Shown here: positions 1-64,000 of the stretch, one piece after another | How positions within the stretch are numbered: position 1 is the first letter of the stretch | Layout: each line of letters starts with the position of its first letter | Source: an uncultured Saprospiraceae bacterium | Lineage (GTDB): Bacteria > Bacteroidota > Bacteroidia > Chitinophagales > Saprospiraceae | Assembly: GCA_937959115.1 (NCBI GenBank) | Contig: CALGAW010000035.1 | Span: 186,001 to 250,000, forward strand | Length of the DNA stretch: 64,000 nucleotides | Reading direction: 5' to 3' | Notes under the pieces: generated by a model | Told to the model about the DNA's origin: nothing | Database searches by the model: none | The model's input: only the letters and a program-made list of their open reading frames with translations | Program-made: the position numbers and the translations under genes

Positions 1-541
1 TATTAATTGTCCAAAGAATTACATTATTCCCAGGTTGTAAGTTATTGGCCGTTGCAGTTTGACTGTTTGCATTTGGAGCAAAAGTAATCAATCCACTAAC
101 AGATGACCAAACGCCCTGTTCACCTGATAATAGAATGGGATTTGCTTGGAGTGGGAAGTTGTTTTCATCACAAACTTCTTGACTATTCTGAGTTAGAATT
201 ACAGGAGTAGTAGTTACCTCATTGTTGGTTAAGGTGATGGTGTCAGCATCACAAACACCTCCTGAGATATCAAAAATTGTCCAAATGATCATGTTTGCAC
301 CAGGCACCAAGGAAGTAACGACTGTACTTGATAGGTTGGGATTGGTAAACGTGACTGGGTTTGGAGAAGTCCATAAACCTACCTCATTGGGAAATGGCTC
401 AGAAGCGGCCAAAGGAAAAATGTCATCACAGATTTCCTGGCTTGGTGTCAGAATAGTTGCAGTACAAGGAGGGTTGCACATACTTGCAATAGGAATAAAC
501 TGAATTAAACCTATTACAATAATTGTAATAAATCTTTTCAT
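1..541 (-). CDS. 5' part of a large exported repeat protein (runs off the left edge)
   Basis: The frame is open from an ATG at 541 to the window edge, about 180 codons without a stop. It begins with a signal-peptide-like stretch (MKRF, then ITIIVIGLIQFIPIAS). After it come two approximately 75-residue repeats, each with a Cys-Asp near the start, a Trp-[TS]-S segment and a motif ending in IxWTI. This resembles the PKD-like or SprB-type repeats of Bacteroidota surface proteins, probably T9SS cargo, but the C-terminus that would show a sorting domain is outside the window. The family is inferred from composition and repeat pattern. The function is unknown; adhesion is only a guess. Confidence 0.75.
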   Translation of the reverse strand, partial: MKRFITIIVIGLIQFIPIASMCNPPCTATILTPSQEICDDIFPLAASEPFPNEVGLWTSPNPVTFTNPNLSSTVVTSLVPGANMIIWTIFDISGGVCDADTITLTNNEVTTTPVILTQNSQEVCDENNFPLQANPILLSGEQGVWSSVSGLITFAPNANSQTATANNLQPGNNVILWTIN

Positions 542-974
542 AACAGAAAAGTTATTTGAGTTTTTGGTATATCAAAAAGAGCTGGATTAGACTGATATAC
601 GTTTCGAGTTAATATTTAGCTATCTAGTTCCGATAATTCAACTTTGGAAGTTGGTACTAACAAGAAAGGGTTTTAAGTTGGGTAATAGTGTAATGGCATG
701 TTGGTTAAAGATTTTTCATTTTTCAATTAATTTACATAGTTTTTCATGTTAAAAGTAACTGTTTTTATTAAACAATTGAAGAATATTCCATTAAATTAAT
801 GAAATGTTATATTAATGTTCGGACTCATGAAAGGAGTAAGAAAAAAAGGCTGATTAATAAAACAATAAAAAAAAATAATTAATATCAGTTTTTTATTAAA
901 AAAAATATCTTTCTTTGTAGATAGTTTAGAATTTGATATTAAAGGCTTAACTAACTCCAGTCTAATACATAAAG
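542..974. other. Intergenic region between divergent genes
   Basis: This very AT-rich stretch separates the divergent left-edge exported gene and nusB, so it should hold both promoters. I see no open frame of note, no RNA gene and no convincing -33/-7 pair. There are several A and T runs around 840-910. Confidence 0.5.
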
Positions 975-1901
975 ATGCTTAGCAGAAGAAACGTTCGAGT
1001 AAAAGTACTACAGGTTTTATATTCCAGCAATCAAGATGATTTGATTACTTTAAAAGAGTCTAAGAAAGCCTACCAAACAAGCATAGACAATACCTATTGC
1101 TTGTATTTGTTAAATCTACTTCAATTAATGCAGATTTCTGGGCACGCTCAGGAAGATGTAAAGTTGAGGGCAGATAAGCACCTTCCTAGCGAAGAGGATA
1201 AAGTGTTTACACCAAAACTATTTGAAAATGATATCATGCAAATGGTTTATAAATCAGATGGTTTTCATGCATTGACACGAAAACACAAATTGCACCTCTT
1301 GCTTGATAATGATATAACGAAGCGGTTTTATCAAGAATTTTCCAAATCTGATTCCTACAAGGAATACCTCCTTAATCCAGATTGTAAACGAGAAGATCAC
1401 AGAGATATTTTGTTAGACCTTTATAAGTCCCTAACAAAAAATGAATTGTTCAATGAAATATTGGAGGATCATTTTGCGAATTGGCAAGAAAACAAATCAC
1501 TTGTAGTTGGTTCAATTAAAAAGACGCTGAAACAGGAAAATGATGATCCTGAATTCTATAACAACTATCTTCCTGAAAAGGAGACAGTAGAAGACTATGG
1601 CGCAGAATTGTTACACAAGTATTTTCAAACTGAAAAAGAATTGGAAGTCCTGATTGAACCAAATTTGAAAAACTGGGAAATTGACAGAGTGGCTGTAATT
1701 GATAAAATCTTACTCAAAATGGCACTTTGTGAATTTTTATATTTTGAAACGATTCCTACAAAAGTAACACTGAATGAATATGTGGAAATCTCAAAGTCTT
1801 ATTCAACTCCCAAAAGCAAGGAATTCGTTAACGGAATTCTAGACAAACTGAAAACTGTTTTGACAGAAGAAGGGAAAATTCACAAAGTTGAAAGAACTTA
1901 A
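975..1901 (+). CDS. nusB: Transcription antitermination factor NusB (long Bacteroidota form)
   Basis: NusB with NusE (S10) binds boxA RNA in antitermination complexes, mainly on rRNA operons. The protein has 308 residues, against about 140 for the E. coli protein. The N-terminal 'LSRRNVRVKVLQVLY' matches the usual start. The recognisable NusB helical core is in the last 150 residues or so, with 'NWEIDRVAVIDKILLKMAL' and 'SKEFVNGILDKL' as family signatures. The extra middle region of charged helices is usual for Bacteroidota NusB. It lies at the head of the conserved run that continues with DUF1573, yajC, ybbR and coaE. The ATG at 975 fits the family start. Confidence 0.93.
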   Translation: MLSRRNVRVKVLQVLYSSNQDDLITLKESKKAYQTSIDNTYCLYLLNLLQLMQISGHAQEDVKLRADKHLPSEEDKVFTPKLFENDIMQMVYKSDGFHALTRKHKLHLLLDNDITKRFYQEFSKSDSYKEYLLNPDCKREDHRDILLDLYKSLTKNELFNEILEDHFANWQENKSLVVGSIKKTLKQENDDPEFYNNYLPEKETVEDYGAELLHKYFQTEKELEVLIEPNLKNWEIDRVAVIDKILLKMALCEFLYFETIPTKVTLNEYVEISKSYSTPKSKEFVNGILDKLKTVLTEEGKIHKVERT

Positions 1902-2006
1902 TAATCAAACCATACGTATTTCACTTAATTTCTTATGAATCAATATACTTTGTCCTAAGTGGAACAATTTATGCTAATTGATCGTAATTAAATAAAATAT
2001 TTGAAT

Positions 2007-3593
2007 ATGAAACAAACAACACTACTTTTATTAAACGTTATTCTTTTTATGATTTTGGCTAGCAGTAGTCTACAAGCTCAAACTTCCGAATTTAAAAATG
2101 GATTGGGAGTAAGGGCAGGAATTGTAGATTATTATGCACCAATTTCTGGCAAGTACTTCACTGGTGAAAATACTGCTGTAGCTTTTGAATATCACTATTC
2201 AAGATTTTTAAATAAGTCATTTAACTTTCATCTCCCATTGAAGGTTGGGCATGCAAGATACCCTAAGACTGATTCCATCGTTGGAAGCCAACAAACATTT
2301 GGAAGCCTTGATGCTGCTGTCGTTTACAAATTGAACAACGACTATATCTTTCGAGAAACATCATTTATCGCACCTTATTTGTTCTTGGGTGTCGGTGCTG
2401 AGTATCTTGAAAAAGAGGTTGAGAAACTTGATGTACAAGTGCCTTTAGGTTTAGGATTGAACTTTAGATTGAGTCCTGAAGTCTATTTGAGCGCTCAATC
2501 TGAGTACAGACTTGGTTTGTTGAAAGGCCATAATAGCCTTGAACACAGTATAGGTCTGACTTACCTATTTGGCGGAAACGGTGCAAAAGAACCAAAAATT
2601 GAAGAACCCGCAGATAGAGATAATGATGGGATTTCTGATGACAAGGACAACTGTCCTGATGTTGCTGGCCTAGCTAAATTCTCTGGATGCCCTGATACCG
2701 ATGGTGACGGCGTGACAGATGCAAAGGACAATTGTCCTAACAAGTCTGGTCCTGCTGACAACGATGGTTGCCCTTATGCTGATAAAGACAATGACGGCGT
2801 AGCTGATAATTTAGACGGCTGTCCTGATGAGTTTGGTCCTAAAGCAAACAAAGGTTGTCCTTATGGAGATAAAGACAACGATGGAGTAAAGGACAACGTT
2901 GACAAATGTCCAGAGGAGAAAGGCGTTGCAAGCAATAACGGTTGCCCAGAAGTGAAAGATGCGGATGGTGACGGCGTTGCGGATGCCCTTGATAAATGTC
3001 CTTCAGTTCCGGGTCTTGCAACTAACAACGGTTGCCCTGCTATTGTAGATACAGACGGTGACGGTGTTGCTGACAACGTTGATAGATGTCCTTCAGTAGT
3101 CGGTGAAGCCAGTAATGGTGGTTGCCCAAGAGTTGTAATTACGGATACAGATGGTGACGGTGTTGCGGATAAGGATGATAGATGTCCTAGTGTATTTGGT
3201 ACAGCAGCAGCGAAGGGATGTCCTGAAATCAAACAAGAAGAGAGAGCAGTATTGGATTTAGCTATGCGTTCTGTTGAATTCGAAACAGGAAGTAATGTGA
3301 TTAAAACAATCTCATACAGTGCACTTGATCAAGTTTCTGATATTATGGCAAGATATCCAAACTATAGCTTAAGCATCAGTGGATACACGGATAGCGTAGG
3401 TGATAGTGGAAGCAATCAACGACTTTCAGAAAGACGAGCAAAAGCATGCTTCGATTATCTTGTGAGAAAAGGAGTAGGCGCAACGCGTATGAGTTACGCT
3501 GGATATGGAGAAGCTAGTCCTATCGATACTAACGATACGAAAGAAGGAAGAGCTCGAAACAGAAGGGTTGAATTTAGAATATTCATCCGATAA
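2007..3593 (+). CDS. OmpA-family outer-membrane protein with thrombospondin type 3 repeats
   Basis: This 528-residue protein probably tethers the outer membrane to peptidoglycan. Residues 1-25 are a signal peptide ending SLQAQ. Residues of about 25-195 look like an eight-stranded barrel. Then come seven calcium-binding TSP3 repeats of the form DGDGVxDxxDxCP, and residues of about 410-528 are an OmpA C-terminal domain with 'SGYTDSVGD', 'LSERRAKA' and 'GRARNRRVEF'. I use the ATG at 2007; a TTG at 2001 in the same frame would add two residues but is less likely. A strong terminator follows at 3646-3687, so the gene appears to be transcribed alone. Confidence 0.92.
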   Translation: MKQTTLLLLNVILFMILASSSLQAQTSEFKNGLGVRAGIVDYYAPISGKYFTGENTAVAFEYHYSRFLNKSFNFHLPLKVGHARYPKTDSIVGSQQTFGSLDAAVVYKLNNDYIFRETSFIAPYLFLGVGAEYLEKEVEKLDVQVPLGLGLNFRLSPEVYLSAQSEYRLGLLKGHNSLEHSIGLTYLFGGNGAKEPKIEEPADRDNDGISDDKDNCPDVAGLAKFSGCPDTDGDGVTDAKDNCPNKSGPADNDGCPYADKDNDGVADNLDGCPDEFGPKANKGCPYGDKDNDGVKDNVDKCPEEKGVASNNGCPEVKDADGDGVADALDKCPSVPGLATNNGCPAIVDTDGDGVADNVDRCPSVVGEASNGGCPRVVITDTDGDGVADKDDRCPSVFGTAAAKGCPEIKQEERAVLDLAMRSVEFETGSNVIKTISYSALDQVSDIMARYPNYSLSISGYTDSVGDSGSNQRLSERRAKACFDYLVRKGVGATRMSYAGYGEASPIDTNDTKEGRARNRRVEFRIFIR

Positions 3594-3645
3594 TTCAAGA
3601 AATGCCGTCTTTTAACTAAAAAAATAGTTAAAAAACTAACTTTTT

Positions 3646-3687
3646 AAGCCAAACAGTTTTATATTTGTAACTGTTTGGCTTTTTTTA
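3646..3687 (+). terminator. Rho-independent terminator after ompA-like gene
   Basis: An 11-bp stem (AAGCCAAACAG at 3646-3656 with its complement at 3671-3681) has a 14-nt loop and is followed by a T run to 3687. Confidence 0.88.
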
Positions 3688-3723
3688 TACCCCTATTTTC
3701 TTTTATGGTTTAAAAAAAAGTCA

Positions 3724-3731
3724 TATTTTTG
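3724..3731 (+). promoter_or_regulatory. Putative -7 promoter element of the DUF1573 gene
   Basis: TATTTTTG fits the Bacteroidota primary sigma -7 consensus TAnnTTTG and lies about 40 nt before the ATG at 3771. I see no clear TTTG at -33, so the call rests on the -7 match and position. Confidence 0.45.
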
Positions 3732-3770
3732 CGCATTCTTAAATTAACTATTTAAAAAAGTATTTGAATC

Positions 3771-4298
3771 ATGAAGAATTTTATTTTATGCTTAGTAGTG
3801 ATTAGCTTAGGTTTTCTTTCTTGTAATCAAGACGGAGCTACTGCAGAGCAAGCTGTTAATGAGGTGACATCAAACACCAATGTTCCTAAAGCAAACGAGA
3901 TTAGAGATGCAGTAAACACTGAAATCCCTGATGATACCGTAAACGTTGCAAAAATCACTTTCGATGAGCAAGTTTATGATTATGGAACAGTAAAAGCAGG
4001 AGTCGTTGTTGAACATACATTTAAGTTTACAAATACTGGTGTAGCACCACTTACAATCACAAAAGCAAAATCTACTTGTGGATGTACAGTACCTGAGTTT
4101 CCTAAAGAGCCAATCGCGCCAGGAGGAAAAGGTGAAATCACAGTTAAGTTTAACACGAAAGGGAAATCTGGTAAAAACAGAAAACCAATCAACGTAACTG
4201 CTAACACTTGGCCTACACTTACTTCTGTACACATCGATGGTGTAGTAGAGAAAGACGAAAGTCAAGAAGCTGCTGATAATAAAGCAAAAGGACAATAA
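3771..4298 (+). CDS. DUF1573 lipoprotein
   Basis: The 175-residue protein begins with a lipoprotein signal peptide whose lipobox is FLSC (Cys18). After a low-complexity acidic linker, residues of about 65-160 form a DUF1573 (ASPM/SPD-2/Hydin-like, immunoglobulin-type) domain. Its signatures are 'YDYGTV', 'HTFKFTNTG' and 'STCGCTVP', the last with the conserved Cys pair. DUF1573 proteins are abundant in Bacteroidota; their exact role is not known. The gene has its own promoter-like element and terminator and sits just ahead of yajC, a common arrangement in the phylum. Confidence 0.9.
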   Translation: MKNFILCLVVISLGFLSCNQDGATAEQAVNEVTSNTNVPKANEIRDAVNTEIPDDTVNVAKITFDEQVYDYGTVKAGVVVEHTFKFTNTGVAPLTITKAKSTCGCTVPEFPKEPIAPGGKGEITVKFNTKGKSGKNRKPINVTANTWPTLTSVHIDGVVEKDESQEAADNKAKGQ

Positions 4299-4319
4299 TT
4301 TAAGAATTACTGGAAAGTG

Positions 4320-4353
4320 TACTACTCCATTCAATTGGAGTGGTATGCTTTTT
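4320..4353 (+). terminator. Rho-independent terminator after DUF1573 gene
   Basis: The hairpin pairs ACTACTCCA (4321-4329) with TGGAGTGGT (4336-4344), with one G-U pair and a 6-nt loop. A T run follows at 4349-4353. It separates the lipoprotein gene from yajC. Confidence 0.75.
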
Positions 4354-4386
4354 AGATTCTAATCTATTCTAAAAGGTATACTTTAA

Positions 4387-4689
4387 ATGGGCAACGCAGA
4401 TTTAATTCTTATTCTACTTCTCATTCTAGTGATGTACCTCTTTTTTATTCGCCCTCAAACTAAAAAAGCAAAGGAACAAGAGATTTTTTTAGAAGATCTG
4501 GGTAAAGGAGATAGTATCGTCACAATTGGTGGTATTCATGGGAAAATAACAAAGACGGAGGATGATATAATAACTATTCTTGTCGATTCCAAAACATACC
4601 TTACGATTGAAAAATCTACCATTTCACTTGAGCTAACTCATGCTCGATTTGGTAAAAATTCAAACAAATCAGCAGTTAAACCTGCTTAA
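4387..4689 (+). CDS. yajC: Preprotein translocase accessory subunit YajC
   Basis: YajC associates with SecDF and the Sec translocon in the inner membrane. The protein has 100 residues, the usual length. One N-terminal membrane helix (about residues 5-22) leads into the hallmark 'FFIRPQ' and a small cytoplasmic domain with 'LGKGDSIVTIGGIHGKI'. It is 21 bp ahead of the ybbR-like gene and likely cotranscribed with ybbR and coaE. Confidence 0.95.
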   Translation: MGNADLILILLLILVMYLFFIRPQTKKAKEQEIFLEDLGKGDSIVTIGGIHGKITKTEDDIITILVDSKTYLTIEKSTISLELTHARFGKNSNKSAVKPA

Positions 4690-4710
4690 TCACAACCAAA
4701 CGAAAGGCTA

Positions 4711-5664
4711 ATGGAAGTCCGCGCGCAACTTGACAGACTTCGTTCCTTTTTAGGTACTGACAGATCTATCCTTTTGCTCTGTATCGGCCTTGCTTTTCTG
4801 ATTTGGCTCTTCACAAAGCTCTCACAATCATTCATAACGGAAAGAGAAGTGACAATCGATTATGTGGTTCCCGAAAAACGAATCATGGCGGATAACTCGC
4901 CAAATCTAATCTCGGTTCGTGTAGAGGCCACTGGATGGGAACATATTAGAAATTCACTCCGTAGAAAACCACTCAACATTAAGCTTGACTTGGATGAGAA
5001 TAAAGATTTTCAGAGCTTTTCTAATCTGAAAATCGAATCTATTATTGCTAGAAATCTAAATTCTAACACGAAAATATCAACCACTAGCGTACCCAGTATA
5101 GAAGTGCGAATGGATGATAAAGCCTTTAAACGGATTCCCGTTTCTCTGCTTGAATCAATCAAACCCGCACCACAATACAAGTTAACAGATACTCCAATTG
5201 TCGTTCCTGACAGTGTTACCGTTTCAGGCCCACGGTTTATCATTGAAGAATTTAAGTCTGTGGAAACAGTGCGTCTGGAAATGTCCAATTTAAAAGAACC
5301 CGTTGTGGTGCCTGTAAAACTGAAATCTCATCCACTTCCTACGCTTAGCTTTGAGCCTGCTGAGGTGAATTGCAAAATAAATGTAGAATTCTATTCTGAA
5401 AAAACGGTCGAAGTGCCAATCGTTGTTCAGAACATCCCAGATAGCATTATGTATGTTATCAATCCTAGGAAAGTAAAAGTCAGCTTTACCGCTGTTAGAA
5501 GCATCTACGATAAGATTACTGATCAGGACTTTGCTGCCACTATTAACTTTGCAACATTTGATTTTGACAATGCTCAGCCACTTCCCATTGAGCTAAGAGT
5601 ACCAAAAGGAATCGATAAAATTAAAATGAGTCAAGAGGCTGCTGAACTATTCGTTAACAAGTAA
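4711..5664 (+). CDS. YbbR/CdaR-like membrane-anchored protein
   Basis: The 317-residue protein has one membrane helix near residues 19-36 ('ILLLCIGLAFLIWLFTKL') followed by tandem YbbR-type beta domains outside the membrane. In Firmicutes the family member CdaR regulates the diadenylate cyclase CdaA. In Bacteroidota the gene is typically found between yajC and coaE, as here, and its partner is not established. The gap to coaE is only 7 bp, so translation is probably coupled. Confidence 0.82.
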   Translation: MEVRAQLDRLRSFLGTDRSILLLCIGLAFLIWLFTKLSQSFITEREVTIDYVVPEKRIMADNSPNLISVRVEATGWEHIRNSLRRKPLNIKLDLDENKDFQSFSNLKIESIIARNLNSNTKISTTSVPSIEVRMDDKAFKRIPVSLLESIKPAPQYKLTDTPIVVPDSVTVSGPRFIIEEFKSVETVRLEMSNLKEPVVVPVKLKSHPLPTLSFEPAEVNCKINVEFYSEKTVEVPIVVQNIPDSIMYVINPRKVKVSFTAVRSIYDKITDQDFAATINFATFDFDNAQPLPIELRVPKGIDKIKMSQEAAELFVNK

Positions 5665-5671
5665 ACACATC

Positions 5672-6265
5672 ATGCTTAAAATTGGAATTACAGGCGGGAT
5701 CGGAAGTGGGAAGACTACAGTTTGCCGAATGTTCGAAGTACTTGGTATCCCTGTCTATTATGCAGATGATCGAGCAAAATGGCTAATGAACAATCTTCCT
5801 GAATTACAAGCAGCAATCAAGGACACTTTTGGAGCAGAAGCCTATAATGAACAAGGATTGAATCGGGCACATCTCGCAAAAATTGTATTCAACGATAAAA
5901 AACGCTTGAAAGAGCTTGAGGCACTGGTGCATCCGCAAGTATTTAAAGATGGAGCTGCTTGGTATGAGCAACATCAAAAGGCACCGTACACCCTAAGAGA
6001 AAATGCGCTGATGTTTGAGACAGGTTCCTATAAAGCAATGGATAAAACAGTGACTGTATTTGCTCCACGGGATTTACGCATTCAGCGCGTAATGGCGCGT
6101 GACAATACAACAAAAGAAGCAATAGAAGCTCGAATAGATAAGCAAATGCCTGAAGATGAAAAGTTGAAATTGGCTGACTTTGTAGTAAATAATGACAATC
6201 AATCTTCTTTGATCAAACAAGTCTATAACTTACATGAAATATTCCTTTCGCTCAACAATTCATAA
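5672..6265 (+). CDS. coaE: Dephospho-CoA kinase
   Basis: CoaE phosphorylates the 3'-hydroxyl of dephospho-CoA with ATP in the last step of coenzyme A synthesis. The 197-residue length is normal. The P-loop 'GGIGSGKTTVC' is at residues of about 8-18, followed by 'YYADDRAKWLM', 'LVHPQVF' and the lid segment 'VMARDNTTKEAIEARIDKQ'. It sits between the ybbR-like gene (7 bp) and a TraB-like gene (2 bp) in one run. Confidence 0.95.
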   Translation: MLKIGITGGIGSGKTTVCRMFEVLGIPVYYADDRAKWLMNNLPELQAAIKDTFGAEAYNEQGLNRAHLAKIVFNDKKRLKELEALVHPQVFKDGAAWYEQHQKAPYTLRENALMFETGSYKAMDKTVTVFAPRDLRIQRVMARDNTTKEAIEARIDKQMPEDEKLKLADFVVNNDNQSSLIKQVYNLHEIFLSLNNS

Positions 6266-6267
6266 CC

Positions 6268-7074
6268 ATGGGATCTAAAAAACGCAATACGCTACTTTGG
6301 AAAGTCGAACACAAAAAATCATCCCATTGTTCTTATCTCTTTGGTACAATGCATGTGAAAGATAAGTCCGCTTTTTTTGAGAATGAACACCTGTTCTCTA
6401 TCATCGATCAAGCGGATAGCTTTTATGCTGAGTTTAACTTTGAAGAGGCTGACCCTGCATTGACGACTCAGTATATGCTGTTGCCCGAAGGCAAAAAGGT
6501 TACAGACAAATTAACGGATAAACACGTTGATGCATTAGATGAACTCCTTCGGAAATCGACTGGCAAATCACTTGATCAGTTTGCAAGGTTTAAACCAATG
6601 ATGCTCATTAATCTAGTCACTGAGAGTATGTTTAGCCAAGACTACAATGTTCCCCTCGACTTTTATTTGTTTGACCATGCTCGAAATCAAGGAAAGAAAA
6701 TGGGTGGTGTGGAGTCTTTTGAGGAACAACTAAAAATCATGAAGGACATTCCGCTGAAAGGGCAATACAAATCACTGATCTCCATGATCAAAAAACAAAA
6801 ATCCTTTAAGCGACAGATCCTAAAAATGGGACAGCTTTATCTTTCAATGGATATTGATAAATTGTATCAGTCTGCTAGGAAAAGTGCAAAAGGCATGCGC
6901 AAAATTCTAATTTACAGACGAAACCTCATCATGGCTGACAGAATTGCCCGAATCGCATTGGAAGAAAATGCATTTTTTGCTATCGGAGCTGGACACCTAG
7001 CAGGAGAAAAGGGTGTCCTAAGACTTTTAAAACAACACGGATTCAAAGTAAAACCAGTTAAGATTAAAGTTTAA
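6268..7074 (+). CDS. TraB/GumN family protein
   Basis: The 268-residue protein shows the TraB/GumN pattern: 'SYLFGTMHVKD' near the N-terminus and 'AFFAIGAGHLAGEKGVLRLL' near the C-terminus, with the conserved GTxH and GxxHLxG motifs. Family members include the Tiki metalloproteases and the pheromone-shutdown protein TraB. These two histidine motifs are the likely metal or catalytic sites. Unlike many relatives, this one has no signal peptide, so it is probably cytoplasmic. It follows coaE by 2 bp. Its substrate is unknown. Confidence 0.82.
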   Translation: MGSKKRNTLLWKVEHKKSSHCSYLFGTMHVKDKSAFFENEHLFSIIDQADSFYAEFNFEEADPALTTQYMLLPEGKKVTDKLTDKHVDALDELLRKSTGKSLDQFARFKPMMLINLVTESMFSQDYNVPLDFYLFDHARNQGKKMGGVESFEEQLKIMKDIPLKGQYKSLISMIKKQKSFKRQILKMGQLYLSMDIDKLYQSARKSAKGMRKILIYRRNLIMADRIARIALEENAFFAIGAGHLAGEKGVLRLLKQHGFKVKPVKIKV

Positions 7075-7120
7075 TTAATTATCCCTAATTGATCATTAAT
7101 AATTAACCCATAATAACTAC

Positions 7121-7411
7121 TTACTTAACAATTCCATTCGTAAGATTGTAAAAATTGGAACAGTCAATTCGTCCGATTAGTCGTTGGATGACTAGGGTGC
7201 TTCTGATCCCTTTTTTGCAATAGATGACCACCGGAATATCTTTTTCAAACTGATAATCTGATACAGAGAATTCCGAAAAAGGCAATAAGCGACCCCCAAT
7301 GTTAAATGCTTTGTGTTCACTTGGTTCGCGGACATCAATTAAGATGAATGGCTTTTGCTCTTGTTGCCACTCCTTGAGTTGTGTATAGCTAATTTGATTG
7401 ATTTGTTGCAC
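7121..7411 (-). CDS. Single-domain rhodanese-like sulfurtransferase
   Basis: The 96-residue protein covers one rhodanese domain. It has 'FILIDVREPSEHKAFNIGG' (the DVRE and H-x(n)-GA-type motifs) and the active-site loop 'CKKGIR', in which Cys carries the persulfide. It has no signal peptide and is presumably cytoplasmic. The start is GTG at 7411. It is 9 bp downstream of the small membrane-protein gene on the same strand, so the two may be cotranscribed. The physiological sulfur acceptor cannot be inferred. Confidence 0.88.
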   Translation of the reverse strand: MQQINQISYTQLKEWQQEQKPFILIDVREPSEHKAFNIGGRLLPFSEFSVSDYQFEKDIPVVIYCKKGIRSTLVIQRLIGRIDCSNFYNLTNGIVK

Positions 7412-7420
7412 GCTACGGAA

Positions 7421-7720
7421 TTATACTTGATTTGGCATTCCCTTTCGGATATCTTCAATCGTTTTTCTAATATCTTCTACTTGGCTATCAAGCACTTTTT
7501 TTTGTCCATATACTTTGTAAAGTAAAAATGCTGCGATGGGTAATGCGATAAGTAACGTATAGCGCAGCCAAGGGAATCTAGGAATCAGAATCGCATAAAG
7601 AATTGCAATAAATCCCCACTTCACAACGAATCGAACCGTTTCTGTTTTGACATAGGATGCTGCAATACCCTCTGTGATTTGCAATTGTTGTTGAATGGTT
7701 TCCAATAACTCTTTACTCAT
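7421..7720 (-). CDS. Small membrane protein of unknown function
   Basis: From the ATG at 7720 the product has about 99 residues: an N-terminal helix (SKELLETIQQQLQ), two membrane helices joined by a short loop ('FPWLRY'), and a C-terminal amphipathic or coiled segment ('LDSQVEDIRKTIEDIRKG'). The same frame is open to an ATG at 7792. I prefer 7720 because the added 24 residues look unlike a mature N-terminus and a TTCCTTTG sequence lies just before 7720. The topology recalls phage-holin-like or phospholipase-inhibitor-like small proteins, but I do not recognise the family. Confidence 0.65.
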   Translation of the reverse strand: MSKELLETIQQQLQITEGIAASYVKTETVRFVVKWGFIAILYAILIPRFPWLRYTLLIALPIAAFLLYKVYGQKKVLDSQVEDIRKTIEDIRKGMPNQV

Positions 7721-7867
7721 GTTACAAAGGAACGACTTTTTAATTAAGAATTCCTTCTGTTCATGCTGAATTGTGAAATAATTTTTTGACATCCGAGTCG
7801 TAAAATTGATCGTTTTGGCAAAGCAAAAATGTTCGTTGTCTTTATGCTAACTATTTATTCTTATTGA

Positions 7868-7885
7868 ATTAATCATTAATCATTA
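7868..7885. repeat. Left copy of an 18-bp inverted repeat flanking a two-gene cassette
   Basis: ATTAATCATTAATCATTA is found here, and its exact reverse complement is at 10234-10251. The pair brackets the FAD oxidoreductase and glycosyltransferase genes. The motif is simple and AT-rich, so chance or a shared low-complexity spacer is possible. Confidence 0.6.
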
Positions 7886-7918
7886 ACGGAAGAAATTTCA
7901 AATTAAACATTATAATTC

Positions 7919-7926
7919 TATATTTG
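7919..7926 (+). promoter_or_regulatory. Putative -7 element just before the FAD oxidoreductase
   Basis: TATATTTG matches TAnnTTTG and ends 7 nt before the ATG at 7934, which would give a leaderless or nearly leaderless transcript. Confidence 0.45.
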
Positions 7927-7933
7927 AACCTTT

Positions 7934-9283
7934 ATGGAAAATAACTCTATTATCATCGTTGGAGGAGGCATAACAGGACTAGCTGCTGCTTATATTTTGT
8001 CGAAAAGTAACGATAATATTGTACTTGTAGAACGGAATGAAAAAGTAGGTGGTTTGCTTGCAACATTCGAAGTAGGAGGCAACAGATTAGAGTATTATTA
8101 CCACCATTTTTTTACACATGATAAAGAAATAAACTGGTTAGTCAAAGACTTAAACCTCCAGGATCAGTTAACGTTTAGAAAAACGAAAACTGGAATCTTC
8201 AGAAATGGAAGAATCTTTCCATTCAACAGTTTGAAGGATTTATTGCAATTCAAGCCAATTGGACTCCTAGATAAAATTAGGTTTGGGCTGACCAGCCTCT
8301 TCCTAGGAAAAATAGCAAAATGGCAAGCGTATGAATCGGTTTCAGCTATGGAATGGTTTACAAACAAAACCGGCAAAAGAGCAACCGAAGCCATCTGGGG
8401 CCCACTCCTAAATGTAAAATTTGGATCCTACGCCACAAAAGTCCCACTCGCTTGGATGATTGGAAGACTGCGACAACGGATGAACTCCAGAAAACAAAGC
8501 GTTGAACATCTCGGTTATCTAAATGGTAGCCTAAATACACTCCTCAAAGCGCTAACAGCTGAATTGACGAAGAGAAACGTCACAATCCTAACCAACACAA
8601 GTGTCGATCAAATCATCATAGAAAACAACAAGATCGTTGGTGTGAAAAGCGGGAATCAAACAATAAAAGGAACTAACGTCCTGATCACAATACCTAGTGA
8701 ACCTGCTGCTAAGTTGATTCAACCATTCAACAAGACTTTAGCGAATAAAATCAATGCTGTCAACTACTTTGGAACCGTCTGCACTATTCTTGAGCTAGAC
8801 AGAAAACTAAGCGATATTTACTGGCTCAACGTTACAGACAAGGGATTTCCATTCGGAGGAATAATAGAACACACCAACTTTATTCCAACAGATCAATACC
8901 AAGGAAACCACATTGTCTACCTTTCTCGCTATTTTTCTAGGGATGAGGCGATTGCAACGATGGATGAAGCTGAAATCAAAGCACTTATGCTTCCTCACCT
9001 CAAACGAATCTACAAGGGATTTGATAAGCAGTGGATCCGTAACGTACATGTCTTCAAAACATTTACGGCAGCAACAGTTTGTGATTTAAACTTTTCAGAT
9101 AAAGTCACCCCAGTTAAACTTCCGATTGAAAACTTGTACCTTGCAAACATGATGCATATTTATCCTGATGAACGGAGTGTCAATAATTCCATTCGCCTAG
9201 CAGCAGAAGCAGCAAAAACGATGGGATATGACTCAGATTTCGTTCCAAAAGGAAATTCGCTTTCAGCACAAATAGGATTTTAG
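7934..9283 (+). CDS. FAD-dependent amine-oxidase-like oxidoreductase
   Basis: The 449-residue protein starts with an FAD-binding Rossmann fold: 'IIVGGGITGLAAAYIL' at residues of about 6-21 and the acidic 'LVERNEKVGGLLATF'. A mixed alpha/beta substrate domain follows, and near the C-terminus the second FAD signature region 'NLYLANMMHIYPDERSVNNS'. It belongs to the protoporphyrinogen-oxidase/amine-oxidase/UDP-galactopyranose-mutase superfamily. The following gene, 16 bp away, is a membrane glycosyltransferase, so a role in glycan or lipid-sugar modification is more likely than haem synthesis. The substrate is not known. Confidence 0.8.
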   Translation: MENNSIIIVGGGITGLAAAYILSKSNDNIVLVERNEKVGGLLATFEVGGNRLEYYYHHFFTHDKEINWLVKDLNLQDQLTFRKTKTGIFRNGRIFPFNSLKDLLQFKPIGLLDKIRFGLTSLFLGKIAKWQAYESVSAMEWFTNKTGKRATEAIWGPLLNVKFGSYATKVPLAWMIGRLRQRMNSRKQSVEHLGYLNGSLNTLLKALTAELTKRNVTILTNTSVDQIIIENNKIVGVKSGNQTIKGTNVLITIPSEPAAKLIQPFNKTLANKINAVNYFGTVCTILELDRKLSDIYWLNVTDKGFPFGGIIEHTNFIPTDQYQGNHIVYLSRYFSRDEAIATMDEAEIKALMLPHLKRIYKGFDKQWIRNVHVFKTFTAATVCDLNFSDKVTPVKLPIENLYLANMMHIYPDERSVNNSIRLAAEAAKTMGYDSDFVPKGNSLSAQIGF

Positions 9284-9298
9284 TATTATTGCAGTCTA

Positions 9299-10243
9299 AT
9301 GATATCAATTGTAATTCCGATATATAACGAACAGGAGAACATCCCCGCACTCTATAAGCGACTTACAGAGGCGAGTCCCCTGTGGAAAGAGTCCTACGAA
9401 ATTATCGTGGTAGACGATGGCTCTTTTGACAATTCCCTCAACCTATTGTTGGAAATTTCTAAAAAAGACAAGCAAGTAAAGGTCTTAAAACTTTCCAGAA
9501 ATTTCGGGCACCAAGCAGCAATTACTGCAGGGATGCATGCTGCAACCGGTGATGCAGTTATTATTATGGATGGAGATTTACAAGACCCACCCGAAGAATT
9601 GCCGCGCTTCCTAGAAAAATGGCGAGAAGGGTATCAAGTCGTCTATGCTATTCGCACCAAGCGCAAAGAGGCGATCCATAAGCGATTTGGGTATTGGCTG
9701 TTTTACCGGTTTTTAGCTATGATAAGTGACATTGATATCCCGTTGGACAGTGGTGACTTTTGTGTGATGGACCGAGTCGTGGTAGATGCAATGAATAAGC
9801 AATTGACTGAGCGAATTCGATTTGTAAGAGGACTACGTGCTTATGCAGGTTTCAAGCAGATTGGGGTGAAGTATGAGCGGGCAGAACGAGCAGCTGGTGA
9901 ACCAAAATATACCTTTCGGAAACTGATTAATCTGGCATTTGACGGCTTGTTGGACTATTCAGTTTTTCCACTTCGAGTGGCCAGTTACTTCGGTTTTATC
10001 ATCTCGTTATTTTCATTTTCCGCAGGAATATTTCTAATTATTCATCGAATTGTAGACTTTAAACTCCTTGGTTATTCTCCATCTGATGTTCCTGGTATGG
10101 CATCGCTCGGTATTGGTATCTTTTTCCTAGGTGGTCTAACAATTATGTTCCTAGGTATTATCGGGAATTACATTGGTCGAATTTATTTTGAAGTAAAGAA
10201 CAGACCAACCTATATTGTTGAAAAATTTTATAATAATGATTAA
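9299..10243 (+). CDS. Family 2 glycosyltransferase, polyprenyl-phosphate type (GtrB/DPM1-like)
   Basis: The 314-residue protein has an N-terminal GT-A domain with 'ISIVIPIYNEQENI', 'IIVVDDGS' and the DxD region 'IIMDGDLQDPPEELP'. Two membrane helices follow in the C-terminal third (residues of about 232-256 and 268-292). This is the layout of GtrB-type enzymes, which load a sugar onto undecaprenyl phosphate on the cytoplasmic side. It is probably cotranscribed with the upstream FAD oxidoreductase. The sugar transferred is not predictable. Confidence 0.9.
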   Translation: MISIVIPIYNEQENIPALYKRLTEASPLWKESYEIIVVDDGSFDNSLNLLLEISKKDKQVKVLKLSRNFGHQAAITAGMHAATGDAVIIMDGDLQDPPEELPRFLEKWREGYQVVYAIRTKRKEAIHKRFGYWLFYRFLAMISDIDIPLDSGDFCVMDRVVVDAMNKQLTERIRFVRGLRAYAGFKQIGVKYERAERAAGEPKYTFRKLINLAFDGLLDYSVFPLRVASYFGFIISLFSFSAGIFLIIHRIVDFKLLGYSPSDVPGMASLGIGIFFLGGLTIMFLGIIGNYIGRIYFEVKNRPTYIVEKFYNND

Positions 10244-10251
10244 TGATTAAT
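10234..10251. repeat. Right copy of the 18-bp inverted repeat
   Basis: TAATGATTAATGATTAAT is the exact reverse complement of 7868-7885 and overlaps the stop codon of the glycosyltransferase gene. Confidence 0.6.
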
Positions 10252-10287
10252 CCTTGACCATTAACGAATCAATTCCTAATTATTATT

Positions 10288-10295
10288 TAACTTTG
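10288..10295 (+). promoter_or_regulatory. Putative -7 element of the DUF4293 gene
   Basis: TAACTTTG fits TAnnTTTG and lies 18 nt before the ATG at 10314. The -33 box is not clear. Confidence 0.45.
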
Positions 10296-10313
10296 CCGTC
10301 AAATTAATATACT

Positions 10314-10751
10314 ATGATTCAGCGAATACAGTCTTTATTTATGTTTTTAGCTTCTGGATGCTTTTTCGGATTGTTTGGTTTGCCATTTGCAAATAGTGAT
10401 GAAGCTACAAAGCCTTTTTTTGAAGATTCTATTTACAATGTAATGGATCATCCTGCCTTGCTAGGAATAACAATAGCAGGAGGAGCGATTGCTTTAATCA
10501 ATATATTTCTGTTTAAAAACCGTGGACTTCAAATGCGCCTTAGTATTCTTGTCATTATTTGCTCGATATTACTTGCAGTGTTTGCGACTTATCTCGTTTA
10601 TCAAGACGCCTCACTAATGTCTAATACAGCTGATTTGGAAGATGGGTTTGGTGTGTATCTGCCACCACTCGCCCTATTATTTGGTATCCTAGGCTATGTT
10701 TTTGTTAAAAAAGATGAGAAACTAGTTAAATCAATGGATCGTCTACGCTAA
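10314..10751 (+). CDS. DUF4293 family four-helix membrane protein
   Basis: The 145-residue protein begins 'MIQRIQSLFMFLA', the standard start of the Bacteroidota DUF4293 family, and contains four hydrophobic segments (residues of about 6-25, 48-65, 76-97 and 115-131). The family has no known function. The stop codon is 5 bp before the TTG start of the BrkB-like gene, indicating cotranscription. Confidence 0.8.
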   Translation: MIQRIQSLFMFLASGCFFGLFGLPFANSDEATKPFFEDSIYNVMDHPALLGITIAGGAIALINIFLFKNRGLQMRLSILVIICSILLAVFATYLVYQDASLMSNTADLEDGFGVYLPPLALLFGILGYVFVKKDEKLVKSMDRLR

Positions 10752-10756
10752 TTGCT

Positions 10757-11698
10757 TTGAAGTTTCCTAGGGAAGACATAACCAAGAAAGGCATTACTAA
10801 TCATCTAAAAAGTTGGTATGCAATTATCAGAGCTGTGGTCCAATCATTTAGCAAGGATGGGGTTACGATGATGGGAGCTGCCCTATCGTATTACATGGTG
10901 TTTTCTCTTCCTGCGATTCTCATCATCGCTACTGCTTCCGTTGGAATGTTCTTTGGCAAAGAGGCTGTTGAAGGCCAAATTCTTAATCAGTTAGGTGACT
11001 ATTTTGGAGCAGAGGCCGCCCTTGATATCCAAGGAGTAATCATTGGGATTAGTGACTATGATCGAAACTGGTGGGCCACGTTGTTTGGTGTCGCATTACT
11101 AGTGTTTGGTGCATCTGGAGTGTTCTATGCCTTGCAGACTGCACTCAATAAGATATTTGGTGTTCAGAACAGAATTCGCAAGGGGGTTCTTGGTGTTTTG
11201 GTTGACCGTGGGTTGTCATTCGGGATGGTGGTTGTCATTTGTTTTATCATGGTAGTTTCCTTATTACTCAATACGGCATTGATGAAACTCACAAATTTTA
11301 TGGAGTTGCAATCAAGCACTGAGCTAATGAGTTTGAGCGGTGAACTTTCGGATTCGGTGTTGCTGGTCTTCAAGAATCTCGGCTCGTTTGTGTTATTTAC
11401 TATCTTTTTCGGATTTGTGTATCGGGTGTTGCCCAATGTCAATTTTCGGTGGCGGCAGATCTGGCTAGGTGCAGTGCTGACTGCTGTTTTGTTCGGGATC
11501 GGTGAGTTACTTCTAGGCTTTTATCTAAGCAAAACGGATGTATGGACGACCTATGGCGCTGCTGGGTCTCTCGTCGTAATTTTGATATGGGTGTACTACA
11601 GTTCTCAAATGATTTTTGTAGGCGCAGAGTTCATAAAAGTGTATTCGTACTATAAGGGATACCCAATAGAGCCGATCCGGTTTGCTCGTAAGGACTGA
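10757..11698 (+). CDS. YihY/BrkB family inner-membrane protein
   Basis: The 313-residue protein has about six membrane helices and the family signature 'DGVTMMGAALSYYMVFSLPAILII' region (residues of about 34-58), plus the C-terminal 'YGAAGSLVVILIWVYYSSQMIFVGAEF' region. BrkB was once called ribonuclease BN in error; the family is now seen as putative transporters or envelope proteins of unknown function. I accept the TTG start at 10757 because the first 30 residues precede the conserved helix as they do in relatives and no ATG is available. A hairpin at 11715-11750 probably ends the transcript. Confidence 0.85.
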   Translation: MKFPREDITKKGITNHLKSWYAIIRAVVQSFSKDGVTMMGAALSYYMVFSLPAILIIATASVGMFFGKEAVEGQILNQLGDYFGAEAALDIQGVIIGISDYDRNWWATLFGVALLVFGASGVFYALQTALNKIFGVQNRIRKGVLGVLVDRGLSFGMVVVICFIMVVSLLLNTALMKLTNFMELQSSTELMSLSGELSDSVLLVFKNLGSFVLFTIFFGFVYRVLPNVNFRWRQIWLGAVLTAVLFGIGELLLGFYLSKTDVWTTYGAAGSLVVILIWVYYSSQMIFVGAEFIKVYSYYKGYPIEPIRFARKD

Positions 11699-11714
11699 AT
11701 CTTTAGATCGACCA

Positions 11715-11757
11715 TGCTGAGGAACAATATGCGGTTGTATGAACTCAGCAGGCTTTT
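11715..11757 (+). terminator. Terminator-like hairpin after the BrkB gene
   Basis: TGCTGAG (11715-11721) pairs with CTCAGCA (11744-11750). The loop itself contains an ACAA/TTGT inner stem, and a short CTTTTA tract follows. The U tract is weak. Confidence 0.45.
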
Positions 11758-11937
11758 ATAAGCATAATATTTTTAAATTTGTGAAGGTGTTAACACTAGT
11801 TGTTAAACTGGTATATGGTTGATACTTTAGAGCGTCAAGCACTGAACGTGCAACTAAAGAATAAATTGTGTCATCAATGGATTATGGTACAGATAGAAAT
11901 GGAATAGAACAACGAAGCACCAAGAACTAAGTACTTT

Positions 11938-12636
11938 ATGAACAGCATCAGTCTCAATAAATTTATCAGTAGTAAAGGTCTTTGCTCCCGACGCGAAGCA
12001 GATAAGTGGATTGAAGCAGGAAGAGTCACCATCAACGGCAAGAAAGCCACAAAAGGCAACCGCGTCGAGCCATCAGACACCGTTCAACTTGACGGAAAAC
12101 CGCTTACAGTAGAAGTGGAAACGGTTTACCTTAAATTTAATAAACCGCCCGGAGTCACTTGTACCACCGACCTAAAAGACAAAAGCAATATCATTGATTA
12201 TATCAACTTCAACCAACGAATATTCCCGATCGGAAGACTAGACAAGAACTCCACGGGACTCATCCTATTAACCAATGATGGTGATATCGTCAACAAGGTG
12301 TTGCGCAAGGAGAATAAACATGAAAAAGAATATGTAGTCACAGTGAATAAACCCATCACACAACAATTCCTTAAACGAATGGCTCGACCCATTCCGATGC
12401 TAGGAACACGGACATTGCCCTGCAAGGTCATTAAGATAAACAACCACACCTTCAAAATCATCCTTACCCAAGGACTGAACCGACAAATCAGAAGGATGTG
12501 CGAGTTTTGCAACTACAACGTCTTGACCTTAAAACGGATTAGAATTAAGCACATCAACCTAGGGGAACTGAGTGTCGGTGCTTGGGAATATATTTCTGAG
12601 AAAGATGTGATGCAGTTTAGGAATAAGAATAAGTGA
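11938..12636 (+). CDS. rluF: 23S rRNA pseudouridine synthase, RluF-like
   Basis: The enzyme isomerises uridine in 23S rRNA (position 2604 in E. coli for RluF). The 232-residue protein begins with an S4 RNA-binding domain ('INKFISSKGLCSRREADK'-like, residues of about 5-60). The catalytic domain has 'IGRLDKNSTGLILLTNDG', whose Asp is the catalytic residue, and 'LTQGLNRQIRRMCEF' near residues 180-195. The lack of a long N-terminal extension and the 'EKEYVV..NKPI' region fit RluF better than RluB, but orthology within the RluB/E/F group is inferred. It faces the MDR oxidoreductase gene convergently. Confidence 0.85.
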   Translation: MNSISLNKFISSKGLCSRREADKWIEAGRVTINGKKATKGNRVEPSDTVQLDGKPLTVEVETVYLKFNKPPGVTCTTDLKDKSNIIDYINFNQRIFPIGRLDKNSTGLILLTNDGDIVNKVLRKENKHEKEYVVTVNKPITQQFLKRMARPIPMLGTRTLPCKVIKINNHTFKIILTQGLNRQIRRMCEFCNYNVLTLKRIRIKHINLGELSVGAWEYISEKDVMQFRNKNK

Positions 12637-12706
12637 GTCGAATTTCCCTTCTAGTCAGTAAGGAAGGTCTTTTTCATTGAAACCCCTTGTTTTCCAGAAA
12701 CGCTGA

Positions 12707-12735
12707 ATGGGTGATACGAATCGCATCACCCGTTG
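12707..12735. other. Inverted repeat between convergent genes
   Basis: AATGGGTGAT (12707-12716) pairs with ATCACCCGTT (12726-12735) with one G-U pair and a 9-nt loop. There is no T run, so it is at most a weak bidirectional end. It lies between rluF and the oxidoreductase gene. Confidence 0.5.
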
Positions 12736-12820
12736 ACAGGCCCACTAGGATAATTTCTTTGAAAATAGAATCCTAAGAATCTTGTGAAGCTGAACCGTTT
12801 CTAGCGTGATTCTGGATTCC

Positions 12821-13762
12821 CTACATCCGCATAACCAATTTCCCAACAGTTCTGCCAGATTCTATTTGATTATGGGCTTCTGCAACCTCTGAAAAATCAT
12901 ACACTTTAGAGACATGAGGCTTCAGGGTACCATCTTCTAACATCCCGCGAAGCGTATTCATATCTTCTCCACTGGATTGTACAAGCAAATTAGACAAATT
13001 CACACCTCTGTTCGTGGCTGCGGCTTGCAACTCCTCAGGGAACTCATGGACAGCGATACTGATGATTTTGCCACCTTCTTTCATTACTTTTATGGAGTTG
13101 GCAATGGTTGTTTCGTCCAGCATTTCGAAAGCGAAGTCGATATCTGAAAGCATTTCCTCGTAGGCCTGTGTTTTGTAATCGATGTGCTGATCCGCTCCAA
13201 GACCCATCACAAATTCACGGTTTTTAGCGGAGCAGGTTGTTGTTACGTGGGCACCTAAGTGTTTAGCGATCTGTATTGCGAAGTGTCCGACACCTCCAGA
13301 TCCAGCTTGGATAAGTATTTTGTCTCCTGATTTCACCCTAGGTTTCATTGCTTGTAGCGCAGTAAGCGGTGCAAGGGTGCAGGCTGCTGCTTGCTCGAAG
13401 GAAACATTCTCAGGCATTTTTGCAAGATGGCTCTCAGGCGTTGCTACGTATTCCGCATAGGCTTTTCCTGCACCAGGGAAGTTGGTCATGCCGAAAACCT
13501 TATCTCCAGGTGCAAATTTTGAGACTCCGGCTCCAGTAGCTTTCACCACACCTGCAACATCCCATCCTAGGATTAGAGGGCGGTCCTTTCCGTAAATCGC
13601 GTCCGCTAATGGCTCAATACTTCTAACTTTAATGTCTACAGGGTTCAATCCAAGTGCTTTTACCTCTACTAGTACTTCATTTTCCTTTGGAACTGGTTGG
13701 TCGATCTCCTTGTACATTAAGTTGTCAACGCCTCCAATTTGTTCTAATATGATCGCTTTCAT
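12821..13762 (-). CDS. NADP-dependent MDR-family (quinone-type) oxidoreductase
   Basis: From the ATG at 13762 the product has 313 residues and starts 'MKAIILEQIGGVDNL', the typical start of zinc-independent medium-chain dehydrogenases/reductases. A GroES-like domain (residues of about 25-130, with 'ILGWDVAGVV') is followed by the nucleotide-binding motif 'AGSGGVGHFAIQIAKHLGA'. The zinc ligands of alcohol dehydrogenases are absent, so quinone or enone reduction with NADPH is likely. The frame stays open for 42 codons upstream of 13762, but that part has no similarity to the family. Confidence 0.9.
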   Translation of the reverse strand: MKAIILEQIGGVDNLMYKEIDQPVPKENEVLVEVKALGLNPVDIKVRSIEPLADAIYGKDRPLILGWDVAGVVKATGAGVSKFAPGDKVFGMTNFPGAGKAYAEYVATPESHLAKMPENVSFEQAAACTLAPLTALQAMKPRVKSGDKILIQAGSGGVGHFAIQIAKHLGAHVTTTCSAKNREFVMGLGADQHIDYKTQAYEEMLSDIDFAFEMLDETTIANSIKVMKEGGKIISIAVHEFPEELQAAATNRGVNLSNLLVQSSGEDMNTLRGMLEDGTLKPHVSKVYDFSEVAEAHNQIESGRTVGKLVMRM

Positions 13763-14198
13763 AATTTGTAATTTGTAATATTTTTTTACAATAATACTAT
13801 AATGCAACATTAGAAACAAGCATTCAAAAGATATTCTCATTAGATAAAGGAGCAAACTTAGATGGCATTCTCTACAATGCTGCAGCAAGGGGTTTTCAAT
13901 GGTTCGAAAATGTAGCGTAAATGCTATTTATACACCAAATTATAGTGCAACGAATGATGGGCTGATCTATAATTAAAACCTTACCTTTTTTTAATTGACG
14001 GAATGAATTCTTAATTAACTATTAATTTTTTACAAACCGTAATTCACTCACACCTCATATATTGGAAAATAAATTAATGTCAAATCTCCAACTTTTTTAT
14101 TTAGGCACCGTATACCATTTTAACAACCACGAACAACAATTTATTCAAGCTGTACTTTCTGTAAAACCTTTAATCATAATTTGATAAAGTTTTATATC
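13763..14198. other. Intergenic region between divergent genes
   Basis: AT-rich sequence between the divergent oxidoreductase and lipoprotein genes. A tandem TAATTTG repeat lies at about 13763-13780, next to the oxidoreductase start. I see no RNA gene or conserved coding frame. Confidence 0.45.
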
Positions 14199-14681
14199 AT
14201 GAACAACAGAAATACGCATACAATAATTACAATTCTCATTCTTATATCCTTTATTTTCTCTTCTTGTAGTGATGTTTTTATTGAGCAATCGGATGAAGAA
14301 CTTCTGACATACGGTTCTTGGAAAGTAGAATCTGTTGTAACAGAACCGTTGATCCCGCTTGAAGACACTGGTGTTGCAGTTAGTTTTGAAGAAAACTGTC
14401 CACATGATGAAGTGCTCAATTTCAATCATGACGGCACGTACTATATTTCAAAGAATTTCAATTTATGTGAAGGAAGTAATAGTGATCCTGTGCTTCTGTC
14501 TGGTACTTGGCAAATAACTGAGAAAGCCAGTAAAAAGGTAATTGACTTTATCACAGAAGAATCAAATAGTACCTATGCACTGCAATCGATATCTAGGTCT
14601 TCGCTTGTATTGAAAGAAGAATGGCTCAAAACTGGTAACACCAAAATTACGACCTACCAAAATACAAAATTCGAAAAGTAA
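14199..14681 (+). CDS. Lipocalin-like lipoprotein of unknown function
   Basis: The 160-residue protein starts at ATG 14199 (MNNRNTH) with a hydrophobic signal ending in the lipobox FSSC. The mature part has the pattern of Bacteroidota lipocalin-like domains: 'YGSWKVESV' early, 'LNFNHDGTYYIS', 'LSGTWQIT' and an alternation of strands to the C-terminus. The ligand and role are unknown. A TTG at 14181 in frame would add six residues but would spoil the signal peptide. A hairpin at 14696-14725 follows. Confidence 0.75.
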   Translation: MNNRNTHTIITILILISFIFSSCSDVFIEQSDEELLTYGSWKVESVVTEPLIPLEDTGVAVSFEENCPHDEVLNFNHDGTYYISKNFNLCEGSNSDPVLLSGTWQITEKASKKVIDFITEESNSTYALQSISRSSLVLKEEWLKTGNTKITTYQNTKFEK

Positions 14682-14695
14682 GATTCATCCATCAC

Positions 14696-14725
14696 ACCTC
14701 ATCCCTGCTATCAGCAGGAGGTTTT
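14696..14725 (+). terminator. Terminator-like hairpin after the lipoprotein gene
   Basis: CCTGCT and AGCAGG form the inner stem (14704-14718) and ACCT/AGGT extends it past a bulge. Only four T residues follow. Confidence 0.5.
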
Positions 14726-14969
14726 ACATCAATAATTTAACAATTGTCTTTAATGATCAACACCGAAAAATTAACCGTCGAGCATACCGATTTTAGCCTT
14801 ATTTTAGCCTTTGTTTTCTTCTTATTCATTACTGTTTTCAGTTCTTAAGATGAGCGTCATTAGGACTCAACATGGCTAATTGGCTTGTATAAATTATCAA
14901 AGAAATCAATCAACCTCATATACTGACAATAACGTCCAGTAACGATTAGGGTTAACCCAATTTATAGTT

Positions 14970-15007
14970 AAAAAAAGTTCATCAGACACGTTCTGATGAA
15001 CTTTTTT
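14970..15007. terminator. Bidirectional terminator hairpin in a 628-bp gene-free gap
   Basis: A perfect 10-bp stem (GTTCATCAGA at 14977-14986, TCTGATGAAC at 14992-15001) has a 5-nt loop, an A run before it and a T run after it, so it can work in both directions. It lies about 290 bp after the lipoprotein stop and 300 bp before rsmA. The rest of 14726-15309 holds no open frame that I can support; a small RNA ending here is possible. Confidence 0.82.
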
Positions 15008-15309
15008 CCATTAAAATTATGCCGTGGATAGAGCAATTAAAATAGTCGTTCGGAGCAATGCTTGAAGTCAACAACAATAGGGGTGAACAAGGAATCAAGA
15101 ATTGAACCTGTAGGAATCAATTAACCGAATATCATCAAACGCTAGAATTTGAATAAATTTCATAAACCTTGAAAAATTGAAATAAAAAAACTAACTTTGA
15201 TTAACTGCTTACGTTTATAACCACCGATTAATTTCATTTTAACAATACTGCTAAAATCAAGTTCTTTGATATTCCGTATATTTTCGGAACTGATTGTTTA
15301 TTTTGTACG

Positions 15310-16083
15310 ATGAAACCAAAAAAATCATTTGGTCAACATTTTTTAAGAAATGAGGAAATCACAAAGTCGATTGCTCATAGTCTTACGTTAAATGAGGAAA
15401 ATGTTGAAGTGCTGGAGATTGGACCAGGGAAAGGAGTACTAACCAAGTATTTGTTGGATATGCCTATCAATTTATTAGTGGTAGAAGCCGATAGAGACAT
15501 GATTGCCTATCTCAAGGAAAATTTCCAAGGACTAAAAAACAGAATCATAGAATCAGATGTGCTAAAGGTTAACTTTAAACATCATTTTGACAATCAGTTT
15601 TTTGTAATTGGTAATTTCCCGTATAACATTTCATCGCAGATTTTATTTAAAGTTCTAGAAAACAGAGCACAGATACCAGAAATGGTTGGCATGTTCCAAC
15701 GAGAGGTTGGTGTGAGAGTTGCTGCGCCTCCAGGTAGTAAAATCTATGGGGTGACTAGCGTGCTGATTCAAGCGTTTTATGACACCGAAGTACTGTTTGA
15801 AGTAGACCGAATGAATTTCGATCCGCCTCCTAAGGTACAATCTGTGGTAATCAAGCTGACAAGAAAGGAGAATGCTGACCTTGGATGTGATTTTAGTTTG
15901 TTTAAGTCGATTGTCAAAATAACATTTGGGCAACGACGCAAAATGCTTCGAAACACCCTCAAACAGTTTACTAGCGATCCAGATTTTCTACAACATGCGC
16001 GTTTTCAGAAACGCCCTGAACAGTTGTCTGTTGAGGAATTTGTAGAGCTGACAAACGAAATCACTAGAAGGAGAAGTCTTTAA
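15310..16083 (+). CDS. rsmA: 16S rRNA (A1518/A1519-N6,N6)-dimethyltransferase (KsgA)
   Basis: RsmA dimethylates two adjacent adenines near the 3' end of 16S rRNA, using SAM, late in 30S assembly. The 257-residue protein begins 'KPKKSFGQHFLRNEEI' (family signature). Its SAM site is 'VLEIGPGKGVLTKYLL' with the acidic 'VVEADRDM', and its catalytic motif IV is 'GNFPYNISSQIL'. The C-terminal helical RNA-binding part includes 'FGQRRKMLRNTLK'. It precedes the dehydrogenase gene by 65 bp. Confidence 0.96.
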   Translation: MKPKKSFGQHFLRNEEITKSIAHSLTLNEENVEVLEIGPGKGVLTKYLLDMPINLLVVEADRDMIAYLKENFQGLKNRIIESDVLKVNFKHHFDNQFFVIGNFPYNISSQILFKVLENRAQIPEMVGMFQREVGVRVAAPPGSKIYGVTSVLIQAFYDTEVLFEVDRMNFDPPPKVQSVVIKLTRKENADLGCDFSLFKSIVKITFGQRRKMLRNTLKQFTSDPDFLQHARFQKRPEQLSVEEFVELTNEITRRRSL

Positions 16084-16148
16084 TCTAGACATAAGCTTTT
16101 AGGATTCATACAAAGCTTTCTTATCTTTATGCTCTAAATCTATACTAG

Positions 16149-17114
16149 TTGAGCAAAGGAAAAATTCTAATCACCGATTCCGTACACCCACTATTGATCG
16201 AAGGCTTACAGCATCTTGGCTATGTCTGCGATTACTTGCCAGCCATTAAAACTGATGAAGTGTTTAGTTGTATCAGCAATTATATTGGGTTGATAATTAA
16301 TAGCAAAATCAAGGTCGATCAAAAGATGTTTGTTCAAGCTCATGCACTTAAGTTTGTTGGTCGGCTTGGTTCAGGAATGGAGATCGTCGATTTAGACTTT
16401 GCTAGAGAAAAAGGAGTCGCCATCCTACGTTCACCAGAAGGAAACAGAAATGCAGTCGCAGAGCATGCCGTCGGTATGTTACTTGCCTTAAACAATAAGT
16501 TATTGCTTGCCGACCGTGAAGTACGTTCCTTTAAATGGGACAGAGAGGGCAATAGAGGGGTAGAGCTAGAAGGGAAAACCATTGGAATTGTTGGATTTGG
16601 CAATACTGGTAGAGCCTTGGCAGAAAAATTTGCAGGCTGGAATGTACAAGTATTGGCCTATGACAAATACAAGGAAGGATTTTGTAATGATCTACCACAT
16701 GTCAAAGAGACAACGATGGAAGAAATTTGTGCGAAGACAGATGTATTGAGTTTACACATTCCTTTAACCACCGAAACGAAACATTTGGTCAGAAATGGAT
16801 TTTTAGAGAAATTCAATAAACAGATTGTACTAGTCAATACTTCAAGAGGACCAATTTTAGATACGGAGTATGTTATCAAAATGCTAAAATCTGGTAAGCT
16901 CAATGGAGCATGTTTAGATGTATACGAGAATGAAAAAATTCATACATATACGGAAAAAGAAAGAGTTATGTATGAAGATTTATTTCAACTTGAAAATACA
17001 ATTTTATCACCGCATGTTGCTGGATGGACACATGAGTCTAAACAAAAACTCGCGGAAACACTATTAGCAAAGATAAAATCAGTGTTGGAGGTTGATTTAT
17101 ATAATAAAAACTAA
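16149..17114 (+). CDS. D-2-hydroxyacid dehydrogenase (phosphoglycerate dehydrogenase-like)
   Basis: The 321-residue protein has the full D-2-hydroxyacid dehydrogenase layout. It has a split catalytic domain, the NAD motif 'VGFGNTGRALAEKF' near residue 145, 'VNTSRGPILDTE' containing the catalytic Arg, and the catalytic His in 'LSPHVAGWTHES'. There is no C-terminal ACT domain. In Bacteroidota such short forms are often annotated as SerA (3-phosphoglycerate to phosphohydroxypyruvate, serine pathway), but a different 2-hydroxyacid substrate cannot be excluded. The start is TTG at 16149. Confidence 0.85.
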   Translation: MSKGKILITDSVHPLLIEGLQHLGYVCDYLPAIKTDEVFSCISNYIGLIINSKIKVDQKMFVQAHALKFVGRLGSGMEIVDLDFAREKGVAILRSPEGNRNAVAEHAVGMLLALNNKLLLADREVRSFKWDREGNRGVELEGKTIGIVGFGNTGRALAEKFAGWNVQVLAYDKYKEGFCNDLPHVKETTMEEICAKTDVLSLHIPLTTETKHLVRNGFLEKFNKQIVLVNTSRGPILDTEYVIKMLKSGKLNGACLDVYENEKIHTYTEKERVMYEDLFQLENTILSPHVAGWTHESKQKLAETLLAKIKSVLEVDLYNKN

Positions 17115-17144
17115 TGTAATTTTACTTGTAATTTTTTACGGATA

Positions 17145-17152
17145 TAATTTTG
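17145..17152 (+). promoter_or_regulatory. Putative -7 element of the receptor/PorV module
   Basis: TAATTTTG matches TAnnTTTG, with TTTA at 17121-17124 and a 20-bp spacer as a possible -33 box. It would give a 5' leader of about 70 nt before the ATG at 17229. Confidence 0.45.
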
Positions 17153-17228
17153 CTGTTGCTTAACAATTTATTAACATTGCATGTTTTCCGAGCATGAATT
17201 TTGTCAAATCACAAAAATGATATAACAT

Positions 17229-20200
17229 ATGGCACGTTACTTTATTTTATTACTTTCATTTATAATGATTTCTACCTATGGATATAGTCAAACTATCCAG
17301 GGAAGAGTCGTTGATGAGGGTAATGGCGAAGGGTTACCTTTTGCAAACGTAGTATTAGAAAAAGATGGTGTCCAAAAGGCTGGAACTACAACCGACCTTG
17401 ATGGAAACTATATCCTTACCGGTTTCGACCCCGGAACTTACGGCGTCAAAGTCGTTTATGTTGGATACCAAGATAAACTCATTGAGGGTATCACAGTTGG
17501 TTCTAGTAAGACAATTCCACTTGATGTCAGCATGGCTGTACCAGCAGAAGGTGGTATTAGTCTTGATGAGGTTATCGTTGTTGCATATAAAGTGCCCTTA
17601 ATAGAGCATGATAATACAGCATCAGGTGAAACAGTTACCGCTGAAGAGGTTATGAAGATGCCAGTAAAGAGTGTAACATCAGTTATTGCAACTACTGCCG
17701 GAGTTTCTCAATCAAAAGAAGGAGAATCAACTAGTTTCAGAGGTGCTCGTGAAGATGATGACATCATCTTTGTAGATGGTGTTCGAACAAGAAGAAGTTC
17801 AGTACCTGCAGCAGATATTGAGCAGGTTCAAGTAATTACAGGTGGTATTCCTGCACAGTACGGTGACGTTACTGGTGGAATTACAAACATCGTAACGAGA
17901 GGACCTTCTAGTGAATTCGCAGGTAACCTTGAGTTGGAAACATCTGAATTCTTAGATCCTTATGGTTACAATTCTGTAAACCTTAGTTTTAGTGGACCAT
18001 TATTAAACAAGAAAGATTCTGATGGAAATTTCCTAAGATCAATCATCGGCTACCGTATTTCTGGACAATTCCGTAACCTAGAAGAACCTAATCCTTCTTA
18101 TGTAGGCGCTTATAAAGCGACTGATGAGTTTCTTGATCTTGTTAGTGAAGATCCATTAATCTTCCGTAATAACAGATATATACCAAGAGGTTACTTCATG
18201 ACTGAAGAGGATTTTGAATTCACAAAAGTGAGACCGAATGTTGGTCGAATGGATCTCAATGGTAATGGTAAAATCGATATTCAGCCAGTAAGTGGATTAA
18301 ACTTTACGATTGGTGGTAACTACAACTTGATAGATAGAGCACAGGATGTAAGAGCAGAAAGAACTTGGTTGCTGAATAGCCACAAACACTTACAACGATA
18401 CGATAATGACTGGAGAGTTTTTGTCAGATTACGTCAAAAAATTGGTGGAAGTGGCCTTGAAGATATGACGGATGAGGAAAAAGAAGAGCGTAGTTCTTCA
18501 ACGATTCAGAACATTAATTATACACTACAAGTTGACTACAACAAAGTAAATATTGAACGGTATGATCCTGATCACAAGGATAATTTGTTCAATTACGGTT
18601 ATTTAGGTCAGTATGAAAGATCATGGACGCCAGCTTACGGTTTCAATGCTGATGACCAAATGTGGGAGCAAGTAGGTTTCACTGAGGCATTAGATGACTT
18701 CATTCCTGGAGGTGTTAACCTTGCTCAGGAAAAATATCTAGGTTATGACATTGATCCTGCATCACAGGCAATTCCTGAAAATGGAACAATGCCTTCTTCC
18801 TTAGAGTATATATATGCATCGAATTTGCATTACAACTATGGAGCGACTGCTGCAAATTACTTCCAAACAATTGAAGAAAATCAGTTTAGTGTAACTGCTT
18901 CTGGTGGATTAGACATTGTAGGAAAAGGAAAGGAAAAAAGTAAGCACTCTATTCTACTAGGCGTTATCTATGAGCAACGTGTTGACCGCTCATATGATAT
19001 TTTCCCAGCAGCAATATGGCAATTAGGTAGACAGTTAGTACGAAGCGATTGGGAACTGGACACGGATAGTCCAATAGTAAGTGGAGACACAATTTCATTC
19101 CCTTTAGCTTATAATAACGGATCTACGTTTGCGAATGAGGTAAGAAGCCTATATGCTTCCACTCCGACAGGACATTTTAATACCGATTTTCTTACACCAG
19201 AAGATTTAGACCTTGGTATGTTTTCTGCAGATGAGCTAAATAATAGTCTTTCTTCTATCCGTCTAAATTATGAAGGATATGATTATACAGGCAAAAAATT
19301 GGGTTCAGATGTTTCGTTTGAAGACTTCTTTACTGAGGTTGACGAAAGAGGAGATCTTTACCGACCAGTAGCTCCATTCGCACCAATTTATACTGCATTC
19401 TTTTTACAAGATAAATTTACGTTTAAAGATGTATACTTCAATCTTGGTGTGCGGGTAGACAGATATGATGCAAATACAAAAGTATTAGCAGATCCATATA
19501 CGTTCAATCCGATCAAGACTGTAGCTGAAACACCTGATATAAACCACGCTGAAGGCGCAGAAGACGACTGGAAGGTATATTCAGAAGGAACAGCTGGCGG
19601 ACAACCAGTTCCATTTGCTTATAGAGATGGAGATGATTGGTATACAGCTTCAGGGGCATTGATTAATGACCCAATTGCATTGTATGGAGGACGAAATATT
19701 GGTAGCTTAGCATTGTACGACCGCTATCAAAATATCAAGGACAAGGATTATGATCCATCTGGAGTTTTTGTTGATTATGAACCACAAATTAACATAATGC
19801 CTAGGATTTCATTCTCTTTCCCAATTTCTGAAGACGCTGGTTTCTTTGCTCACTATGACATTTTGACAAGAAGACCTTCTACTTCTAATCAAATGAATGT
19901 ATTGGATTATTATAACTGGTTCGAAAGACAAAATCTTTACAATAATAACAATCCAGATTTGAAACCATCTAAAACGATAGATTATCAAGTTGGATTCCAG
20001 CAAAGAGTTTCTCAGAGTTCTTCTGTTAAGTTAACTGCTTACTATAGAGAACAAAGAGATCTGATCGCTTCGAGAACTTACACATATGCTGACCCTGTTC
20101 CTACCTATGTTACCTTTGGTAACAGAGATTTTGGTACAGTAAAAGGGCTGACATTCCAGTACGATTTGAGAAGAACCAAAAACTTCAAATTTAAATTGGA

Positions 20201-20831
20201 TTATACACTTCAATTTGCTGAAGGTACTTCTTCAAGTGCTAGTACATCTTCTAGAGGTACATCTCAACTTGGAAGTGTTCGACCAATTTTTCCATATAGC
20301 TTTGATCAAAGACACAATATTGTTGGTAGAATTGATTTCAGATATGGAGCGGGTGATAAGTACAATGGGCCTAAATTAGCAGGTAGAAACATACTGGAAA
20401 ATTTTGGTGTGAATATCTTAACCAAATTTGGTTCTGGTCGTCCTTATACAAGAAAACGTGACCCAGCACCAAGAGATGGAGCTAACACGATTGGTGATTT
20501 CAATGGATCAAGACTACCTTGGACCAATCAATTTGACCTAAGGGTAGACAAAGACTTCTTTTTCGGCAAAAAGTCGGGTAAAAAAGGATTAAGTCTCAAT
20601 GTTTACTTAAGAGTATTAAATCTATTGAATACTCGTAATATAGTTGGAGTATATCCTTATACACAAGATCCAGATAATGATGGATTCTTGCTTTCAGCAC
20701 AAGGACAGACTGTTTTAAGTGCTGCTGAAGATCCAGGTACTTACGAGATGCTTTATAACTTAAGATTGCTAGATGATTCCAACTTTGGTTTACCAAGAAG
20801 AATCCGTCTAGGAATTATCACTAACTTTTAA
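17229..20831 (+). CDS. TonB-dependent receptor with carboxypeptidase-D-like N-terminal domain
   Basis: This 1200-residue outer-membrane transporter has a signal peptide (residues 1-20, ending GYSQ). A CarboxypepD_reg-like domain (about 22-105) starts 'TIQGRVVDEGNGEGLPFANV'. A plug domain (about 135-235) contains 'STSFRGAREDDDIIFVDGVR' and 'QVITGGIPAQYGDVTGG'. A long barrel ends in a terminal Phe. It is followed after 20 bp by a 1314-residue exported protein and then a PorV-family gene, not by a SusD homologue, so it is not a classical SusCD pair. The substrate is unknown. Confidence 0.9.
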   Translation: MARYFILLLSFIMISTYGYSQTIQGRVVDEGNGEGLPFANVVLEKDGVQKAGTTTDLDGNYILTGFDPGTYGVKVVYVGYQDKLIEGITVGSSKTIPLDVSMAVPAEGGISLDEVIVVAYKVPLIEHDNTASGETVTAEEVMKMPVKSVTSVIATTAGVSQSKEGESTSFRGAREDDDIIFVDGVRTRRSSVPAADIEQVQVITGGIPAQYGDVTGGITNIVTRGPSSEFAGNLELETSEFLDPYGYNSVNLSFSGPLLNKKDSDGNFLRSIIGYRISGQFRNLEEPNPSYVGAYKATDEFLDLVSEDPLIFRNNRYIPRGYFMTEEDFEFTKVRPNVGRMDLNGNGKIDIQPVSGLNFTIGGNYNLIDRAQDVRAERTWLLNSHKHLQRYDNDWRVFVRLRQKIGGSGLEDMTDEEKEERSSSTIQNINYTLQVDYNKVNIERYDPDHKDNLFNYGYLGQYERSWTPAYGFNADDQMWEQVGFTEALDDFIPGGVNLAQEKYLGYDIDPASQAIPENGTMPSSLEYIYASNLHYNYGATAANYFQTIEENQFSVTASGGLDIVGKGKEKSKHSILLGVIYEQRVDRSYDIFPAAIWQLGRQLVRSDWELDTDSPIVSGDTISFPLAYNNGSTFANEVRSLYASTPTGHFNTDFLTPEDLDLGMFSADELNNSLSSIRLNYEGYDYTGKKLGSDVSFEDFFTEVDERGDLYRPVAPFAPIYTAFFLQDKFTFKDVYFNLGVRVDRYDANTKVLADPYTFNPIKTVAETPDINHAEGAEDDWKVYSEGTAGGQPVPFAYRDGDDWYTASGALINDPIALYGGRNIGSLALYDRYQNIKDKDYDPSGVFVDYEPQINIMPRISFSFPISEDAGFFAHYDILTRRPSTSNQMNVLDYYNWFERQNLYNNNNPDLKPSKTIDYQVGFQQRVSQSSSVKLTAYYREQRDLIASRTYTYADPVPTYVTFGNRDFGTVKGLTFQYDLRRTKNFKFKLDYTLQFAEGTSSSASTSSRGTSQLGSVRPIFPYSFDQRHNIVGRIDFRYGAGDKYNGPKLAGRNILENFGVNILTKFGSGRPYTRKRDPAPRDGANTIGDFNGSRLPWTNQFDLRVDKDFFFGKKSGKKGLSLNVYLRVLNLLNTRNIVGVYPYTQDPDNDGFLLSAQGQTVLSAAEDPGTYEMLYNLRLLDDSNFGLPRRIRLGIITNF

Positions 20832-20851
20832 TTGAAGAAAACGTTTTAGTT

Positions 20852-23800
20852 ATGAATAAATTCAAAATATTAATCGTTTCGTTACTCATTTTCTCCGCAT
20901 TTTCATTGACGGCAAGAGAAAATATTAACGAAAGAGATGATAACCCTGGTGTTGCCCCCACACCAGAATATCGATCTGACTGTGTCCAGTCTATATCGCA
21001 AACTGACATTGATATAAACAATGTACGAGCTCGATTGCTTGGAGGTGGTGATATGTGGTGGGATATATCTGATGGAAGATACATTATTCCTAAGGTAGAT
21101 CCAGATTTAGAGGATGAGGTGTCATCTATTTTTGCTGCTGCCCTTTGGATAGGTGGGCAGGATGCTGCTGGAAACTTGAAAATTGCTGCACAGACTTATC
21201 GTCAAGGTGGTGATGACTTCTGGCCAGGCCCATTAGATCAAAACGGTAATACAAAAAAAAGTACGTGTACATTTTGGGATACCCATTTTAAAGTACTAGG
21301 TGAAGACATTACTGATTTTATTACTAGTTTTAAGAAGAATGGTGTTGTACCTGATGATTCAATTCCAGACGGCTTGAAGTCTTGGCCAGGAAGAGGGAAT
21401 CCTTTCTTTATTGATCAACCATCGCCAGCTGGATTTCAACTTCCAGATCAGGATCTAGCCCCATTTTTTGATGCAGATGGAGATGGAGAATATAATCCTC
21501 GAGAGGGTGATTTTCCGGTAATTAACGTTATTGGTTGTGAAACAACAAATATTGATGAGGTAGCTTATGCTGATCAAATGGTTTTCTGGATCTATAATGA
21601 TAAAGGAAACATCCATGGTGCTACAAACGGTGATCCAATTGGTATGGAGGTTCAAGCGCTAGCTTTTGGATTTGAAACAAATGATGAGATTAACAACATG
21701 ACGTTTTATAAGTACACGCTACTTAATAAAGCCACTCAATCCTTAAATCAAACCTATATTGGTCAATGGGTAGATCCTGATTTAGGATGTTGGGATAATG
21801 ATTTTGTTGGTTGTGATACCACAAGATCACTTGGTATCGTGTACAATGGTACTGCTACTGACCCTGACTGTGCTGACTTTAATAATAATACCGTACAAGG
21901 ATATGGAAATGAAGTTCCAATTTTAGGTGTTGATTATTTCAGAGGACCAAAAGATACATCAGGTATAGAGCTGGGAATGTCAGCATTCGTATACTATAAT
22001 AATGACGGTACACCGCAAGGTAACCCGAATAACGGGCAAGAATACTATGGATATTTATCTGGTTTCTGGAAAGATGGTTCTCCAATCGAATCTGGTGGAG
22101 ATGGATATAATGAGGGAACGTTTCCAACACCATATATGTTTCCAGATGATCCTTCATCTTCTGATCCAAATGCTTGGTCTGAATGCTCTGAAAACAATAA
22201 TGAAGACGATCGTAGATTCGTTCAATCATCAGGCCCTTTTGTATTGTTGCCTGGTACAACGAACGAAGTAATTATTGGTGCGGTATGGGTGCCTAATGCA
22301 GCTTATCCTTGCCCTAGTTTTACAAAATTACAACAAGCGGATGATAAAGCACAAGGTCTTTTTGACAACTGCTTTAAGTTGACTGATGGTCCTGATGCAC
22401 CAGATATCTGTATCACCGAGTTGGATAGAGAGTTAATCCTTACACTTGTAAATGACGAAGGTTCCAACAACTACCTTGAAGGATATAGTGAATTATCACC
22501 ATCAATTCCTGGTGGATTTGATGATTCTACTTACACGTTCCAAGGATATTTAGTTTACCAATTGGCAAATCCAACAGTAGTCTCATCTGATTATGGTGAT
22601 GTTGACAGAGCTAGATTGATTGCAAGAGTAGATGAGAAGGATGGTATTACTAAGTTAATCAATTACCTTCCAGACGAAGATCCTGATATTAATATCTTGA
22701 TCCCTAATGTAATGACTGAAGGAGATGATTCTGGTGTTCGCCATTCATTTCGTATAACTGAAGATCAATTTGCAACAGGAAGCAAACGATTAGTTAATCA
22801 CAAAAAATACTATTTTTCTGCGATTGCTTATGCCTCTAATCAATATCTTCCATATGATCCATTATTGCCTACTGCTGGGGGACAACAGTTGGAATATCTT
22901 GAGGGTAGATTGAATATCAAATCCTATACTGGAATCCCACATTTAAATGATCCTGAATATGGCGGAACAGTCATTAATGCAGAATATGGTGACGAACCTG
23001 AAATTACAAGAGTAGATGGCAAGGGACATAGTGGAGGCTATCTTAAATTAACAGAGGAGTCTAGCACAATGATTTGTGAAGATGGTTTCGCCGATAGAAT
23101 TACCTATCAAAGTGGAGCCGGTCCTTTTACAGTTAAAGTTTATAACCCACTTAATGTAGTAGATGGTACCTATACACTTGAACTATTTGACAACAATATG
23201 ATGGATACAATCTTGCAAGATTCCATCCATTGGATACTTACGGATAGTGAGGGAACACAATACTTCTCAGATAAGACTATTGATAAGACAGATGAAAAGT
23301 TGATTGATGAGATTGGTCTTTCAATTAGTATTGAATTAACCGATAAAATTATTGATGCTGCTGCGCCAGGCGGTAATGACCCGATAAAAGGAAATGGCTT
23401 TATTGGAGCAAATCTGAGTTATGATGATGCAGACGATCCTTGGTATGGATTTGTTTTCGATGATGCAATGCCATTCGGTTTGTCTAATTTCATTAGGACT
23501 GATAATCTAGAGTTAGAACAACCTAGGGATCCGGAGAAAATTTACTCAAATGTTCTTGGAGGTGCTTGGTATCCATATCCATTGGTTAGTTGGAAACCAG
23601 AACCAGATTTAATTCCGTTTAACGGTGGAAGCTTCATTACACCAGCATGGACAAATAATTTCTCAAGTCAGGTAGATGCAAGAAACTATTTAGATAATAT
23701 AAGAGGAGTGGATATTTACTTAACTTCTGATAAATCTAAATGGAGTCGATGTGTGGTATTAAACACATTCTCTGATTACCATGATGCTGAAGGATTACCT

Positions 23801-24796
23801 AATCCAGATGCTGCCGCTGGAGCATATGGTGTGCGTTCTGATCAATCAATTGATAAGGATGGTAATCCTGATAATTCAGGAACAACTGGTTTCTCTTGGT
23901 TCCCTGGATATGCGCTTGATGTTGAGACAGGAGAACGCTTAAACATTTTCTTTGGTGAGAATACGTTCTACTCTCATAAAGATTCTTCAGCAGCCTTAGG
24001 TCTTGGTATTACTACTAACAATGGGCATGATATGATGTGGAATCCTAACAATGATATCATTCAATTTTTAAATGGAAACCCTCCATTTACTGGAACACTT
24101 GCAGAAATGCCTTTAGGAGGACAACACACTATTTATATTACAAAAGAAAAATATGATGAGTGTGAAGTGCTTGCTACAGAATTAGGTGGAAGTCCATTCC
24201 TTCAAATTACAGGGTGGTCAAAAGTCATTTGGACTTCAATGCCAGTATTACCACGTGGATATGAGTTAAACTCTATGGCGGATGGTATCATTAAAAATGA
24301 TGCGAAATTTGAACTTCGAGTAAAGAGTCCATTTATGCAATTCAATGCAGTTTCAAATAATGTAAATGAGGATTATAACAAGTATGAATTTACAATTGAA
24401 GGCAAGACTCCAAGGAAAAATGACGCAGAAGTAGCTGAAAATGCACTTGATTTGATACAGGTTGTACCAAATCCTTACTATGCATTCTCCGCTTACGAAA
24501 ATGGAAACAACGAGACTAGAGTCAAAATCACGAATTTACCAGCCCAATGTGAGATCAAAATCTTTTCACTAGATGGTCAGTTGGTTAGAACGTATTCAAG
24601 AAATGAGGACGGTACAAATCTTCCGACTACGGGTTCGAAACAAGTTTATCCTGCAATTGAATGGGATTTGAAAAACTCTAAAGGTATTCAAATTTCAAGT
24701 GGTGTTTACATCATTCATATCGAAGCAGATGGTATTGGTGAAAGAGTAATTAAATGGTTCGGTACACTACGACGATTTGATTCTATAGGTTTATAA
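20852..24796 (+). CDS. Large exported protein with a T9SS-like C-terminal domain
   Basis: The 1314-residue protein has a signal peptide (about residues 1-21) and a long, Asp/Asn/Gly-rich mature part with 'DADGDGEYNPREGDFP', a likely Ca2+-binding motif. The C-terminal 90 residues contain 'VVPNPYYAFSAYE', 'CEIKIFSLDGQLVRTY', 'WDLKNSKGIQISSGVY' and a final Lys-Trp-Phe-Gly segment. This is a recognisable relative of the type A sorting domain, though it lacks the usual basic last residue. Its position between a TonB-type receptor and a PorV-family gene suggests a surface-exposed partner. No enzymatic motif is visible. Confidence 0.82.
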   Translation: MNKFKILIVSLLIFSAFSLTARENINERDDNPGVAPTPEYRSDCVQSISQTDIDINNVRARLLGGGDMWWDISDGRYIIPKVDPDLEDEVSSIFAAALWIGGQDAAGNLKIAAQTYRQGGDDFWPGPLDQNGNTKKSTCTFWDTHFKVLGEDITDFITSFKKNGVVPDDSIPDGLKSWPGRGNPFFIDQPSPAGFQLPDQDLAPFFDADGDGEYNPREGDFPVINVIGCETTNIDEVAYADQMVFWIYNDKGNIHGATNGDPIGMEVQALAFGFETNDEINNMTFYKYTLLNKATQSLNQTYIGQWVDPDLGCWDNDFVGCDTTRSLGIVYNGTATDPDCADFNNNTVQGYGNEVPILGVDYFRGPKDTSGIELGMSAFVYYNNDGTPQGNPNNGQEYYGYLSGFWKDGSPIESGGDGYNEGTFPTPYMFPDDPSSSDPNAWSECSENNNEDDRRFVQSSGPFVLLPGTTNEVIIGAVWVPNAAYPCPSFTKLQQADDKAQGLFDNCFKLTDGPDAPDICITELDRELILTLVNDEGSNNYLEGYSELSPSIPGGFDDSTYTFQGYLVYQLANPTVVSSDYGDVDRARLIARVDEKDGITKLINYLPDEDPDINILIPNVMTEGDDSGVRHSFRITEDQFATGSKRLVNHKKYYFSAIAYASNQYLPYDPLLPTAGGQQLEYLEGRLNIKSYTGIPHLNDPEYGGTVINAEYGDEPEITRVDGKGHSGGYLKLTEESSTMICEDGFADRITYQSGAGPFTVKVYNPLNVVDGTYTLELFDNNMMDTILQDSIHWILTDSEGTQYFSDKTIDKTDEKLIDEIGLSISIELTDKIIDAAAPGGNDPIKGNGFIGANLSYDDADDPWYGFVFDDAMPFGLSNFIRTDNLELEQPRDPEKIYSNVLGGAWYPYPLVSWKPEPDLIPFNGGSFITPAWTNNFSSQVDARNYLDNIRGVDIYLTSDKSKWSRCVVLNTFSDYHDAEGLPNPDAAAGAYGVRSDQSIDKDGNPDNSGTTGFSWFPGYALDVETGERLNIFFGENTFYSHKDSSAALGLGITTNNGHDMMWNPNNDIIQFLNGNPPFTGTLAEMPLGGQHTIYITKEKYDECEVLATELGGSPFLQITGWSKVIWTSMPVLPRGYELNSMADGIIKNDAKFELRVKSPFMQFNAVSNNVNEDYNKYEFTIEGKTPRKNDAEVAENALDLIQVVPNPYYAFSAYENGNNETRVKITNLPAQCEIKIFSLDGQLVRTYSRNEDGTNLPTTGSKQVYPAIEWDLKNSKGIQISSGVYIIHIEADGIGERVIKWFGTLRRFDSIGL

Positions 24797-24813
24797 TCTT
24801 AAAATAAAATATA

Positions 24814-25872
24814 ATGAATAAATATATAATTCTGTTAACGATTTTCTTACTCACATTTGCCCAGAATGTGGAAGCAGGGAATCCAGATAGGCAAGGTCAA
24901 GCAGGCGCTTATGAGTTACTGCTTAATCCTTGGGCGAGAGGTTCTGCTTTGAAAGGAGTTGTTACCGCTAATGTCAAAGGAATCGAGTCATTAAGAGTCA
25001 ACCCTGCAGGACTTTCCTTTATGGGACAAACTCAAGTTGTACTTGCTAGAACATTCTACCTTCGAGGATCAGGTATTTCTCTTAATGGTTTAGGTCTAGG
25101 TCAGCGAATTTCTGAAAAAGGAGTGTTCGGTCTATCACTTATGTCTGTTGATTTTGGAGAAATTGAAGTGACAACCACTGATTTCCCAGAAGGAATTGGA
25201 GCAACATACAGACCTTTGTTCTTCAATCTCGGACTAGGCTATGCACATCAGTTTTCCGAACGTATTTCAACTGGATTAACGCTAAGGTTGATTTCAGAGT
25301 CTGCTCAAAATGTAAGTGCAATTGGTGTTGCAATCGATGCAGGTATTCAATACCATACAAACGACTTCCACTTTGGAATTAGTTTGAGAAACATCGGTGC
25401 TCCAATGAAATTTACAGGAGACGGTACAGTGTTCGTTGGTAATTCACCATCTACACAACTTGACCCTGTAAACGGAAATGATACGTATACAGTTGGACTT
25501 CGAGAGAATCCATTTGAGCTTCCATCTCAGTTGAATATTGGAATTGCATATGACTTGAATTTAACAGAGGACGTACACCGCCTTTCTTTTATGGGTAACT
25601 TTACTTCTAATTCATTCTCAAAGGATCAATACGGTCTCGGAATAGAGTACGGCCTTAGAGAGATGTTTATGTTAAGAGTTGGCTACCAGTATGAAAACGG
25701 TATGTTCGATTCTGAAACAAGAACGAACGCACATACTGGTCTTGGAGCTGGTGTAAGTGTTGAAATGCCTTTGAAAAAAGGAGGAGATACCAAACTAGGT
25801 ATTGATTACTCTTACCAAACAACTAGTCCGTTTAATGGAACACATACGATTGGTCTAAGATTTAATCTTTAA
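24814..25872 (+). CDS. PorV/PorQ family outer-membrane beta-barrel protein
   Basis: The 352-residue protein has a signal peptide (about residues 1-21, ending VEAG). It then shows the hallmarks of the PorV/PorQ (FadL-like barrel) family: 'LNPWARGSALKGVVTANVKG', 'SLRVNPAGLSF', and the 'SEKGVFGLSLMSVDFGE' and 'ISTGLTLRLISE' strands. PorV is the T9SS shuttle that carries cargo from the translocon to the attachment complex; PorQ and other paralogues are less well defined. Being last in a receptor/cargo/PorV-like operon, it may serve the upstream exported protein specifically. A strong terminator follows. Confidence 0.88.
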   Translation: MNKYIILLTIFLLTFAQNVEAGNPDRQGQAGAYELLLNPWARGSALKGVVTANVKGIESLRVNPAGLSFMGQTQVVLARTFYLRGSGISLNGLGLGQRISEKGVFGLSLMSVDFGEIEVTTTDFPEGIGATYRPLFFNLGLGYAHQFSERISTGLTLRLISESAQNVSAIGVAIDAGIQYHTNDFHFGISLRNIGAPMKFTGDGTVFVGNSPSTQLDPVNGNDTYTVGLRENPFELPSQLNIGIAYDLNLTEDVHRLSFMGNFTSNSFSKDQYGLGIEYGLREMFMLRVGYQYENGMFDSETRTNAHTGLGAGVSVEMPLKKGGDTKLGIDYSYQTTSPFNGTHTIGLRFNL

Positions 25873-25920
25873 TCAAAATACAACAACTGATTGGACTAAA
25901 ATTCAATCTTTAAATAGTAA

Positions 25921-25960
25921 ACAAGAACTGAGTAGGAATTTACTCAGTTCTTGTTTTTTT
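25921..25960 (+). terminator. Strong rho-independent terminator of the receptor/PorV module
   Basis: A perfect 14-bp stem (25921-25934 with 25941-25954), a 6-nt loop and a T run to 25960. Confidence 0.92.
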
Positions 25961-26334
25961 GTAAGAATACTTGAGTATTATGCTATAACACGAAGTACCA
26001 CTACATTCCGTCACTTTTTATCTCACATCATGATTACCAAGTATTCTCGGTCTCCTGTAGAAGCGATCTTGCTAAACTAGCCAAAATAGTTGCTACTTTA
26101 TCTCCTACTTTTCTACTATTTGTTACAAATAAGCCAGTTTTAGTGCGCACACGCGCCACTTGACACTTTTTGTTAGCCGTTTTTTGCTAAACGGTTAAAA
26201 CGAACTTGTAGGGGGCTTGAAGTCTCTAGTGATATCTGCTCCAAAAGCGCGTAAGCAATGAAATAGTTTAGCGCAATTAGACAATTTGCTTATAGCCTGT
26301 ATTTTAACCTTAGTTAATATAAATAATTATCTTA
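25961..26334. other. Gene-free stretch before greA
   Basis: No convincing coding frame or RNA gene. It contains a small inverted repeat (CCGTTT/AAACGG near 26176-26194) and a GC-richer patch around 26140-26165. Confidence 0.4.
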
Positions 26335-26366
26335 ATTGAAGAATTGAGGAAAAAGTTATATCTTTA
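26335..26366 (+). promoter_or_regulatory. Putative greA promoter
   Basis: ATTG at 26335-26338 and TATCTTTA at 26359-26366, with a 20-bp spacer, approximate the Bacteroidota -33/-7 boxes (TTTG, TAnnTTTG). Confidence 0.4.
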
Positions 26367-26370
26367 TAAC

Positions 26371-26407
26371 AGAGAGGATCGTTTCGTATGGAGCGTTCTT
26401 CTCTTTT
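26371..26407 (+). promoter_or_regulatory. Hairpin in the greA leader
   Basis: AGAGAGGATCGTTTC pairs imperfectly with GAGCGTTCTTCTCT (26391-26404) and is followed by TTTT. It lies just after the expected transcription start and 33 nt before the ATG, so it could act as a leader terminator or merely be the end of a short transcript. Confidence 0.4.
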
Positions 26408-26440
26408 GTATCTAATTATAGAAGACAAAAAGATGAAATT

Positions 26441-26914
26441 ATGTCAGAAATTACATATTTGACCCAAGAAGGATTAGAAAAGCTTGAAGCGGAATTAAAT
26501 TACCTCAAAACAGACAAGTGGCAAGAGGCTGCTGCTGCTATTGGAGAGGCGAGAGATAAGGGTGATCTTTCTGAAAATGCAGAATACGACGCCGCGAAAG
26601 AAGCTCAAGGGCTTTTAGAATTAAAAATAAATGAAATGAGCTTAATGCTCGCCAATGCCATGGTACTGGACGAGTCAAAGCTTGATACTTCAAAAGTAGT
26701 TGTTTTCAGCAATGTTAAAATGAAACACCTTGGAAATAAAAAGGAGTTTACTTATAAACTTGTTTCAGAAGCAGAAGCTAACTTGAAAGAAAAGAAAATC
26801 TCTATTAACTCACCAATAGGAAGTAGCCTTATCGGCAAAAAAATAGGTGAAGTGGCAGAAGTAACTACGCCAAGTGGAATTGTGAAATTCGAGATCCTAG
26901 ACATTTTTATCTAA
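26441..26914 (+). CDS. greA: Transcript cleavage factor GreA
   Basis: GreA enters the secondary channel of RNA polymerase and stimulates cleavage of backtracked transcripts. The 157-residue length is standard. The N-terminal coiled coil starts 'YLTQEGLEKLEAELNYL', and its tip carries the two acidic residues in 'ARDKGDLSENAEYDAAKEAQ'. The C-terminal FKBP-like domain has 'SPIGSSLIGKKIGEVAEV'. Its TAA overlaps the ATG of the HIT gene (TAATG), so the pair is translationally coupled. Confidence 0.96.
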   Translation: MSEITYLTQEGLEKLEAELNYLKTDKWQEAAAAIGEARDKGDLSENAEYDAAKEAQGLLELKINEMSLMLANAMVLDESKLDTSKVVVFSNVKMKHLGNKKEFTYKLVSEAEANLKEKKISINSPIGSSLIGKKIGEVAEVTTPSGIVKFEILDIFI

Positions 26915-27315
26915 TGTCTGGAATTTTTTCTAAAATTGCTCAAGGACAGATTCCATCCTACAAAATTGCTGAAGACGACAAGTATTTCGCTTTCTTGGAC
27001 ATCAATCCACTTGCAAAAGGACATACACTCGTTATTCCAAAACAAGAAGTGGATTATTTGTTTGATTTAGACGAGGATACTTACACTGGGCTATGGACTT
27101 TTTCAAAGAAAGTAGCAAAAGCCATCGAATCAGTCTGCCCTTGCGAGCGGATTGGGGTGGCAGTCGTCGGCCTGGAGGTTCCTCATGCTCATGTTCATCT
27201 GGTACCAATTAATACGGTTGGAGACATCGACTTTTCTAGAAACCGTGTAGCAATGACCAAGGAAGAGTTTGCCGCAGTTGCAAAAGAGATTCGTCTAGGA
27301 TTTTTGAATTTATAG
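26914..27315 (+). CDS. HIT family nucleotide-binding protein
   Basis: The 133-residue protein is a single HIT domain. It begins 'GIFSKIAQGQIPSYKIAEDD' and carries the catalytic triad motif 'HAHVHLVPI', whose middle His forms the nucleotidyl intermediate. Family members (HinT-like) hydrolyse adenosine phosphoramidates or dinucleoside polyphosphates. It overlaps greA by 1 bp, a frequent pairing in Bacteroidota. Confidence 0.93.
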   Translation: MSGIFSKIAQGQIPSYKIAEDDKYFAFLDINPLAKGHTLVIPKQEVDYLFDLDEDTYTGLWTFSKKVAKAIESVCPCERIGVAVVGLEVPHAHVHLVPINTVGDIDFSRNRVAMTKEEFAAVAKEIRLGFLNL

Positions 27316-27476
27316 GATTCAAACGCTAGAACAACAGGAGTTTTTAGATTCAAAGGATTCAACTGGTTCGATTAATATAGTGGTAGGATTCTTGGAGGAA
27401 AGACAATAAATAAAGCTGACTATAGTTAAATTAGTAAACTCTGAGAGTTTATAACATTATCAAGTGGTTTCTGCAA

Positions 27477-29258
27477 ATGCGTGCATTCGTTCTTATCTTC
27501 CAATTTATGCTTACTATTGCGAGCTTTGCTCAAAATAGCATCGCTCTGCATATTGTACCCATCGATCAAGACACAACGTTGTTAAAGAAGTATGCAAAAC
27601 CCCAACAGCAAGTAACCGATTCTACACAAGCAAGGAGAGCATTGGAGGAGGTGTTGATTACCCTTAGAAATAATGCCTATCTAGCTGCTTCCGTTGACAG
27701 TATAGACATTCAAGATTCCATTCAGACCGCTTATTTGTTTATGGGTGCGCCTTATGAGTTAGGCTATTTGAAAAACGGTAATGTAGAACCGTTTTTTCTA
27801 GGTCAAACATCCTATAAGGAGCAATTTTTTAAGAATGAACCATTTCATTACAAACAGTTGGCAAACATTCAACAACAATTACTAAATGCAGCTGAAAACA
27901 ATGGATATCCGTTTGCAGCTGTACGGTTGGACAGCCTAATAGTCGTCAATGAAACGGTGTATGCTCAACTGCATATGGACAAGAACAACCTCATTTTGTT
28001 TGATGATATCAATATTGAAGGTGGAGCGAAAATAAATCCAAAGTTTCTCAGTAGTTACCTTCATGTGAACAAGGATGAACCATATAATGAAGAAAGGATC
28101 AAAAAAATTAGCTCTAGGATCAAAGGGACAGGGTATTTAATTGAAAAGAAATCCCCCTATATCATTTTCGAAAATGATAAAGCAAATGTAAATCTGTTTT
28201 TAGAGAACAAGAAATCAAGTCGGTTTGATTTGCTCCTTGGATTTTTGCCAAAGAATAACGAGACAGGCAAGCTAATGTTAACGGGAAGCGCGAAGATCGA
28301 CCTTCAAAATCCTTTTGGAACGGGCAAGGAGATTTACTTTGCTTGGGAACAATTGCGCCCGCTTACACAGCGATTAGACGTTCATTTTCTATATCCGTAT
28401 GTGCTGAATTTACCCTTTGGTGTAAATGTGGATTTTGATCTCTATAAACGGGACACTGCCTACCTAGATCTTAACAGTAACTTCGGAGTTCAATACCATT
28501 TTGAAGGAAGAAATTATCTAGAAGCCTTTTGGGAGGTCAAGCAAACGAATATTCTCTATTATAACATTACACAAATCAAAAATACTAGGAGCCTTCCCGT
28601 AAATCTAGATACCCGACACTCGCTTTTTGGTCTTGAATACAATTATGAAAAGTTGGATTACCGCTTCAATCCTCGAAAAGGATTTGACATTAATTTGCGA
28701 GGTGGTGCTGGTGTTAAACGTATTGAAAAGAATACAAAAATTGTTAGCATTGAAGATGAAGCCGACCCAGGGTTCAACTATGAACAGTTATATGATTCAC
28801 TGAATTTGCGTTCCTACCAGTTCCAGATTGATACAGATATCGCCTATTTCCAACCTGTTACCAAGCGCACTACCTTAAAGACTTCCCTGAAAACAGGTGT
28901 TTTGATTGCAGAAGAAGACTTGTTTCTAAATGAATTGTATCGCATTGGTGGACATCAGCTTTTACGCGGGTTTGACGAGGAATCTGTCTTCGCATCCTTG
29001 TATACTGTCTTAACGACGGAATTCCGATTTCTGATTGCACAAAACTCTTTCCTCTATGGGTTTGGGGATTTTGGTTACCTACAAAACAAAAGTGTCGTGA
29101 ACAATTATGAAGATTGGCCACTTGGGTTTGGAGTAGGGATGACCTTTGAAACGAGTGCTGGTGTTTTTGGAATCTCATATGCACTAGGCCGACAGCTTTC
29201 TAATCCAATTGATTTTGGTTCAGGAAAAATACATTTTGGTTATATCAACCGGTTTTAA
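27477..29258 (+). CDS. Omp85/BamA-superfamily outer-membrane protein
   Basis: The 593-residue exported protein has a signal peptide ending SFAQ, about 250 residues that contain POTRA-like alpha/beta units ('LLNAAENNGYPFAAVRLDSL', 'LHVNKDEPYNEERI'), and a C-terminal beta barrel. The barrel shows the conserved L6-type motif 'GGHQLLRGFDEESVF' and ends with 'HFGYINRF' (terminal Phe). It is shorter than BamA (about 800 residues) and resembles TamA-like or orphan surface-antigen (D15) proteins. The client is unknown; it seems to be transcribed alone. Confidence 0.85.
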   Translation: MRAFVLIFQFMLTIASFAQNSIALHIVPIDQDTTLLKKYAKPQQQVTDSTQARRALEEVLITLRNNAYLAASVDSIDIQDSIQTAYLFMGAPYELGYLKNGNVEPFFLGQTSYKEQFFKNEPFHYKQLANIQQQLLNAAENNGYPFAAVRLDSLIVVNETVYAQLHMDKNNLILFDDINIEGGAKINPKFLSSYLHVNKDEPYNEERIKKISSRIKGTGYLIEKKSPYIIFENDKANVNLFLENKKSSRFDLLLGFLPKNNETGKLMLTGSAKIDLQNPFGTGKEIYFAWEQLRPLTQRLDVHFLYPYVLNLPFGVNVDFDLYKRDTAYLDLNSNFGVQYHFEGRNYLEAFWEVKQTNILYYNITQIKNTRSLPVNLDTRHSLFGLEYNYEKLDYRFNPRKGFDINLRGGAGVKRIEKNTKIVSIEDEADPGFNYEQLYDSLNLRSYQFQIDTDIAYFQPVTKRTTLKTSLKTGVLIAEEDLFLNELYRIGGHQLLRGFDEESVFASLYTVLTTEFRFLIAQNSFLYGFGDFGYLQNKSVVNNYEDWPLGFGVGMTFETSAGVFGISYALGRQLSNPIDFGSGKIHFGYINRF

Positions 29259-29452
29259 CAACTGTTAACATTGCTTCACACCAAACATCCATTCAATTTG
29301 GTTTTAAAGGATGCTATGAGGCATGGTATACAAGCATCTAAAGCATATATGTAAGTTTTTGTTTAGGGTATGATTTCCAATTCAAATTGAATCTTAATGA
29401 TGCATTTTACGTAGATATATTGTAACTTTAGAATTCAACTAAAACGTCTTTT

Positions 29453-30343
29453 ATGAAAAAGTTGCTCTTATTACTAAGTTTAGGAAGTTTATTTATTGTA
29501 AACAACCTCTTTGCACAAGTTACAGGACATGTGTCTATTGAGAATGTAAGTGTTACAGGCACAGATGTGTTTTTTGACGTTTATTTGAATGAAACCGCTG
29601 GTAGCACTGGTCCTATCTATCTAGGGAATGCAGATTTTTACATTTTCTATGACCCCGCAGCGTTTAATAACCCTTTGGTTTCTGTAGAGCTTGATCCGAA
29701 TCCACCAAATGGATTACAAGGGGGATATTGCAGTTTTTTGCCCACGAACACAGGAGGGACGAATGGAGACTTTTGCCGATTTCTTTACAACACCAATCAG
29801 TCAACCACATTTGTTGGAAATAACCAAATAGCAATAAACCTAAACGGTCCATCACCTGGCACCCAAACAGCATTTCTAGATAATATGGCGTTGATCGATA
29901 CTCAGCTATCTACTCATCGGTTGGGTACGTACAAGATAACGGGGTACAACAATACTCCTTTTAATTTGATTTGGGATACCTCAATGGGGTTCAAAACTCA
30001 AGTATTTACCTTGGAAGACACTGCCCCGTTTTTCTCCTCTGAGGTCGTTCTAACACATACCGACTCTCCATTAATTGGAACGTCTTCAAACGAAGAAACA
30101 GCAATTACTTTTGGGTACTCAGTTTTTCCAAATCCTACTAACCAGTATCTTACGATTGAAGTAGAAGGGACACAAGAATCAGAATTTCGTTTGTTCGACG
30201 TGAACGGAAGATTGTTGAATACAGGACTCTTTACTGGTAGGACTGTCCTAGAAACTGCTGCATTGCCTTCAGGTGCTTACTTCTTAAAACTGTCTAACGC
30301 CGAAAATGAGTTTGCTGTAGAAAAGGTGATCGTTACAAGATAA
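29453..30343 (+). CDS. Exported protein with T9SS type A sorting domain
   Basis: The 296-residue protein has a signal peptide (about residues 1-21, ending LFAQ), a roughly 180-residue beta-rich domain with 'VFFDVYLNETAGS' and 'GNADFYIFYDPAAF', and an approximately 75-residue C-terminal sorting domain. The sorting domain runs 'SVFPNPTNQYLTIEV', 'FRLFDVNGRLL', 'LPSGAYFLKL' and ends 'VIVTR' with a final basic residue. The N-terminal domain recalls cohesin-like beta sandwiches. It should be secreted by the T9SS and then anchored or released. No active site is visible. Confidence 0.87.
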   Translation: MKKLLLLLSLGSLFIVNNLFAQVTGHVSIENVSVTGTDVFFDVYLNETAGSTGPIYLGNADFYIFYDPAAFNNPLVSVELDPNPPNGLQGGYCSFLPTNTGGTNGDFCRFLYNTNQSTTFVGNNQIAINLNGPSPGTQTAFLDNMALIDTQLSTHRLGTYKITGYNNTPFNLIWDTSMGFKTQVFTLEDTAPFFSSEVVLTHTDSPLIGTSSNEETAITFGYSVFPNPTNQYLTIEVEGTQESEFRLFDVNGRLLNTGLFTGRTVLETAALPSGAYFLKLSNAENEFAVEKVIVTR

Positions 30344-30397
30344 GGACTTGTAACTTCTTAATAATCGAACGGAGGTTAATAACAACGCTGGTTTCAT

Positions 30398-31450
30398 TTA
30401 AAAGATTTCAACCCGTTCTTCTGGTATTGGTTGTTTGATGTATTGCTTGAAGTCATAAAGCAATCCTTTTCCTAATTCAGCAGACGCATACCAGTTTTTT
30501 ATTCGTATTGCATCTCTTTGAAAGAACGTTTTAAAATCTTTTCTGTTGGGTATGGCCTTCGTTGGTAGTGCTTCTACAAATGCTTTAGTAGGATGTAGGA
30601 GTACCAGTCGATCCATCCATTCTCTAGGAGCGTTCCGCCAAGGAAAATGCTTGTCAAACCAACCAGGAACAATCCTGCTTTGATAGTGGGTATATAGAAT
30701 AATCCCATCCTCCAATTTCCAAGGAACACCAAAATGGTAATCAGTCAATGCACCATCCCAGTGCTTGTGACCGTCTCCTGTAATACCGACTTGTGGGTTC
30801 ATAACTGTCGGAATAGCTCCTGAAGCGGTGATGGCAGATAACGCATTTTCTCTTGTAAGAGCGTTAAATCGAGTCGTTGTGATAACATCTCGATCCAAGT
30901 CAATTGGAGGTTTCCCTTGGGTAGAGAAGATATTCCGTTCAATGCATCTGTTTAACCGCTTTCTAGAGATAAAGTTTTGTAAAAACACGTTAGCAAATTG
31001 CCGTTTTGTCTTTTCAGGAATCACTTCAAATAGGGTTCTGTTTGTCACCACGCTTAGATTCCTATTGGTATTGTTGAGGATTGCCTCCGTTCCATCCTTT
31101 CCTAGGAGCGCAGCGATGATCCCTTTACAGGTATCTGATACCTCTTGTTGCGTTGGTATCTGTGGATAGGTTTGCTCGATATATTCTTTTAGCAAACGAT
31201 CAAACGCAGGACCAGGATCGGGTTGAGCAGCGCAAGCCATTTGCCAAGCACCTGCTGACGAACCAATGAGCTCTAAAGGATGATCTTTTGGAAACCATTG
31301 GGCGTGCAGAAAACGATTGAGGTGATACAATACAATCCATTTTGGCCCACTGGCAGCGGAAGGTAGCACTCGGACATCTGTAGGGTTAAGCCCTCTTTCT
31401 AATAGAATGCGGCGTGCTGTTGCTCCAGCTTTAATGGCAAGATGTTCCAT
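30398..31450 (-). CDS. Patatin-like phospholipase family protein
   Basis: The 350-residue cytoplasmic protein has the patatin Ser-Asp dyad motifs: the nucleophile elbow 'LIGSSAGAW' near residue 65 and 'HWDGALTDYHFG' near residue 235. The start 'AGATARRILLERGLNPTDVR', followed by 'LPSAASGPKW' (oxyanion region), is like that of a subgroup of bacterial patatins. It lacks a signal peptide. The reaction would be acyl-ester hydrolysis; the lipid substrate is not known. It is convergent with the T9SS cargo gene. Confidence 0.85.
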   Translation of the reverse strand: MEHLAIKAGATARRILLERGLNPTDVRVLPSAASGPKWIVLYHLNRFLHAQWFPKDHPLELIGSSAGAWQMACAAQPDPGPAFDRLLKEYIEQTYPQIPTQQEVSDTCKGIIAALLGKDGTEAILNNTNRNLSVVTNRTLFEVIPEKTKRQFANVFLQNFISRKRLNRCIERNIFSTQGKPPIDLDRDVITTTRFNALTRENALSAITASGAIPTVMNPQVGITGDGHKHWDGALTDYHFGVPWKLEDGIILYTHYQSRIVPGWFDKHFPWRNAPREWMDRLVLLHPTKAFVEALPTKAIPNRKDFKTFFQRDAIRIKNWYASAELGKGLLYDFKQYIKQPIPEERVEIF

Positions 31451-31518
31451 TCAGTTAAGGTAGTATAATAATGGTTAATTATGAATGGTTAATGCTTAAT
31501 TATTTTATTCTAGCTCAA

Positions 31519-31554
31519 TAAAAAAGCGCCATTACCTAAATTGATAATGACGCT
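31519..31554 (-). terminator. Rho-independent terminator after the GIN-domain gene
   Basis: On the minus strand AGCGTCATTA pairs with TAATGGCGCT (one G-U pair) and is followed by TTTTTTATT. It lies 44 bp after the stop at 31598. Confidence 0.85.
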
Positions 31555-31597
31555 GTTCTAAATCACAAATCCGATCTTCTTCTACAGACTCAAAATA

Positions 31598-32440
31598 TTA
31601 CATCTTTATTACTCTACAAGGGCCCGCTAGTCGTTTACTGATCATTTCAGGAGCTCCTTTATAACGAACCTTGCAGACACCACTTCCAACCACTTCCAGC
31701 ACATTGTTCACTTGGACATGAGCACTTCCAGCACCTGTTATTTGAATTTCTACCCGTTCCGCTTCTAGATCTGCTGCTCTCAACTTTGAAGCACCAGTCT
31801 GACGACATTCTAGTACTTTTGTATTGCCGCTAAGGATAGTAGTCACTGCTCCAGAATGGTTTAGCTCAATGCAATCAGCATCCAATTCTAAATTAATTTT
31901 TGAGGCGCCAGTTCCTTTGATTTCCAAGCATTCAACCTTAATTGTTCCGTCTGATTGAACATAGTTGCTTCCACTTACTTTTAGGCTTTCCAGATTAGGC
32001 ATTGTTACATAGACAGTTCCACGAGAAAAGTGATCAAACGGTGTTGACATGCCGATCCTAAGTGTTTTGCCAGCTGCATGATAGATTGGATTACGGAGGG
32101 TTCCATGTTCTATAGCCACGGTATGTTTATCTCCTTGTTTGATATGTACACGATAATTCCCAGTGACGTGAATACGCGTAAACGGTCTCACTGTTCTAGG
32201 TTCCTCACTAAATGGTGCGTACTCCTCTTCAAAGACGGAGTCCTCCTCTTCTGTTTGCTGTTGATCAGTAGCGGTTTGCAGGTCGAGACTGTCAGCAGAA
32301 GAGCGGTTTGGAGTGTCAGCTTGCTCTTGTTTTGTTTGGGGAGCTGTTGGTTCTTTTGTCGTATCCGCTTGTGCATTGAGATTGTTAAGGAGGAAGAGCC
32401 CAAAGCAGAAAACAGATAAGCAGTATAATTTTTTTGACAT
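31598..32440 (-). CDS. Exported GIN-domain (DUF2807) protein
   Basis: From the ATG at 32440 the product has 280 residues. It has a signal peptide ending LNAQA, a 65-residue acidic low-complexity linker rich in Thr/Gln/Glu, and then a DUF2807 'putative auto-transporter adhesin head GIN domain' beta helix (about residues 90-280). The beta helix starts 'RPFTRIHVTGNYRVHIKQGD' and has repeated 'SGSNYV', 'KGTGASKI', 'TGASKL' and 'TGAGSAHV' turns. The domain is common in Bacteroidota; its function is uncertain. An in-frame ATG at 32467 would add nine residues and is less likely. Confidence 0.85.
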   Translation of the reverse strand: MSKKLYCLSVFCFGLFLLNNLNAQADTTKEPTAPQTKQEQADTPNRSSADSLDLQTATDQQQTEEEDSVFEEEYAPFSEEPRTVRPFTRIHVTGNYRVHIKQGDKHTVAIEHGTLRNPIYHAAGKTLRIGMSTPFDHFSRGTVYVTMPNLESLKVSGSNYVQSDGTIKVECLEIKGTGASKINLELDADCIELNHSGAVTTILSGNTKVLECRQTGASKLRAADLEAERVEIQITGAGSAHVQVNNVLEVVGSGVCKVRYKGAPEMISKRLAGPCRVIKM

Positions 32441-32697
32441 AATAATTGGTATTTGAATGGTACGCAATGTTATTTATGTTTAAGAACAAGTGCTTTTTTC
32501 AAGGGTTGCATTTTGATTCTGATTAATTACTAATGGAATAAAAAGCTTGATTTGGAATGCTTAATTTTCCATTCAGATGGAGTCAAAACAAGTACTCCTT
32601 GATCTTTTTAACGTTCGTCGAGTTGCTTCTTGGATTTATCGTGATTATTCGAATTAGTAATCCAAATCAATCAGATTGATGTAAAACAATAATCATT

Positions 32698-32937
32698 ATG
32701 AGCTATTCAGCAAGTGCAGATACAATATTAAAGAATAATAGAATCTTAAGACAAAGAAGAAGTGATCCCTTTACTAAGGCTTACGAATCCTCTTCAAATA
32801 GACAGATAAGCAAGGAGCAAAATCTTGTTAGAATGAACAAAGCTGATTCAATTAAAACACGAAAGATTGCTATGAATCTCCTGCTTTACTTTGTCGTATT
32901 TTCACTTGTTACAATGTGTGTTTTTGGATTATCCTGA
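32698..32937 (+). CDS. Small tail-anchored membrane protein (hypothetical)
   Basis: The 79-residue frame has a basic, Ser/Asn/Arg-rich N-terminal half ('NRILRQRRSDPFTKAYESS') and one C-terminal membrane helix (about residues 58-78) with no residues after it, which is the pattern of a tail-anchored protein. I do not recognise a family. The ATG and the low-complexity but protein-like composition support it moderately. No neighbour suggests a function. Confidence 0.5.
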   Translation: MSYSASADTILKNNRILRQRRSDPFTKAYESSSNRQISKEQNLVRMNKADSIKTRKIAMNLLLYFVVFSLVTMCVFGLS

Positions 32938-33084
32938 TTACTTAAAAGTGAACTGGGAAATAAGTCTTAAAGCTTAGGCGGTACATGAATTGAGCTTGAA
33001 CAGCCCTCTGAGGTCCCTTAATAAACTGAAAACGAACAGGTGTTGAAAAACGTTCAGGTTGGTGTGCGTTACCAGCGTTTTCTG

Positions 33085-33546
33085 TTAGCCTCTAGTCATA
33101 AATTTGTCTAAAGATTTGCCTGTTCCCTTCTGGAGGACACGTTTCATAGCTGGTGTCCAGCCGATGAGGTAGCCTTTGAACCCAAATGCCATACTAGTCC
33201 ATTTCCAGAGGTTAAAATCATCGGTATGTTTAACGATTTTTCCATTTTCTAACACCATGGTCGCATTGATTTTGTTGTGTACCTTACGATTTGTTTGGCT
33301 AAATAGGTACTTGGCTTCCCAAGTTGCTTTTCCATGCGTTTCAGTTTCTTCCAGTACGTTGTAGGAGACTTCAATTTCCCCTTCTTTTTTGCCGGATAGT
33401 AACATGCGCCACATCGCTTTTGCGCGGTCTCCTTCTAGAGTCCCGAATGCAGGATCAGTGAAGACTACATTGTCAGCATAACATTCAACCATGCCTTCTG
33501 CGTCTCCTTTGCTGAATGCTGAATAGAATTTTTCAATGGTGTTCAT
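33085..33546 (-). CDS. SnoaL/NTF2-like domain protein
   Basis: From the ATG at 33546 the 153-residue product is a single NTF2-like alpha+beta barrel: 'IEKFYSAFSKGDAEGMVECYADNVVFTDPAFG', followed by 'EATWEAKYLFSQTNRKVHN'-type strands and 'KHTDDFNLWKW'. Such proteins serve as small-molecule isomerases, hydratases or binding scaffolds, and this one cannot be assigned. The frame is open 11 codons upstream, but the conserved start is at 33546. It lies 48 bp after aroF on the same strand and could be reached by read-through from the trp operon. Confidence 0.82.
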   Translation of the reverse strand: MNTIEKFYSAFSKGDAEGMVECYADNVVFTDPAFGTLEGDRAKAMWRMLLSGKKEGEIEVSYNVLEETETHGKATWEAKYLFSQTNRKVHNKINATMVLENGKIVKHTDDFNLWKWTSMAFGFKGYLIGWTPAMKRVLQKGTGKSLDKFMTRG

Positions 33547-33594
33547 CGTAAATTTTTTATAAAGGTAATAAAACCTCAACTTATCGTATTTTTC

Positions 33595-34605
33595 TTAAAA
33601 ACTCTTCCGCAATGCGACAGTTGCCCGTATCTTTCGAATCAGTTCGTCAGACTCTGCAAAATTTAGGGTTTGTTGCCCATCAGAAAATGCCTTTTCAGGC
33701 ACAGCATGTGATTCATAGATCACGCCATCTGCTCCAGCCATCACTGCTGCTAAGGCCATCGGCTCTACGTAAGCACGCAGTCCAATGCCGTGGGACGGAT
33801 CAGCAATGACGGGCAAGTGCGTCTTCTCTTTCAAGATTGGAATGGCATTCAGATCAAAGGTGTTGCGATACGCCGTTTCATAAGAGCGAATTCCGCGTTC
33901 ACACAACAACAGCTTCTCGTTGCCGCCAGAAAACACATATTCAGCACATTGTAGTAATTCATCAAGCGAACCGCTGATCCCACGCTTGAGCATAACCGGC
34001 TTGTCCACCTCACCAAGGGCATCTAGTAAATTGAAATTCTGTGAATTCCTTGCTCCCACTTGTAAGATGTCTGCATATTTACACAAATCTTCAATCTGTG
34101 AGGATTGCATGACTTCAGTGATGATTTTAATCCCAAATTCTTGTGCATGCTGATACCAGATTTTCAGTCCTTCTACTCCTAATCCTCTAAACGCATAAGG
34201 CGAGCTCCTAGGTTTATAAACACCACCCCGCATGATCTGTACACCGTTGTCTTTTAAGTGTTGGAGCACCGAGACGATCTGTTCTTCTGATTCGATGGAG
34301 CAGGGACCTGACATAATTGCAAAGTCGCCTTCACAAATTTTCACGCCATCCCCTAAGTTGATTGAAGTTGGACGAACCTTCCATTTTCTAGAAACCAGCT
34401 TGTATCCATCAGAGACTCGGTGAATATCCGACACGCCGTCCAGTCCTCCTAATTCACGAATATCGATGTCTGATTTTCCGATGCCAATCAAGTATTCTCC
34501 TTCTTGGGTAATCACATTCGTCGTTTTGTAGCCAAGGCTATTGACTTTTTGCTGAATGCTTTCTTTCTGTTTTGGCGCGATGCCTGGTTGTAGTTGAATG
34601 ATCAT
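33595..34605 (-). CDS. aroF: 3-deoxy-7-phosphoheptulonate (DAHP) synthase, last gene of the trp operon
   Basis: The enzyme condenses PEP and erythrose 4-phosphate to DAHP, the first step of the shikimate pathway. The 336-residue length and layout match the Thermotoga-type class: an N-terminal ferredoxin-like regulatory domain (about residues 1-70), then a KDPG/Kdo8PS-like barrel with 'MSGPCSIES', 'RGGVYKPRSSPYAFRGLG', 'QVGARNSQNF', 'LLCERGIRSY' and 'PVIADPSHGIG'. It follows trpA after a 193-bp gap that holds a dead PIN-domain gene. Its place in the operon lets Trp limitation raise chorismate supply together with the Trp branch. Confidence 0.95.
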   Translation of the reverse strand: MIIQLQPGIAPKQKESIQQKVNSLGYKTTNVITQEGEYLIGIGKSDIDIRELGGLDGVSDIHRVSDGYKLVSRKWKVRPTSINLGDGVKICEGDFAIMSGPCSIESEEQIVSVLQHLKDNGVQIMRGGVYKPRSSPYAFRGLGVEGLKIWYQHAQEFGIKIITEVMQSSQIEDLCKYADILQVGARNSQNFNLLDALGEVDKPVMLKRGISGSLDELLQCAEYVFSGGNEKLLLCERGIRSYETAYRNTFDLNAIPILKEKTHLPVIADPSHGIGLRAYVEPMALAAVMAGADGVIYESHAVPEKAFSDGQQTLNFAESDELIRKIRATVALRKSF

Positions 34606-34607
34606 TT

Positions 34608-34796
34608 TCAGTTTTCGATTTGTTCTTCTGCTATTTCAGAAAAATGCTTTGTGTTATTGGTAATAAGTTCCTATTCATTTTTGATCGCTATTCCTGCGAT
34701 TAAGGTATTGGCAACACCAATTGTACTTCCTTTTCTTTAAGTATTTCCATATATTTTAGCTGAAATCCTTATTGATGCTTGGTCTAAGTGTAAACG
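34608..34796 (-). pseudogene. Remnant of a VapC-like PIN-domain toxin
   Basis: Between trpA and aroF one minus-strand frame reads like the C-terminal third of a VapC ribonuclease toxin: a 'LDQASIRISAKIYGN' helix, then 'GSTIGVANTLIAGIAIKNE', then 'ELITNNTKHFSEI' and a natural stop at 34608. It is broken by TAA before the RKGSTIG segment and by TAG after IAIKNE, and its N-terminus is missing. In live VapCs the 'IGxxDxLIA' motif holds an acidic metal ligand; here the aligned residue is Asn, another sign of decay. No antitoxin gene is visible next to it. Confidence 0.75.
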
Positions 34797-34798
34797 AT

Positions 34799-35602
34799 CT
34801 AAGTTCCTATAATTCCCTTCACAAACCCTCCAATATTTTCCTTCAGATTTCCTTCCACCTCAAGTGCTCGAATAAATGCACTTCCAATGATCGCTCCATT
34901 TGCGAACTTACAAGCAGTGCCAAAGGACTGAGCATCAGAGATCCCAAAGCCAATAATTCTTGGGTTATTCAAGGAAAGCGTATTCATCCGTTCAAAATAG
35001 GCTAGTTGCTCCTTGGATACACCTTGTGCCTTTCCTGTAATGCTGTTGCTTGATACCATGTAAATAAATCCGTCTGTCTGCTCATCAATGTACTGGATCC
35101 GCTCCTTTGATGTCTGAGGAGTCACAAGTAGGACGTTTGATAGTTGAAAGGCATCCATGATTGGTTTATAGAATTCAGTGTATTCTACGACAGGCAAATC
35201 AGGGATAATCAATCCGTCTATTCCAATCTCGGCAGCTTGTTTGCAGAAGGCTTCTACCCCATACTGCATCACTGGGTTCAAATAGCCCATTAGTAGGAGA
35301 GGAATGCTAACAGTCTTTCTGATATCCTTTAGTTGTTCGAATAAGAGTTGTAGTGTCATTCCATTGTCTAGCGCTACTTTGTTGCTTTTCTGAATGGTTT
35401 CTCCGTCTGCCACTGGATCTGAAAATGGGATACCGATCTCTACCATGTTTACACCGCTTTCTTCTAAGGTTTGTAGGATGAGCGGTAAGTCATTTAGATT
35501 TGGGAATCCCGCGGTACAGAAGATGGAAAGTACGCCGTTCTTCTTTTGTTTGAAGAGTTCGGTGATTCGGTTGTCTAATTGCTTTTTTATTGTTGTTTTC
35601 AT
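34799..35602 (-). CDS. trpA: Tryptophan synthase alpha subunit
   Basis: TrpA cleaves indole-3-glycerol phosphate to indole and glyceraldehyde 3-phosphate, and indole is channelled to TrpB. The 267-residue TIM barrel has 'VEIGIPFSDPVADGETIQ', which contains the catalytic Glu and Asp. It also has 'LLLMGYLNPVMQYG', 'GLIIPDLPVVE' and the phosphate-binding 'GFGISDAQSF'. It is separated from trpB by 105 bp. Confidence 0.97.
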   Translation of the reverse strand: MKTTIKKQLDNRITELFKQKKNGVLSIFCTAGFPNLNDLPLILQTLEESGVNMVEIGIPFSDPVADGETIQKSNKVALDNGMTLQLLFEQLKDIRKTVSIPLLLMGYLNPVMQYGVEAFCKQAAEIGIDGLIIPDLPVVEYTEFYKPIMDAFQLSNVLLVTPQTSKERIQYIDEQTDGFIYMVSSNSITGKAQGVSKEQLAYFERMNTLSLNNPRIIGFGISDAQSFGTACKFANGAIIGSAFIRALEVEGNLKENIGGFVKGIIGT

Positions 35603-35707
35603 AAATGAAATATCTTTTATCTATGTCGTCGTTCGTTTATTGCGCAATGAACGTAGGTTTCGTACTTACTGCATTTGATCGGTTATATTTGTTCCCATAA
35701 TTGAACA

Positions 35708-36886
35708 TTAACCACAATACGTTATATAAGTTGCTAAATCTTTGTCTCCTCTTCCTGATAGATTAATTACCACCACTGCATCCTTGTCAAACGTGATCTT
35801 CTCTAGCACTGCCAAGGCATGCGCTGACTCTATTGCTGGAATGATTCCTTCCAGTTTACACAACTGCAGACCTGCTTCCATTGCTTCCTTATCAGTAATT
35901 GGGTGAAAGACTGCGCGCCTAGTTTCGTGTAGATGCGCGTGTACTGGTCCGATGCCAGGATAATCGAGTCCTGCTGAGATGGAGTAGGGCTCGACCACTT
36001 GTCCGTCGGGTGTTTGCATGAGTAGGGTTTTACTGCCGTGTAATACGCCAGCTTTTCCTAGGATGGTGGTCGCTGCGGATTCACCTGATGAAATACCGTG
36101 GCCTGCGGCTTCTGCTCCAATTAGTTGAACAGATGGATCATTTAGATAATGGTAAAACGCGCCCATGGCATTGCTTCCACCGCCTACACAAGCAATAATG
36201 CAAGTCGGCAACTCATCACCAGTTTGCTCTTCTAGCTGCCAACGCATCTCTTCACTGATGACGGACTGGAATCTTGCGACCATATCAGGATAAGGGTGTG
36301 GACCCACCACTGAGCCAATGATGTAATGCGTGTCGGTTGGGTTGTTAATCCAATGGCGCATGGCTTCATTGGTGGCATCTTTAAGGGTTTGGCTGCCAGA
36401 GGTTGCAGGAACGACCTTAGCTCCTAGTAACTTCATACGCTCTACATTTGGCTTTTGCCGTTCGATGTCTATTGATCCCATGTACACAATGCAATCCATG
36501 CCCATGAGGGCGCAGACGGTGGCTGTGGCAACGCCATGTTGGCCAGCGCCAGTCTCTGCAATAATCTTTTGTTTTCCAAGGCGCTTTGCTAGGAGGATTT
36601 GCCCAAGTGTATTGTTTACTTTATGTGCACCAGTATGATTCAAATCTTCTCGTTTGAGGAATACGTTGGTGTCGTATTTTCTTGAGAGCCGTTCTGCTTT
36701 GTACAAGGGGGAAGGTCGTCCTACATAATCTTTTAATAGTTGCTGAAACTCTTGTTGGAAGCCAGGAGATTCCATTATTTCTAGGTAGTTTTGGCGTAAT
36801 TCTTCTACGTTTTGGTACAACATTTCTGGAATGTAAGCGCCACCAAAATTTCCATAATAGCCTCTTGAATTTACTTGATAGGTCAT
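35708..36886 (-). CDS. trpB: Tryptophan synthase beta subunit
   Basis: TrpB is the PLP enzyme that joins indole and serine to form tryptophan. The 392-residue protein has '[18 protein letters not shown]', '[12 protein letters not shown]' and the PLP lysine in '[13 protein letters not shown]'. It also has '[12 protein letters not shown]' and the phosphate cradle 'GGGSNAMG'. Its start codon overlaps the trpF stop by 4 bp (ATGA type), so translation is coupled. It is the standard TrpB1 type that pairs with TrpA. Confidence 0.97.
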
Positions 36887-37539
36887 AATTGAATCTTTTT
36901 TTGTTCCATTGCTTGTTTGAATGCTTCAATTGCTTGAATGTCCTTCAATCCTGGACTGATTTCAAACTGACTGTTAAGGTCAATTGCTTTGAATTTTGGG
37001 TGTTCGAATGTTTTGATTGCTTCTAGGCTTTCTGGTCCTATTCCTCCACTAAGAAAAAACGGCTTGTCTTGTGTATAGAAGTCTAATACCTCCCAATTAA
37101 AGGAAATGCCATTGCCGCCACGTTCTTTGCCTTTTGTGTCAAATAAATAGGAATCGGTACATTCGCCGAAAGGCAAAACAGACCGAATATCAAAAAATGC
37201 ACCTACTGAAAATACCTTTATAATTTCAACACCTAATTCCTTGATCTGATTGCAGAAACTAGGTGTCTCATCACCATGTAATTGCACAGCATTTAGTTGA
37301 TAACGGTCGACTTTTTCCTTGACGTAGGCGGGTGATGCATTTACAAAAACGCCCGTCTTTTTAATGGAGTCAGGGATTAGAGCGGTTAATTCAGGGTCAA
37401 AGTTTTCTCCTACGAAACGTTTTGATTTTACATAGAAAATAAACCCCATATACTGCGGTTGCAAAGCGGTAAGCGCCTTGATGTTTTGAGCATCCCGCAT
37501 CCCACAAACCTTTAATTCTATTTGTCTAGGCGTATTCAT
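36883..37539 (-). CDS. trpF: Phosphoribosylanthranilate isomerase
   Basis: TrpF performs the Amadori rearrangement of N-(5-phosphoribosyl)anthranilate to CdRP. The 218-residue barrel has the catalytic Cys in '[12 protein letters not shown]', then '[12 protein letters not shown]', '[12 protein letters not shown]' and the phosphate site '[10 protein letters not shown]'. It stands as a separate gene rather than fused to trpC as in enterics. It is 1 bp from trpC and overlaps trpB by 4 bp. Confidence 0.96.
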
Positions 37540-37540
37540 G

Positions 37541-38359
37541 CTAGGCGGATATTGTTGTTTTAGATACTTCTAATGCCTTAATTTCCTCAATAAATCGGGC
37601 GCACGCTTGTTCTGGTCTGCTGTGTTTCATGAATTGCTCACCGATCAAGAAACCATCAAATCCTGCTTGGCGTAGTTTGACAACGGTTGCTGGATCTGAT
37701 ATGCCACTTTCTGAAATCCGTACAAGGTTTGAAGGCATGAATTCTAGGAGATTGAGGGACGTTTCGACACTGACCTCGAATGTCTTAAGATTGCGGTTAT
37801 TCACACCAACAATATCGATAAACTCGTTGAGGTGGCTGTCTAATTCCGCCTTGTCATGTACTTCCATTAAGACCTCTAACCCAAGGCTATGAGCAAACTG
37901 TGCAAGCTTTTTAAGTTCATGGGGTGGAAGCACGGCAGCAATCAGTAAAATTGCATCCGCACCAATGCTTCTCGCTTCAATGATTTGGTATTCATTTAAC
38001 ATAAAATCCTTACGGAGAATAGGACAGTAATTAAATTTACGAGCGGTGGTAAGGTCTTCAGTTTTCCCACCAAAAAAATGCTGATCAGTCAAAACAGAAA
38101 TAGCTGAAGCGCCTGCCTGCATGTATCCAATTGATGTCCGTTCAATCGAAACATAAGGATTAATTGCTCCTTTTGAAGGTGATTTACGCTTGATTTCAGC
38201 AATGATACCTAGCTTATCTGTTCGTTTGATGTATTGCTTTAACGAAACGCAAGGTGTATTGAAATAGATACTTTGTTCAAGGAGTTTCACCGGCACCAAT
38301 GCTTGGCGTTCTTTTATGATTTCCTTTTTGTGTGCAACAATATCGTCAAGTATGCTCAT
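37541..38359 (-). CDS. trpC: Indole-3-glycerol phosphate synthase
   Basis: TrpC closes the indole ring from CdRP with loss of CO2. The 272-residue barrel has the catalytic Lys in 'IIAEIKRKSPSKG', then 'ISVLTDQHFFGG', 'LRKDFMLNEYQI', 'VGVNNRNLKTFEV' and 'RISESGISD'. It lies 9 bp downstream of trpD and 1 bp upstream of trpF. Confidence 0.97.
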   Translation of the reverse strand: MSILDDIVAHKKEIIKERQALVPVKLLEQSIYFNTPCVSLKQYIKRTDKLGIIAEIKRKSPSKGAINPYVSIERTSIGYMQAGASAISVLTDQHFFGGKTEDLTTARKFNYCPILRKDFMLNEYQIIEARSIGADAILLIAAVLPPHELKKLAQFAHSLGLEVLMEVHDKAELDSHLNEFIDIVGVNNRNLKTFEVSVETSLNLLEFMPSNLVRISESGISDPATVVKLRQAGFDGFLIGEQFMKHSRPEQACARFIEEIKALEVSKTTISA

Positions 38360-38368
38360 AGTATTATT

Positions 38369-39355
38369 TTATGCGATGAATGTTTTAAATGCTTTTAACG
38401 CTGCGCCAGACAGTAGAGACTCTTTTGCAATGTCAATTGTTTCTTCAAGTGTTTTGTTAGGGTGTGCGCAGCGAATTGCTAGCCCGGCATTTGCCATTAC
38501 AGCGTTGTTTTGTGCTGAGGTGCCATTGCCTTTTAAGATGGTTTCAAATATCTTTGCTGCTTCCTCTACTGTGGTTCCTCCAGCCAACTCTTTTGGGTCT
38601 AACTGTTTGAAATTCAAGTGACTTGGGTCTAAAATTTGCTCTGCTTCATTTGTGATCACCTTAAACTTGCCTGTCAGGGAAATTTCGTCATATCCATCCA
38701 GTGCATGCACAATAGCGAATTGCTTGTCACTTTGCTGATACAGATAACCATACAATCTTGCTAGCTCAAGGCTAAAGACACCTACTAGTTGACGTTTCAC
38801 CCTAGCAGGGTTGACCATTGGGCCAAGCATGTTAAAAAACGTCTTTACGCCCATTTGTCGCCTTACTGGGGCAACTTCTTTCATGGCAGGGTGAAACAAA
38901 GGCGCATGGAGGAAACAAATACCTGCTTGATCGATTTTGCGTTCAATCTCACTAATATCATTGGTGAACTTATAGCCAAAGTACTCGATTACATTTGAGG
39001 AGCCAGAGACGGATGAGACACCATAGTTTCCATGTTTGGCAACCTTTACACCTGCGCCGGCTGTAACGAAGGACGCAAGGGTAGATATGTTGAAGGTGTC
39101 TTTCCCATCGCCTCCTGTACCACATAAATCAACGGGATTGTACCCAGACAAATCGACTGGAATACAAAGTTCCAACATCGCATCACGAAAGCCTTCTAGT
39201 TCTTCTACCTTGATGCCCCGCATGATAAACACAGTCAAAAACGAAGCGATTTGCATTTGGTTGAATTCTCCCTTCCCTATGCTAATCAGGATCGATTTTG
39301 CTTCTTGCCTTGATAGCGTGTTATGCTCGAATAAATGTGTTAACGTCTTTTTCAT
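38369..39355 (-). CDS. trpD: Anthranilate phosphoribosyltransferase
   Basis: TrpD transfers phosphoribosyl from PRPP to anthranilate. From the ATG at 39355 it has 328 residues, with the PRPP-binding 'LCGTGGDGKDTFNIST' (about residues 75-90), 'KHGNYGVSSVSGSSNV' and 'FLHAPLFHPAM'. An in-frame TTG at 39364 would add three residues; I prefer the ATG. It is not fused to trpG, which lies 60 bp upstream. Confidence 0.97.
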   Translation of the reverse strand: MKKTLTHLFEHNTLSRQEAKSILISIGKGEFNQMQIASFLTVFIMRGIKVEELEGFRDAMLELCIPVDLSGYNPVDLCGTGGDGKDTFNISTLASFVTAGAGVKVAKHGNYGVSSVSGSSNVIEYFGYKFTNDISEIERKIDQAGICFLHAPLFHPAMKEVAPVRRQMGVKTFFNMLGPMVNPARVKRQLVGVFSLELARLYGYLYQQSDKQFAIVHALDGYDEISLTGKFKVITNEAEQILDPSHLNFKQLDPKELAGGTTVEEAAKIFETILKGNGTSAQNNAVMANAGLAIRCAHPNKTLEETIDIAKESLLSGAALKAFKTFIA

Positions 39356-39415
39356 AAAGTGCAATGTTGTCTGTCTTAAGTCATCTGAATTAGATTCTGT
39401 CAGTTATTTAGGCGA

Positions 39416-39988
<573 letters not shown>

Positions 39989-39990
39989 GA

Positions 39991-41394
39991 TTACAGGGTA
40001 TTTGCTAGTTCTATGGCGGTTCTTAATGCTTTTAATTTGTGGTTGACCTCTTCCAGTTCACTTTGTACATTTGACTTGGAAACTACGCCTGCTCCTGCTT
40101 GATAATTCAGTTGATTGTGTTGGCTAAGGAAGGATCTGATCATGATTGCATGATTGAAATTTCCGTTAAAGCCAATAAAACCAATGCATCCACCATAGTA
40201 TCCACGATTTGTGTTTTCATATTCATTAATCAATTCCATCGCTTTGTATTTTGGAGCGCCAGATAGCGTTCCTGCAGGAAAGGTATCACCAACTAATTGC
40301 AAGGGATTTTCCGCTTTTATGTCAGCGGTTACCTTGGAAACCAGATGTATCAGGTGTGAGTAAAACTGTATTTCTTTGAACGTGTCTACGGTGACGTTGT
40401 GTCCGTGGCGGCTTAGGTCGTTGCGTGCTAGGTCGACTAGCATGGTGTGCTCAGCGTTTTCCTTTGGGTCGTTGAAGAGGCGTTCTGCTTCCTCTGCATC
40501 TTGCTTGTCGTTGCCTGTTCGCTTGAATGTGCCTGCTATTGGGTGAATGCTTGCCTTGTCATTGCTAATAATAATCTGAGCTTCGGGCGATGAGCCAAAT
40601 ACTTTATAGCTTCCGTAGTCAAAATAATATAGATACGGGGATGGATTGACGGAGCGCAGTGTGCGGTAAACGTTGAACTCATCTCCTGAAAACGGTTGGC
40701 TAAACCTTCTAGAGAGGACGATTTGAAACACGTCTCCTAGTTGGCAGTGGTCTTTTCCTTTTTGTAGGATGGTTAAAAATTCATCATCTTTAAAATTAGA
40801 AAATTCTTTTTCATTAGTTTGAAAACCAAAGGCCTGCGTGTTTTTTTGCTTGAGGTAATTTGCGAATTGACCAATTTCTGAGGACTGATTATCGGATAGG
40901 TGTTCGAAGATATGTAGCTCATTATTAAAATGGTTAATTGCAATCACAAACCGATAAGCATGGTAAAGGATATCAGGAATGGTCTTTCCTTTTTCAGTGT
41001 ACGTCTTTGTTTCAATATCCTCAAAATACCGGACAGCGTCGTAAGCGATGTAGCCAAATACACCGTTGGTGATGAACTTATAGTCAAATTCCTGTACTTC
41101 AAATTGCTGGATAAAATTGAAGAGGTCGCTGGTCACTTGTCCCTTGGTGCTGATGGCTGTTTTTTGTGTTGGGTGGCCTGGGAGCTCTTGAGTGATGGTG
41201 TTGGCTGAGACCTCAAATTTGGCAATCGGTTCACAGCAGATGTAGGAGTAGTTGTTATCATTTGCCCGATAGTCTGAGCTTTCCAATAGTATTGTATTGG
41301 CGAACTTATCCCTAAGATTCAGATAAAGGCTTACCGGCGTGAGCGTGTCAGCCAAGTATTTTTGATGATATGTTGTTAATTTGATCTTTTCCAT
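39991..41394 (-). CDS. trpE: Anthranilate synthase component I
   Basis: TrpE converts chorismate to anthranilate with ammonia from TrpG. The 467-residue protein keeps the feedback motif 'LLESSD' (residues 36-41), the known Trp-binding site in enterics. It has the catalytic chorismate domain with 'FQIVLSRRFSQPF', 'PIAGTFKRTG', 'LVDLARNDLSRHG', 'FPAGTLSGAPKYKAMELI' and 'GAGVVSKSNVQSE'. It is the first structural gene of the operon, and the U tract of the leader terminator ends a few bases before its ATG. Confidence 0.97.
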   Translation of the reverse strand: MEKIKLTTYHQKYLADTLTPVSLYLNLRDKFANTILLESSDYRANDNNYSYICCEPIAKFEVSANTITQELPGHPTQKTAISTKGQVTSDLFNFIQQFEVQEFDYKFITNGVFGYIAYDAVRYFEDIETKTYTEKGKTIPDILYHAYRFVIAINHFNNELHIFEHLSDNQSSEIGQFANYLKQKNTQAFGFQTNEKEFSNFKDDEFLTILQKGKDHCQLGDVFQIVLSRRFSQPFSGDEFNVYRTLRSVNPSPYLYYFDYGSYKVFGSSPEAQIIISNDKASIHPIAGTFKRTGNDKQDAEEAERLFNDPKENAEHTMLVDLARNDLSRHGHNVTVDTFKEIQFYSHLIHLVSKVTADIKAENPLQLVGDTFPAGTLSGAPKYKAMELINEYENTNRGYYGGCIGFIGFNGNFNHAIMIRSFLSQHNQLNYQAGAGVVSKSNVQSELEEVNHKLKALRTAIELANTL

Positions 41395-41396
41395 AA

Positions 41397-41423
41397 TAAA
41401 AAAGACCTGCGAACAGCAGGCCT
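41397..41423 (-). terminator. trp attenuator (intrinsic terminator before trpE)
   Basis: On the minus strand AGGCCTGC (41416-41423) pairs with GCAGGTCT (41403-41410), one pair being G-U, around a 5-nt loop, followed by six T residues that end a few bases before the trpE ATG at 41394. Confidence 0.85.
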
Positions 41424-41462
41424 CAAAATCGTTTATTTAATTACACAAACACATTGGCTGGT

Positions 41463-41525
41463 TCACAAATCGGAGTTCGATTTAAGCCACCACCAATTGG
41501 TATTTGAGTATGTATTATTTTGCAT
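41463..41525 (-). CDS. trpL: trp leader peptide with three consecutive Trp codons
   Basis: A 20-codon frame starts at ATG 41525 (or 41528, giving Met-Met) and ends at TGA 41463. Codons 11-13 are TGG TGG TGG (41487-41495), inside 'NTNWWWLKS'. It lies 69 bp before trpE, between a good promoter and the attenuator. Trp is the rarest amino acid, so three in a row in a short frame at this place is strong evidence for a stalling peptide. The ATG is only a few nucleotides from the inferred transcript start, so it may be translated as a leaderless mRNA. Confidence 0.82.
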   Translation of the reverse strand: MQNNTYSNTNWWWLKSNSDL

Positions 41526-41533
41526 CATTAAAA

Positions 41534-41565
41534 CAAACATAGGGAATTGATAGGATTTGTTCAAG
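41534..41565 (-). promoter_or_regulatory. trp operon promoter (Bacteroidota type)
   Basis: On the minus strand, CTTG (41562-41565, one mismatch to the -33 TTTG) and TATGTTTG (41534-41541, matching -7 TAnnTTTG) are separated by a 20-bp spacer. Transcription should start near 41530. Confidence 0.65.
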
Positions 41566-41733
41566 TTATTTTGGAAAAAGTTTTGAAATACTATTTTGAA
41601 GATCTTTGACTAAATAAGTTCCTTCTTTTAAGGGATGTATTGTTAATTTAATTAGCATTAATTTTGTATCTTGATAATCCAAACCACCCTATTACAGAAA
41701 GAAAAAGTCAACTAATCAATTTAAAATTAAATT

Positions 41734-42627
41734 ATGAATCATTACATAATTGTCTTCGTATTTATAATGTTAACTGGATCCATTTCAGCACAAAATGTTG
41801 GAATCGGGACCGTCACACCAGACTCAAAGCTAACCGTAGTAGGTAATGTAAACATTGGAGGACCTGGAAATGCAAGTCTTAAAGTCAGGCATGTAAATGG
41901 TAAGAAACATAATTCGACAGATCTCGATCATCTTTATCTTAATTATAATAATGGAAAACATGTTTATGTTGGATATGGGCCAGACACTACCTCTAGCCTT
42001 CTTGTAGGACGAAATTTAGTCATTGAAAAAGGTGTTTATGTTAAAGACGGATGGGTAAGAGTCTATAAAAATTCTGGTCTTTATTTTCAAGACCATGGTG
42101 GAGGATTGTTCATGGTAGATCCTACTTGGATTAGAACATACGGAGGGAAAAGCTTTTATCATTCAACAGGTATAATGCGTACAGATGGTTCGTTGCATGT
42201 AGGACCAAGTGGGAATAGATTACGTGTTGATGCAAACGGCAACGTAGGGATTAACACAACAACACCTGATCATGAGCTTGACGTCAATGGTATGATGCGC
42301 GCCAAGGAAGTACTTGTTGAATCAGGCTGGAGTGATTATGTGTTCTTGCCCGGGTACGACCTTCCTACTTTAGATAAAGAAGAACAGTTTATTGCTGAAC
42401 ACGGTCACCTATTGGGGTTTGAATCTGAGGCAGCAATGGCTGGTCAAATTCAATTAGGGGATGTAACAAACCGCCAACAGGCAAAAATTGAAGAAGTAGT
42501 GCTCCATCTAATTCAAATCAACAAAGATATGGAGCAAGTTCAAGCAGAAAATCAGCAGCTTAAGAAGGAGAATATAGAGATGAAGGAATCTTTGGAAAGA
42601 ATTATGGAGTTGCTTGATCGAGAGTAG
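41734..42627 (+). CDS. Exported tail-fibre/shufflon-like protein with C-terminal coiled coil
   Basis: The 297-residue protein has a signal peptide ending SISAQ, then two 'VGIGT-TP-SKLxV-GN'-type segments (about residues 22-35 and 169-185, 'GNVGINTTTPDHELDVNG'). A conserved C-terminal module follows: 'AKEVLVESGWSDYVF', 'EEQFIAEHGHLLGFESEAA', then a coiled coil of about 50 residues ('KDMEQVQAENQQLKKENIEM'). This family is abundant in Bacteroidota and related to phage tail-fibre tips, but here it is exported and probably surface-bound. It lacks both the S74 chaperone and a T9SS domain. Its function is unknown. Confidence 0.75.
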   Translation: MNHYIIVFVFIMLTGSISAQNVGIGTVTPDSKLTVVGNVNIGGPGNASLKVRHVNGKKHNSTDLDHLYLNYNNGKHVYVGYGPDTTSSLLVGRNLVIEKGVYVKDGWVRVYKNSGLYFQDHGGGLFMVDPTWIRTYGGKSFYHSTGIMRTDGSLHVGPSGNRLRVDANGNVGINTTTPDHELDVNGMMRAKEVLVESGWSDYVFLPGYDLPTLDKEEQFIAEHGHLLGFESEAAMAGQIQLGDVTNRQQAKIEEVVLHLIQINKDMEQVQAENQQLKKENIEMKESLERIMELLDRE

Positions 42628-42670
42628 ATGAAAATGAATATCGAACCAATCTCGAATAAAGAAGTGAAAA

Positions 42671-42696
42671 AGGCCTGTCAATCTATTGACAGGTCT
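42671..42696. terminator. Hairpin downstream of the tail-fibre-like gene
   Basis: AGGCCTGTCAAT pairs with ATTGACAGGTCT (one G-U pair). The T content after it is weak on the plus strand, while an A run before it makes it stronger as a minus-strand terminator. Confidence 0.6.
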
Positions 42697-42756
42697 TGTA
42701 ATTTAAGAAAGAAGGTGAGTGAATTTCGAGTACTGAAGCTGTAGCAATGAACGAGC

Positions 42757-42790
42757 AACCTGTTACTTCTTTAAGAAGTAACAGGTTTTT
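42757..42790 (+). terminator. Rho-independent terminator
   Basis: A 12-bp perfect stem (AACCTGTTACTT with AAGTAACAGGTT), a 7-nt loop and TTTTT. Confidence 0.8.
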
Positions 42791-42880
42791 GGTAACGTAA
42801 AAAACTGTTTAATAGCAGGTTAAGTTGATTTTGACATAGTGAGCATCGAATTTTAAATAAATAAACAAGTAAAAACAAAC

Positions 42881-42912
42881 AAAAAAAAGACCTATCAATA
42901 AATTGATAGGCC
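42881..42912 (-). terminator. Terminator of the cold-shock gene
   Basis: On the minus strand GGCCTATCAAT pairs with ATTGATAGGTC and is followed by a run of eight T residues. It is 29 bp after the stop of the cold-shock gene. Confidence 0.85.
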
Positions 42913-42940
42913 ATATAGTTTGGAAATTAAATGCTAGGTA

Positions 42941-43135
42941 TTATACCAATTCGACATTCACTGCATTTAATCCTTTTCTTCCTTCCTCGACTTCGTAAGA
43001 GACTTTGTCTCCTTCGTTGATTGTTGTTCCGTTTAATCCGTTTGCATGGACAAAAACATCTTTCCCACCATCGTCTGGTGTGATGAATCCAAATCCTTTA
43101 CTGTCGTTGAAAAATTTTACTGTACCGTTATTCAT
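42941..43135 (-). CDS. Cold-shock domain protein (CspA family)
   Basis: The 64-residue protein is one cold-shock OB fold with both RNA-binding motifs, RNP1 'KGFGFI' and RNP2 'VFVH', plus the start '[10 protein letters not shown]' and the end '[10 protein letters not shown]'. It binds single-stranded nucleic acid and acts as an RNA chaperone. A long untranslated leader, as in other csp genes, is possible because the upstream 280 bp are gene-free. A dedicated terminator follows, so the gene is monocistronic. Confidence 0.95.
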
Positions 43136-43361
43136 TATTAAAAATATAAATTGTAAACTGGCGGAATATAAACTTAATATCCCTACCGAACATTAAAGAT
43201 ACAAGTATCTTGCCAATTATTATCCTTTGAGGTGTTTTTTTTTAATTATTTTTGTTGAAATACCAGTTTTTATTGGGAATAATGATGTTATTAAATTGTA
43301 CTATTGGGCTTTTGTTGCACTTGCTTCATAAGCTTGTTTGATCTTTATTTCCTAGGTTCTA

Positions 43362-43393
43362 ATAAAAAAGAGTTGACCGAAAAGCCAACTCTT
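43362..43393 (-). terminator. Terminator of the YceI gene
   Basis: On the minus strand AAGAGTTG pairs with CAACTCTT around a 10-nt loop, followed by TTTTTTATT. It lies 25 bp after the stop at 43418. Confidence 0.85.
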
Positions 43394-43417
43394 CTATAAA
43401 TTCTATGCGAACAACAG

Positions 43418-44074
43418 TTACTTCTTAGCAGTTATCTGCTTGATGCCTAAAGTGATTTCATCGTTGATCGCCTTGTCTTTTAGATTGTCGAAAAACTTCT
43501 TAGAACCATACTTAACATTAAATGCAGTTCTGTCGATTTTGAAGTTTGGAACCATCGCGATTAAATTACCTTTAGCAATCGCAAGTTTTGTAGTGAACCC
43601 AATGTTTTTAGTCACGTCTTTAAGCGTTAGATTGCCAAAGATGTTGTGTGTGACGTTTGGATTGTTTTTAATTGGAACGACTTTCGTGATTTCGAATTTC
43701 GCTGTACCATATTTTGCAACATCAAAAAAGTCTGGTGATTTCAAGTGACCCTCTAGCTTTCCTTTACCTGATTTATCATCCAAATCAGTACAGACAAGTG
43801 AGTTCATGTCAATCGTGAAGTTTCCTCCCGCAAGTGCATTGTTTACTACTTGGAATTCGCCACCTGATATTTTGATGGTTCCTACGTGTCCGCCACCAAT
43901 TTTTCGGCCGCCCCAGTTCATTAAGGTGCCAGGCGCTATTTTGTATACTTCTGCACCAGCAGTCGTTGCAGCTTTTGCAGGATCGTTAGCCGTAGTTGTC
44001 TTACTGTCTGATTTACAAGATGCCATTAGGCTGATCAAAAGGATAATGGTTGAAAATTGAATTATTGATTTCAT
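43418..44074 (-). CDS. YceI family lipoprotein
   Basis: The 218-residue protein has a lipoprotein signal with the lipobox LMASC, a Ser/Thr/Ala linker, and then a YceI lipocalin-like barrel. Its motifs are 'VGTIKISGGEF', 'GNFTIDMNSLVCTDL' and 'HLKSPDFFDVAKYGTAKFEIT'. YceI proteins bind long-chain isoprenoid or polyprenoid ligands in the periplasm. Its own terminator follows and no operon partner is visible. Confidence 0.92.
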   Translation of the reverse strand: MKSIIQFSTIILLISLMASCKSDSKTTTANDPAKAATTAGAEVYKIAPGTLMNWGGRKIGGGHVGTIKISGGEFQVVNNALAGGNFTIDMNSLVCTDLDDKSGKGKLEGHLKSPDFFDVAKYGTAKFEITKVVPIKNNPNVTHNIFGNLTLKDVTKNIGFTTKLAIAKGNLIAMVPNFKIDRTAFNVKYGSKKFFDNLKDKAINDEITLGIKQITAKK

Positions 44075-44263
44075 GTGTATAAATTAAAAGTTAAAAATAG
44101 TGTGGAATTAATTAATAATGAACATTTAATCATCCAGCTGTACTGGAGTTTTCTTTAGAAATAAATCTGTTTAAATGTGCATTGGTTGAACAATGATAGT
44201 GGTTTAACAAAAAGAGCATTAAATGGTTTATTACTAGAAAATGTAATCCTTCTGTTGAACTAC

Positions 44264-45502
44264 TTATTTGAATTTTAGTTTTACTTGATTATTTATAAGA
44301 TCGTTGAAGGTTTCCCGCTTGCGGATCAAATGAGCCTTGCCATTATAGACAGCCACTTCCGCAGGGCGATACCGTGAATTGTAATTAGATGCCATGCTAT
44401 AAGCGTAAGCGCCTGCATTTTTCAAACATAGGATATCACCTTCCCGTACTTCGTTGAGCTTATGGTCCCAGCCAAACGTATCCGTTTCGCAGATATATCC
44501 AACTACCGTATAAAAGCGCTCAGTGCCTTTAGGATTTGATACATTGATGATATGGTGATAAGAGCCGTAAAGCATCGGGCGGATCAAATGATTCATTCCA
44601 CTATCCACACCTGCGAATACTGTAGCCGTAGTCTGCTTAACCACATTGGTGCGCACCAAGAAGCAGCCAGATTCACTGACTAGGAACTTTCCTGGTTCAA
44701 ACATGATTTCTAGCTCCTTGCCATAGTCCTTGCAGAACGCCTTGAAATAGCTGCCGAGTTTTTCACCCAACTGCTCAATGTCTGTAGACTCATCGCCTGG
44801 CTTGTATGGTACTTTGAAGCCGCTGCCAAAATCGACATACTTTAGTCCCTTAAACTCCTTAGCTGCTTCTAGGAGGATTTGTGCTCCACGAAGGAACACA
44901 TCGACATCGAGGATATCTGAACCTGTGTGCATGTGTAGCCCTGTCACCTTGATATTACCAGATTTGACCACTCTGTGGACATGACGCAATTGGTAGATGG
45001 AGATCCCAAATTTACTGTCTATGTGACCAGTAGAGATCTTGTGATTGCCACCCGCCATGATGTGTGGATTGATCCGAATGCAAACAGGCACAGTGTTGCC
45101 ATAATGGTTGCCAAACTGCTCTAGGATAGAGATGTTGTCTACATTGATACAAACACCTGCCTCCACGGCCAGCTTAATTTCTTCGAAGGAGACACAGTTG
45201 GGCGTGTAGTGTATATCTTTAGGCTTGAATCCTGCTTTTAAACCGAGTTGCACTTCCTGAATGGATACACAGTCAAGTCCCGATCCTAGCTTTTTGAAAT
45301 AGCGGAGTACACTGAGATTGGTCAATGCTTTGCAGGCATATAGTATTTTGAGTTTGGTGCCTTTGAACGCAGAAGTCAGTCGAGTGTACTGTTTTTTCAT
45401 TTTGGCGAGGTCATAGACGTAGAGTGGGGAGTCGTGCTCCTTGCAAATGTCTAGTACATTGACACCTCCAATCTCGTATTGACCGGTTTCATTTTTTTTC
45501 AT
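44264..45502 (-). CDS. lysA: Diaminopimelate decarboxylase
   Basis: LysA decarboxylates meso-diaminopimelate to lysine. From the ATG at 45502 the product has 412 residues of the fold III PLP family: PLP lysine in 'ILYACKALTN', 'HMHTGSDI', 'YVDFGSGFKVPY', 'EPGKFLVSESG', 'GVDSGMNHLIRP' and 'CETDTFGWD'. The CxxTD segment with the later 'GAYAYSMASNYNSRYRP' is the substrate-binding part of bacterial DapDC. The frame is open nine codons further, but the family start fits 45502. Confidence 0.94.
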   Translation of the reverse strand: MKKNETGQYEIGGVNVLDICKEHDSPLYVYDLAKMKKQYTRLTSAFKGTKLKILYACKALTNLSVLRYFKKLGSGLDCVSIQEVQLGLKAGFKPKDIHYTPNCVSFEEIKLAVEAGVCINVDNISILEQFGNHYGNTVPVCIRINPHIMAGGNHKISTGHIDSKFGISIYQLRHVHRVVKSGNIKVTGLHMHTGSDILDVDVFLRGAQILLEAAKEFKGLKYVDFGSGFKVPYKPGDESTDIEQLGEKLGSYFKAFCKDYGKELEIMFEPGKFLVSESGCFLVRTNVVKQTTATVFAGVDSGMNHLIRPMLYGSYHHIINVSNPKGTERFYTVVGYICETDTFGWDHKLNEVREGDILCLKNAGAYAYSMASNYNSRYRPAEVAVYNGKAHLIRKRETFNDLINNQVKLKFK

Positions 45503-45543
45503 GGTATTCGAATCCGTATTAAGGCACAAAATTATAGGAATAT

Positions 45544-46068
45544 TTAGTTCTTTAGATAACTTTCGACTAATTTTTTTTCATTTTCTGTTAAGTTGAAGTC
45601 TTTGTAGAAGTTTGTTATGAATGGATTGACCAAGGCAAAGTAGGTCATTCCAATAAAAAAATACAGAAAATAGTGTGGTGTGCTCGTCAACATTAAGGCG
45701 ATTAGAGCAATACCGTTACAACCAACAATGATGTATAATTGCACCGTTTTAAGGAATTTAAATGATCGAAACCAATCTGTGATTTCTCTTGGAGAATAGT
45801 TTTCTGCTTGAGCATCTAGGACATCTAAACTGTTCTCTATCGATCTCAGGTTTGAGGTTAGCTGACGAACGTTATACTTGTAGTACAATTGGCTTACAAA
45901 TATGCTGGAAATTAGGAGAACAGGAATCGTTAACCGAAAAAATGCATTGTCCATTGGTTTGGAAGGGTCGATAAAAAAGTAAAGCACTACTGCAAGAATT
46001 AATTGCCCAATGATAAATGTGGCAAATTGTAGCAGTAGTGCTCTGTATTGATTTTTTATGTGCTGCAC
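45544..46068 (-). CDS. Four-helix membrane protein of unknown function
   Basis: The 174-residue protein has four hydrophobic helices arranged as two hairpins (about residues 13-32, 45-63, 110-127 and 132-150), separated by a cytoplasmic-looking helical segment ('LRSIENSLDVLDAQAENYS'), and a charged C-terminus. The start is GTG at 46068. It lies 6 bp after the peptide-transporter gene on the same strand, so cotranscription is likely. I do not recognise the family. Confidence 0.7.
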   Translation of the reverse strand: MQHIKNQYRALLLQFATFIIGQLILAVVLYFFIDPSKPMDNAFFRLTIPVLLISSIFVSQLYYKYNVRQLTSNLRSIENSLDVLDAQAENYSPREITDWFRSFKFLKTVQLYIIVGCNGIALIALMLTSTPHYFLYFFIGMTYFALVNPFITNFYKDFNLTENEKKLVESYLKN

Positions 46069-46074
46069 GTTACT

Positions 46075-47628
46075 TTATTCCACTCCGTGCATCATGCGTT
46101 TTAATGTACCATTCAATACGATTAAGACTAATCCTGCTCCGATTGGAATTAGTGTAAAGATTAGAAAGAAGACTGACATTGAGTACGTTTCAGTAATTTT
46201 ATCGATATAACTACCTGTGATTCCACCTGCAAAATTTGCAACTGCACTAGAGGCAAACCAGATTCCAAACATTAATCCAACCAATCTAGCTGGTGCTAGT
46301 TTACTAACATAGGAAAGTCCAACAGGAGAAATACATAACTCTCCAAGTGTATGGAACAAGTAAGCTAAAACTAACCAGATCATACTCACAGAAGCAACTT
46401 TGGCTCCTTGAGGGATACTAGCAGAACCAAATGCTAAAATACCGAAACCAATCCCTAATAGGATAAGTCCAATTGCAAATTTAATTGGTCCTGAAGTAAT
46501 AATTTTTTTCTCCCAAAACTTAGAAAACAATGGCGCAAATGCAATGATAAAGAAGGAGTTTAATATCCCGAACCAGGAGGCTGTAACTTCAGTATTTGAA
46601 GCGCTAAATTCTCTAAACAACATCCATAAAACAATCCCCCAGATAATAATAAAACTTAGTGCGAGAAAGCTATTTGATGTAGCAAAATTAGAAAAGGTAA
46701 CTTTAAATAGTTTAAACAATACCCATGTAATTACAAGCATTGGGAAGATGGTGAGTACGGTGTTAAAAACTTTAAACAACATCGCTCCGTTTCCTTCTAA
46801 GGAACGATCAGTATAATCTCCAGCAAAGATAGTCATAGAACCACCAGCTTGCTCAAATGCCCACCAGAAAAAGATGGTAAAGAAGGCAAACACAGTAATC
46901 ACAGTCAATCGGTCTCTTACGACTTTTGGTGATTCTTCCACCACCTCCTTAGCTTCATCGGTATCTGATAGATCAAACTTTCCAGTTGGTTTTAACCCAA
47001 TCTTTCCAAGAATTTCCTGTGCAAACCAAAACTGTAGCATCCCGAAAAACATGAAAATACCAGCCAGTCCAAAGCCGTAACTCCAGCCTACCTTTTCTCC
47101 AATATATCCACAAAGTAAGATTCCTAGGAACGCTCCTGCATTGATCCCCATATAGAAGATCGTGTACGCAGCATCTTTCTTCTCTTCCGTATCGTATAAC
47201 TGGCCAACAATTGAAGAGATGTTTGGTTTGAAGAGCCCATTACCAATGATCAAGGCAAATAGTCCTAAGTAAACAAAGGTGGTCGTTTCTACCGCCATAA
47301 AGGCATGGCCTAGTGTCATGATTAATGCTCCTAGGGCCACCGAATATCTGTATCCTAATATTTTATCCGCAATAAAACCTCCGAGTATTGGTGTCAGATA
47401 GACTAATCCAGTGTACATGGCATAGAGCTCAAGCGCATCGGCTCTAGACCAACCCCAACCTCCATCAATGATCGCACTCGTCAAGAATAACACTAACAAC
47501 GCTCTCATCCCGTAATACGAAAACCGTTCCCACATCTCTGTGAAGAATAAGACAAATAACGAGGGTGGATGATCTAGGATCAGTTGCCTGTTGTGCTCAA
47601 TGAACTTTTGATCTAATATCTGGGACAT
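46075..47628 (-). CDS. Peptide:proton symporter of the POT/PTR2 family
   Basis: The 517-residue inner-membrane protein has about 14 membrane helices and the POT signatures: the ExxER-type motif 'FFTEMWERFSYYGMRALL' in helix 1, 'YTGLVYLTPILGGFIAD' in helix 2 and 'FYMGINAGAFLG' in helix 5. It imports di- and tripeptides with protons. The length suits the DtpT-like branch found in Bacteroidota. A four-helix membrane protein gene follows at 6 bp. Confidence 0.93.
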   Translation of the reverse strand: MSQILDQKFIEHNRQLILDHPPSLFVLFFTEMWERFSYYGMRALLVLFLTSAIIDGGWGWSRADALELYAMYTGLVYLTPILGGFIADKILGYRYSVALGALIMTLGHAFMAVETTTFVYLGLFALIIGNGLFKPNISSIVGQLYDTEEKKDAAYTIFYMGINAGAFLGILLCGYIGEKVGWSYGFGLAGIFMFFGMLQFWFAQEILGKIGLKPTGKFDLSDTDEAKEVVEESPKVVRDRLTVITVFAFFTIFFWWAFEQAGGSMTIFAGDYTDRSLEGNGAMLFKVFNTVLTIFPMLVITWVLFKLFKVTFSNFATSNSFLALSFIIIWGIVLWMLFREFSASNTEVTASWFGILNSFFIIAFAPLFSKFWEKKIITSGPIKFAIGLILLGIGFGILAFGSASIPQGAKVASVSMIWLVLAYLFHTLGELCISPVGLSYVSKLAPARLVGLMFGIWFASSAVANFAGGITGSYIDKITETYSMSVFFLIFTLIPIGAGLVLIVLNGTLKRMMHGVE

Positions 47629-47916
47629 ATCTCAAGTGATTTTTCAGTTAATAATGAAGGATTACCCAAATTAAGCGTCAATTCTTGACACATAATAAGA
47701 GTTTAAAAGTAATACTTTTTTTAACATTTCCATACTAGAAGGAAAATTGTACGTTATCCAGTACGGTAAATGAAGAATGAATTCGAGATTTAGCCCTAAA
47801 CATCTACTAGAACAAGTAGCTAATTTGAGCTGACAGTCTACTGCTTGCCTGTCCTTGGTTATCCGCATAACTAGAATAAAGTGGTAAGCTTTAGCTAGCA
47901 CCGAGCATACAGCTTT

Positions 47917-48177
47917 ATGGCACAAGATGTTCAGAAAATTATTCCGGAGATTGTTAATGTTCCTGAAAATGAAGACGATTATTTGAGTATTCGCTATACT
48001 GAATTAATCCCAGTATTGACAAAGGCAATCCAAGAACAGGAAACTGAAATCCAAGATCAACGAACAGCCATCCAAGATCAAAAAGGAGTGATTCAATCCT
48101 TAAAGGAAGCAAACCAAATGCTCCTTAAACAAATGGAATTGCTAACTCAACGTATGGATCAAGTGGAAAAGAAGTAG
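47917..48177 (+). pseudogene. C-terminal fragment of an S74-type (intramolecular chaperone) tail-fibre protein
   Basis: The 86-codon frame reads like the last part of a peptidase S74 endosialidase-chaperone domain: 'MAQDVQKIIPEIV', 'YLSIRYTELIPVLTKAIQEQ', then a coiled coil ('EIQDQRTAIQDQKG'). The upstream half of the domain, including the Ser-Asp autocleavage site and 'SDxRLKxN' start, is missing; a stop lies seven codons before the ATG in this frame. It directly precedes the broken comM piece, marking a rearranged spot. A short functional protein is possible but unlikely. Confidence 0.7.
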
Positions 48178-48228
48178 AGAAGTAAGTTTGAAAAGAAATA
48201 CATCTAATGCAGTTGCATGCGTTAGAAT

Positions 48229-48351
48229 GCCAAGCGAGCGGTATTGGAAGTGTTGCATCAGTCAATGGAGGAGCGGAAAGTTTCTATTTCGCGGGCGCGG
48301 GTGTCTGCGGATTATCCTTCATCTTTTGTTTGGGTGGGGAGTATGAACCCC
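48229..48351 (+). pseudogene. Internal fragment of comM (YifB-type AAA ATPase)
   Basis: One frame encodes a stretch very like the region after Walker B in ComM/YifB: 'KRAVLEVLHQSMEERKVSIS', 'RARVSADYPSSF' and 'VWVGSMNP'. After MNP (codons 48343-48351) the similarity ends at a TGA. The continuation of the same conserved motif, CGCGFFNHP, is found 13.6 kb away at 61965. The fragment is visibly more GC-rich than its surroundings, as is the C-terminal piece. The N-terminal domain and Walker A of comM are absent; the 5' flank holds an unrelated S74 fragment. Confidence 0.82.
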
Positions 48352-48451
48352 TGAGGGAAAGTTTTGGTTAACTATCCAAAAAGAGATGGTATCTTTAATC
48401 TTTCTCAACTTCCTAAATAATCGTTACATTATCGTAGGGAATCATGAAATT

Positions 48452-49012
48452 CTAATGAGATCCATAAACTACAGGTTTCAAGTCTGACCATTTCCCCGCT
48501 GGAAAATAAAGTTGGTTTCCTTTTAATTTAATGGGGTTTGAACGTGCTTCATGTCTAATAATTCTGGAAGGTTCAATCATTTCATAATATACAACTATAT
48601 AATCCCTATCAATTAACTCATTTATTGTAAGTGTTCGAAACTGTGAATCCCTAACAGCAAGACAGAATATATATCCAACAGGTTTTTTAACTGTTGTGAA
48701 ATCTGAAATGTCTTTATCATGAAATACATATTTAACATGGGCATTCTTGATTTCGAATTGATAATAGCTACTATCGGTTTTATGATTTTTAAGTTCATCC
48801 ATACTGAAGCGCTTTCTAACTTCTTGAAATTTTGGTGGCGTAATTTCCAATATGAATGGTCCTTCTTTTTCACCGCTCCTATCATCTATATAGGAAAAGT
48901 AGCAACCTCCTGGTTCTTGACCACCATCAAGCCGCGCCTCGAATAAAACGGATTTCTGTGATTTACAGCTGAAACACAAACAAAGAAGTGCAAAAAGATA
49001 TATGTTTTTCAT
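48452..49012 (-). CDS. Lipoprotein of unknown function
   Basis: The 186-residue protein has a short lipoprotein signal (MKNIYLFALLCLCFSC, lipobox CFSC). The mature part is beta-rich with 'GGQEPGGCYFSYIDD', 'GPFILEITPPKFQEV' and 'YVFHDKDIS'. No family is recognised. It is the first complete gene inside the comM island at the left and lies 4 bp after the metzincin-like gene on the same strand, so it is probably its operon partner. Confidence 0.75.
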   Translation of the reverse strand: MKNIYLFALLCLCFSCKSQKSVLFEARLDGGQEPGGCYFSYIDDRSGEKEGPFILEITPPKFQEVRKRFSMDELKNHKTDSSYYQFEIKNAHVKYVFHDKDISDFTTVKKPVGYIFCLAVRDSQFRTLTINELIDRDYIVVYYEMIEPSRIIRHEARSNPIKLKGNQLYFPAGKWSDLKPVVYGSH

Positions 49013-49016
49013 CCTT

Positions 49017-49745
49017 TTAATTTGTAATTAATAACTTATCAGAAACTATTCCAGTTTCACTTATAAAACTTTTTACGTAAATTCCATACTCTTGAGGTGC
49101 TGGAAGAGTTAACTCGCTAAAAGTTTTTATATTCATGTAGGAACTGATCAATTTGCCATCTATTTGGTACAAGTTGACTTGCTTAATATTACTCAAATAA
49201 TTCGATAAAACATGAATTGTTCCATTCTTAACATAAGTATTAATTGAAATATCTGTTTCTAAATCTATAGTTCCTGTCGCACAATTACTACGTGCATATG
49301 CTCCACCTGCGCATGTGTGACTTAAACTATGATCTTGAATATAATTGCTTGCTTCTAATGCTTCATTCGTAATATTGAATGCAGCACCATAGTCGTAGTA
49401 CATTAATTCATTTGGATGATTCGTGTGTTGCAAGCCCTGCGCGTGCCCTAACTCATGAAGGGCAACCACCTCAACAAAATACGGAAATCCAATACTAGGA
49501 TTAGGTATAGAAGCATTCCAACTTGAAGGAGGTAGATCGGAATTAAATACAATTTTTACATCATGAATAAAGTCGACCGGATGGGTTTCTGGATGGTTTG
49601 GACTGCTATTGTCTAATTGAATTAGGCAATCAACATTATGAACAGAGGTAATTACTGTTGTAGCAAGTGCATTTGGATTTGGAGTGGTATTATAATCAAC
49701 TAAAATATCATGGTCATCTAACAATTTTTCTGTCTTCTTTTTCAT
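49017..49745 (-). CDS. Metzincin-like zinc protease with T9SS-like C-terminus, apparently lacking its N-terminus
   Basis: The 242-residue frame has the metzincin zinc motif 'HELGHAQGLQH' (HExxHxxGxxH) near residue 97 and a following Met-turn candidate 'ELMYYD'. Its C-terminal 70 residues look like a sorting domain ('KQVNLYQIDGKLISSY', 'EYGIYVKSF', 'LLITN'). There is no signal peptide: it starts MKKKTEKLLDDHD, in what looks like the middle of a domain. T9SS cargo needs a Sec signal, so the gene is probably 5'-truncated, or its start was fused when the island was rearranged; the upstream neighbour is a truncated helicase. Confidence 0.72.
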   Translation of the reverse strand: MKKKTEKLLDDHDILVDYNTTPNPNALATTVITSVHNVDCLIQLDNSSPNHPETHPVDFIHDVKIVFNSDLPPSSWNASIPNPSIGFPYFVEVVALHELGHAQGLQHTNHPNELMYYDYGAAFNITNEALEASNYIQDHSLSHTCAGGAYARSNCATGTIDLETDISINTYVKNGTIHVLSNYLSNIKQVNLYQIDGKLISSYMNIKTFSELTLPAPQEYGIYVKSFISETGIVSDKLLITN

Positions 49746-49828
49746 AAAACAAATTTTTAGAAAAAATTTGACCTACAAAACTTAATGACGATATTTCTTC
49801 AGTTTTTAGCTAAAACACAAAATTCTGC

Positions 49829-50557
49829 TTACTCCCTGATTTCATCTTCAGTTCTATATTCAGATAAAATTTCAAGAATTTCCTCAGACTTATCTATCCA
49901 GTTCCAATAAGGAATTGGTAAGAAAGAATTATAATCACCATTTTTTATTTCTAAGAATGTTCCAGCACCTTGTTCAGGGAGAGAATCTTCAAACAATTCC
50001 AAGATTTTTTTATACCCATTGTGATCATTGTCTAAATTAATAGTGAATGCATTTCTTATAGAATCTATGCAAGCATGAGAGTCATCCAATATTAAACTGC
50101 CAACATGTGTGTAATTGTTTCCTAAACCAAAAATAGTTTTTCCATTGAATACTTTTTGCACATGAGTGATTAAAATCTTTTTCCCATCTAAAAAATCATT
50201 TGGTATTGAATTGTCAGACCCTATAGTACAATAACTAATGCCAAATTTCTTCGCATCCTTCCTAACTTGATCGACCAAATATTTGTTAGGGCAAATAAAA
50301 AGACAAGGACCTTCGCCGGAATTAATTTTTGACTGTAAAATTAATAACCCAATTAGAGTTTTCCCCTCTCCAGTGTGAAGTTTTACAATTAGATCTTTTT
50401 CATCTTTCCTTTTACCAAACCATCTACTAAGGACTTCACTTTGCGCTGGCCTTAAGGGGCCTGCAATACTTCTTCTATCAAGAGAATCATAAATCTCAAT
50501 CGGGTTCGTTTTTTTCTCCTTTGCTTTTTTGTTAAGTCTTTTTCTAAAATCAACCAT
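49829..50557 (-). pseudogene. N-terminal part of an SF2 DEAD/DEAH-type helicase (3'-truncated)
   Basis: The 242-codon frame has the start of a superfamily 2 helicase: 'GPLRPAQSEVLSRWF' (Q-motif-like), the P-loop 'KLHTGEGKTLIG' (motif I), 'CPNKYLVDQV' (Ia) and 'LILDDSHACIDS' (motif II, DDSH in place of DEAH). It stops before motif III and lacks the whole second RecA lobe, whereas relatives run to 800 residues or more. The stop is followed after 83 bp by the signal-less protease gene. Such helicases occur in phage-defence and mobile loci, but no partner nuclease is visible. Confidence 0.75.
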
Positions 50558-51163
50558 TTAGTTATTTTTATATTCTACATTAAAATGAAACAACAAATTA
50601 ATATTTTAGTTCCATTAGTTAGTTTTTTGCAAAATCAATAGTATCGCGTATTTATTTGAGTATTGCGGCCAAGGTTGTACTTATTTTTTAGTTAAATATT
50701 TTTCCATATAGCTATATGTGTATTGATAATTGTAAAACCTCTTTTTAATTCATTTAACATTCCTGCATTGGGACGAAGGATCCACTCTAAGCAAAAAATA
50801 GCATGAATCGTTTCAGTCCAAAGTTTCCGCTACTCCCTTCATTCACTAGGTATACATAAACTACAATAGTAACGTATTATTTATTTTTTCTCGTACTAAA
50901 AATCAACATAGAATATAATTCCCAAATTGATTTTTATAACTACTGATTGATCAAATAATCAATGATTTTGTACAGCTAATTGAAACCATTATGTAAGTCA
51001 GGATATAACACCCAAAGTGTATCAATCAAGTTGAAATATAGATTTATCATTCTTTTCTTCTGAGAGCCGATTGATCGTATACGGCACAAATATGGAATAG
51101 ATTAACAACCCAAACTACTTTTCTAACAATTATGTTGTTCCTTAGAAGTGAAATGGATTTAAT
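50558..51163. other. AT-rich gene-free stretch within the island
   Basis: I see no coding frame or RNA gene. A perfect 14-bp palindrome CATATAGCTATATG is at 50705-50718. The region should hold the promoter of the helicase fragment and the end of the DUF6161-like gene's transcript. Confidence 0.4.
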
Positions 51164-52414
51164 TTACTTCCCAAATATTTTACCCATTATATCATTGGGC
51201 ATGCTAGGACTTGAGTCTTCTTTTAATAATCCAGTATCTGCTCTGCTGAACAAAGATTGCATGATCAAATTTTTCTCGTTATCACTGATTGCAGATTCTT
51301 TAATCAAAGCTAGATAGACGTAGGTTAATTGCTCACGTTCCTCTGCATCTCGTGCTAAATGAAAGGAACTAAAGGCTATTTTGTTTAGTGCTCGAATTCC
51401 ATACGCTAAGAACGAAAGAAAGGTAATATAAATTACAGACCACTTTATCGCACTGGATTGATTTGATTTAAAGCTAACCATCATTCCTTCAGGAGTGAGC
51501 CATAAAAGAAAATAGAGAGTTGTACATGTAAGAACTATCATTCCGATCAACCAATAGATTGCTGTCCAACCTTCATTTTTTAATTTCAATGCTCGTTTTT
51601 TCCAATATTCTGCTGGCTTCTTAAGTCTTAAGATCTCTTCATAAGTTTTTTCTAAACTTTCAATCTTATTCTTGGAGGCTTCATTAAAAGTACCCAAATC
51701 CTCTTTTGATGTCGAAAACCATTTATTGAAAAGAGCTTCTTTTTCGACTCGTAACCCAGTCATCATCTCCACATGTTCTTTATATTCCTTTGCAGATTTA
51801 GACAGATGTTCTGAAACATGGGTTTCAATTTCCGATAAATGATTTCGTAACTTTTCATCAATTTGACGAATTGATGATGGCCCGTCCTCCTGTCTTTGAA
51901 TAAAATCTGAATGGTCTTTATAACGGAAATCATAAGCCATTAGGCTTCCTATGTAGTTTTCTTGTTTATTTAGATTATGTGAGTGTAAACCTACTAGAAA
52001 ATTATATGCTCCTGGAAAATTATCTGGATACTCTTGATTCAATTGTATTAGAAATTGAGTCGTAGGAGAATCGAATATAAACAACTGTTCATGTTTTCGG
52101 AGGTGAACAGCTTCTTGCATCCAATTTTTTTCTATCAGAGCCACATAATCCACTTGAATGATATCAATTATAAAGCCCTCTAATCGAGCTAATAAAGCTA
52201 TAAAGTGTTCTTTTGATCTTTCTAATTGAGACGGTAATGATTCATATTTTTTCCACCCCTTAACTTGATCCAAAAGGAATTTATGGATTGAGCTAAGTCC
52301 TTTAAAACTCTGAAAAAAATCAATATGTGGATAATTTATTTCTATCTGAATTGAATTGAAAAATTCAGTAAACTCTGATTCTGCAATAAATTCTCTTACT
52401 TCTTTTGTTGTCAT
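51164..52414 (-). CDS. DUF6161-like membrane protein
   Basis: The 416-residue protein starts at ATG 52414 (MTTKEV). A long helical, soluble N-terminal part has a coiled-coil stretch around residues 180-275 ('KNKIESLEKTYEEILRLK'). It is followed by two membrane helices (about 285-305 and 325-345) and a conserved C-terminal tail 'SFHLARDAEEREQLTYVYLA' with 'ALFSR'-like 'QSLFSRADTGLLKEDSSP'. I associate this tail with the DUF6161 family from memory. The function is unknown; its presence in an island next to a helicase relic hints at defence or envelope stress, but that is only inference. Confidence 0.7.
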   Translation of the reverse strand: MTTKEVREFIAESEFTEFFNSIQIEINYPHIDFFQSFKGLSSIHKFLLDQVKGWKKYESLPSQLERSKEHFIALLARLEGFIIDIIQVDYVALIEKNWMQEAVHLRKHEQLFIFDSPTTQFLIQLNQEYPDNFPGAYNFLVGLHSHNLNKQENYIGSLMAYDFRYKDHSDFIQRQEDGPSSIRQIDEKLRNHLSEIETHVSEHLSKSAKEYKEHVEMMTGLRVEKEALFNKWFSTSKEDLGTFNEASKNKIESLEKTYEEILRLKKPAEYWKKRALKLKNEGWTAIYWLIGMIVLTCTTLYFLLWLTPEGMMVSFKSNQSSAIKWSVIYITFLSFLAYGIRALNKIAFSSFHLARDAEEREQLTYVYLALIKESAISDNEKNLIMQSLFSRADTGLLKEDSSPSMPNDIMGKIFGK

Positions 52415-52495
52415 CAACTGGGTATTATAGGCTAGGAGAGGTTCGGGACATTTCTCAAGCGAGCCAATTTCGAATATTGTTTTTGTAAGCCTTGA

Positions 52496-53527
52496 TTAGT
52501 TTGGCGAAATAAGAATTTGTTTCTCTTCCCCGCTCATAAGGTCCATCAAGTATAAGTTCTCATAGTGATTTGCATCCCAATTCCCTTTTTTCTGCCGCTC
52601 TATCCGGTAAATTAATGCTGTAGTTTCATCACTTGAGATGTCCAAATATTGATACCATCTGTTGTCATAACCTTGTTTAATAAGTGTACCAGAATTTCCT
52701 TTTTGAAATTTTAAAATGCCAAATTTTGAAGCTGCTAACACGTATTCTTTATTGGTAAAACATTTTATTTTTTTTATTTGATTGTCATCAGTTTTTGAAT
52801 CAGCAATGTATGCGAATTTTTCAATAAAACCATCTAAAAGTGAATATGACCAGATGCTATAAGATTTGTCATTTATGTTCAGGCTATCAGCAGTAAAGTG
52901 TATTCTTTGATCATCTGACCAAGAGAAATTCGAAGCTCTGGAAAGACCTTTCAAGGTGTCTAAACTAACTCCATATTCATTCATTATAATGGTATAGCTT
53001 TCTGTGCCATAAGTATGTCGATATACAATTCTTTGGCCATCAGGACTCCAAGAACCGAAGAGATTTTGTCCTATAGATGTTAGACGAAACAGGTCGCTAC
53101 CATCAGAACCTACTTTCCAGATTTGACCAAACTTGTCAGTGAAAATAATGCTATTAAATTTATTCCAATGAGGAAATTGTGCTCCTTTGTCGTAAAGTAA
53201 TGAGCTGGTTTCTGTACAAAAATCGTAAAGCCATAATTCTGGATACTCGACAGGTATATTTGTTTCGTAAACTCTAATATTCCTAATATATGCGATAAGA
53301 TTATTATTATTAGGATTAAAAACACCATAATTAAACCGATATCCATTGTTTTCCGGATAAAAGATTTTATTCTCTACCCATATAGAACTATCTAAAACAA
53401 TGACAGCTTGTGTATCTATTGCAAGCTCTGTATTTTGATTAAGACACAAAGGAAGAACTAGTTTTTCATGTTTGCATTTACTGAACAAACTAAGAATTAA
53501 AACGATGTAATAAATATTCTTCGTCAT
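52496..53527 (-). CDS. TolB-like beta-propeller lipoprotein, copy 1
   Basis: The 343-residue protein has a lipoprotein-like signal (MTKNIYYIVLILSLFSKC) and repeated WD40-like/TolB-type propeller blades: 'LWLYDFCTETSS', 'FPHWNKFNSIIFTD', 'QIWKVGSDGSDLFRLTSIG', 'LFGSWSPDGQRIVYR' and 'NFSWSDDQRIHF'. The next gene upstream, 9 bp away, is a diverged paralogue with the same blade order. Propellers of this kind usually bind proteins or glycans. The pair looks like a tandem duplication. Confidence 0.8.
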   Translation of the reverse strand: MTKNIYYIVLILSLFSKCKHEKLVLPLCLNQNTELAIDTQAVIVLDSSIWVENKIFYPENNGYRFNYGVFNPNNNNLIAYIRNIRVYETNIPVEYPELWLYDFCTETSSLLYDKGAQFPHWNKFNSIIFTDKFGQIWKVGSDGSDLFRLTSIGQNLFGSWSPDGQRIVYRHTYGTESYTIIMNEYGVSLDTLKGLSRASNFSWSDDQRIHFTADSLNINDKSYSIWSYSLLDGFIEKFAYIADSKTDDNQIKKIKCFTNKEYVLAASKFGILKFQKGNSGTLIKQGYDNRWYQYLDISSDETTALIYRIERQKKGNWDANHYENLYLMDLMSGEEKQILISPN

Positions 53528-53536
53528 TAAAAAAAA

Positions 53537-54547
53537 TTATTCAGGCAAGATAATTTTACGTTCCTCTTCTGTTTCCATGTCTATCAAATATAGTGAGTTT
53601 TTATTGTCAATACTACAGCTGTCTATATTGGTGCGGTCAATTCGGTTTATTACTCCAATCTTTCCATCACGAGATATATCAAAATCTCCATAATGCCTAT
53701 TGTCATACCCTTCAAGTAAAGTATTTCTTATCCCTGAGGTCGAACTAGTATATCCAAATTTGAGATAAGAACTCCAGAATAATTTATTTTTAGAGGGGAC
53801 TATTTTTAGAAAAGAAGTATTGTAGTCTCTTGTTTCTAAATACTCTATATTATGTAATTGTCTTGTATTTAAATCTAAATACCATAATCCTGGATTACTT
53901 ACTGGTTGAGCAATCCCATTTCCAATAAAGTATATTTTACTCTCAACTTCCCAGGAAAAATCAAGGGCAACCTGAATCTCATTTATGGTATCTAAATTGT
54001 TTCCCTGCTCGTCCATTATCAACTGAATAACATTAGATCCCACTTGATTTCTGTATATTATTTTTGTTCCATCTGGATTCCAAGTACCATACAGGTTTAC
54101 TCCATTATTTGTCAGTCGTGTTAGTTCTGTCCCTGAGCTTCGGATTTTCCATATTTGATTGTCAAATCCTGTAAATACTATCCAATCATTTTTATTCCAA
54201 TCAATATGCCCCACTGCATTCATTGTTAAAAAGTGATGTTCATTAGAGCAAAAATCATATGTCCATAATTGCCACCGCTCAAGGCCAATGTTTTCGAAGT
54301 CAATTTTTGTATATGCAATAATATCATCCAGGTTAACACTAATTGAAGGAGATAAATATTGATATCGATCAATATACGTTGGCAAAGGACCACCTACACA
54401 CCAAGGAATTTGGAAGCTCTCATCAACATTTATAGCAGGTACAGACTTTTCATATTTACAACTTGCTCCTAGAGTGCTATCTATTATTGGCTTATGTTGG
54501 CAATTAGAAAAAATAATTATCACAGTTAGAAAAAATACATTTTTCAT
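53537..54547 (-). CDS. TolB-like beta-propeller lipoprotein, copy 2
   Basis: The 336-residue protein starts at ATG 54547 (MKNVFF) with a lipoprotein signal ending FSNC. It matches its neighbour blade by blade: 'LWTYDFCSNEHHF', 'IDWNKNDWIVFTGFDNQIWK', 'GTELTRLTNNGVNLYGTW', 'NPDGTKIIYRN' and 'DFSWEVESKIYFI'. Both end with a 'DLMSGEEKQI' or 'DMETEEERKI' segment. A hairpin at 54566-54600 separates it from the subtilisin gene, so the two lipoprotein genes form their own unit. Confidence 0.8.
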   Translation of the reverse strand: MKNVFFLTVIIIFSNCQHKPIIDSTLGASCKYEKSVPAINVDESFQIPWCVGGPLPTYIDRYQYLSPSISVNLDDIIAYTKIDFENIGLERWQLWTYDFCSNEHHFLTMNAVGHIDWNKNDWIVFTGFDNQIWKIRSSGTELTRLTNNGVNLYGTWNPDGTKIIYRNQVGSNVIQLIMDEQGNNLDTINEIQVALDFSWEVESKIYFIGNGIAQPVSNPGLWYLDLNTRQLHNIEYLETRDYNTSFLKIVPSKNKLFWSSYLKFGYTSSTSGIRNTLLEGYDNRHYGDFDISRDGKIGVINRIDRTNIDSCSIDNKNSLYLIDMETEEERKIILPE

Positions 54548-54565
54548 GCTCAAAGAAAAATACTA

Positions 54566-54600
54566 TGTCCGAGTGATTTCACTAAAGAATCACTCGGACA
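54566..54600 (-). terminator. Hairpin after the subtilisin gene
   Basis: TGTCCGAGTGATT and AATCACTCGGACA form a perfect 13-bp stem with a 9-nt loop. On the minus strand a weak TAGTATTTTT tract follows. Confidence 0.65.
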
Positions 54601-54605
54601 AATAA

Positions 54606-57600
54606 TTATAATTTTACAAACTTTACAGATGACGACACATTTGCATTTGTCACATTGTAAAGATAAACACCTGATGGTAAATATTCAACATTGTCCTCAA
54701 TTTCTCTTTTACCCGTAGGTAATTGACCTTCAAAGACTTTTTTAATGAATTTCCCATCTACAGAATACAAATTGATTTCTGTATATGTTGAAATTGGATT
54801 TTCAAATGTAATAGTTACATTATTTTTAGATGGATTTGGGTAGATAGAAACAAAAGTTTCATCAATAACATTATCTGTGGAAGTTGGGCCTATATGAAAT
54901 AATTGTGTGTATTCCACATTCGTATTGTTAATATTAATTGTAGCAGGATCTCGAGGTAACCAATCTAACAAGGTTCCATTAGTATCCTTTATTTTATAGA
55001 CGAATCCTGTAAGTTCAGTAAGGCTTCCATTACTAGTTGTACTTACTAATTCACAGTGTTCATAAGGCATAAGATAATTCACTCCGTTTATATTTTTAAA
55101 GGGAGCCATTAATCCAGTAATAGATGAAGGCCTTGCCCAAGCATCAACAAAGTTCCAAAGGGCAGGAACAGTATAAAACGTTTTCCAAATTATGGGATAC
55201 ACATCTACCTTGTATACTTGTCCTGGATTTAAAATTATCCCGTTTTGCAATTCATAAGGATAAATTACTTCAAGATCAATGTCTAAGGCTGGAGCTGCTT
55301 GAGAAATTAAACTTCCATTATGAGTAAAATTACCTTGATGTACTATTCTACGATTTGGATTTCTTACATATTTTAGGGCTTCTTCTGCATTAATCCTTCC
55401 TAATCCAGTTTGGCTATCCCACCCATTAGAGCTCTCACCGTTAACAACTACATTGTCTGCAGTCTCTTCTAGAATATGTTCAATATCTTCTGGGGCTAGA
55501 TATAGCGCTGAATTAGAATTATATACACTCCCTAACAATAGTGCTGAAACTCCAGCTGTATGCGGTGTAGCTGCGGAGGTAGCTCCGAAAGCAGTATATT
55601 GAGAATTACCATTCATCATTGATGGAAATGTTGTATATATAGTACCAATATTAGATGGGGCGGCTATATCCATTGTCTCACTTGTCCTCAGATTGGAATT
55701 TGCATTTAATTGAGTACCTGTTCCCCCAACGTTTAGAATCCAATCGTCAAAAAAGTCTGAAGGATATTCTTGATTATCATAAATTAAATTCTGGTTACCA
55801 GCAGCCGTTGCCAAGGTGACTTCATTTTTGTTGGAAAATTGACAAGCATCATGTAAAACTAATATATTAGCCTCATCGAACCATCCATAATCTGTTTCAT
55901 TGATGCCCCAACTCAAATTAAGGATATGTAAACCCCAAGCATAAGGTTGGCCATTATCGGCACTCGCATAAACAATGGCTTCAGCAATGTAATCCATAGG
56001 GTAAGCTCCACTACCATCTACGAAGAAGGTACCATTTGAGACCCTTAGGCTATAAAGTGAGGCACCCGGTAAATTATTAGATGCATTACCTCCTGCAATT
56101 CCTGCAACCCCCTCTCCATTGTTCCTTACTGCACCTACTATTCCTCCACAGGAGGTGCCATGTGGACTTTCTGGTGTAGAATTATAAAAACCAGTGAATG
56201 GATATAGATTAGAAACGGTTGTTGTTGGTGCGGTATTTTCAAAACTCCAACCTTCTTTTACCACTGACGAAGAGGGATTTGTTCCGTCATAACCAAAGTC
56301 ATAATGTAATTGATCCAGAGCACTATCTATGATACCCACTTTAATACCTGGATCGCCCTCTTCTCTACACCAAGCAGGTTCCATATTAATATGGGCATTG
56401 GAATAATTCGTCGTAGGATGCAAGCTTGCTTGGTTTATTGATTCAGGATCTGTTGAAGGGCAGCTAGGGGGGCTACTGCTCGCTTTTGCCAAATAATTAG
56501 GATGGGCATATTTCAACAAATGAGTTAGGGGTTTTAGAGTCTGACATGTGGTTTTTACTTGTTTGCCTTCAGGTATAATAAGGGTAAGAGTAGTCCAAAA
56601 ATCTGGAATCGGGATGGTACGTCCATTTCTTGATTTTGATGTCGTATGAGAAGGATCTAACTTTCTAAAAACTCTCACCATCTGCGCATCACCTAGATTA
56701 AAAGCCAAACGGCTATCTAGTTCATTATATGCAGCTGCTGTTAAGAAAAATGCTGGTTCGCCATGCTGATAATCCATTTTCGACATATTCTGAAGATTCA
56801 AAGCACTTTGTTTAAATCGAATAATGACCATTCTATCAATATAACCGGAAGTGCCCGATGCGTTAAAAACAGGCTCAGCTGGTCGTTTAAAGGAACTGTA
56901 TTTGATAGTAGTATTAACTTCGTTTACACCATCAAAGGATTTGCCAGTGACATAAACATTCGATTGATTGTCTATGGTAACTGATTTTGCCTCATCATCA
57001 CCATTACCATCACCATCATAGGTTTGTTCCCATTTAAGTTCACCTTCTTTGTTATATTCTGTGCTCACAATATCCTTTGAACTTGAGATGTCTTTTTCAC
57101 CTACTACAACAACTCCTCCAGTAGTTTTTGCTTTTAACTGGAAGGCTTCAGAAGAGCCCGTAGGATCTTTAGATTCACTTTTTCGAACCCACTTCTCATT
57201 TCCATAAAGATCATACATAATAGTCACCATGATTTTTCTTCCTGATTCTGTCATATAGCCAGTAATATAGGTGTTACCTTCTAAGTCAACATCTATTGAT
57301 GTTGCCATATCTTCTTCTCCAGCACCATCAAATATTGCTGACCATTCTAGGTTCAGATTACTGTTGAGCTTGATGGTTTTTATGTTAGGGTTGGCAGGGT
57401 TTAATGCAGATTGCCCTGTAATATAGAAGTCCCCTTTGTTGTCAGAGGCAATTGCAGTTGGCTTACTGATTCCTGTTCCAACAGAAGCTAGTTGGTGCTC
57501 GTCTAGTAAAAGCCCATTTGAGTTATAGGTTACGGTTGAGTATTCCCAATTTATTATAGAATTTGAACTTGCACCAGTTATGGTTATTGTTTCGTTTGCA

Positions 57601-58202
57601 TCCACAACCATTCCTGCTGGAATATCATATAGATTATTGTAGTCATATCTACTGACCCACTGTTGTGTTCCATCATTATTCAGTTTAACTAAACAATAGT
57701 CTGTTAACGTACCATTTCCCTCTGAGCCTCCTAAGAGATAGATTGAATTATTTATTGCCGATATCGCAATAGGAATGTCGTTACCGTTATTGTTATATAT
57801 GTATTGCCAAAGCAAAGTACCATTTGGTGCATACTTCAACACTACAATATCAAAATAGGAGGTAGCTCAATTAGTAATGGCCCCAGCTACATAAATATTT
57901 CCATAAGCATCAGGAGCAATTGCGGCACCGTAATCATTCTCGTTATTCCCACTGTCGAATTCTTCTTTCCAAATCGAACTACCATCTTTGTCGTATTTGA
58001 TAGTCAACACATTAGTTGTTCCATTCGGTGTCTTAGTATTACTAGTTACTAACAAATTAGAACCATCTAGCGTAGACGCAGACCAATCAATCTGATCAGG
58101 TTCACCATCTGATACTACCCATTCTTTGTTAATCGTAACTTGTGCAATGAGACATGCTGCCCATACAAGGATAATGCTTGTCAAAAAGAGTCGAAATTTC
58201 AT
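54606..58202 (-). pseudogene. Subtilisin-like (S8) T9SS protease with SBBP-type repeats, broken by one in-frame TGA
   Basis: Two adjacent frames in the same phase form one gene of 1198 sense and nonsense codons. The first 111 codons hold a signal peptide (ending CLIAQ) and the start of the propeller-like SBBP repeats. Then comes TGA at 57867-57869, and the repeats continue at once ('ATSYFDIVVLKYAPNG'). Further on is a complete S8 domain with Asp in 'VGIIDSALD', His in 'SPHGTSCGGIVGA', 'ATAAGN' and Ser in 'GATSAATPHTAG'. A type A sorting domain follows ('VSIYPNPSKNNVTI' to 'SSVKFVKL'). The TGA sits where a Gly (GGA) would suit the repeat. Everything else is intact, so this is a recent nonsense mutation, a sequencing error or, less likely, readthrough. 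Confidence 0.88.
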
Positions 58203-58479
58203 ATTGTTTATTTTTAATTACAAAAATTGATTTCCTAACTAAATATAAGATGGGTATGAATTTGTACGGTTTTTTTTTGTTTATCCTAAGAAAGTAATAG
58301 AAAATATAAGCTATAAGATGGTATTATGAATATAGTATATTATTTCACTAAAATATGTATAAAATCAATGCAAAGATATTTTATAAAGAACTATTTACAA
58401 ACTTTAACATATTGTATTTGTTAATTATGTTTCCTGTCATGTAAAGTTGTTCGAATAGAATTGTATTAAGAAGTAGGCA
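58203..58479. other. AT-rich region upstream of the subtilisin gene
   Basis: No coding frame or RNA gene is visible. It should contain the promoter of the subtilisin gene. Confidence 0.35.
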
Positions 58480-58640
58480 ATGTCAACATTTATAACTGTT
58501 GCGGCTTGTTTTAAGTTAAGACCTCTCGTATGTTGCTTTCCGTATATGATGACCTATAGTCGTAAATGTTTCTGGGTACGTTAGTTTCAGAGGCTTTTTC
58601 CACTTAATTCGACCAATTCAAAATAATCGCCACAAACACT
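58480..58640 (-). pseudogene. Decayed copy of the tandem-HTH regulator gene
   Basis: The minus strand shows the same N-terminal sequence as the intact gene at 61501-61947: 'ELVELSGK', then in a second frame 'KLTYPETFTTIGHHIRKATY', then in a third frame 'GLNLKQAATVINV'. Two single-base deletions relative to the intact copy (in AGACCT and in GAGAGGGGT) cause the frame changes. Only the first third of the gene remains. The DNA similarity to the other copy stops just upstream of the start, about where comM homology begins in the intact copy. Confidence 0.8.
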
Positions 58641-58671
58641 TTGGGGGCAAGTCTAGATTGAATGTACTTGT

Positions 58672-58716
58672 AAAAAGAAGTGACACTATTTTTTGTTATA
58701 AAACCTAGTGTCACTT
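58672..58716 (-). terminator. Terminator after the lipoprotein gene
   Basis: On the minus strand AAGTGACACTA pairs perfectly with TAGTGTCACTT (11 bp, 17-nt loop), followed by CTTTTT. It lies 35 bp after the stop at 58752. Confidence 0.82.
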
Positions 58717-58751
58717 CAAATTACAACTAATTAAATTTGCAAATAATATAC

Positions 58752-59411
58752 TTACATCACCCAAAATGCATAATACCCATTTTCCCACCAATCTTTTTCA
58801 TCGTTAAAGAATACGGTATCAATTTTACCTTGTTGAAGTTGAACTATCGTATATCTTCCTTCCAATACTGATAGATTGTTATTTTCATTATTAGGACGTA
58901 CACTTGATTTTCTCCAGATATCCTCATAACATGGATCTCCAAGGTCCACTGCATTTTCTTTAAAGTATAAAGGTATCCATGAGCTGATTACATATCCTCC
59001 TTTTTTCTTAGGAAGAATAAACATTTTAAATAATCTTTCAGGTTGTTTTAAAATTAAATTTCCTCCGGATGCAGTTCTTTGCAATTCCCCATTTGAGGCA
59101 AAATATTCAAAATCTGATCCATGTTGATCATAATGGATAGTATCAAATCGTTGAAAATAAAAATTAAAATATAATAGGTCGAGACTTGTGGTGTTAATTT
59201 GTTCTCCTGTATTATGGTCTTCCATAACATCGTCAATCTTAACCTCATACCAAATTGTATCTCCTATGTTAAATGTATCTAAGGATGGAGATACTGTTGC
59301 AGGAAATAATAATTTATACTCTCTATAGCATCCATCAGGTTTTACACAATTAGTAAACAAAGTAATTGTAAACAATACTACTATAACTGTTGTAGCGATT
59401 TTCATATTCAT
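58752..59411 (-). CDS. Lipoprotein of unknown function
   Basis: The 219-residue protein has a lipoprotein signal with Cys at residue 22 (FTNC) and then 'VKPDGCYREYKLLFPATVSP'. The mature part is beta-rich, including 'IGDTIWYEVKIDDVMED', 'LLYFNFYFQRFDTI' and a C-terminal 'DEKDWWENGYYAFWV'. I recognise no family. It begins 5 bp after the 648-residue zincin-like gene and ends at a strong terminator, so the two genes make one transcription unit and may act together at the cell surface. Confidence 0.75.
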   Translation of the reverse strand: MNMKIATTVIVVLFTITLFTNCVKPDGCYREYKLLFPATVSPSLDTFNIGDTIWYEVKIDDVMEDHNTGEQINTTSLDLLYFNFYFQRFDTIHYDQHGSDFEYFASNGELQRTASGGNLILKQPERLFKMFILPKKKGGYVISSWIPLYFKENAVDLGDPCYEDIWRKSSVRPNNENNNLSVLEGRYTIVQLQQGKIDTVFFNDEKDWWENGYYAFWVM

Positions 59412-59416
59412 AATTT

Positions 59417-61363
59417 TTAGTATCCGTATTGTTGAAACAGGAGTTGCAAATCATTAATATTTTGCCCTGATGGAAGAATATTGGTCAAATTTTGTTCCAC
59501 TATATTTAATCTATCAGGATTGTTTGTTGTAACAGCATCAAAACAATCTTTTATTGTATAACCTTGAATATTATCCATTACTGGATCAATGAGTGGAGAA
59601 ACATTGTGCAATGTATTATCTAAACAGTCAGAAAACAACCCGAATGGCATCCAATCAAGATTACTGGTGTTTCCAGCTACGGGAGGACTAGGTGTGTGCA
59701 TTTCTCCTCCTAAAGGCTGATAGATAAATCTTGTCTCTGCTGCTACTCCACCATTGCTATGTAGTAAACCATATTTTCTATCAGCATATTGAAAGCCAAT
59801 AAATCCAGCCCAAGATTCTACAATGGCTGCTCTTTCGGATTCTGGAGCTAAGCCATCACCATAACCACTGTTTTCTACAACATGTTTGATTTCCTTCATC
59901 CAATAAATATTTCTATTTGGCAAACCTTTATATTGAGCTGCATGCCCATATTCATGCAGAAAAACCTCATTAACTTCGTCTGAATCACGTGTAGGTGAAT
60001 TATTCTGACTTCCATATCCATAATAAACATCTGGTGCAAAAGCGATCAAATAAAGCTTTAAGGGTTGCAAGTAAGGGGTTATTTTATTAATAAAACTGAA
60101 AAAATTATCAGTGACTAGATCAAATAGAATAGGACCAAAACCTGGTGCAGTTACACTTGCTAAGGTAATTTGAACACCATGATTTGTCTTTAAATGATTC
60201 AGCATCGGTGCAGAAGCTTCAGTCTCTTGATTTGACAACAATACTACCAATCTATTCGGAGGAGCATCTATATTATCTTGCGTTGCATATGTATCAAAAT
60301 CATAAACTGAATTGTTTGCATGCGCTGAGTACCAAAGCATTTTTTCTCTTGTTTCATCATCAGAATTTGGTCTAAATGTTTGACAAATATTATTGAAATT
60401 TGAACCCAAGACTGTTGAATTAAATTTTACTGCTTGAGCGTATTGCCATATTCTTACACCTCGTATTGCCCTCACCGTGACACGGAAGCTTTTGAATATT
60501 GCAATAACAGCAATTGCCGGGGAATGAAATTTTGAATTAATTCTCCAACATCCATTTGCATTAGTATTTGTAACACCTAGATTCCATCCCATCCCAAGGA
60601 CTACAATCGTAACATTCTTAACTCCTTGATCTCCTAATTGAGAATCCTCTACGCTAAGTCTTCCAGCCGGCTTTTTGGCATGGTCATAAAAAATACATTC
60701 ACAATCATTTGTAGGAGGTGGTGGTGGAGGGGGAGGGGGAGCAGTAACCTCCTCAATACACGCGTCATATCCTTGCTGGTCTCCATGCTCCAGATAAAAA
60801 TCACATTGACATTCTGGCCAACGCAGATCTTGATCATCACATACTACACTTAAATCTAGCCCATTAACTTCTCTTGCTTCTCCGCCGTAAGCCATGCCCA
60901 CTAGTTCATAAGCGATAGCGGTTAATTTTGTATCTTCCAATGTTATATGCATTTCTGCTAGTACATCATGAGGTACTTCTGGTATTTCAGTATTTGTCTT
61001 AACTAATGCATAATAATCAGGTATCTCTTCTTCCTCTTTGCCTGGGGCAATATAATAATCTCCCAATTCTTTAATCTCTCTTCCTAGTGGAAAATCAAAT
61101 AATGGTACATCTAATTGATCTAGACGTGCAAGTTCCTCATAGGTATTAGGGCTAAATTTTATATACCGATCTGTTGTTGGCACTACTTTTAATTCTGACT
61201 CGGGATGTAGTTCTAAATACGCTTTTGTAACATTTTCAATAGTGTAGGGGTTGGGTATTTCTTCACCAAGTACAGTAAGTTTATCTCTATCTTGGGAGAA
61301 TACTAAAGTGGATTGAATAAAAAGATACAATAGGAAAATTGAAACTTTGAAATGATTTTTCAT
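59417..61363 (-). CDS. Exported zincin-like protein with polyproline linker
   Basis: The 648-residue protein has a signal peptide ending VFSQ. An N-terminal domain of about 190 residues includes 'SPNTYEELARLDQLDVPLF', and is followed by a Cys-rich stretch ('CDDQDLRWPECQCDFYLEHG'). A run of nine prolines lies near residue 215. Next comes a possible carboxypeptidase-regulatory-like beta domain ('VKNVTIVVLGMGW', 'NANGCWRINS'), and last a helical domain with the zinc motif 'HEYGHAAQYKG'. A Glu-containing 'AIVESWAGF' lies about 40 residues later and could be the third ligand. No T9SS sorting domain is visible. A lipoprotein gene follows at 5 bp. Proteolysis is plausible but not shown; the family is not recognised. 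Confidence 0.75.
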   Translation of the reverse strand: MKNHFKVSIFLLYLFIQSTLVFSQDRDKLTVLGEEIPNPYTIENVTKAYLELHPESELKVVPTTDRYIKFSPNTYEELARLDQLDVPLFDFPLGREIKELGDYYIAPGKEEEEIPDYYALVKTNTEIPEVPHDVLAEMHITLEDTKLTAIAYELVGMAYGGEAREVNGLDLSVVCDDQDLRWPECQCDFYLEHGDQQGYDACIEEVTAPPPPPPPPPTNDCECIFYDHAKKPAGRLSVEDSQLGDQGVKNVTIVVLGMGWNLGVTNTNANGCWRINSKFHSPAIAVIAIFKSFRVTVRAIRGVRIWQYAQAVKFNSTVLGSNFNNICQTFRPNSDDETREKMLWYSAHANNSVYDFDTYATQDNIDAPPNRLVVLLSNQETEASAPMLNHLKTNHGVQITLASVTAPGFGPILFDLVTDNFFSFINKITPYLQPLKLYLIAFAPDVYYGYGSQNNSPTRDSDEVNEVFLHEYGHAAQYKGLPNRNIYWMKEIKHVVENSGYGDGLAPESERAAIVESWAGFIGFQYADRKYGLLHSNGGVAAETRFIYQPLGGEMHTPSPPVAGNTSNLDWMPFGLFSDCLDNTLHNVSPLIDPVMDNIQGYTIKDCFDAVTTNNPDRLNIVEQNLTNILPSGQNINDLQLLFQQYGY

Positions 61364-61500
61364 GTTGTTTATTGTTTAATGAAAGTTTTGATTTATATAC
61401 GCAATGTATGGATTATAACGAAACATGACAAATTTTATTATATAAATATTTGTATTATTCCTGAATGGTAGAAATTTGTTTCCCAAGGACTTAGATAGGA

Positions 61501-61947
61501 TCACTTATATAGTTTTCTTATCATATTTCTATTCAAATATCCTTCTATTTTCCTTATTGTTTTATCAAAAGACTTTCCCTCATTACGCTCAATTCGTGCA
61601 ATGGTTACGCCATCACTTCGAATCAATTTACCCAGTTGTTTAATGCTTATTCCTTCCCTCATACGATACCTCCACAACCTCTTCCCTATACTCTGATCAG
61701 ACTCATCATCAAATGGAAGATAGCCTAAGAATTCGATAATCTTAGGTATTGATTTGACACATGGCTCACTGTGGCCCATCTCCCAATTAAGGATAGTAGC
61801 TTTTGATATTTGCATGATCTTACTTGCTTGTGGAAGGTTAAGTCCTCGTTCATATCGCACTTTTCGAATATGATGACCTATCGTAGTAAGTGCCTCTGGA
61901 TACGGTAGTTTCAGAGGTCTTTTTCCTGTTAATTCGACCAATTGCAA
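61501..61947 (-). CDS. Tandem helix-turn-helix (XRE-type) regulator at the island boundary
   Basis: The 148-residue protein holds two HTH_3-type DNA-binding domains: 'IGHHIRKVRYERGLNLPQAS' with 'KATILNWEMG' (about residues 25-60), and 'IGKRLWRYRMREGISIKQLG' with 'DGVTIARIERNEG' (about 86-125). 'PKIIEFLGYLPFD' lies between them. This double-HTH layout is a widespread family of unknown role. The only start candidates are TTG codons (61947 or 61941), within 20 bp of the resumed comM sequence, so the gene may have lost its real start on insertion or use a TTG. A decayed copy is at 58480-58640. Confidence 0.78.
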   Translation of the reverse strand: MQLVELTGKRPLKLPYPEALTTIGHHIRKVRYERGLNLPQASKIMQISKATILNWEMGHSEPCVKSIPKIIEFLGYLPFDDESDQSIGKRLWRYRMREGISIKQLGKLIRSDGVTIARIERNEGKSFDKTIRKIEGYLNRNMIRKLYK

Positions 61948-61960
61948 ATACTCACCGCAA

Positions 61961-62449
61961 CCCTGTGGTTGTGGATTTTTTAACCACCCTTCTAGAGATT
62001 GCGTGTGTGGCCCCGGAGTTGTAAAGCGTTACCTCAACAAAATATCCAGGCCCCTCCTTGACCGAATTGACTTACATGTAGAGGTTACCCCCATCTCTTA
62101 TGACGAATTGAGTGATGACCATCCCAGCGAGACGAGTGTCGATATTGCCAAGCGAGTGATCGAGGCAAGAGTGGTTCAGCACGAGCGTTTCACAGAACTC
62201 AAAACGGTATACTGTAATGCGCAGATGCCGGAGCGAATGGTACGACAGGTATGTGTGTTGGATGCTGCGGGAACGGCTTTGCTGAAGACGGCGATGAAGA
62301 AGCTACAGTTGAGTGCTCGTGCGTATGATCGGATTTTGAAAGTGGCACGGACGATCGCTGATTTGGCTGGGAGTGAAGGGGTTGCGACGGAACATCTGGC
62401 GGAGGCGATTCAGTATCGGAGTTTGGATAGAGAGGGGTGGGGTGGATAG
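61961..62449 (+). pseudogene. C-terminal fragment of comM (YifB-type AAA ATPase)
   Basis: The sequence resumes ComM homology at the Met-Asn-Pro-Cys-x-Cys-Gly motif (CCCTGTGGTTGTGG at 61962-61975). It then shows one missing base in a T run (61977-61981) and continues in frame from 61982: 'NHPSRDCVCGPGVVKRYLNK', 'SRPLLDRIDLHVEVTPI', 'LSARAYDRILKVARTIADLA' and the end at 62449. Walker A and B are absent, so it cannot be a working ATPase. An open frame could start at GTG 62003. In naturally competent bacteria ComM is a branch-migration helicase for integrating foreign DNA. Confidence 0.88.
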
Positions 62450-62459
62450 TAATTGTAAA

Positions 62460-62641
62460 CTTGAGTTCACAAATTGTGACCTCAAGACCCTGCCATAAGT
62501 TGCTAAAAAAACAACTAACTAGAAGGTGCTGATAAATTGGAGGTCACAATTTGTGACTACATGGGCCAATCATTAAAAACTTATTGTCAATTGATTATGC
62601 AAGAACGAAAAATTGGAGGTTGCAAATTGAAACCTCCAATT
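62460..62641. repeat. Cluster of REP-like palindromes
   Basis: Three related palindromes lie in 180 bp: 62460-62486 (CTTGAGTTCACAA, centre A, near-perfect complement), 62536-62562 (carrying GAGGTCACAATTTGTGA, the exact reverse complement of part of the first) and 62611-62641 (AATTGGAGGTT with a perfect complement and a 9-nt loop). A smaller hairpin AGTTG/CAACT lies between them near 62498-62517. They follow the comM stop directly and resemble the palindromic intergenic repeats of Bacteroidota. Confidence 0.75.
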
Positions 62642-62724
62642 TGGACTCAACAAAAAATGTTAAATATGAAAACTGAAAACAATTTACAACTGCAACCACA
62701 ATTGTTGATTTTCGATTACAAAAG

Positions 62725-63211
62725 TTAATATTTAATCACCTTAAAAACATCACTTACTCCATCCGCCTGGATTTTAACAAAATAAATTCCGGTACTAACA
62801 TCTATTTTCATCGGAATTGCGGAAACGCTCGAGTGCTGATTTCTAGTAATAATACGACCAGCAATATCCTTAACTGTTACTTCAACATTCTGGTATTCAC
62901 TTTTCAAATCGATAAAGAATTGGCCATCATTGGGATTAGGGTATAAAGAAAAATCTGAATAAGAGCCACTTTGTTCAATATTTGTCAATGTAATAGTGTA
63001 ACAATAAGAAGTGTCAATACAATTATTCTGTGAAACTTCTACAGCATAATTACCACTTGCTGAAGGGGTAAAAGACTGATTTGTCTCACCATTGATTTCT
63101 ATATAATTGAGATTACAATCAAGGCATTGATATCCTGCATTTATAGCATTTGCGTTAAACGTATCTCCATTTACAGTTACACTAGTATCGACATTATTAA
63201 CAGTAAGATTC
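62725..63211 (-). pseudogene. 3' end of a T9SS cargo gene, cut at an inverted-repeat junction
   Basis: The minus strand is open from 63208 to the stop at 62725 and encodes the last 161 residues of a large surface protein: 'NLTVNNVDTSVTVNGDTF', 'GYQCLDCNLNYIEINGE', 'SASGNYAVEVSQNNCID', then a type A sorting domain ('FSLYPNPNDGQFFIDL', 'VTVKDIAGRI', 'STGIYFVKIQADG', ending 'KVIKY'). Upstream of the NLTVNN codons the frame meets a TAG at once, exactly where the 19-bp inverted repeat begins. The gene therefore lacks its body and signal peptide. Confidence 0.82.
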
Positions 63212-63242
63212 TATTATTACTTTGAATCTTACTGTTAATAAT
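63193..63242. repeat. Perfect 19-bp inverted repeat at a fold-back junction
   Basis: ATTATTAACAGTAAGATTC (63193-63211) is the exact reverse complement of 63224-63242, with a 12-nt spacer. Both arms encode the same peptide (NLTVNN) on opposite strands. Confidence 0.9.
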
Positions 63243-63400
63243 TCAACCTCTTCAATTGATAACATTCAAGCCTGTGACTCATACAACTGGATAGATGGTA
63301 ACACATACACATCCAGTAACAATGCCGCTACCTATACCACTACAAACTCAGCAGGATGCGATTCTATTATTACGTTGAATCTTACCATCAATAATTCAAT
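63207..63400 (+). pseudogene. Repeat module of a surface protein, plus strand
   Basis: From GAT at 63207 the plus strand encodes one and a half units of a well-known Bacteroidota repeat: 'DSIITLNLTVNNS', 'ACDSYNWIDGNTYTSSNNAA', 'NSAGCDSIITLNLTINNS'. The second unit repeats the first at DNA level (GATTCTATTATTAC occurs at both 63207 and 63360). There is no start codon or signal peptide, and the frame ends in TAG at 63408-63410. It is the same repeat type as the minus-strand fragment to its left, joined head to head. Confidence 0.72.
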
Positions 63401-64000
63401 GATTCTATAGAACTTGGTTTGGACAACGTTCCTGTTTTAATTAATCCTGGAAACTTTGTCGCTAAGACTAACGCAAATGGGGTATGGGCGGCGGATCTCC
63501 CAGTAGGGAATTATTCATTGATAATAGATACATCAAAATTGTTGAAAACAACTTGTTCTATACCACAAACATTTACGGTAATACATCCAGACAGTATTAC
63601 CATTGCACCTTCATTCGGTATTTACTCCAAATACCCATGCCCCACACCAGACATCACTATCCATATGCCGTTCATGCGTCCTTGTTTTACAGATCAAGTG
63701 ATCCGAGTAAAAGCCTGCAACACAAATCAGGCAACAGGCACCCTCAATAATGCCATAGCAGTTGTGACACTTGATTCCTTAATCATCCCAACTAGTTTTG
63801 AATTACCCAATACCAATCTAGGTAACAACCAATACGAGTTTGACCTGGACTCTCTTGTCCCTGGCCAATGCAAAGATTTCTGGATTAAAGCCACAGTAGA
63901 CTGTTCCGCAATTCTCGGCCAGGCATTATGCATGGAAGCAGAGTTATTCCCTCAAGCGGATTGTGTCTTTGACAGCATCCCCAATCCATTTCCTCCATCA
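63395..64000 (+). CDS. Internal part of a large exported protein (runs off the right edge)
   Basis: An open frame without stop runs from 63395 to the edge (about 202 codons). It starts in a SdrD-B/Cna-B-like segment ('GLDNVPVLINPGNFVAKTNA', 'GVWAADLPVGNYSLIIDTS') and continues with a DUF11-like, Cys-containing module ('CPTPDITIHMPFMRPCFTDQ', 'SLVPGQCKDFWIKATVDCSA'). No start codon or signal is visible. Relative to the repeat module just upstream, the frame is shifted by one base at about 63398-63401. It is probably part of a surface adhesin or T9SS cargo. Confidence 0.72.

Follow-up and report, generated by a model that had tools for sequence, protein, structure and literature searches.

A predicted ribosome-mediated attenuator with three tandem Trp codons in front of the trp operon of an uncultured Saprospiraceae bacterium

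How is the tryptophan operon of an uncultured Saprospiraceae bacterium adjusted to the supply of the amino acid? The question is raised by a short region in a stretch of 64,000 nucleotides (contig CALGAW010000035.1, positions 186,001 to 250,000), called here the window, within which all coordinates are given. An earlier note, made from the letters alone, had read positions 41395–41565 as a leader that attenuates the trp genes by means of a peptide with three consecutive tryptophans. We consider it very probable that the region is a ribosome-mediated transcription attenuator that senses charged tRNA-Trp, a prediction based on sequence comparison and modelling. Conserved Trp codons, covarying alternative helices and a predicted fold that flips with the position of the ribosome all support the earlier reading.

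Layout of the leader and of the trp operon

A complete trpEGDCFBA set lies downstream of the leader on the minus strand, to which all window features given below belong unless stated otherwise. It comprises trpE, for component I of anthranilate synthase (39991–41394), trpG (39416–39988), trpD (38369–39364), trpC (37541–38359), trpF (36883–37539), trpB (35708–36886) and trpA (34799–35602). A DAHP synthase gene (33595–34605) follows 3' of trpA on the same strand and, judging by position and strand, is possibly the last gene of the operon, so that the attenuator may also control the entry into the shikimate pathway. Beside the trp promoter, a divergent gene (41734–42627, plus strand) has a signal-peptide-like start and a single sub-threshold Pfam match, Shufflon_N; a search for an NCBIfam match to it found none.

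The leader frame, MQNNTYSNTNWWWLKSNSDL followed by a stop codon, has 20 codons at 41463–41525 and carries TGG TGG TGG at codons 11–13 (41487–41495), just where the earlier note had placed them. Trp attenuators as a class have a short frame, open to translation, in which Trp codons stand in tandem (region 1, the sensing part), and such a frame is found here 5' of the trp genes. The start codon is a predicted one, and an alternative in-frame ATG stands one codon further 5' (41526–41528).

The promoter that had been proposed for the leader is present and is of the Bacteroidota type. It consists of a -33 element TTG (41562–41564), with comparable boxes 5' of the -7 box in relatives, and a -7 element TATGTTTG (41534–41541) that fits TAnnTTTG, with a spacer of 20 bp between them. 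In two sets of relatives, 55/96 and 58/73 leader ATGs have an exact TAnnTTTG box within the 80 nt 5' of them, when about 5 are expected per set, and the box often lies just 4–15 nt from the ATG. The gap between the -7 box and the first leader ATG is 5 nt in the window, and the leader mRNA is therefore predicted to be almost leaderless, with transcription probably starting at about 41526–41530. The median 5' UTR is given as 24 and 32 nt in two Bacteroidota studied, in which leaderless mRNAs amount to a few per cent (PMC9723704; PMC7366714).

Folding of the leader is more stable than that of each of 200 dinucleotide shuffles (200/200, z -3.4). A protector hairpin, 1:2, includes the Trp codons and extends over the stop codon (41442–41510). 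Between the leader and the first structural gene there is an intrinsic terminator, the second feature that marks attenuators as a class, formed by a 9-bp hairpin with a 5-nt loop (41402–41424) and a T-tract (41398–41403). It is the sole terminator-like site on either strand of 41200–41800, where 0.2 would be expected, and it abuts the trpE ATG at 41394, which bears out the earlier description of a U tract ending beside that codon. Besides these hairpins, folding and covariation point to an antiterminator. Its 5' strand (region 2, 41456–41471) overlaps the leader stop codon, and its 3' partner (41404–41422) is made up of the terminator loop, the 3' arm and a few bases of the 5' arm, with 11 contiguous pairs to the loop and 3' arm.

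Conservation and covariation of the leader in Bacteroidota

For comparison, regions upstream of trpE were sampled in four sets, drawn from the same family (Saprospiraceae), from other Bacteroidota genomes and from the phylum as a whole, and a leader was counted when a frame of 7–60 codons with W.?W lay within 350 nt 5' of trpE. First-order shuffles and the opposite strand served as controls. Trp-rich leader frames were found at 103/108 same-family loci, at 74/79 and 48/49 loci of other Bacteroidia, and at 15/20 loci of other classes; in the same order, the shuffles gave 5, 2.8, 1.2 and 1.2 such frames and the opposite strand 3, 1, 0 and 3. The triplet WWW was present in 81, 64, 42 and 13 loci of the four sets and in none of any control. 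The earlier note had named the lack of a conserved Trp run in close relatives as a reason to give up its reading, and this case is excluded by the conservation found.

A few same-family loci depart from the pattern. One of them, a near relative (L087), has a terminator like that of the window, GGTCTGC..GCAGACC, and the W.?W scan of 350 nt found no Trp-rich leader frame upstream of its trpE, for which decay or another sensor are suggested as alternatives. No leader frame was found upstream of trpE in four others (L097, L099, L116 and L169), where trpE may lie inside a longer transcript. Other loci carry two WWW frames upstream of trpE, each with a terminator after it; they are L049, L051, L054, L058 and L070, all of them Marivirga, and L148 from the family of the window. 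We read these pairs as putative tandem trp attenuators.

The pairings are conserved as well. Native 1:2 pairing in relatives is stronger than that with shuffled partners (z -14) and with mismatched partners (z -6). Covariation of the antiterminator was assessed by comparing native duplexes with those between partners from different species, over 75 non-redundant terminator apices. The duplex between the stop-codon region and the apex has a mean energy of -11.5 kcal/mol for native partners vs -8.0 for mismatched ones (z -12.4, in a permutation that ignores kinship). The same permutation test gave z -2.2 for the right arm alone and z +2.0 for an upstream control region, and no covariation of the stop region with the left arm alone (z -0.08). 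The left arm hardly varies and is thus unable to show covariation, so it may still take part in the antiterminator; the best duplexes do often take in left-arm bases. Conserved Trp codons and covariation, both of which the earlier note had proposed to look for in relatives, are therefore found. The competing pairing that it had drawn for the stop-codon region stands as to its kind, since an alternative helix does covary, and not as to its place, which is mainly the loop and 3' arm, with a few bases of the left arm. The antiterminator is likely centred on the terminator apex rather than on the left arm.

Predicted switching and the alternatives to it

The leader had been expected to fold in two ways, and the fold predicted for the window flips between a stalled and a terminating ribosome. 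The ribosome was modelled as a mask, with a simplified footprint and simplified folding; the mask ends 14 nt downstream of the first base of the codon at which the ribosome stands. At equilibrium, the window's terminator forms with a probability of 0.94 in free RNA and of 0.05 when a ribosome is stalled at the first Trp codon; for the third Trp codon the value is 0.003, and for the stop codon it is 0.97. The trpL leader of E. coli is a proven attenuator, and as a control it gave 0.97 when free, 0.82 at the first and at the second Trp codon, and 0.97 at the stop codon. In full-length equilibrium folding of 96 family members, the same-genus relative L083 included, the terminator prevails in all ribosome states (mean probability about 0.93 even when stalled), a limit to which E. 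coli trpL is subject in milder form. In most relatives, L083 among them, the switch must then be kinetic, and for this reason the modelling was repeated for a terminator still being transcribed. When 4 nt of the 3' arm have emerged, the mean antiterminator probability in the 96 relatives is 0.90 with a stalled ribosome, 0.12 with one at the stop codon and 0.29 in free RNA, and E. coli gave 0.80 stalled and 0.02 at the stop codon. The third feature of the attenuator class is an antiterminator that excludes the terminator, becomes available when a ribosome stalls at the Trp codons and is hidden when one stands at the stop codon; here it is found in computation only.

The following mechanism would be consistent with these results. 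When Trp is plentiful, the leading ribosome would pass WWW and reach the stop codon, where it would cover the overlapping antiterminator strand; the terminator would then fold and transcription would end beside the trpE ATG. When Trp is scarce, the ribosome would stall on the Trp codons and open the 1:2 protector hairpin, and the strand over the stop codon, about 20 nt further downstream, would become free. The freed strand would pair with the emerging terminator loop, the 3' arm and part of the 5' arm, and RNA polymerase would continue into trpEGDCFBA and probably into the DAHP synthase gene. In an untranslated leader the 1:2 hairpin would form, with termination as the default. Both the kinetics of this switch and its response to Trp are predictions.

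Could the leader act on translation instead, the hairpin beside the ATG hiding the start of trpE and the antiterminator exposing it? In the window the hairpin and T-tract do end right beside that ATG, and some effect on initiation is possible. As the main function we find it improbable, since a T-tract comes after the hairpin, as it does in intrinsic terminators, and the distance between terminator and trpE ATG varies widely in relatives (median 30 nt, 5–95% range 13.5–111 nt), so that masking of the start codon is not conserved. Even less credit is given to control by a protein or by uncharged tRNA, with the Trp-rich frame having no regulatory part. TrpR, TRAP and T-box elements are alternative trp controls in other phyla. 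In the draft genome (96% completeness) no match was found to the Trp repressor (PF01371) or to TRAP (PF02081), and Rfam scans of the leader, over a 14 kb stretch and over 201 nt, found no T-box; the conservation of the Trp codons and of the covarying helices also argues against such control by itself. Since TrpR and TRAP were not found, control by Trp may be exerted mainly through the leader.

It is hardly conceivable that a short frame with a TGG run came by chance to lie beside an ordinary terminator. The motif TGGTGGTGG is common enough to invite the thought, with 236 occurrences in the genome of the window. Against it stand the conservation of the leader at trpE in >90% of Bacteroidia loci, the complete absence of WWW from shuffles and from the opposite strand, and the covariation of the terminator apex.

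Attenuation may not be confined to trp in this genome. A His-rich leader frame, MYNSNLHHHHHFLNAHAM followed by a stop codon, lies upstream of hisG (G000:C7, L291, minus strand; offsets of about 1186 for the leader and about 1350 for hisG); a TATATTTG box stands upstream of the frame, and hisG is preceded by a strong terminator. By its parts this is probably a his attenuator, which suggests that the use of attenuation extends to his; no switch appeared when the hisG leader was folded at equilibrium. The genome holds trp and hisG, and no match was found in it to prephenate dehydratase (PF00800; pheA) or to dihydroxy-acid dehydratase (PF00920; ilvD), so that auxotrophy for Phe and branched-chain amino acids, or gaps in the draft, are possible. 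The motif TGGTGGTGG was rejected as a finder of other Trp-controlled genes, being too common.

Relation to known attenuators and meaning for Bacteroidota

The earlier note held that classical attenuation is little described in this phylum, a view that does not stand. Rfam has a family for the tryptophan peptide leader RNA of Bacteroidetes, RF01692 or Bacteroid-trp (Weinberg et al. 2010, PMC2864571 Table 1). For Flavobacterium psychrophilum, a 2021 transcriptome report gives strong clues that amino-acid operons are attenuated through leader peptides, and its data support structured 5' regions (PMC9723704). Those leaders share the phylum and the proposed mechanism with ours, and the conserved elements named in the main text of the report include pheA and hisG, not trp (PMC9723704). 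Going by these two sources, trp leader attenuation is an already known kind in Bacteroidota.

The window aligns end to end with RF01692 (model positions 1–131) at 27.3 bits, below the gathering score of 49, and shares with it the phylum, the Trp-codon leader upstream of the trp genes and the 1:2 hairpin followed by the terminator left arm. Two relatives with the same layout score above the cut-off (L192, 56.5 bits; G019, 49.2 bits), and whole-genome searches with stricter filters (E 0.001) matched 4/61 family genomes, one of them above it. The copy in the window is too diverged for the model to recognise. Moreover, the RF01692 consensus stops in the terminator left arm, so that the apex and 3'-arm partner of the antiterminator falls outside the model. 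With RF00513, Trp_leader, the window scores 23.6 bits (E 0.0067 in a 201-nt search), below the 41-bit cut-off. Neither trp leader family came up in the Rfam scan of the 14 kb stretch, and the 201-nt scan gave both, below threshold.

With E. coli trpL the window shares the tandem-Trp leader peptide, the alternative 1:2, 2:3 and terminator hairpins, the position of the terminator before trpE, and the stalled-versus-stop behaviour in the folding controls. It differs in having WWW rather than WW, a Bacteroidota promoter and no TrpR found in the genome. The partner of region 2 is the terminator left arm in E. coli, whereas covariation in the window's family lies in the loop and the top of the 3' arm. 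The trpL transcript of the alphaproteobacterium Sinorhizobium meliloti reportedly begins at the leader start codon, and in this respect the near-zero 5' UTR predicted for the window may be likened to that trp leader-peptide attenuator; its peptide, peTrpL, is said to have functions in trans.

The window copy, the phylum-wide breadth, the apex-centred antiterminator, the very short predicted leader 5' UTRs and the putative tandem attenuators of Marivirga appear to be additions to what was known. On balance we incline to the view that the antiterminator of this Bacteroidota family captures the terminator apex (the loop and the top of the 3' arm), and not the 5' arm as in E. coli, through the strand that overlaps the stop codon. 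This would block nucleation of the hairpin; the design would often go with a leader mRNA that is almost leaderless, and at some loci it would occur in tandem. Bacteroidota mostly lack Shine-Dalgarno sequences, and an almost leaderless leader peptide would thus bear on how ribosome and RNA polymerase are coupled there. The mapped antiterminator offers precise, testable mutations. On this evidence almost all sampled trpE genes of Bacteroidota would have an attenuator with a Trp-codon leader, and the curated RNA family detects far fewer of them.

Follow-up and report, generated by a model that had tools for sequence, protein, structure and literature searches.

A comM copy split at its Met-Asn-Pro-Cys codons in a Saprospiraceae genome, probably by a comM-targeting serine recombinase element that has since decayed

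The question raised by this locus is how 13.6 kb of low-GC DNA came to separate two pieces of comM, and what kind of element could have placed it there. The window referred to throughout is the whole 64,000-nucleotide stretch that was analysed, from an uncultured Saprospiraceae bacterium. The original prediction was that an accessory island splits a comM copy at its Met-Asn-Pro-Cys codons with both pieces in the same orientation, and this stands, the pieces corresponding to aa 317-356 and aa 357-517 of ComM.

The broken comM copy and the content of the island

Both comM pieces were placed on the forward strand by tblastn against the intact comM (Table 1). The reading of the left piece ends ATG AAC CCC and then TGA (MNP and stop), and the right piece stays open to its natural stop at 62449. 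As had been claimed, the pieces are richer in GC (52.8% and 51.5%) than the island (34.2%) and the window (37.8%), and when they were joined by script, for comparison only, and aligned to the genome's intact comM as had been proposed, they showed 75% DNA identity over 609 bp. The first 316 codons are absent from the window copy, in keeping with the earlier view that the N-terminus went missing through a second event. Both junctions lie on a single 251-kb contig and the same split is found in independent genomes, so that an assembly error is unlikely. An intact comM elsewhere in the genome, which the original prediction had raised as a possibility, does exist as a 517-aa gene on contig C55 (L004:9248-10801); the window comM is therefore a second, broken copy and not the genome's sole comM. 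An ORF6N-like gene follows the intact comM (L004 7996-9052), and the palindromes upstream of it (GGTCGCAAATTGCGACC type) resemble the repeats downstream of the broken copy.

Divergence of the window comM 3' half was compared with that of the intact lineage. With a congeneric outgroup, changes by codon position numbered 10, 6 and 22 in the window 3' half and 8, 4 and 34 on the intact lineage, a fragment from G002 having been left out of these results because its in-frame TAA upset the alignment. Amino-acid changes with this outgroup were 12 in the window 3' half versus 4 on the intact lineage, an excess that vanishes with a second outgroup (5 versus 8). These counts hint, weakly, that the window 3' half may have diverged mostly as a functional gene and lost its constraint later.

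The earlier statement that no integrase, transposase or terminal repeats are visible was borne out. A scan of ten island ORFs, all of about 110 aa or more, turned up neither an integrase nor a transposase. A six-frame profile search of the whole window for a large serine recombinase (LSR), run with every filter disabled, stayed at noise level, and the repeat list has no inverted pair at the two termini of the island. No LSR of the comM-targeting family described below was found elsewhere in the genome. A tRNA as attachment site was considered and rejected, the window being without any tRNA.

The cargo includes a DUF6161/AbiZ-like protein, which is probably a phage-defence gene product, and a helicase that is cut short, an additional sign of island decay. 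Several lipoprotein-like proteins, and others without assignment, make up further cargo. A second tandem-HTH remnant lies inside the island, so more than one right end has piled up there; the homology of this remnant ends at the attR boundary. A decayed comM 3' copy starting at 58636 was considered and rejected, as by eye just ~7/11 bases agree. Elsewhere in the window's own genome (L187, G000:C79, 137-1647) window genes occur in a different order, with a Por-tail fragment like that at 62725-62988, an HTH right end and a homologue of 58752-59411; the HTH right end there keeps a clean attP arm, next to which stand TGCCCC and, beyond it, unrelated sequence.

Table 1. Features of the split comM copy and the island, with positions in the window
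Feature	Position	Strand	Evidence or remark
comM 5'-side remnant	48229..48351	+	ComM aa 317-356, ends MNP; B (bacterial) half of attL; 72% DNA identity to intact comM, tblastn
TG core plus AGG	48352..48356	+	Matches TGAGG, the commonest first element-side bases in 54 LSR attL sites
Truncated helicase	49829..50557	-	First 240/831 positions of PADLOC model PDC-S28 (candidate defence helicase); remainder missing
DUF6161/AbiZ-like protein	51164..52417	-	Pfam E 8.7e-67; PADLOC AbiZ E 1.2e-30
Secreted subtilase with Por sorting domain, cargo	54606..57842	-	Pfam Peptidase_S8 and Por_Secre_tail
Second tandem-HTH right-end remnant	58519..58635	-	HTH aa 9-35 and upstream arm; direct repeats D1/D3; tblastn 74%
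Tandem-HTH (Xre) regulator gene	61501..61947	-	Pfam HTH_3 and HTH_31; constant right-end gene, adjoins comM 3' halves in relatives
Left arm of attP, ends ACTCACCGCAACCC, element half of attR	61948..61963	+	Reverse-complement match to attP arm PWM
TG recombination core	61964..61965	+	Inside the invariant Cys357 codon
Displaced comM 3' half	61964..62449	+	ComM aa 357-517, without internal stop
comM downstream region	62454..62642	+	GGTCACAATTTGTGACC-type repeats; similar ones between intact comM and ORF6N-like gene on C55

The same split in relatives and its attachment site

A search with the comM 3' half, covering 61 genomes (the window's own and relatives of the same order), revealed extra comM C-terminal fragments in several relatives. 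The tandem-HTH gene stands divergently beside the comM 3' fragment in G017 and G038 and, twice in each genome, in G023 and G060, so the expectation that this gene would mark the end of other islands proved sound. G017 and G060 also have comM 5' halves cut at the same codons as in the window (between MNP and CPCG); they share contig and orientation with the 3' halves and lie 38 kb from them in G017 and 49 kb in G060. At the left end of both islands is an LSR of 512-524 aa with Resolvase and Recombinase domains, which is convergent with and overlaps the comM 5' half. Besides the LSR, the G017 island encodes another serine recombinase and a small tyrosine integrase, a T4SS coupling protein, a relaxase of the MobA/VirD2 type, a RadC-like protein, a type I restriction subunit and an OLD-TOPRIM and UvrD pair resembling Gabija, a gene content that gives it the look of a conjugative or mobilisable element.

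When GTDB species genomes were scanned with the LSRs of G017 and G060 and the best 80 of 199 relatives were kept, comM homology was present at 56 of the 80 loci, and at 54 of the 80 the LSR lies directly beside a comM 5' half that ends at the MNP codons and is readable to the junction. These 54 loci come from Bacteroidota, Ignavibacteria, Acidobacteria, Planctomycetes, Armatimonadetes, Elusimicrobia, Chloroflexi and several classes of Proteobacteria, the host labels being in many cases those of metagenome bins and individually perhaps wrong. With the junction marked by a slash, the attL consensus over the 54 loci is ATGAAYCCN/TGAGGTTGCGTTGCC, or in full ATG AAY CCN/TG A GG TTGCGTTGCC. The core T and the core G are each present in 51/54, two exceptions being three-base register shifts of the extraction, and an A follows the TG in 37/54, so that in most a TGA stop comes at once. 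Among genomes of the order, the right ends (attR examples GGGCAACGCACGGA/TG and ATTCCAAAAGGGCAACGCACGGA/TG) have an arm that is approximately the inverse complement of the left arm. Inverted arms around a 2-bp TG core, which here falls in the invariant Cys357 codon, are the expected shape of an LSR attP.

Against an arm model derived from other loci the right end in the window (ACTCACCGCAACCC then TG) ranks 7 among 127,952 window positions. The whole 24-nt left arm ranks 17,404 of 127,952 against the attP arm model, its match stopping after TGAGG and being not significant beyond. With no LSR in window or genome, and a left arm that matches for TGAGG alone, the element has most likely lost its left part, and the suggestion that the island is a remnant was correct, the LSR being absent and most of the left arm probably lost. 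The occurrence of CCCTG at both edges had also been pointed out; the shared bases are there, but they are not a target duplication and represent the TG core together with a CC that attB and attP have in common.

The association of the tandem-HTH gene with the LSR was counted over 199 genomes of the order, in which the LSR occurs in 11 and the HTH gene in 15. Nine of the 11 LSR-bearing genomes have the HTH gene, compared with 15/199 overall (hypergeometric P 2.3e-10), and 13 of 23 HTH matches directly adjoin comM halves that were cut at aa 356/357, 11 of them 3' halves and two 5' halves. The usual order is reversed in G123 (L158 984-1469, L170 1501-2996), with the LSR beside the comM 3' half and the HTH gene beside the 5' half; the position of the LSR indicates that the gene order within the element is flipped there.

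Single loci of the LSR family show further variation. An Armatimonadetes element that cuts comM appears to carry a complete spare comM beside its LSR (L086 4409-5941 and 7466-8530), the spare and the truncated half of the host gene being 77% identical in DNA, a disruption with built-in replacement. In another genome two LSRs of the comM-targeting family stand face to face, ~60 bp apart (L154 and L162, G110:C11:117465-120452).

Units of the HTH gene and a comM 3' copy were also found as scars. G038 has an intact comM, then 5.5 kb, the HTH gene and a comM 3' copy, and part of the downstream flank is duplicated. The two comM 3' copies of this genome differ at 26 bases, of which 24 are third codon positions, a bias indicating that the extra copy came from the working gene of a near relative. 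Where a genome shows an intact comM or a second fragment, each comM fragment has that copy as its nearest match in DNA, with 76-95% identity to the intact gene. Two full tandem units lie within 2 kb in G023 (L044 4266-6310), with no cargo between them and a comM 3' tail preceding the first, and G060 likewise has two units.

Origin of the island

The island is very probably a decayed integrative element of the kind whose LSR targets comM. The ancestral element would have had the LSR at its left end and the tandem-HTH regulator at its right end, and the LSR would have recombined an attP, consisting of two inverted arms and a TG core, with an attB across the Met-Asn-Pro-Cys codons of comM. The cut would fall behind Pro356 in the AAA+ (Mg-chelatase-like) part of ComM, where the element often contributes a TGA stop straight away. 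Such an LSR presumably inserted the particular island seen in the window, and later deletions would have stripped the first 316 codons from comM, and the LSR and most of the left arm from the element. What remained would be the defence-type cargo (the AbiZ-like protein and the truncated PDC-S28 helicase) and the secreted proteins. The comM function of the host may have been kept or regained via the intact copy on C55. As the LSR is absent from both window and genome, the island is filed as a remnant and not as a complete member. The junction lies within five bases of the core, a notable position for which random deletion does not fully account. Counted against the LSR origin are the lack of an LSR of this family in window and genome, the left arm that agrees with the attP consensus for just its first five bases, and the intact comM on C55, which leaves an undisturbed ancestral site at the window locus only putative; no empty site at the window location was found among close relatives.

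An alternative is that homologous recombination with a circle or transforming DNA, carrying cargo, the HTH gene and a comM 3' half, brought in the 3' piece together with the HTH gene, the LSR event having taken place in a donor. This would agree with the lack of an LSR in the window's genome and with the repetition of the HTH and comM 3' units, beside an intact comM in G038 and as pairs in G023 and G060, but the comM 5' remnant ends exactly at the TG core, which is explained by integration and not by recombination at the comM 3' half alone, and as an account of the window island this history is improbable. For the scars themselves the case is different. Their repetition in genomes with an intact comM is the less expected part of the results, and plain LSR integration into a single comM makes no second 3' copy. 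Where a scar accompanies an intact gene, the preferred candidate explanation is that DNA with the HTH gene and a comM 3' half entered by homologous recombination. The damaged window copy, considered together with the repeated scars, shows how frequently the comM site is hit and, apparently, mended.

A wider scheme, which is speculative and rather doubtful, is that comM in these bacteria is broken by an LSR and repaired over and over, with one scar left each time, and that the scars, with ~480 bp of comM homology, would act as RecA-dependent docking sites at which defence cargo could be gained or lost without an integrase and with a full comM retained.

It is highly improbable that an AbaR-like (Tn7/TniABC) transposon island entered comM here. 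AbaR islands do break comM in the Mg-chelatase domain in Acinetobacter (PMC11472951), but the scanned island ORFs contain no transposase or tni/tns-type genes, intact relatives with the identical split carry an LSR at the comM junction, the right end of the island is an LSR attP arm and no target duplication is present beyond the TG core and adjacent C's, so the AbaR/Tn7 analogy of the original prediction has to be given up as a mechanism. Hardly credible, too, is a chance rearrangement of unrelated comM fragments around ordinary genes, or a misassembled contig, for although the draft genome comes in 90 contigs and the locus is rearranged at its left edge, independent genomes from several families show the identical boundary codon with the same HTH gene next to it.

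Relation to known systems

That comM is a target of LSRs is already known, and the window island is most likely a degenerate, integrase-less remnant of a known kind of element. LSRs targeting a comM-family gene have been published (Durrant 2022, PMC10083194), and these are of the same enzyme class and, as far as annotation shows, have the same target gene family, whereas the window island has lost its LSR. Phages WO of the sr1WO group, which integrate in the magnesium chelatase gene, carry HTH_XRE genes at their 3' end (PMC9203015). Wolbachia phage WO is, however, an endosymbiont phage, whereas the G017 relative has conjugation-type genes (a MobA-type relaxase, a T4SS coupling protein and RadC); none of this type was seen in the window island.

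Both AbaR islands and other elements, which bear defence genes, interrupt comM in Acinetobacter, where loss of the gene lowers transformation (PMC11472951). ComM is the helicase that enables recombination of transforming DNA with long non-homologous stretches (PMC11472951). Elements that cut comM therefore also hinder a host route for deleting them. Such a conflict can be put to the test far outside Acinetobacter, since one LSR family uses the same Cys codon in hosts ranging from Bacteroidota to Proteobacteria, Acidobacteria and Planctomycetes. A sequence test for spotting integrase-less remnants like the window island is also provided by the core and arms. AbaR/AbGRI islands are likewise accessory islands that split comM in the Mg-chelatase domain, but they use Tn7-like transposition and no serine recombinase, and the window island is without tni genes as far as seen.

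A literature search on yifB with serine integrase gave no match. Mageeney et al. are said to have described, in NAR in 2020, cases of regulated gene integrity such as yifB. There, likewise, an integrative element keeps yifB/comM off while it is inserted, but the window island should no longer excise precisely, its LSR and left arm being gone.
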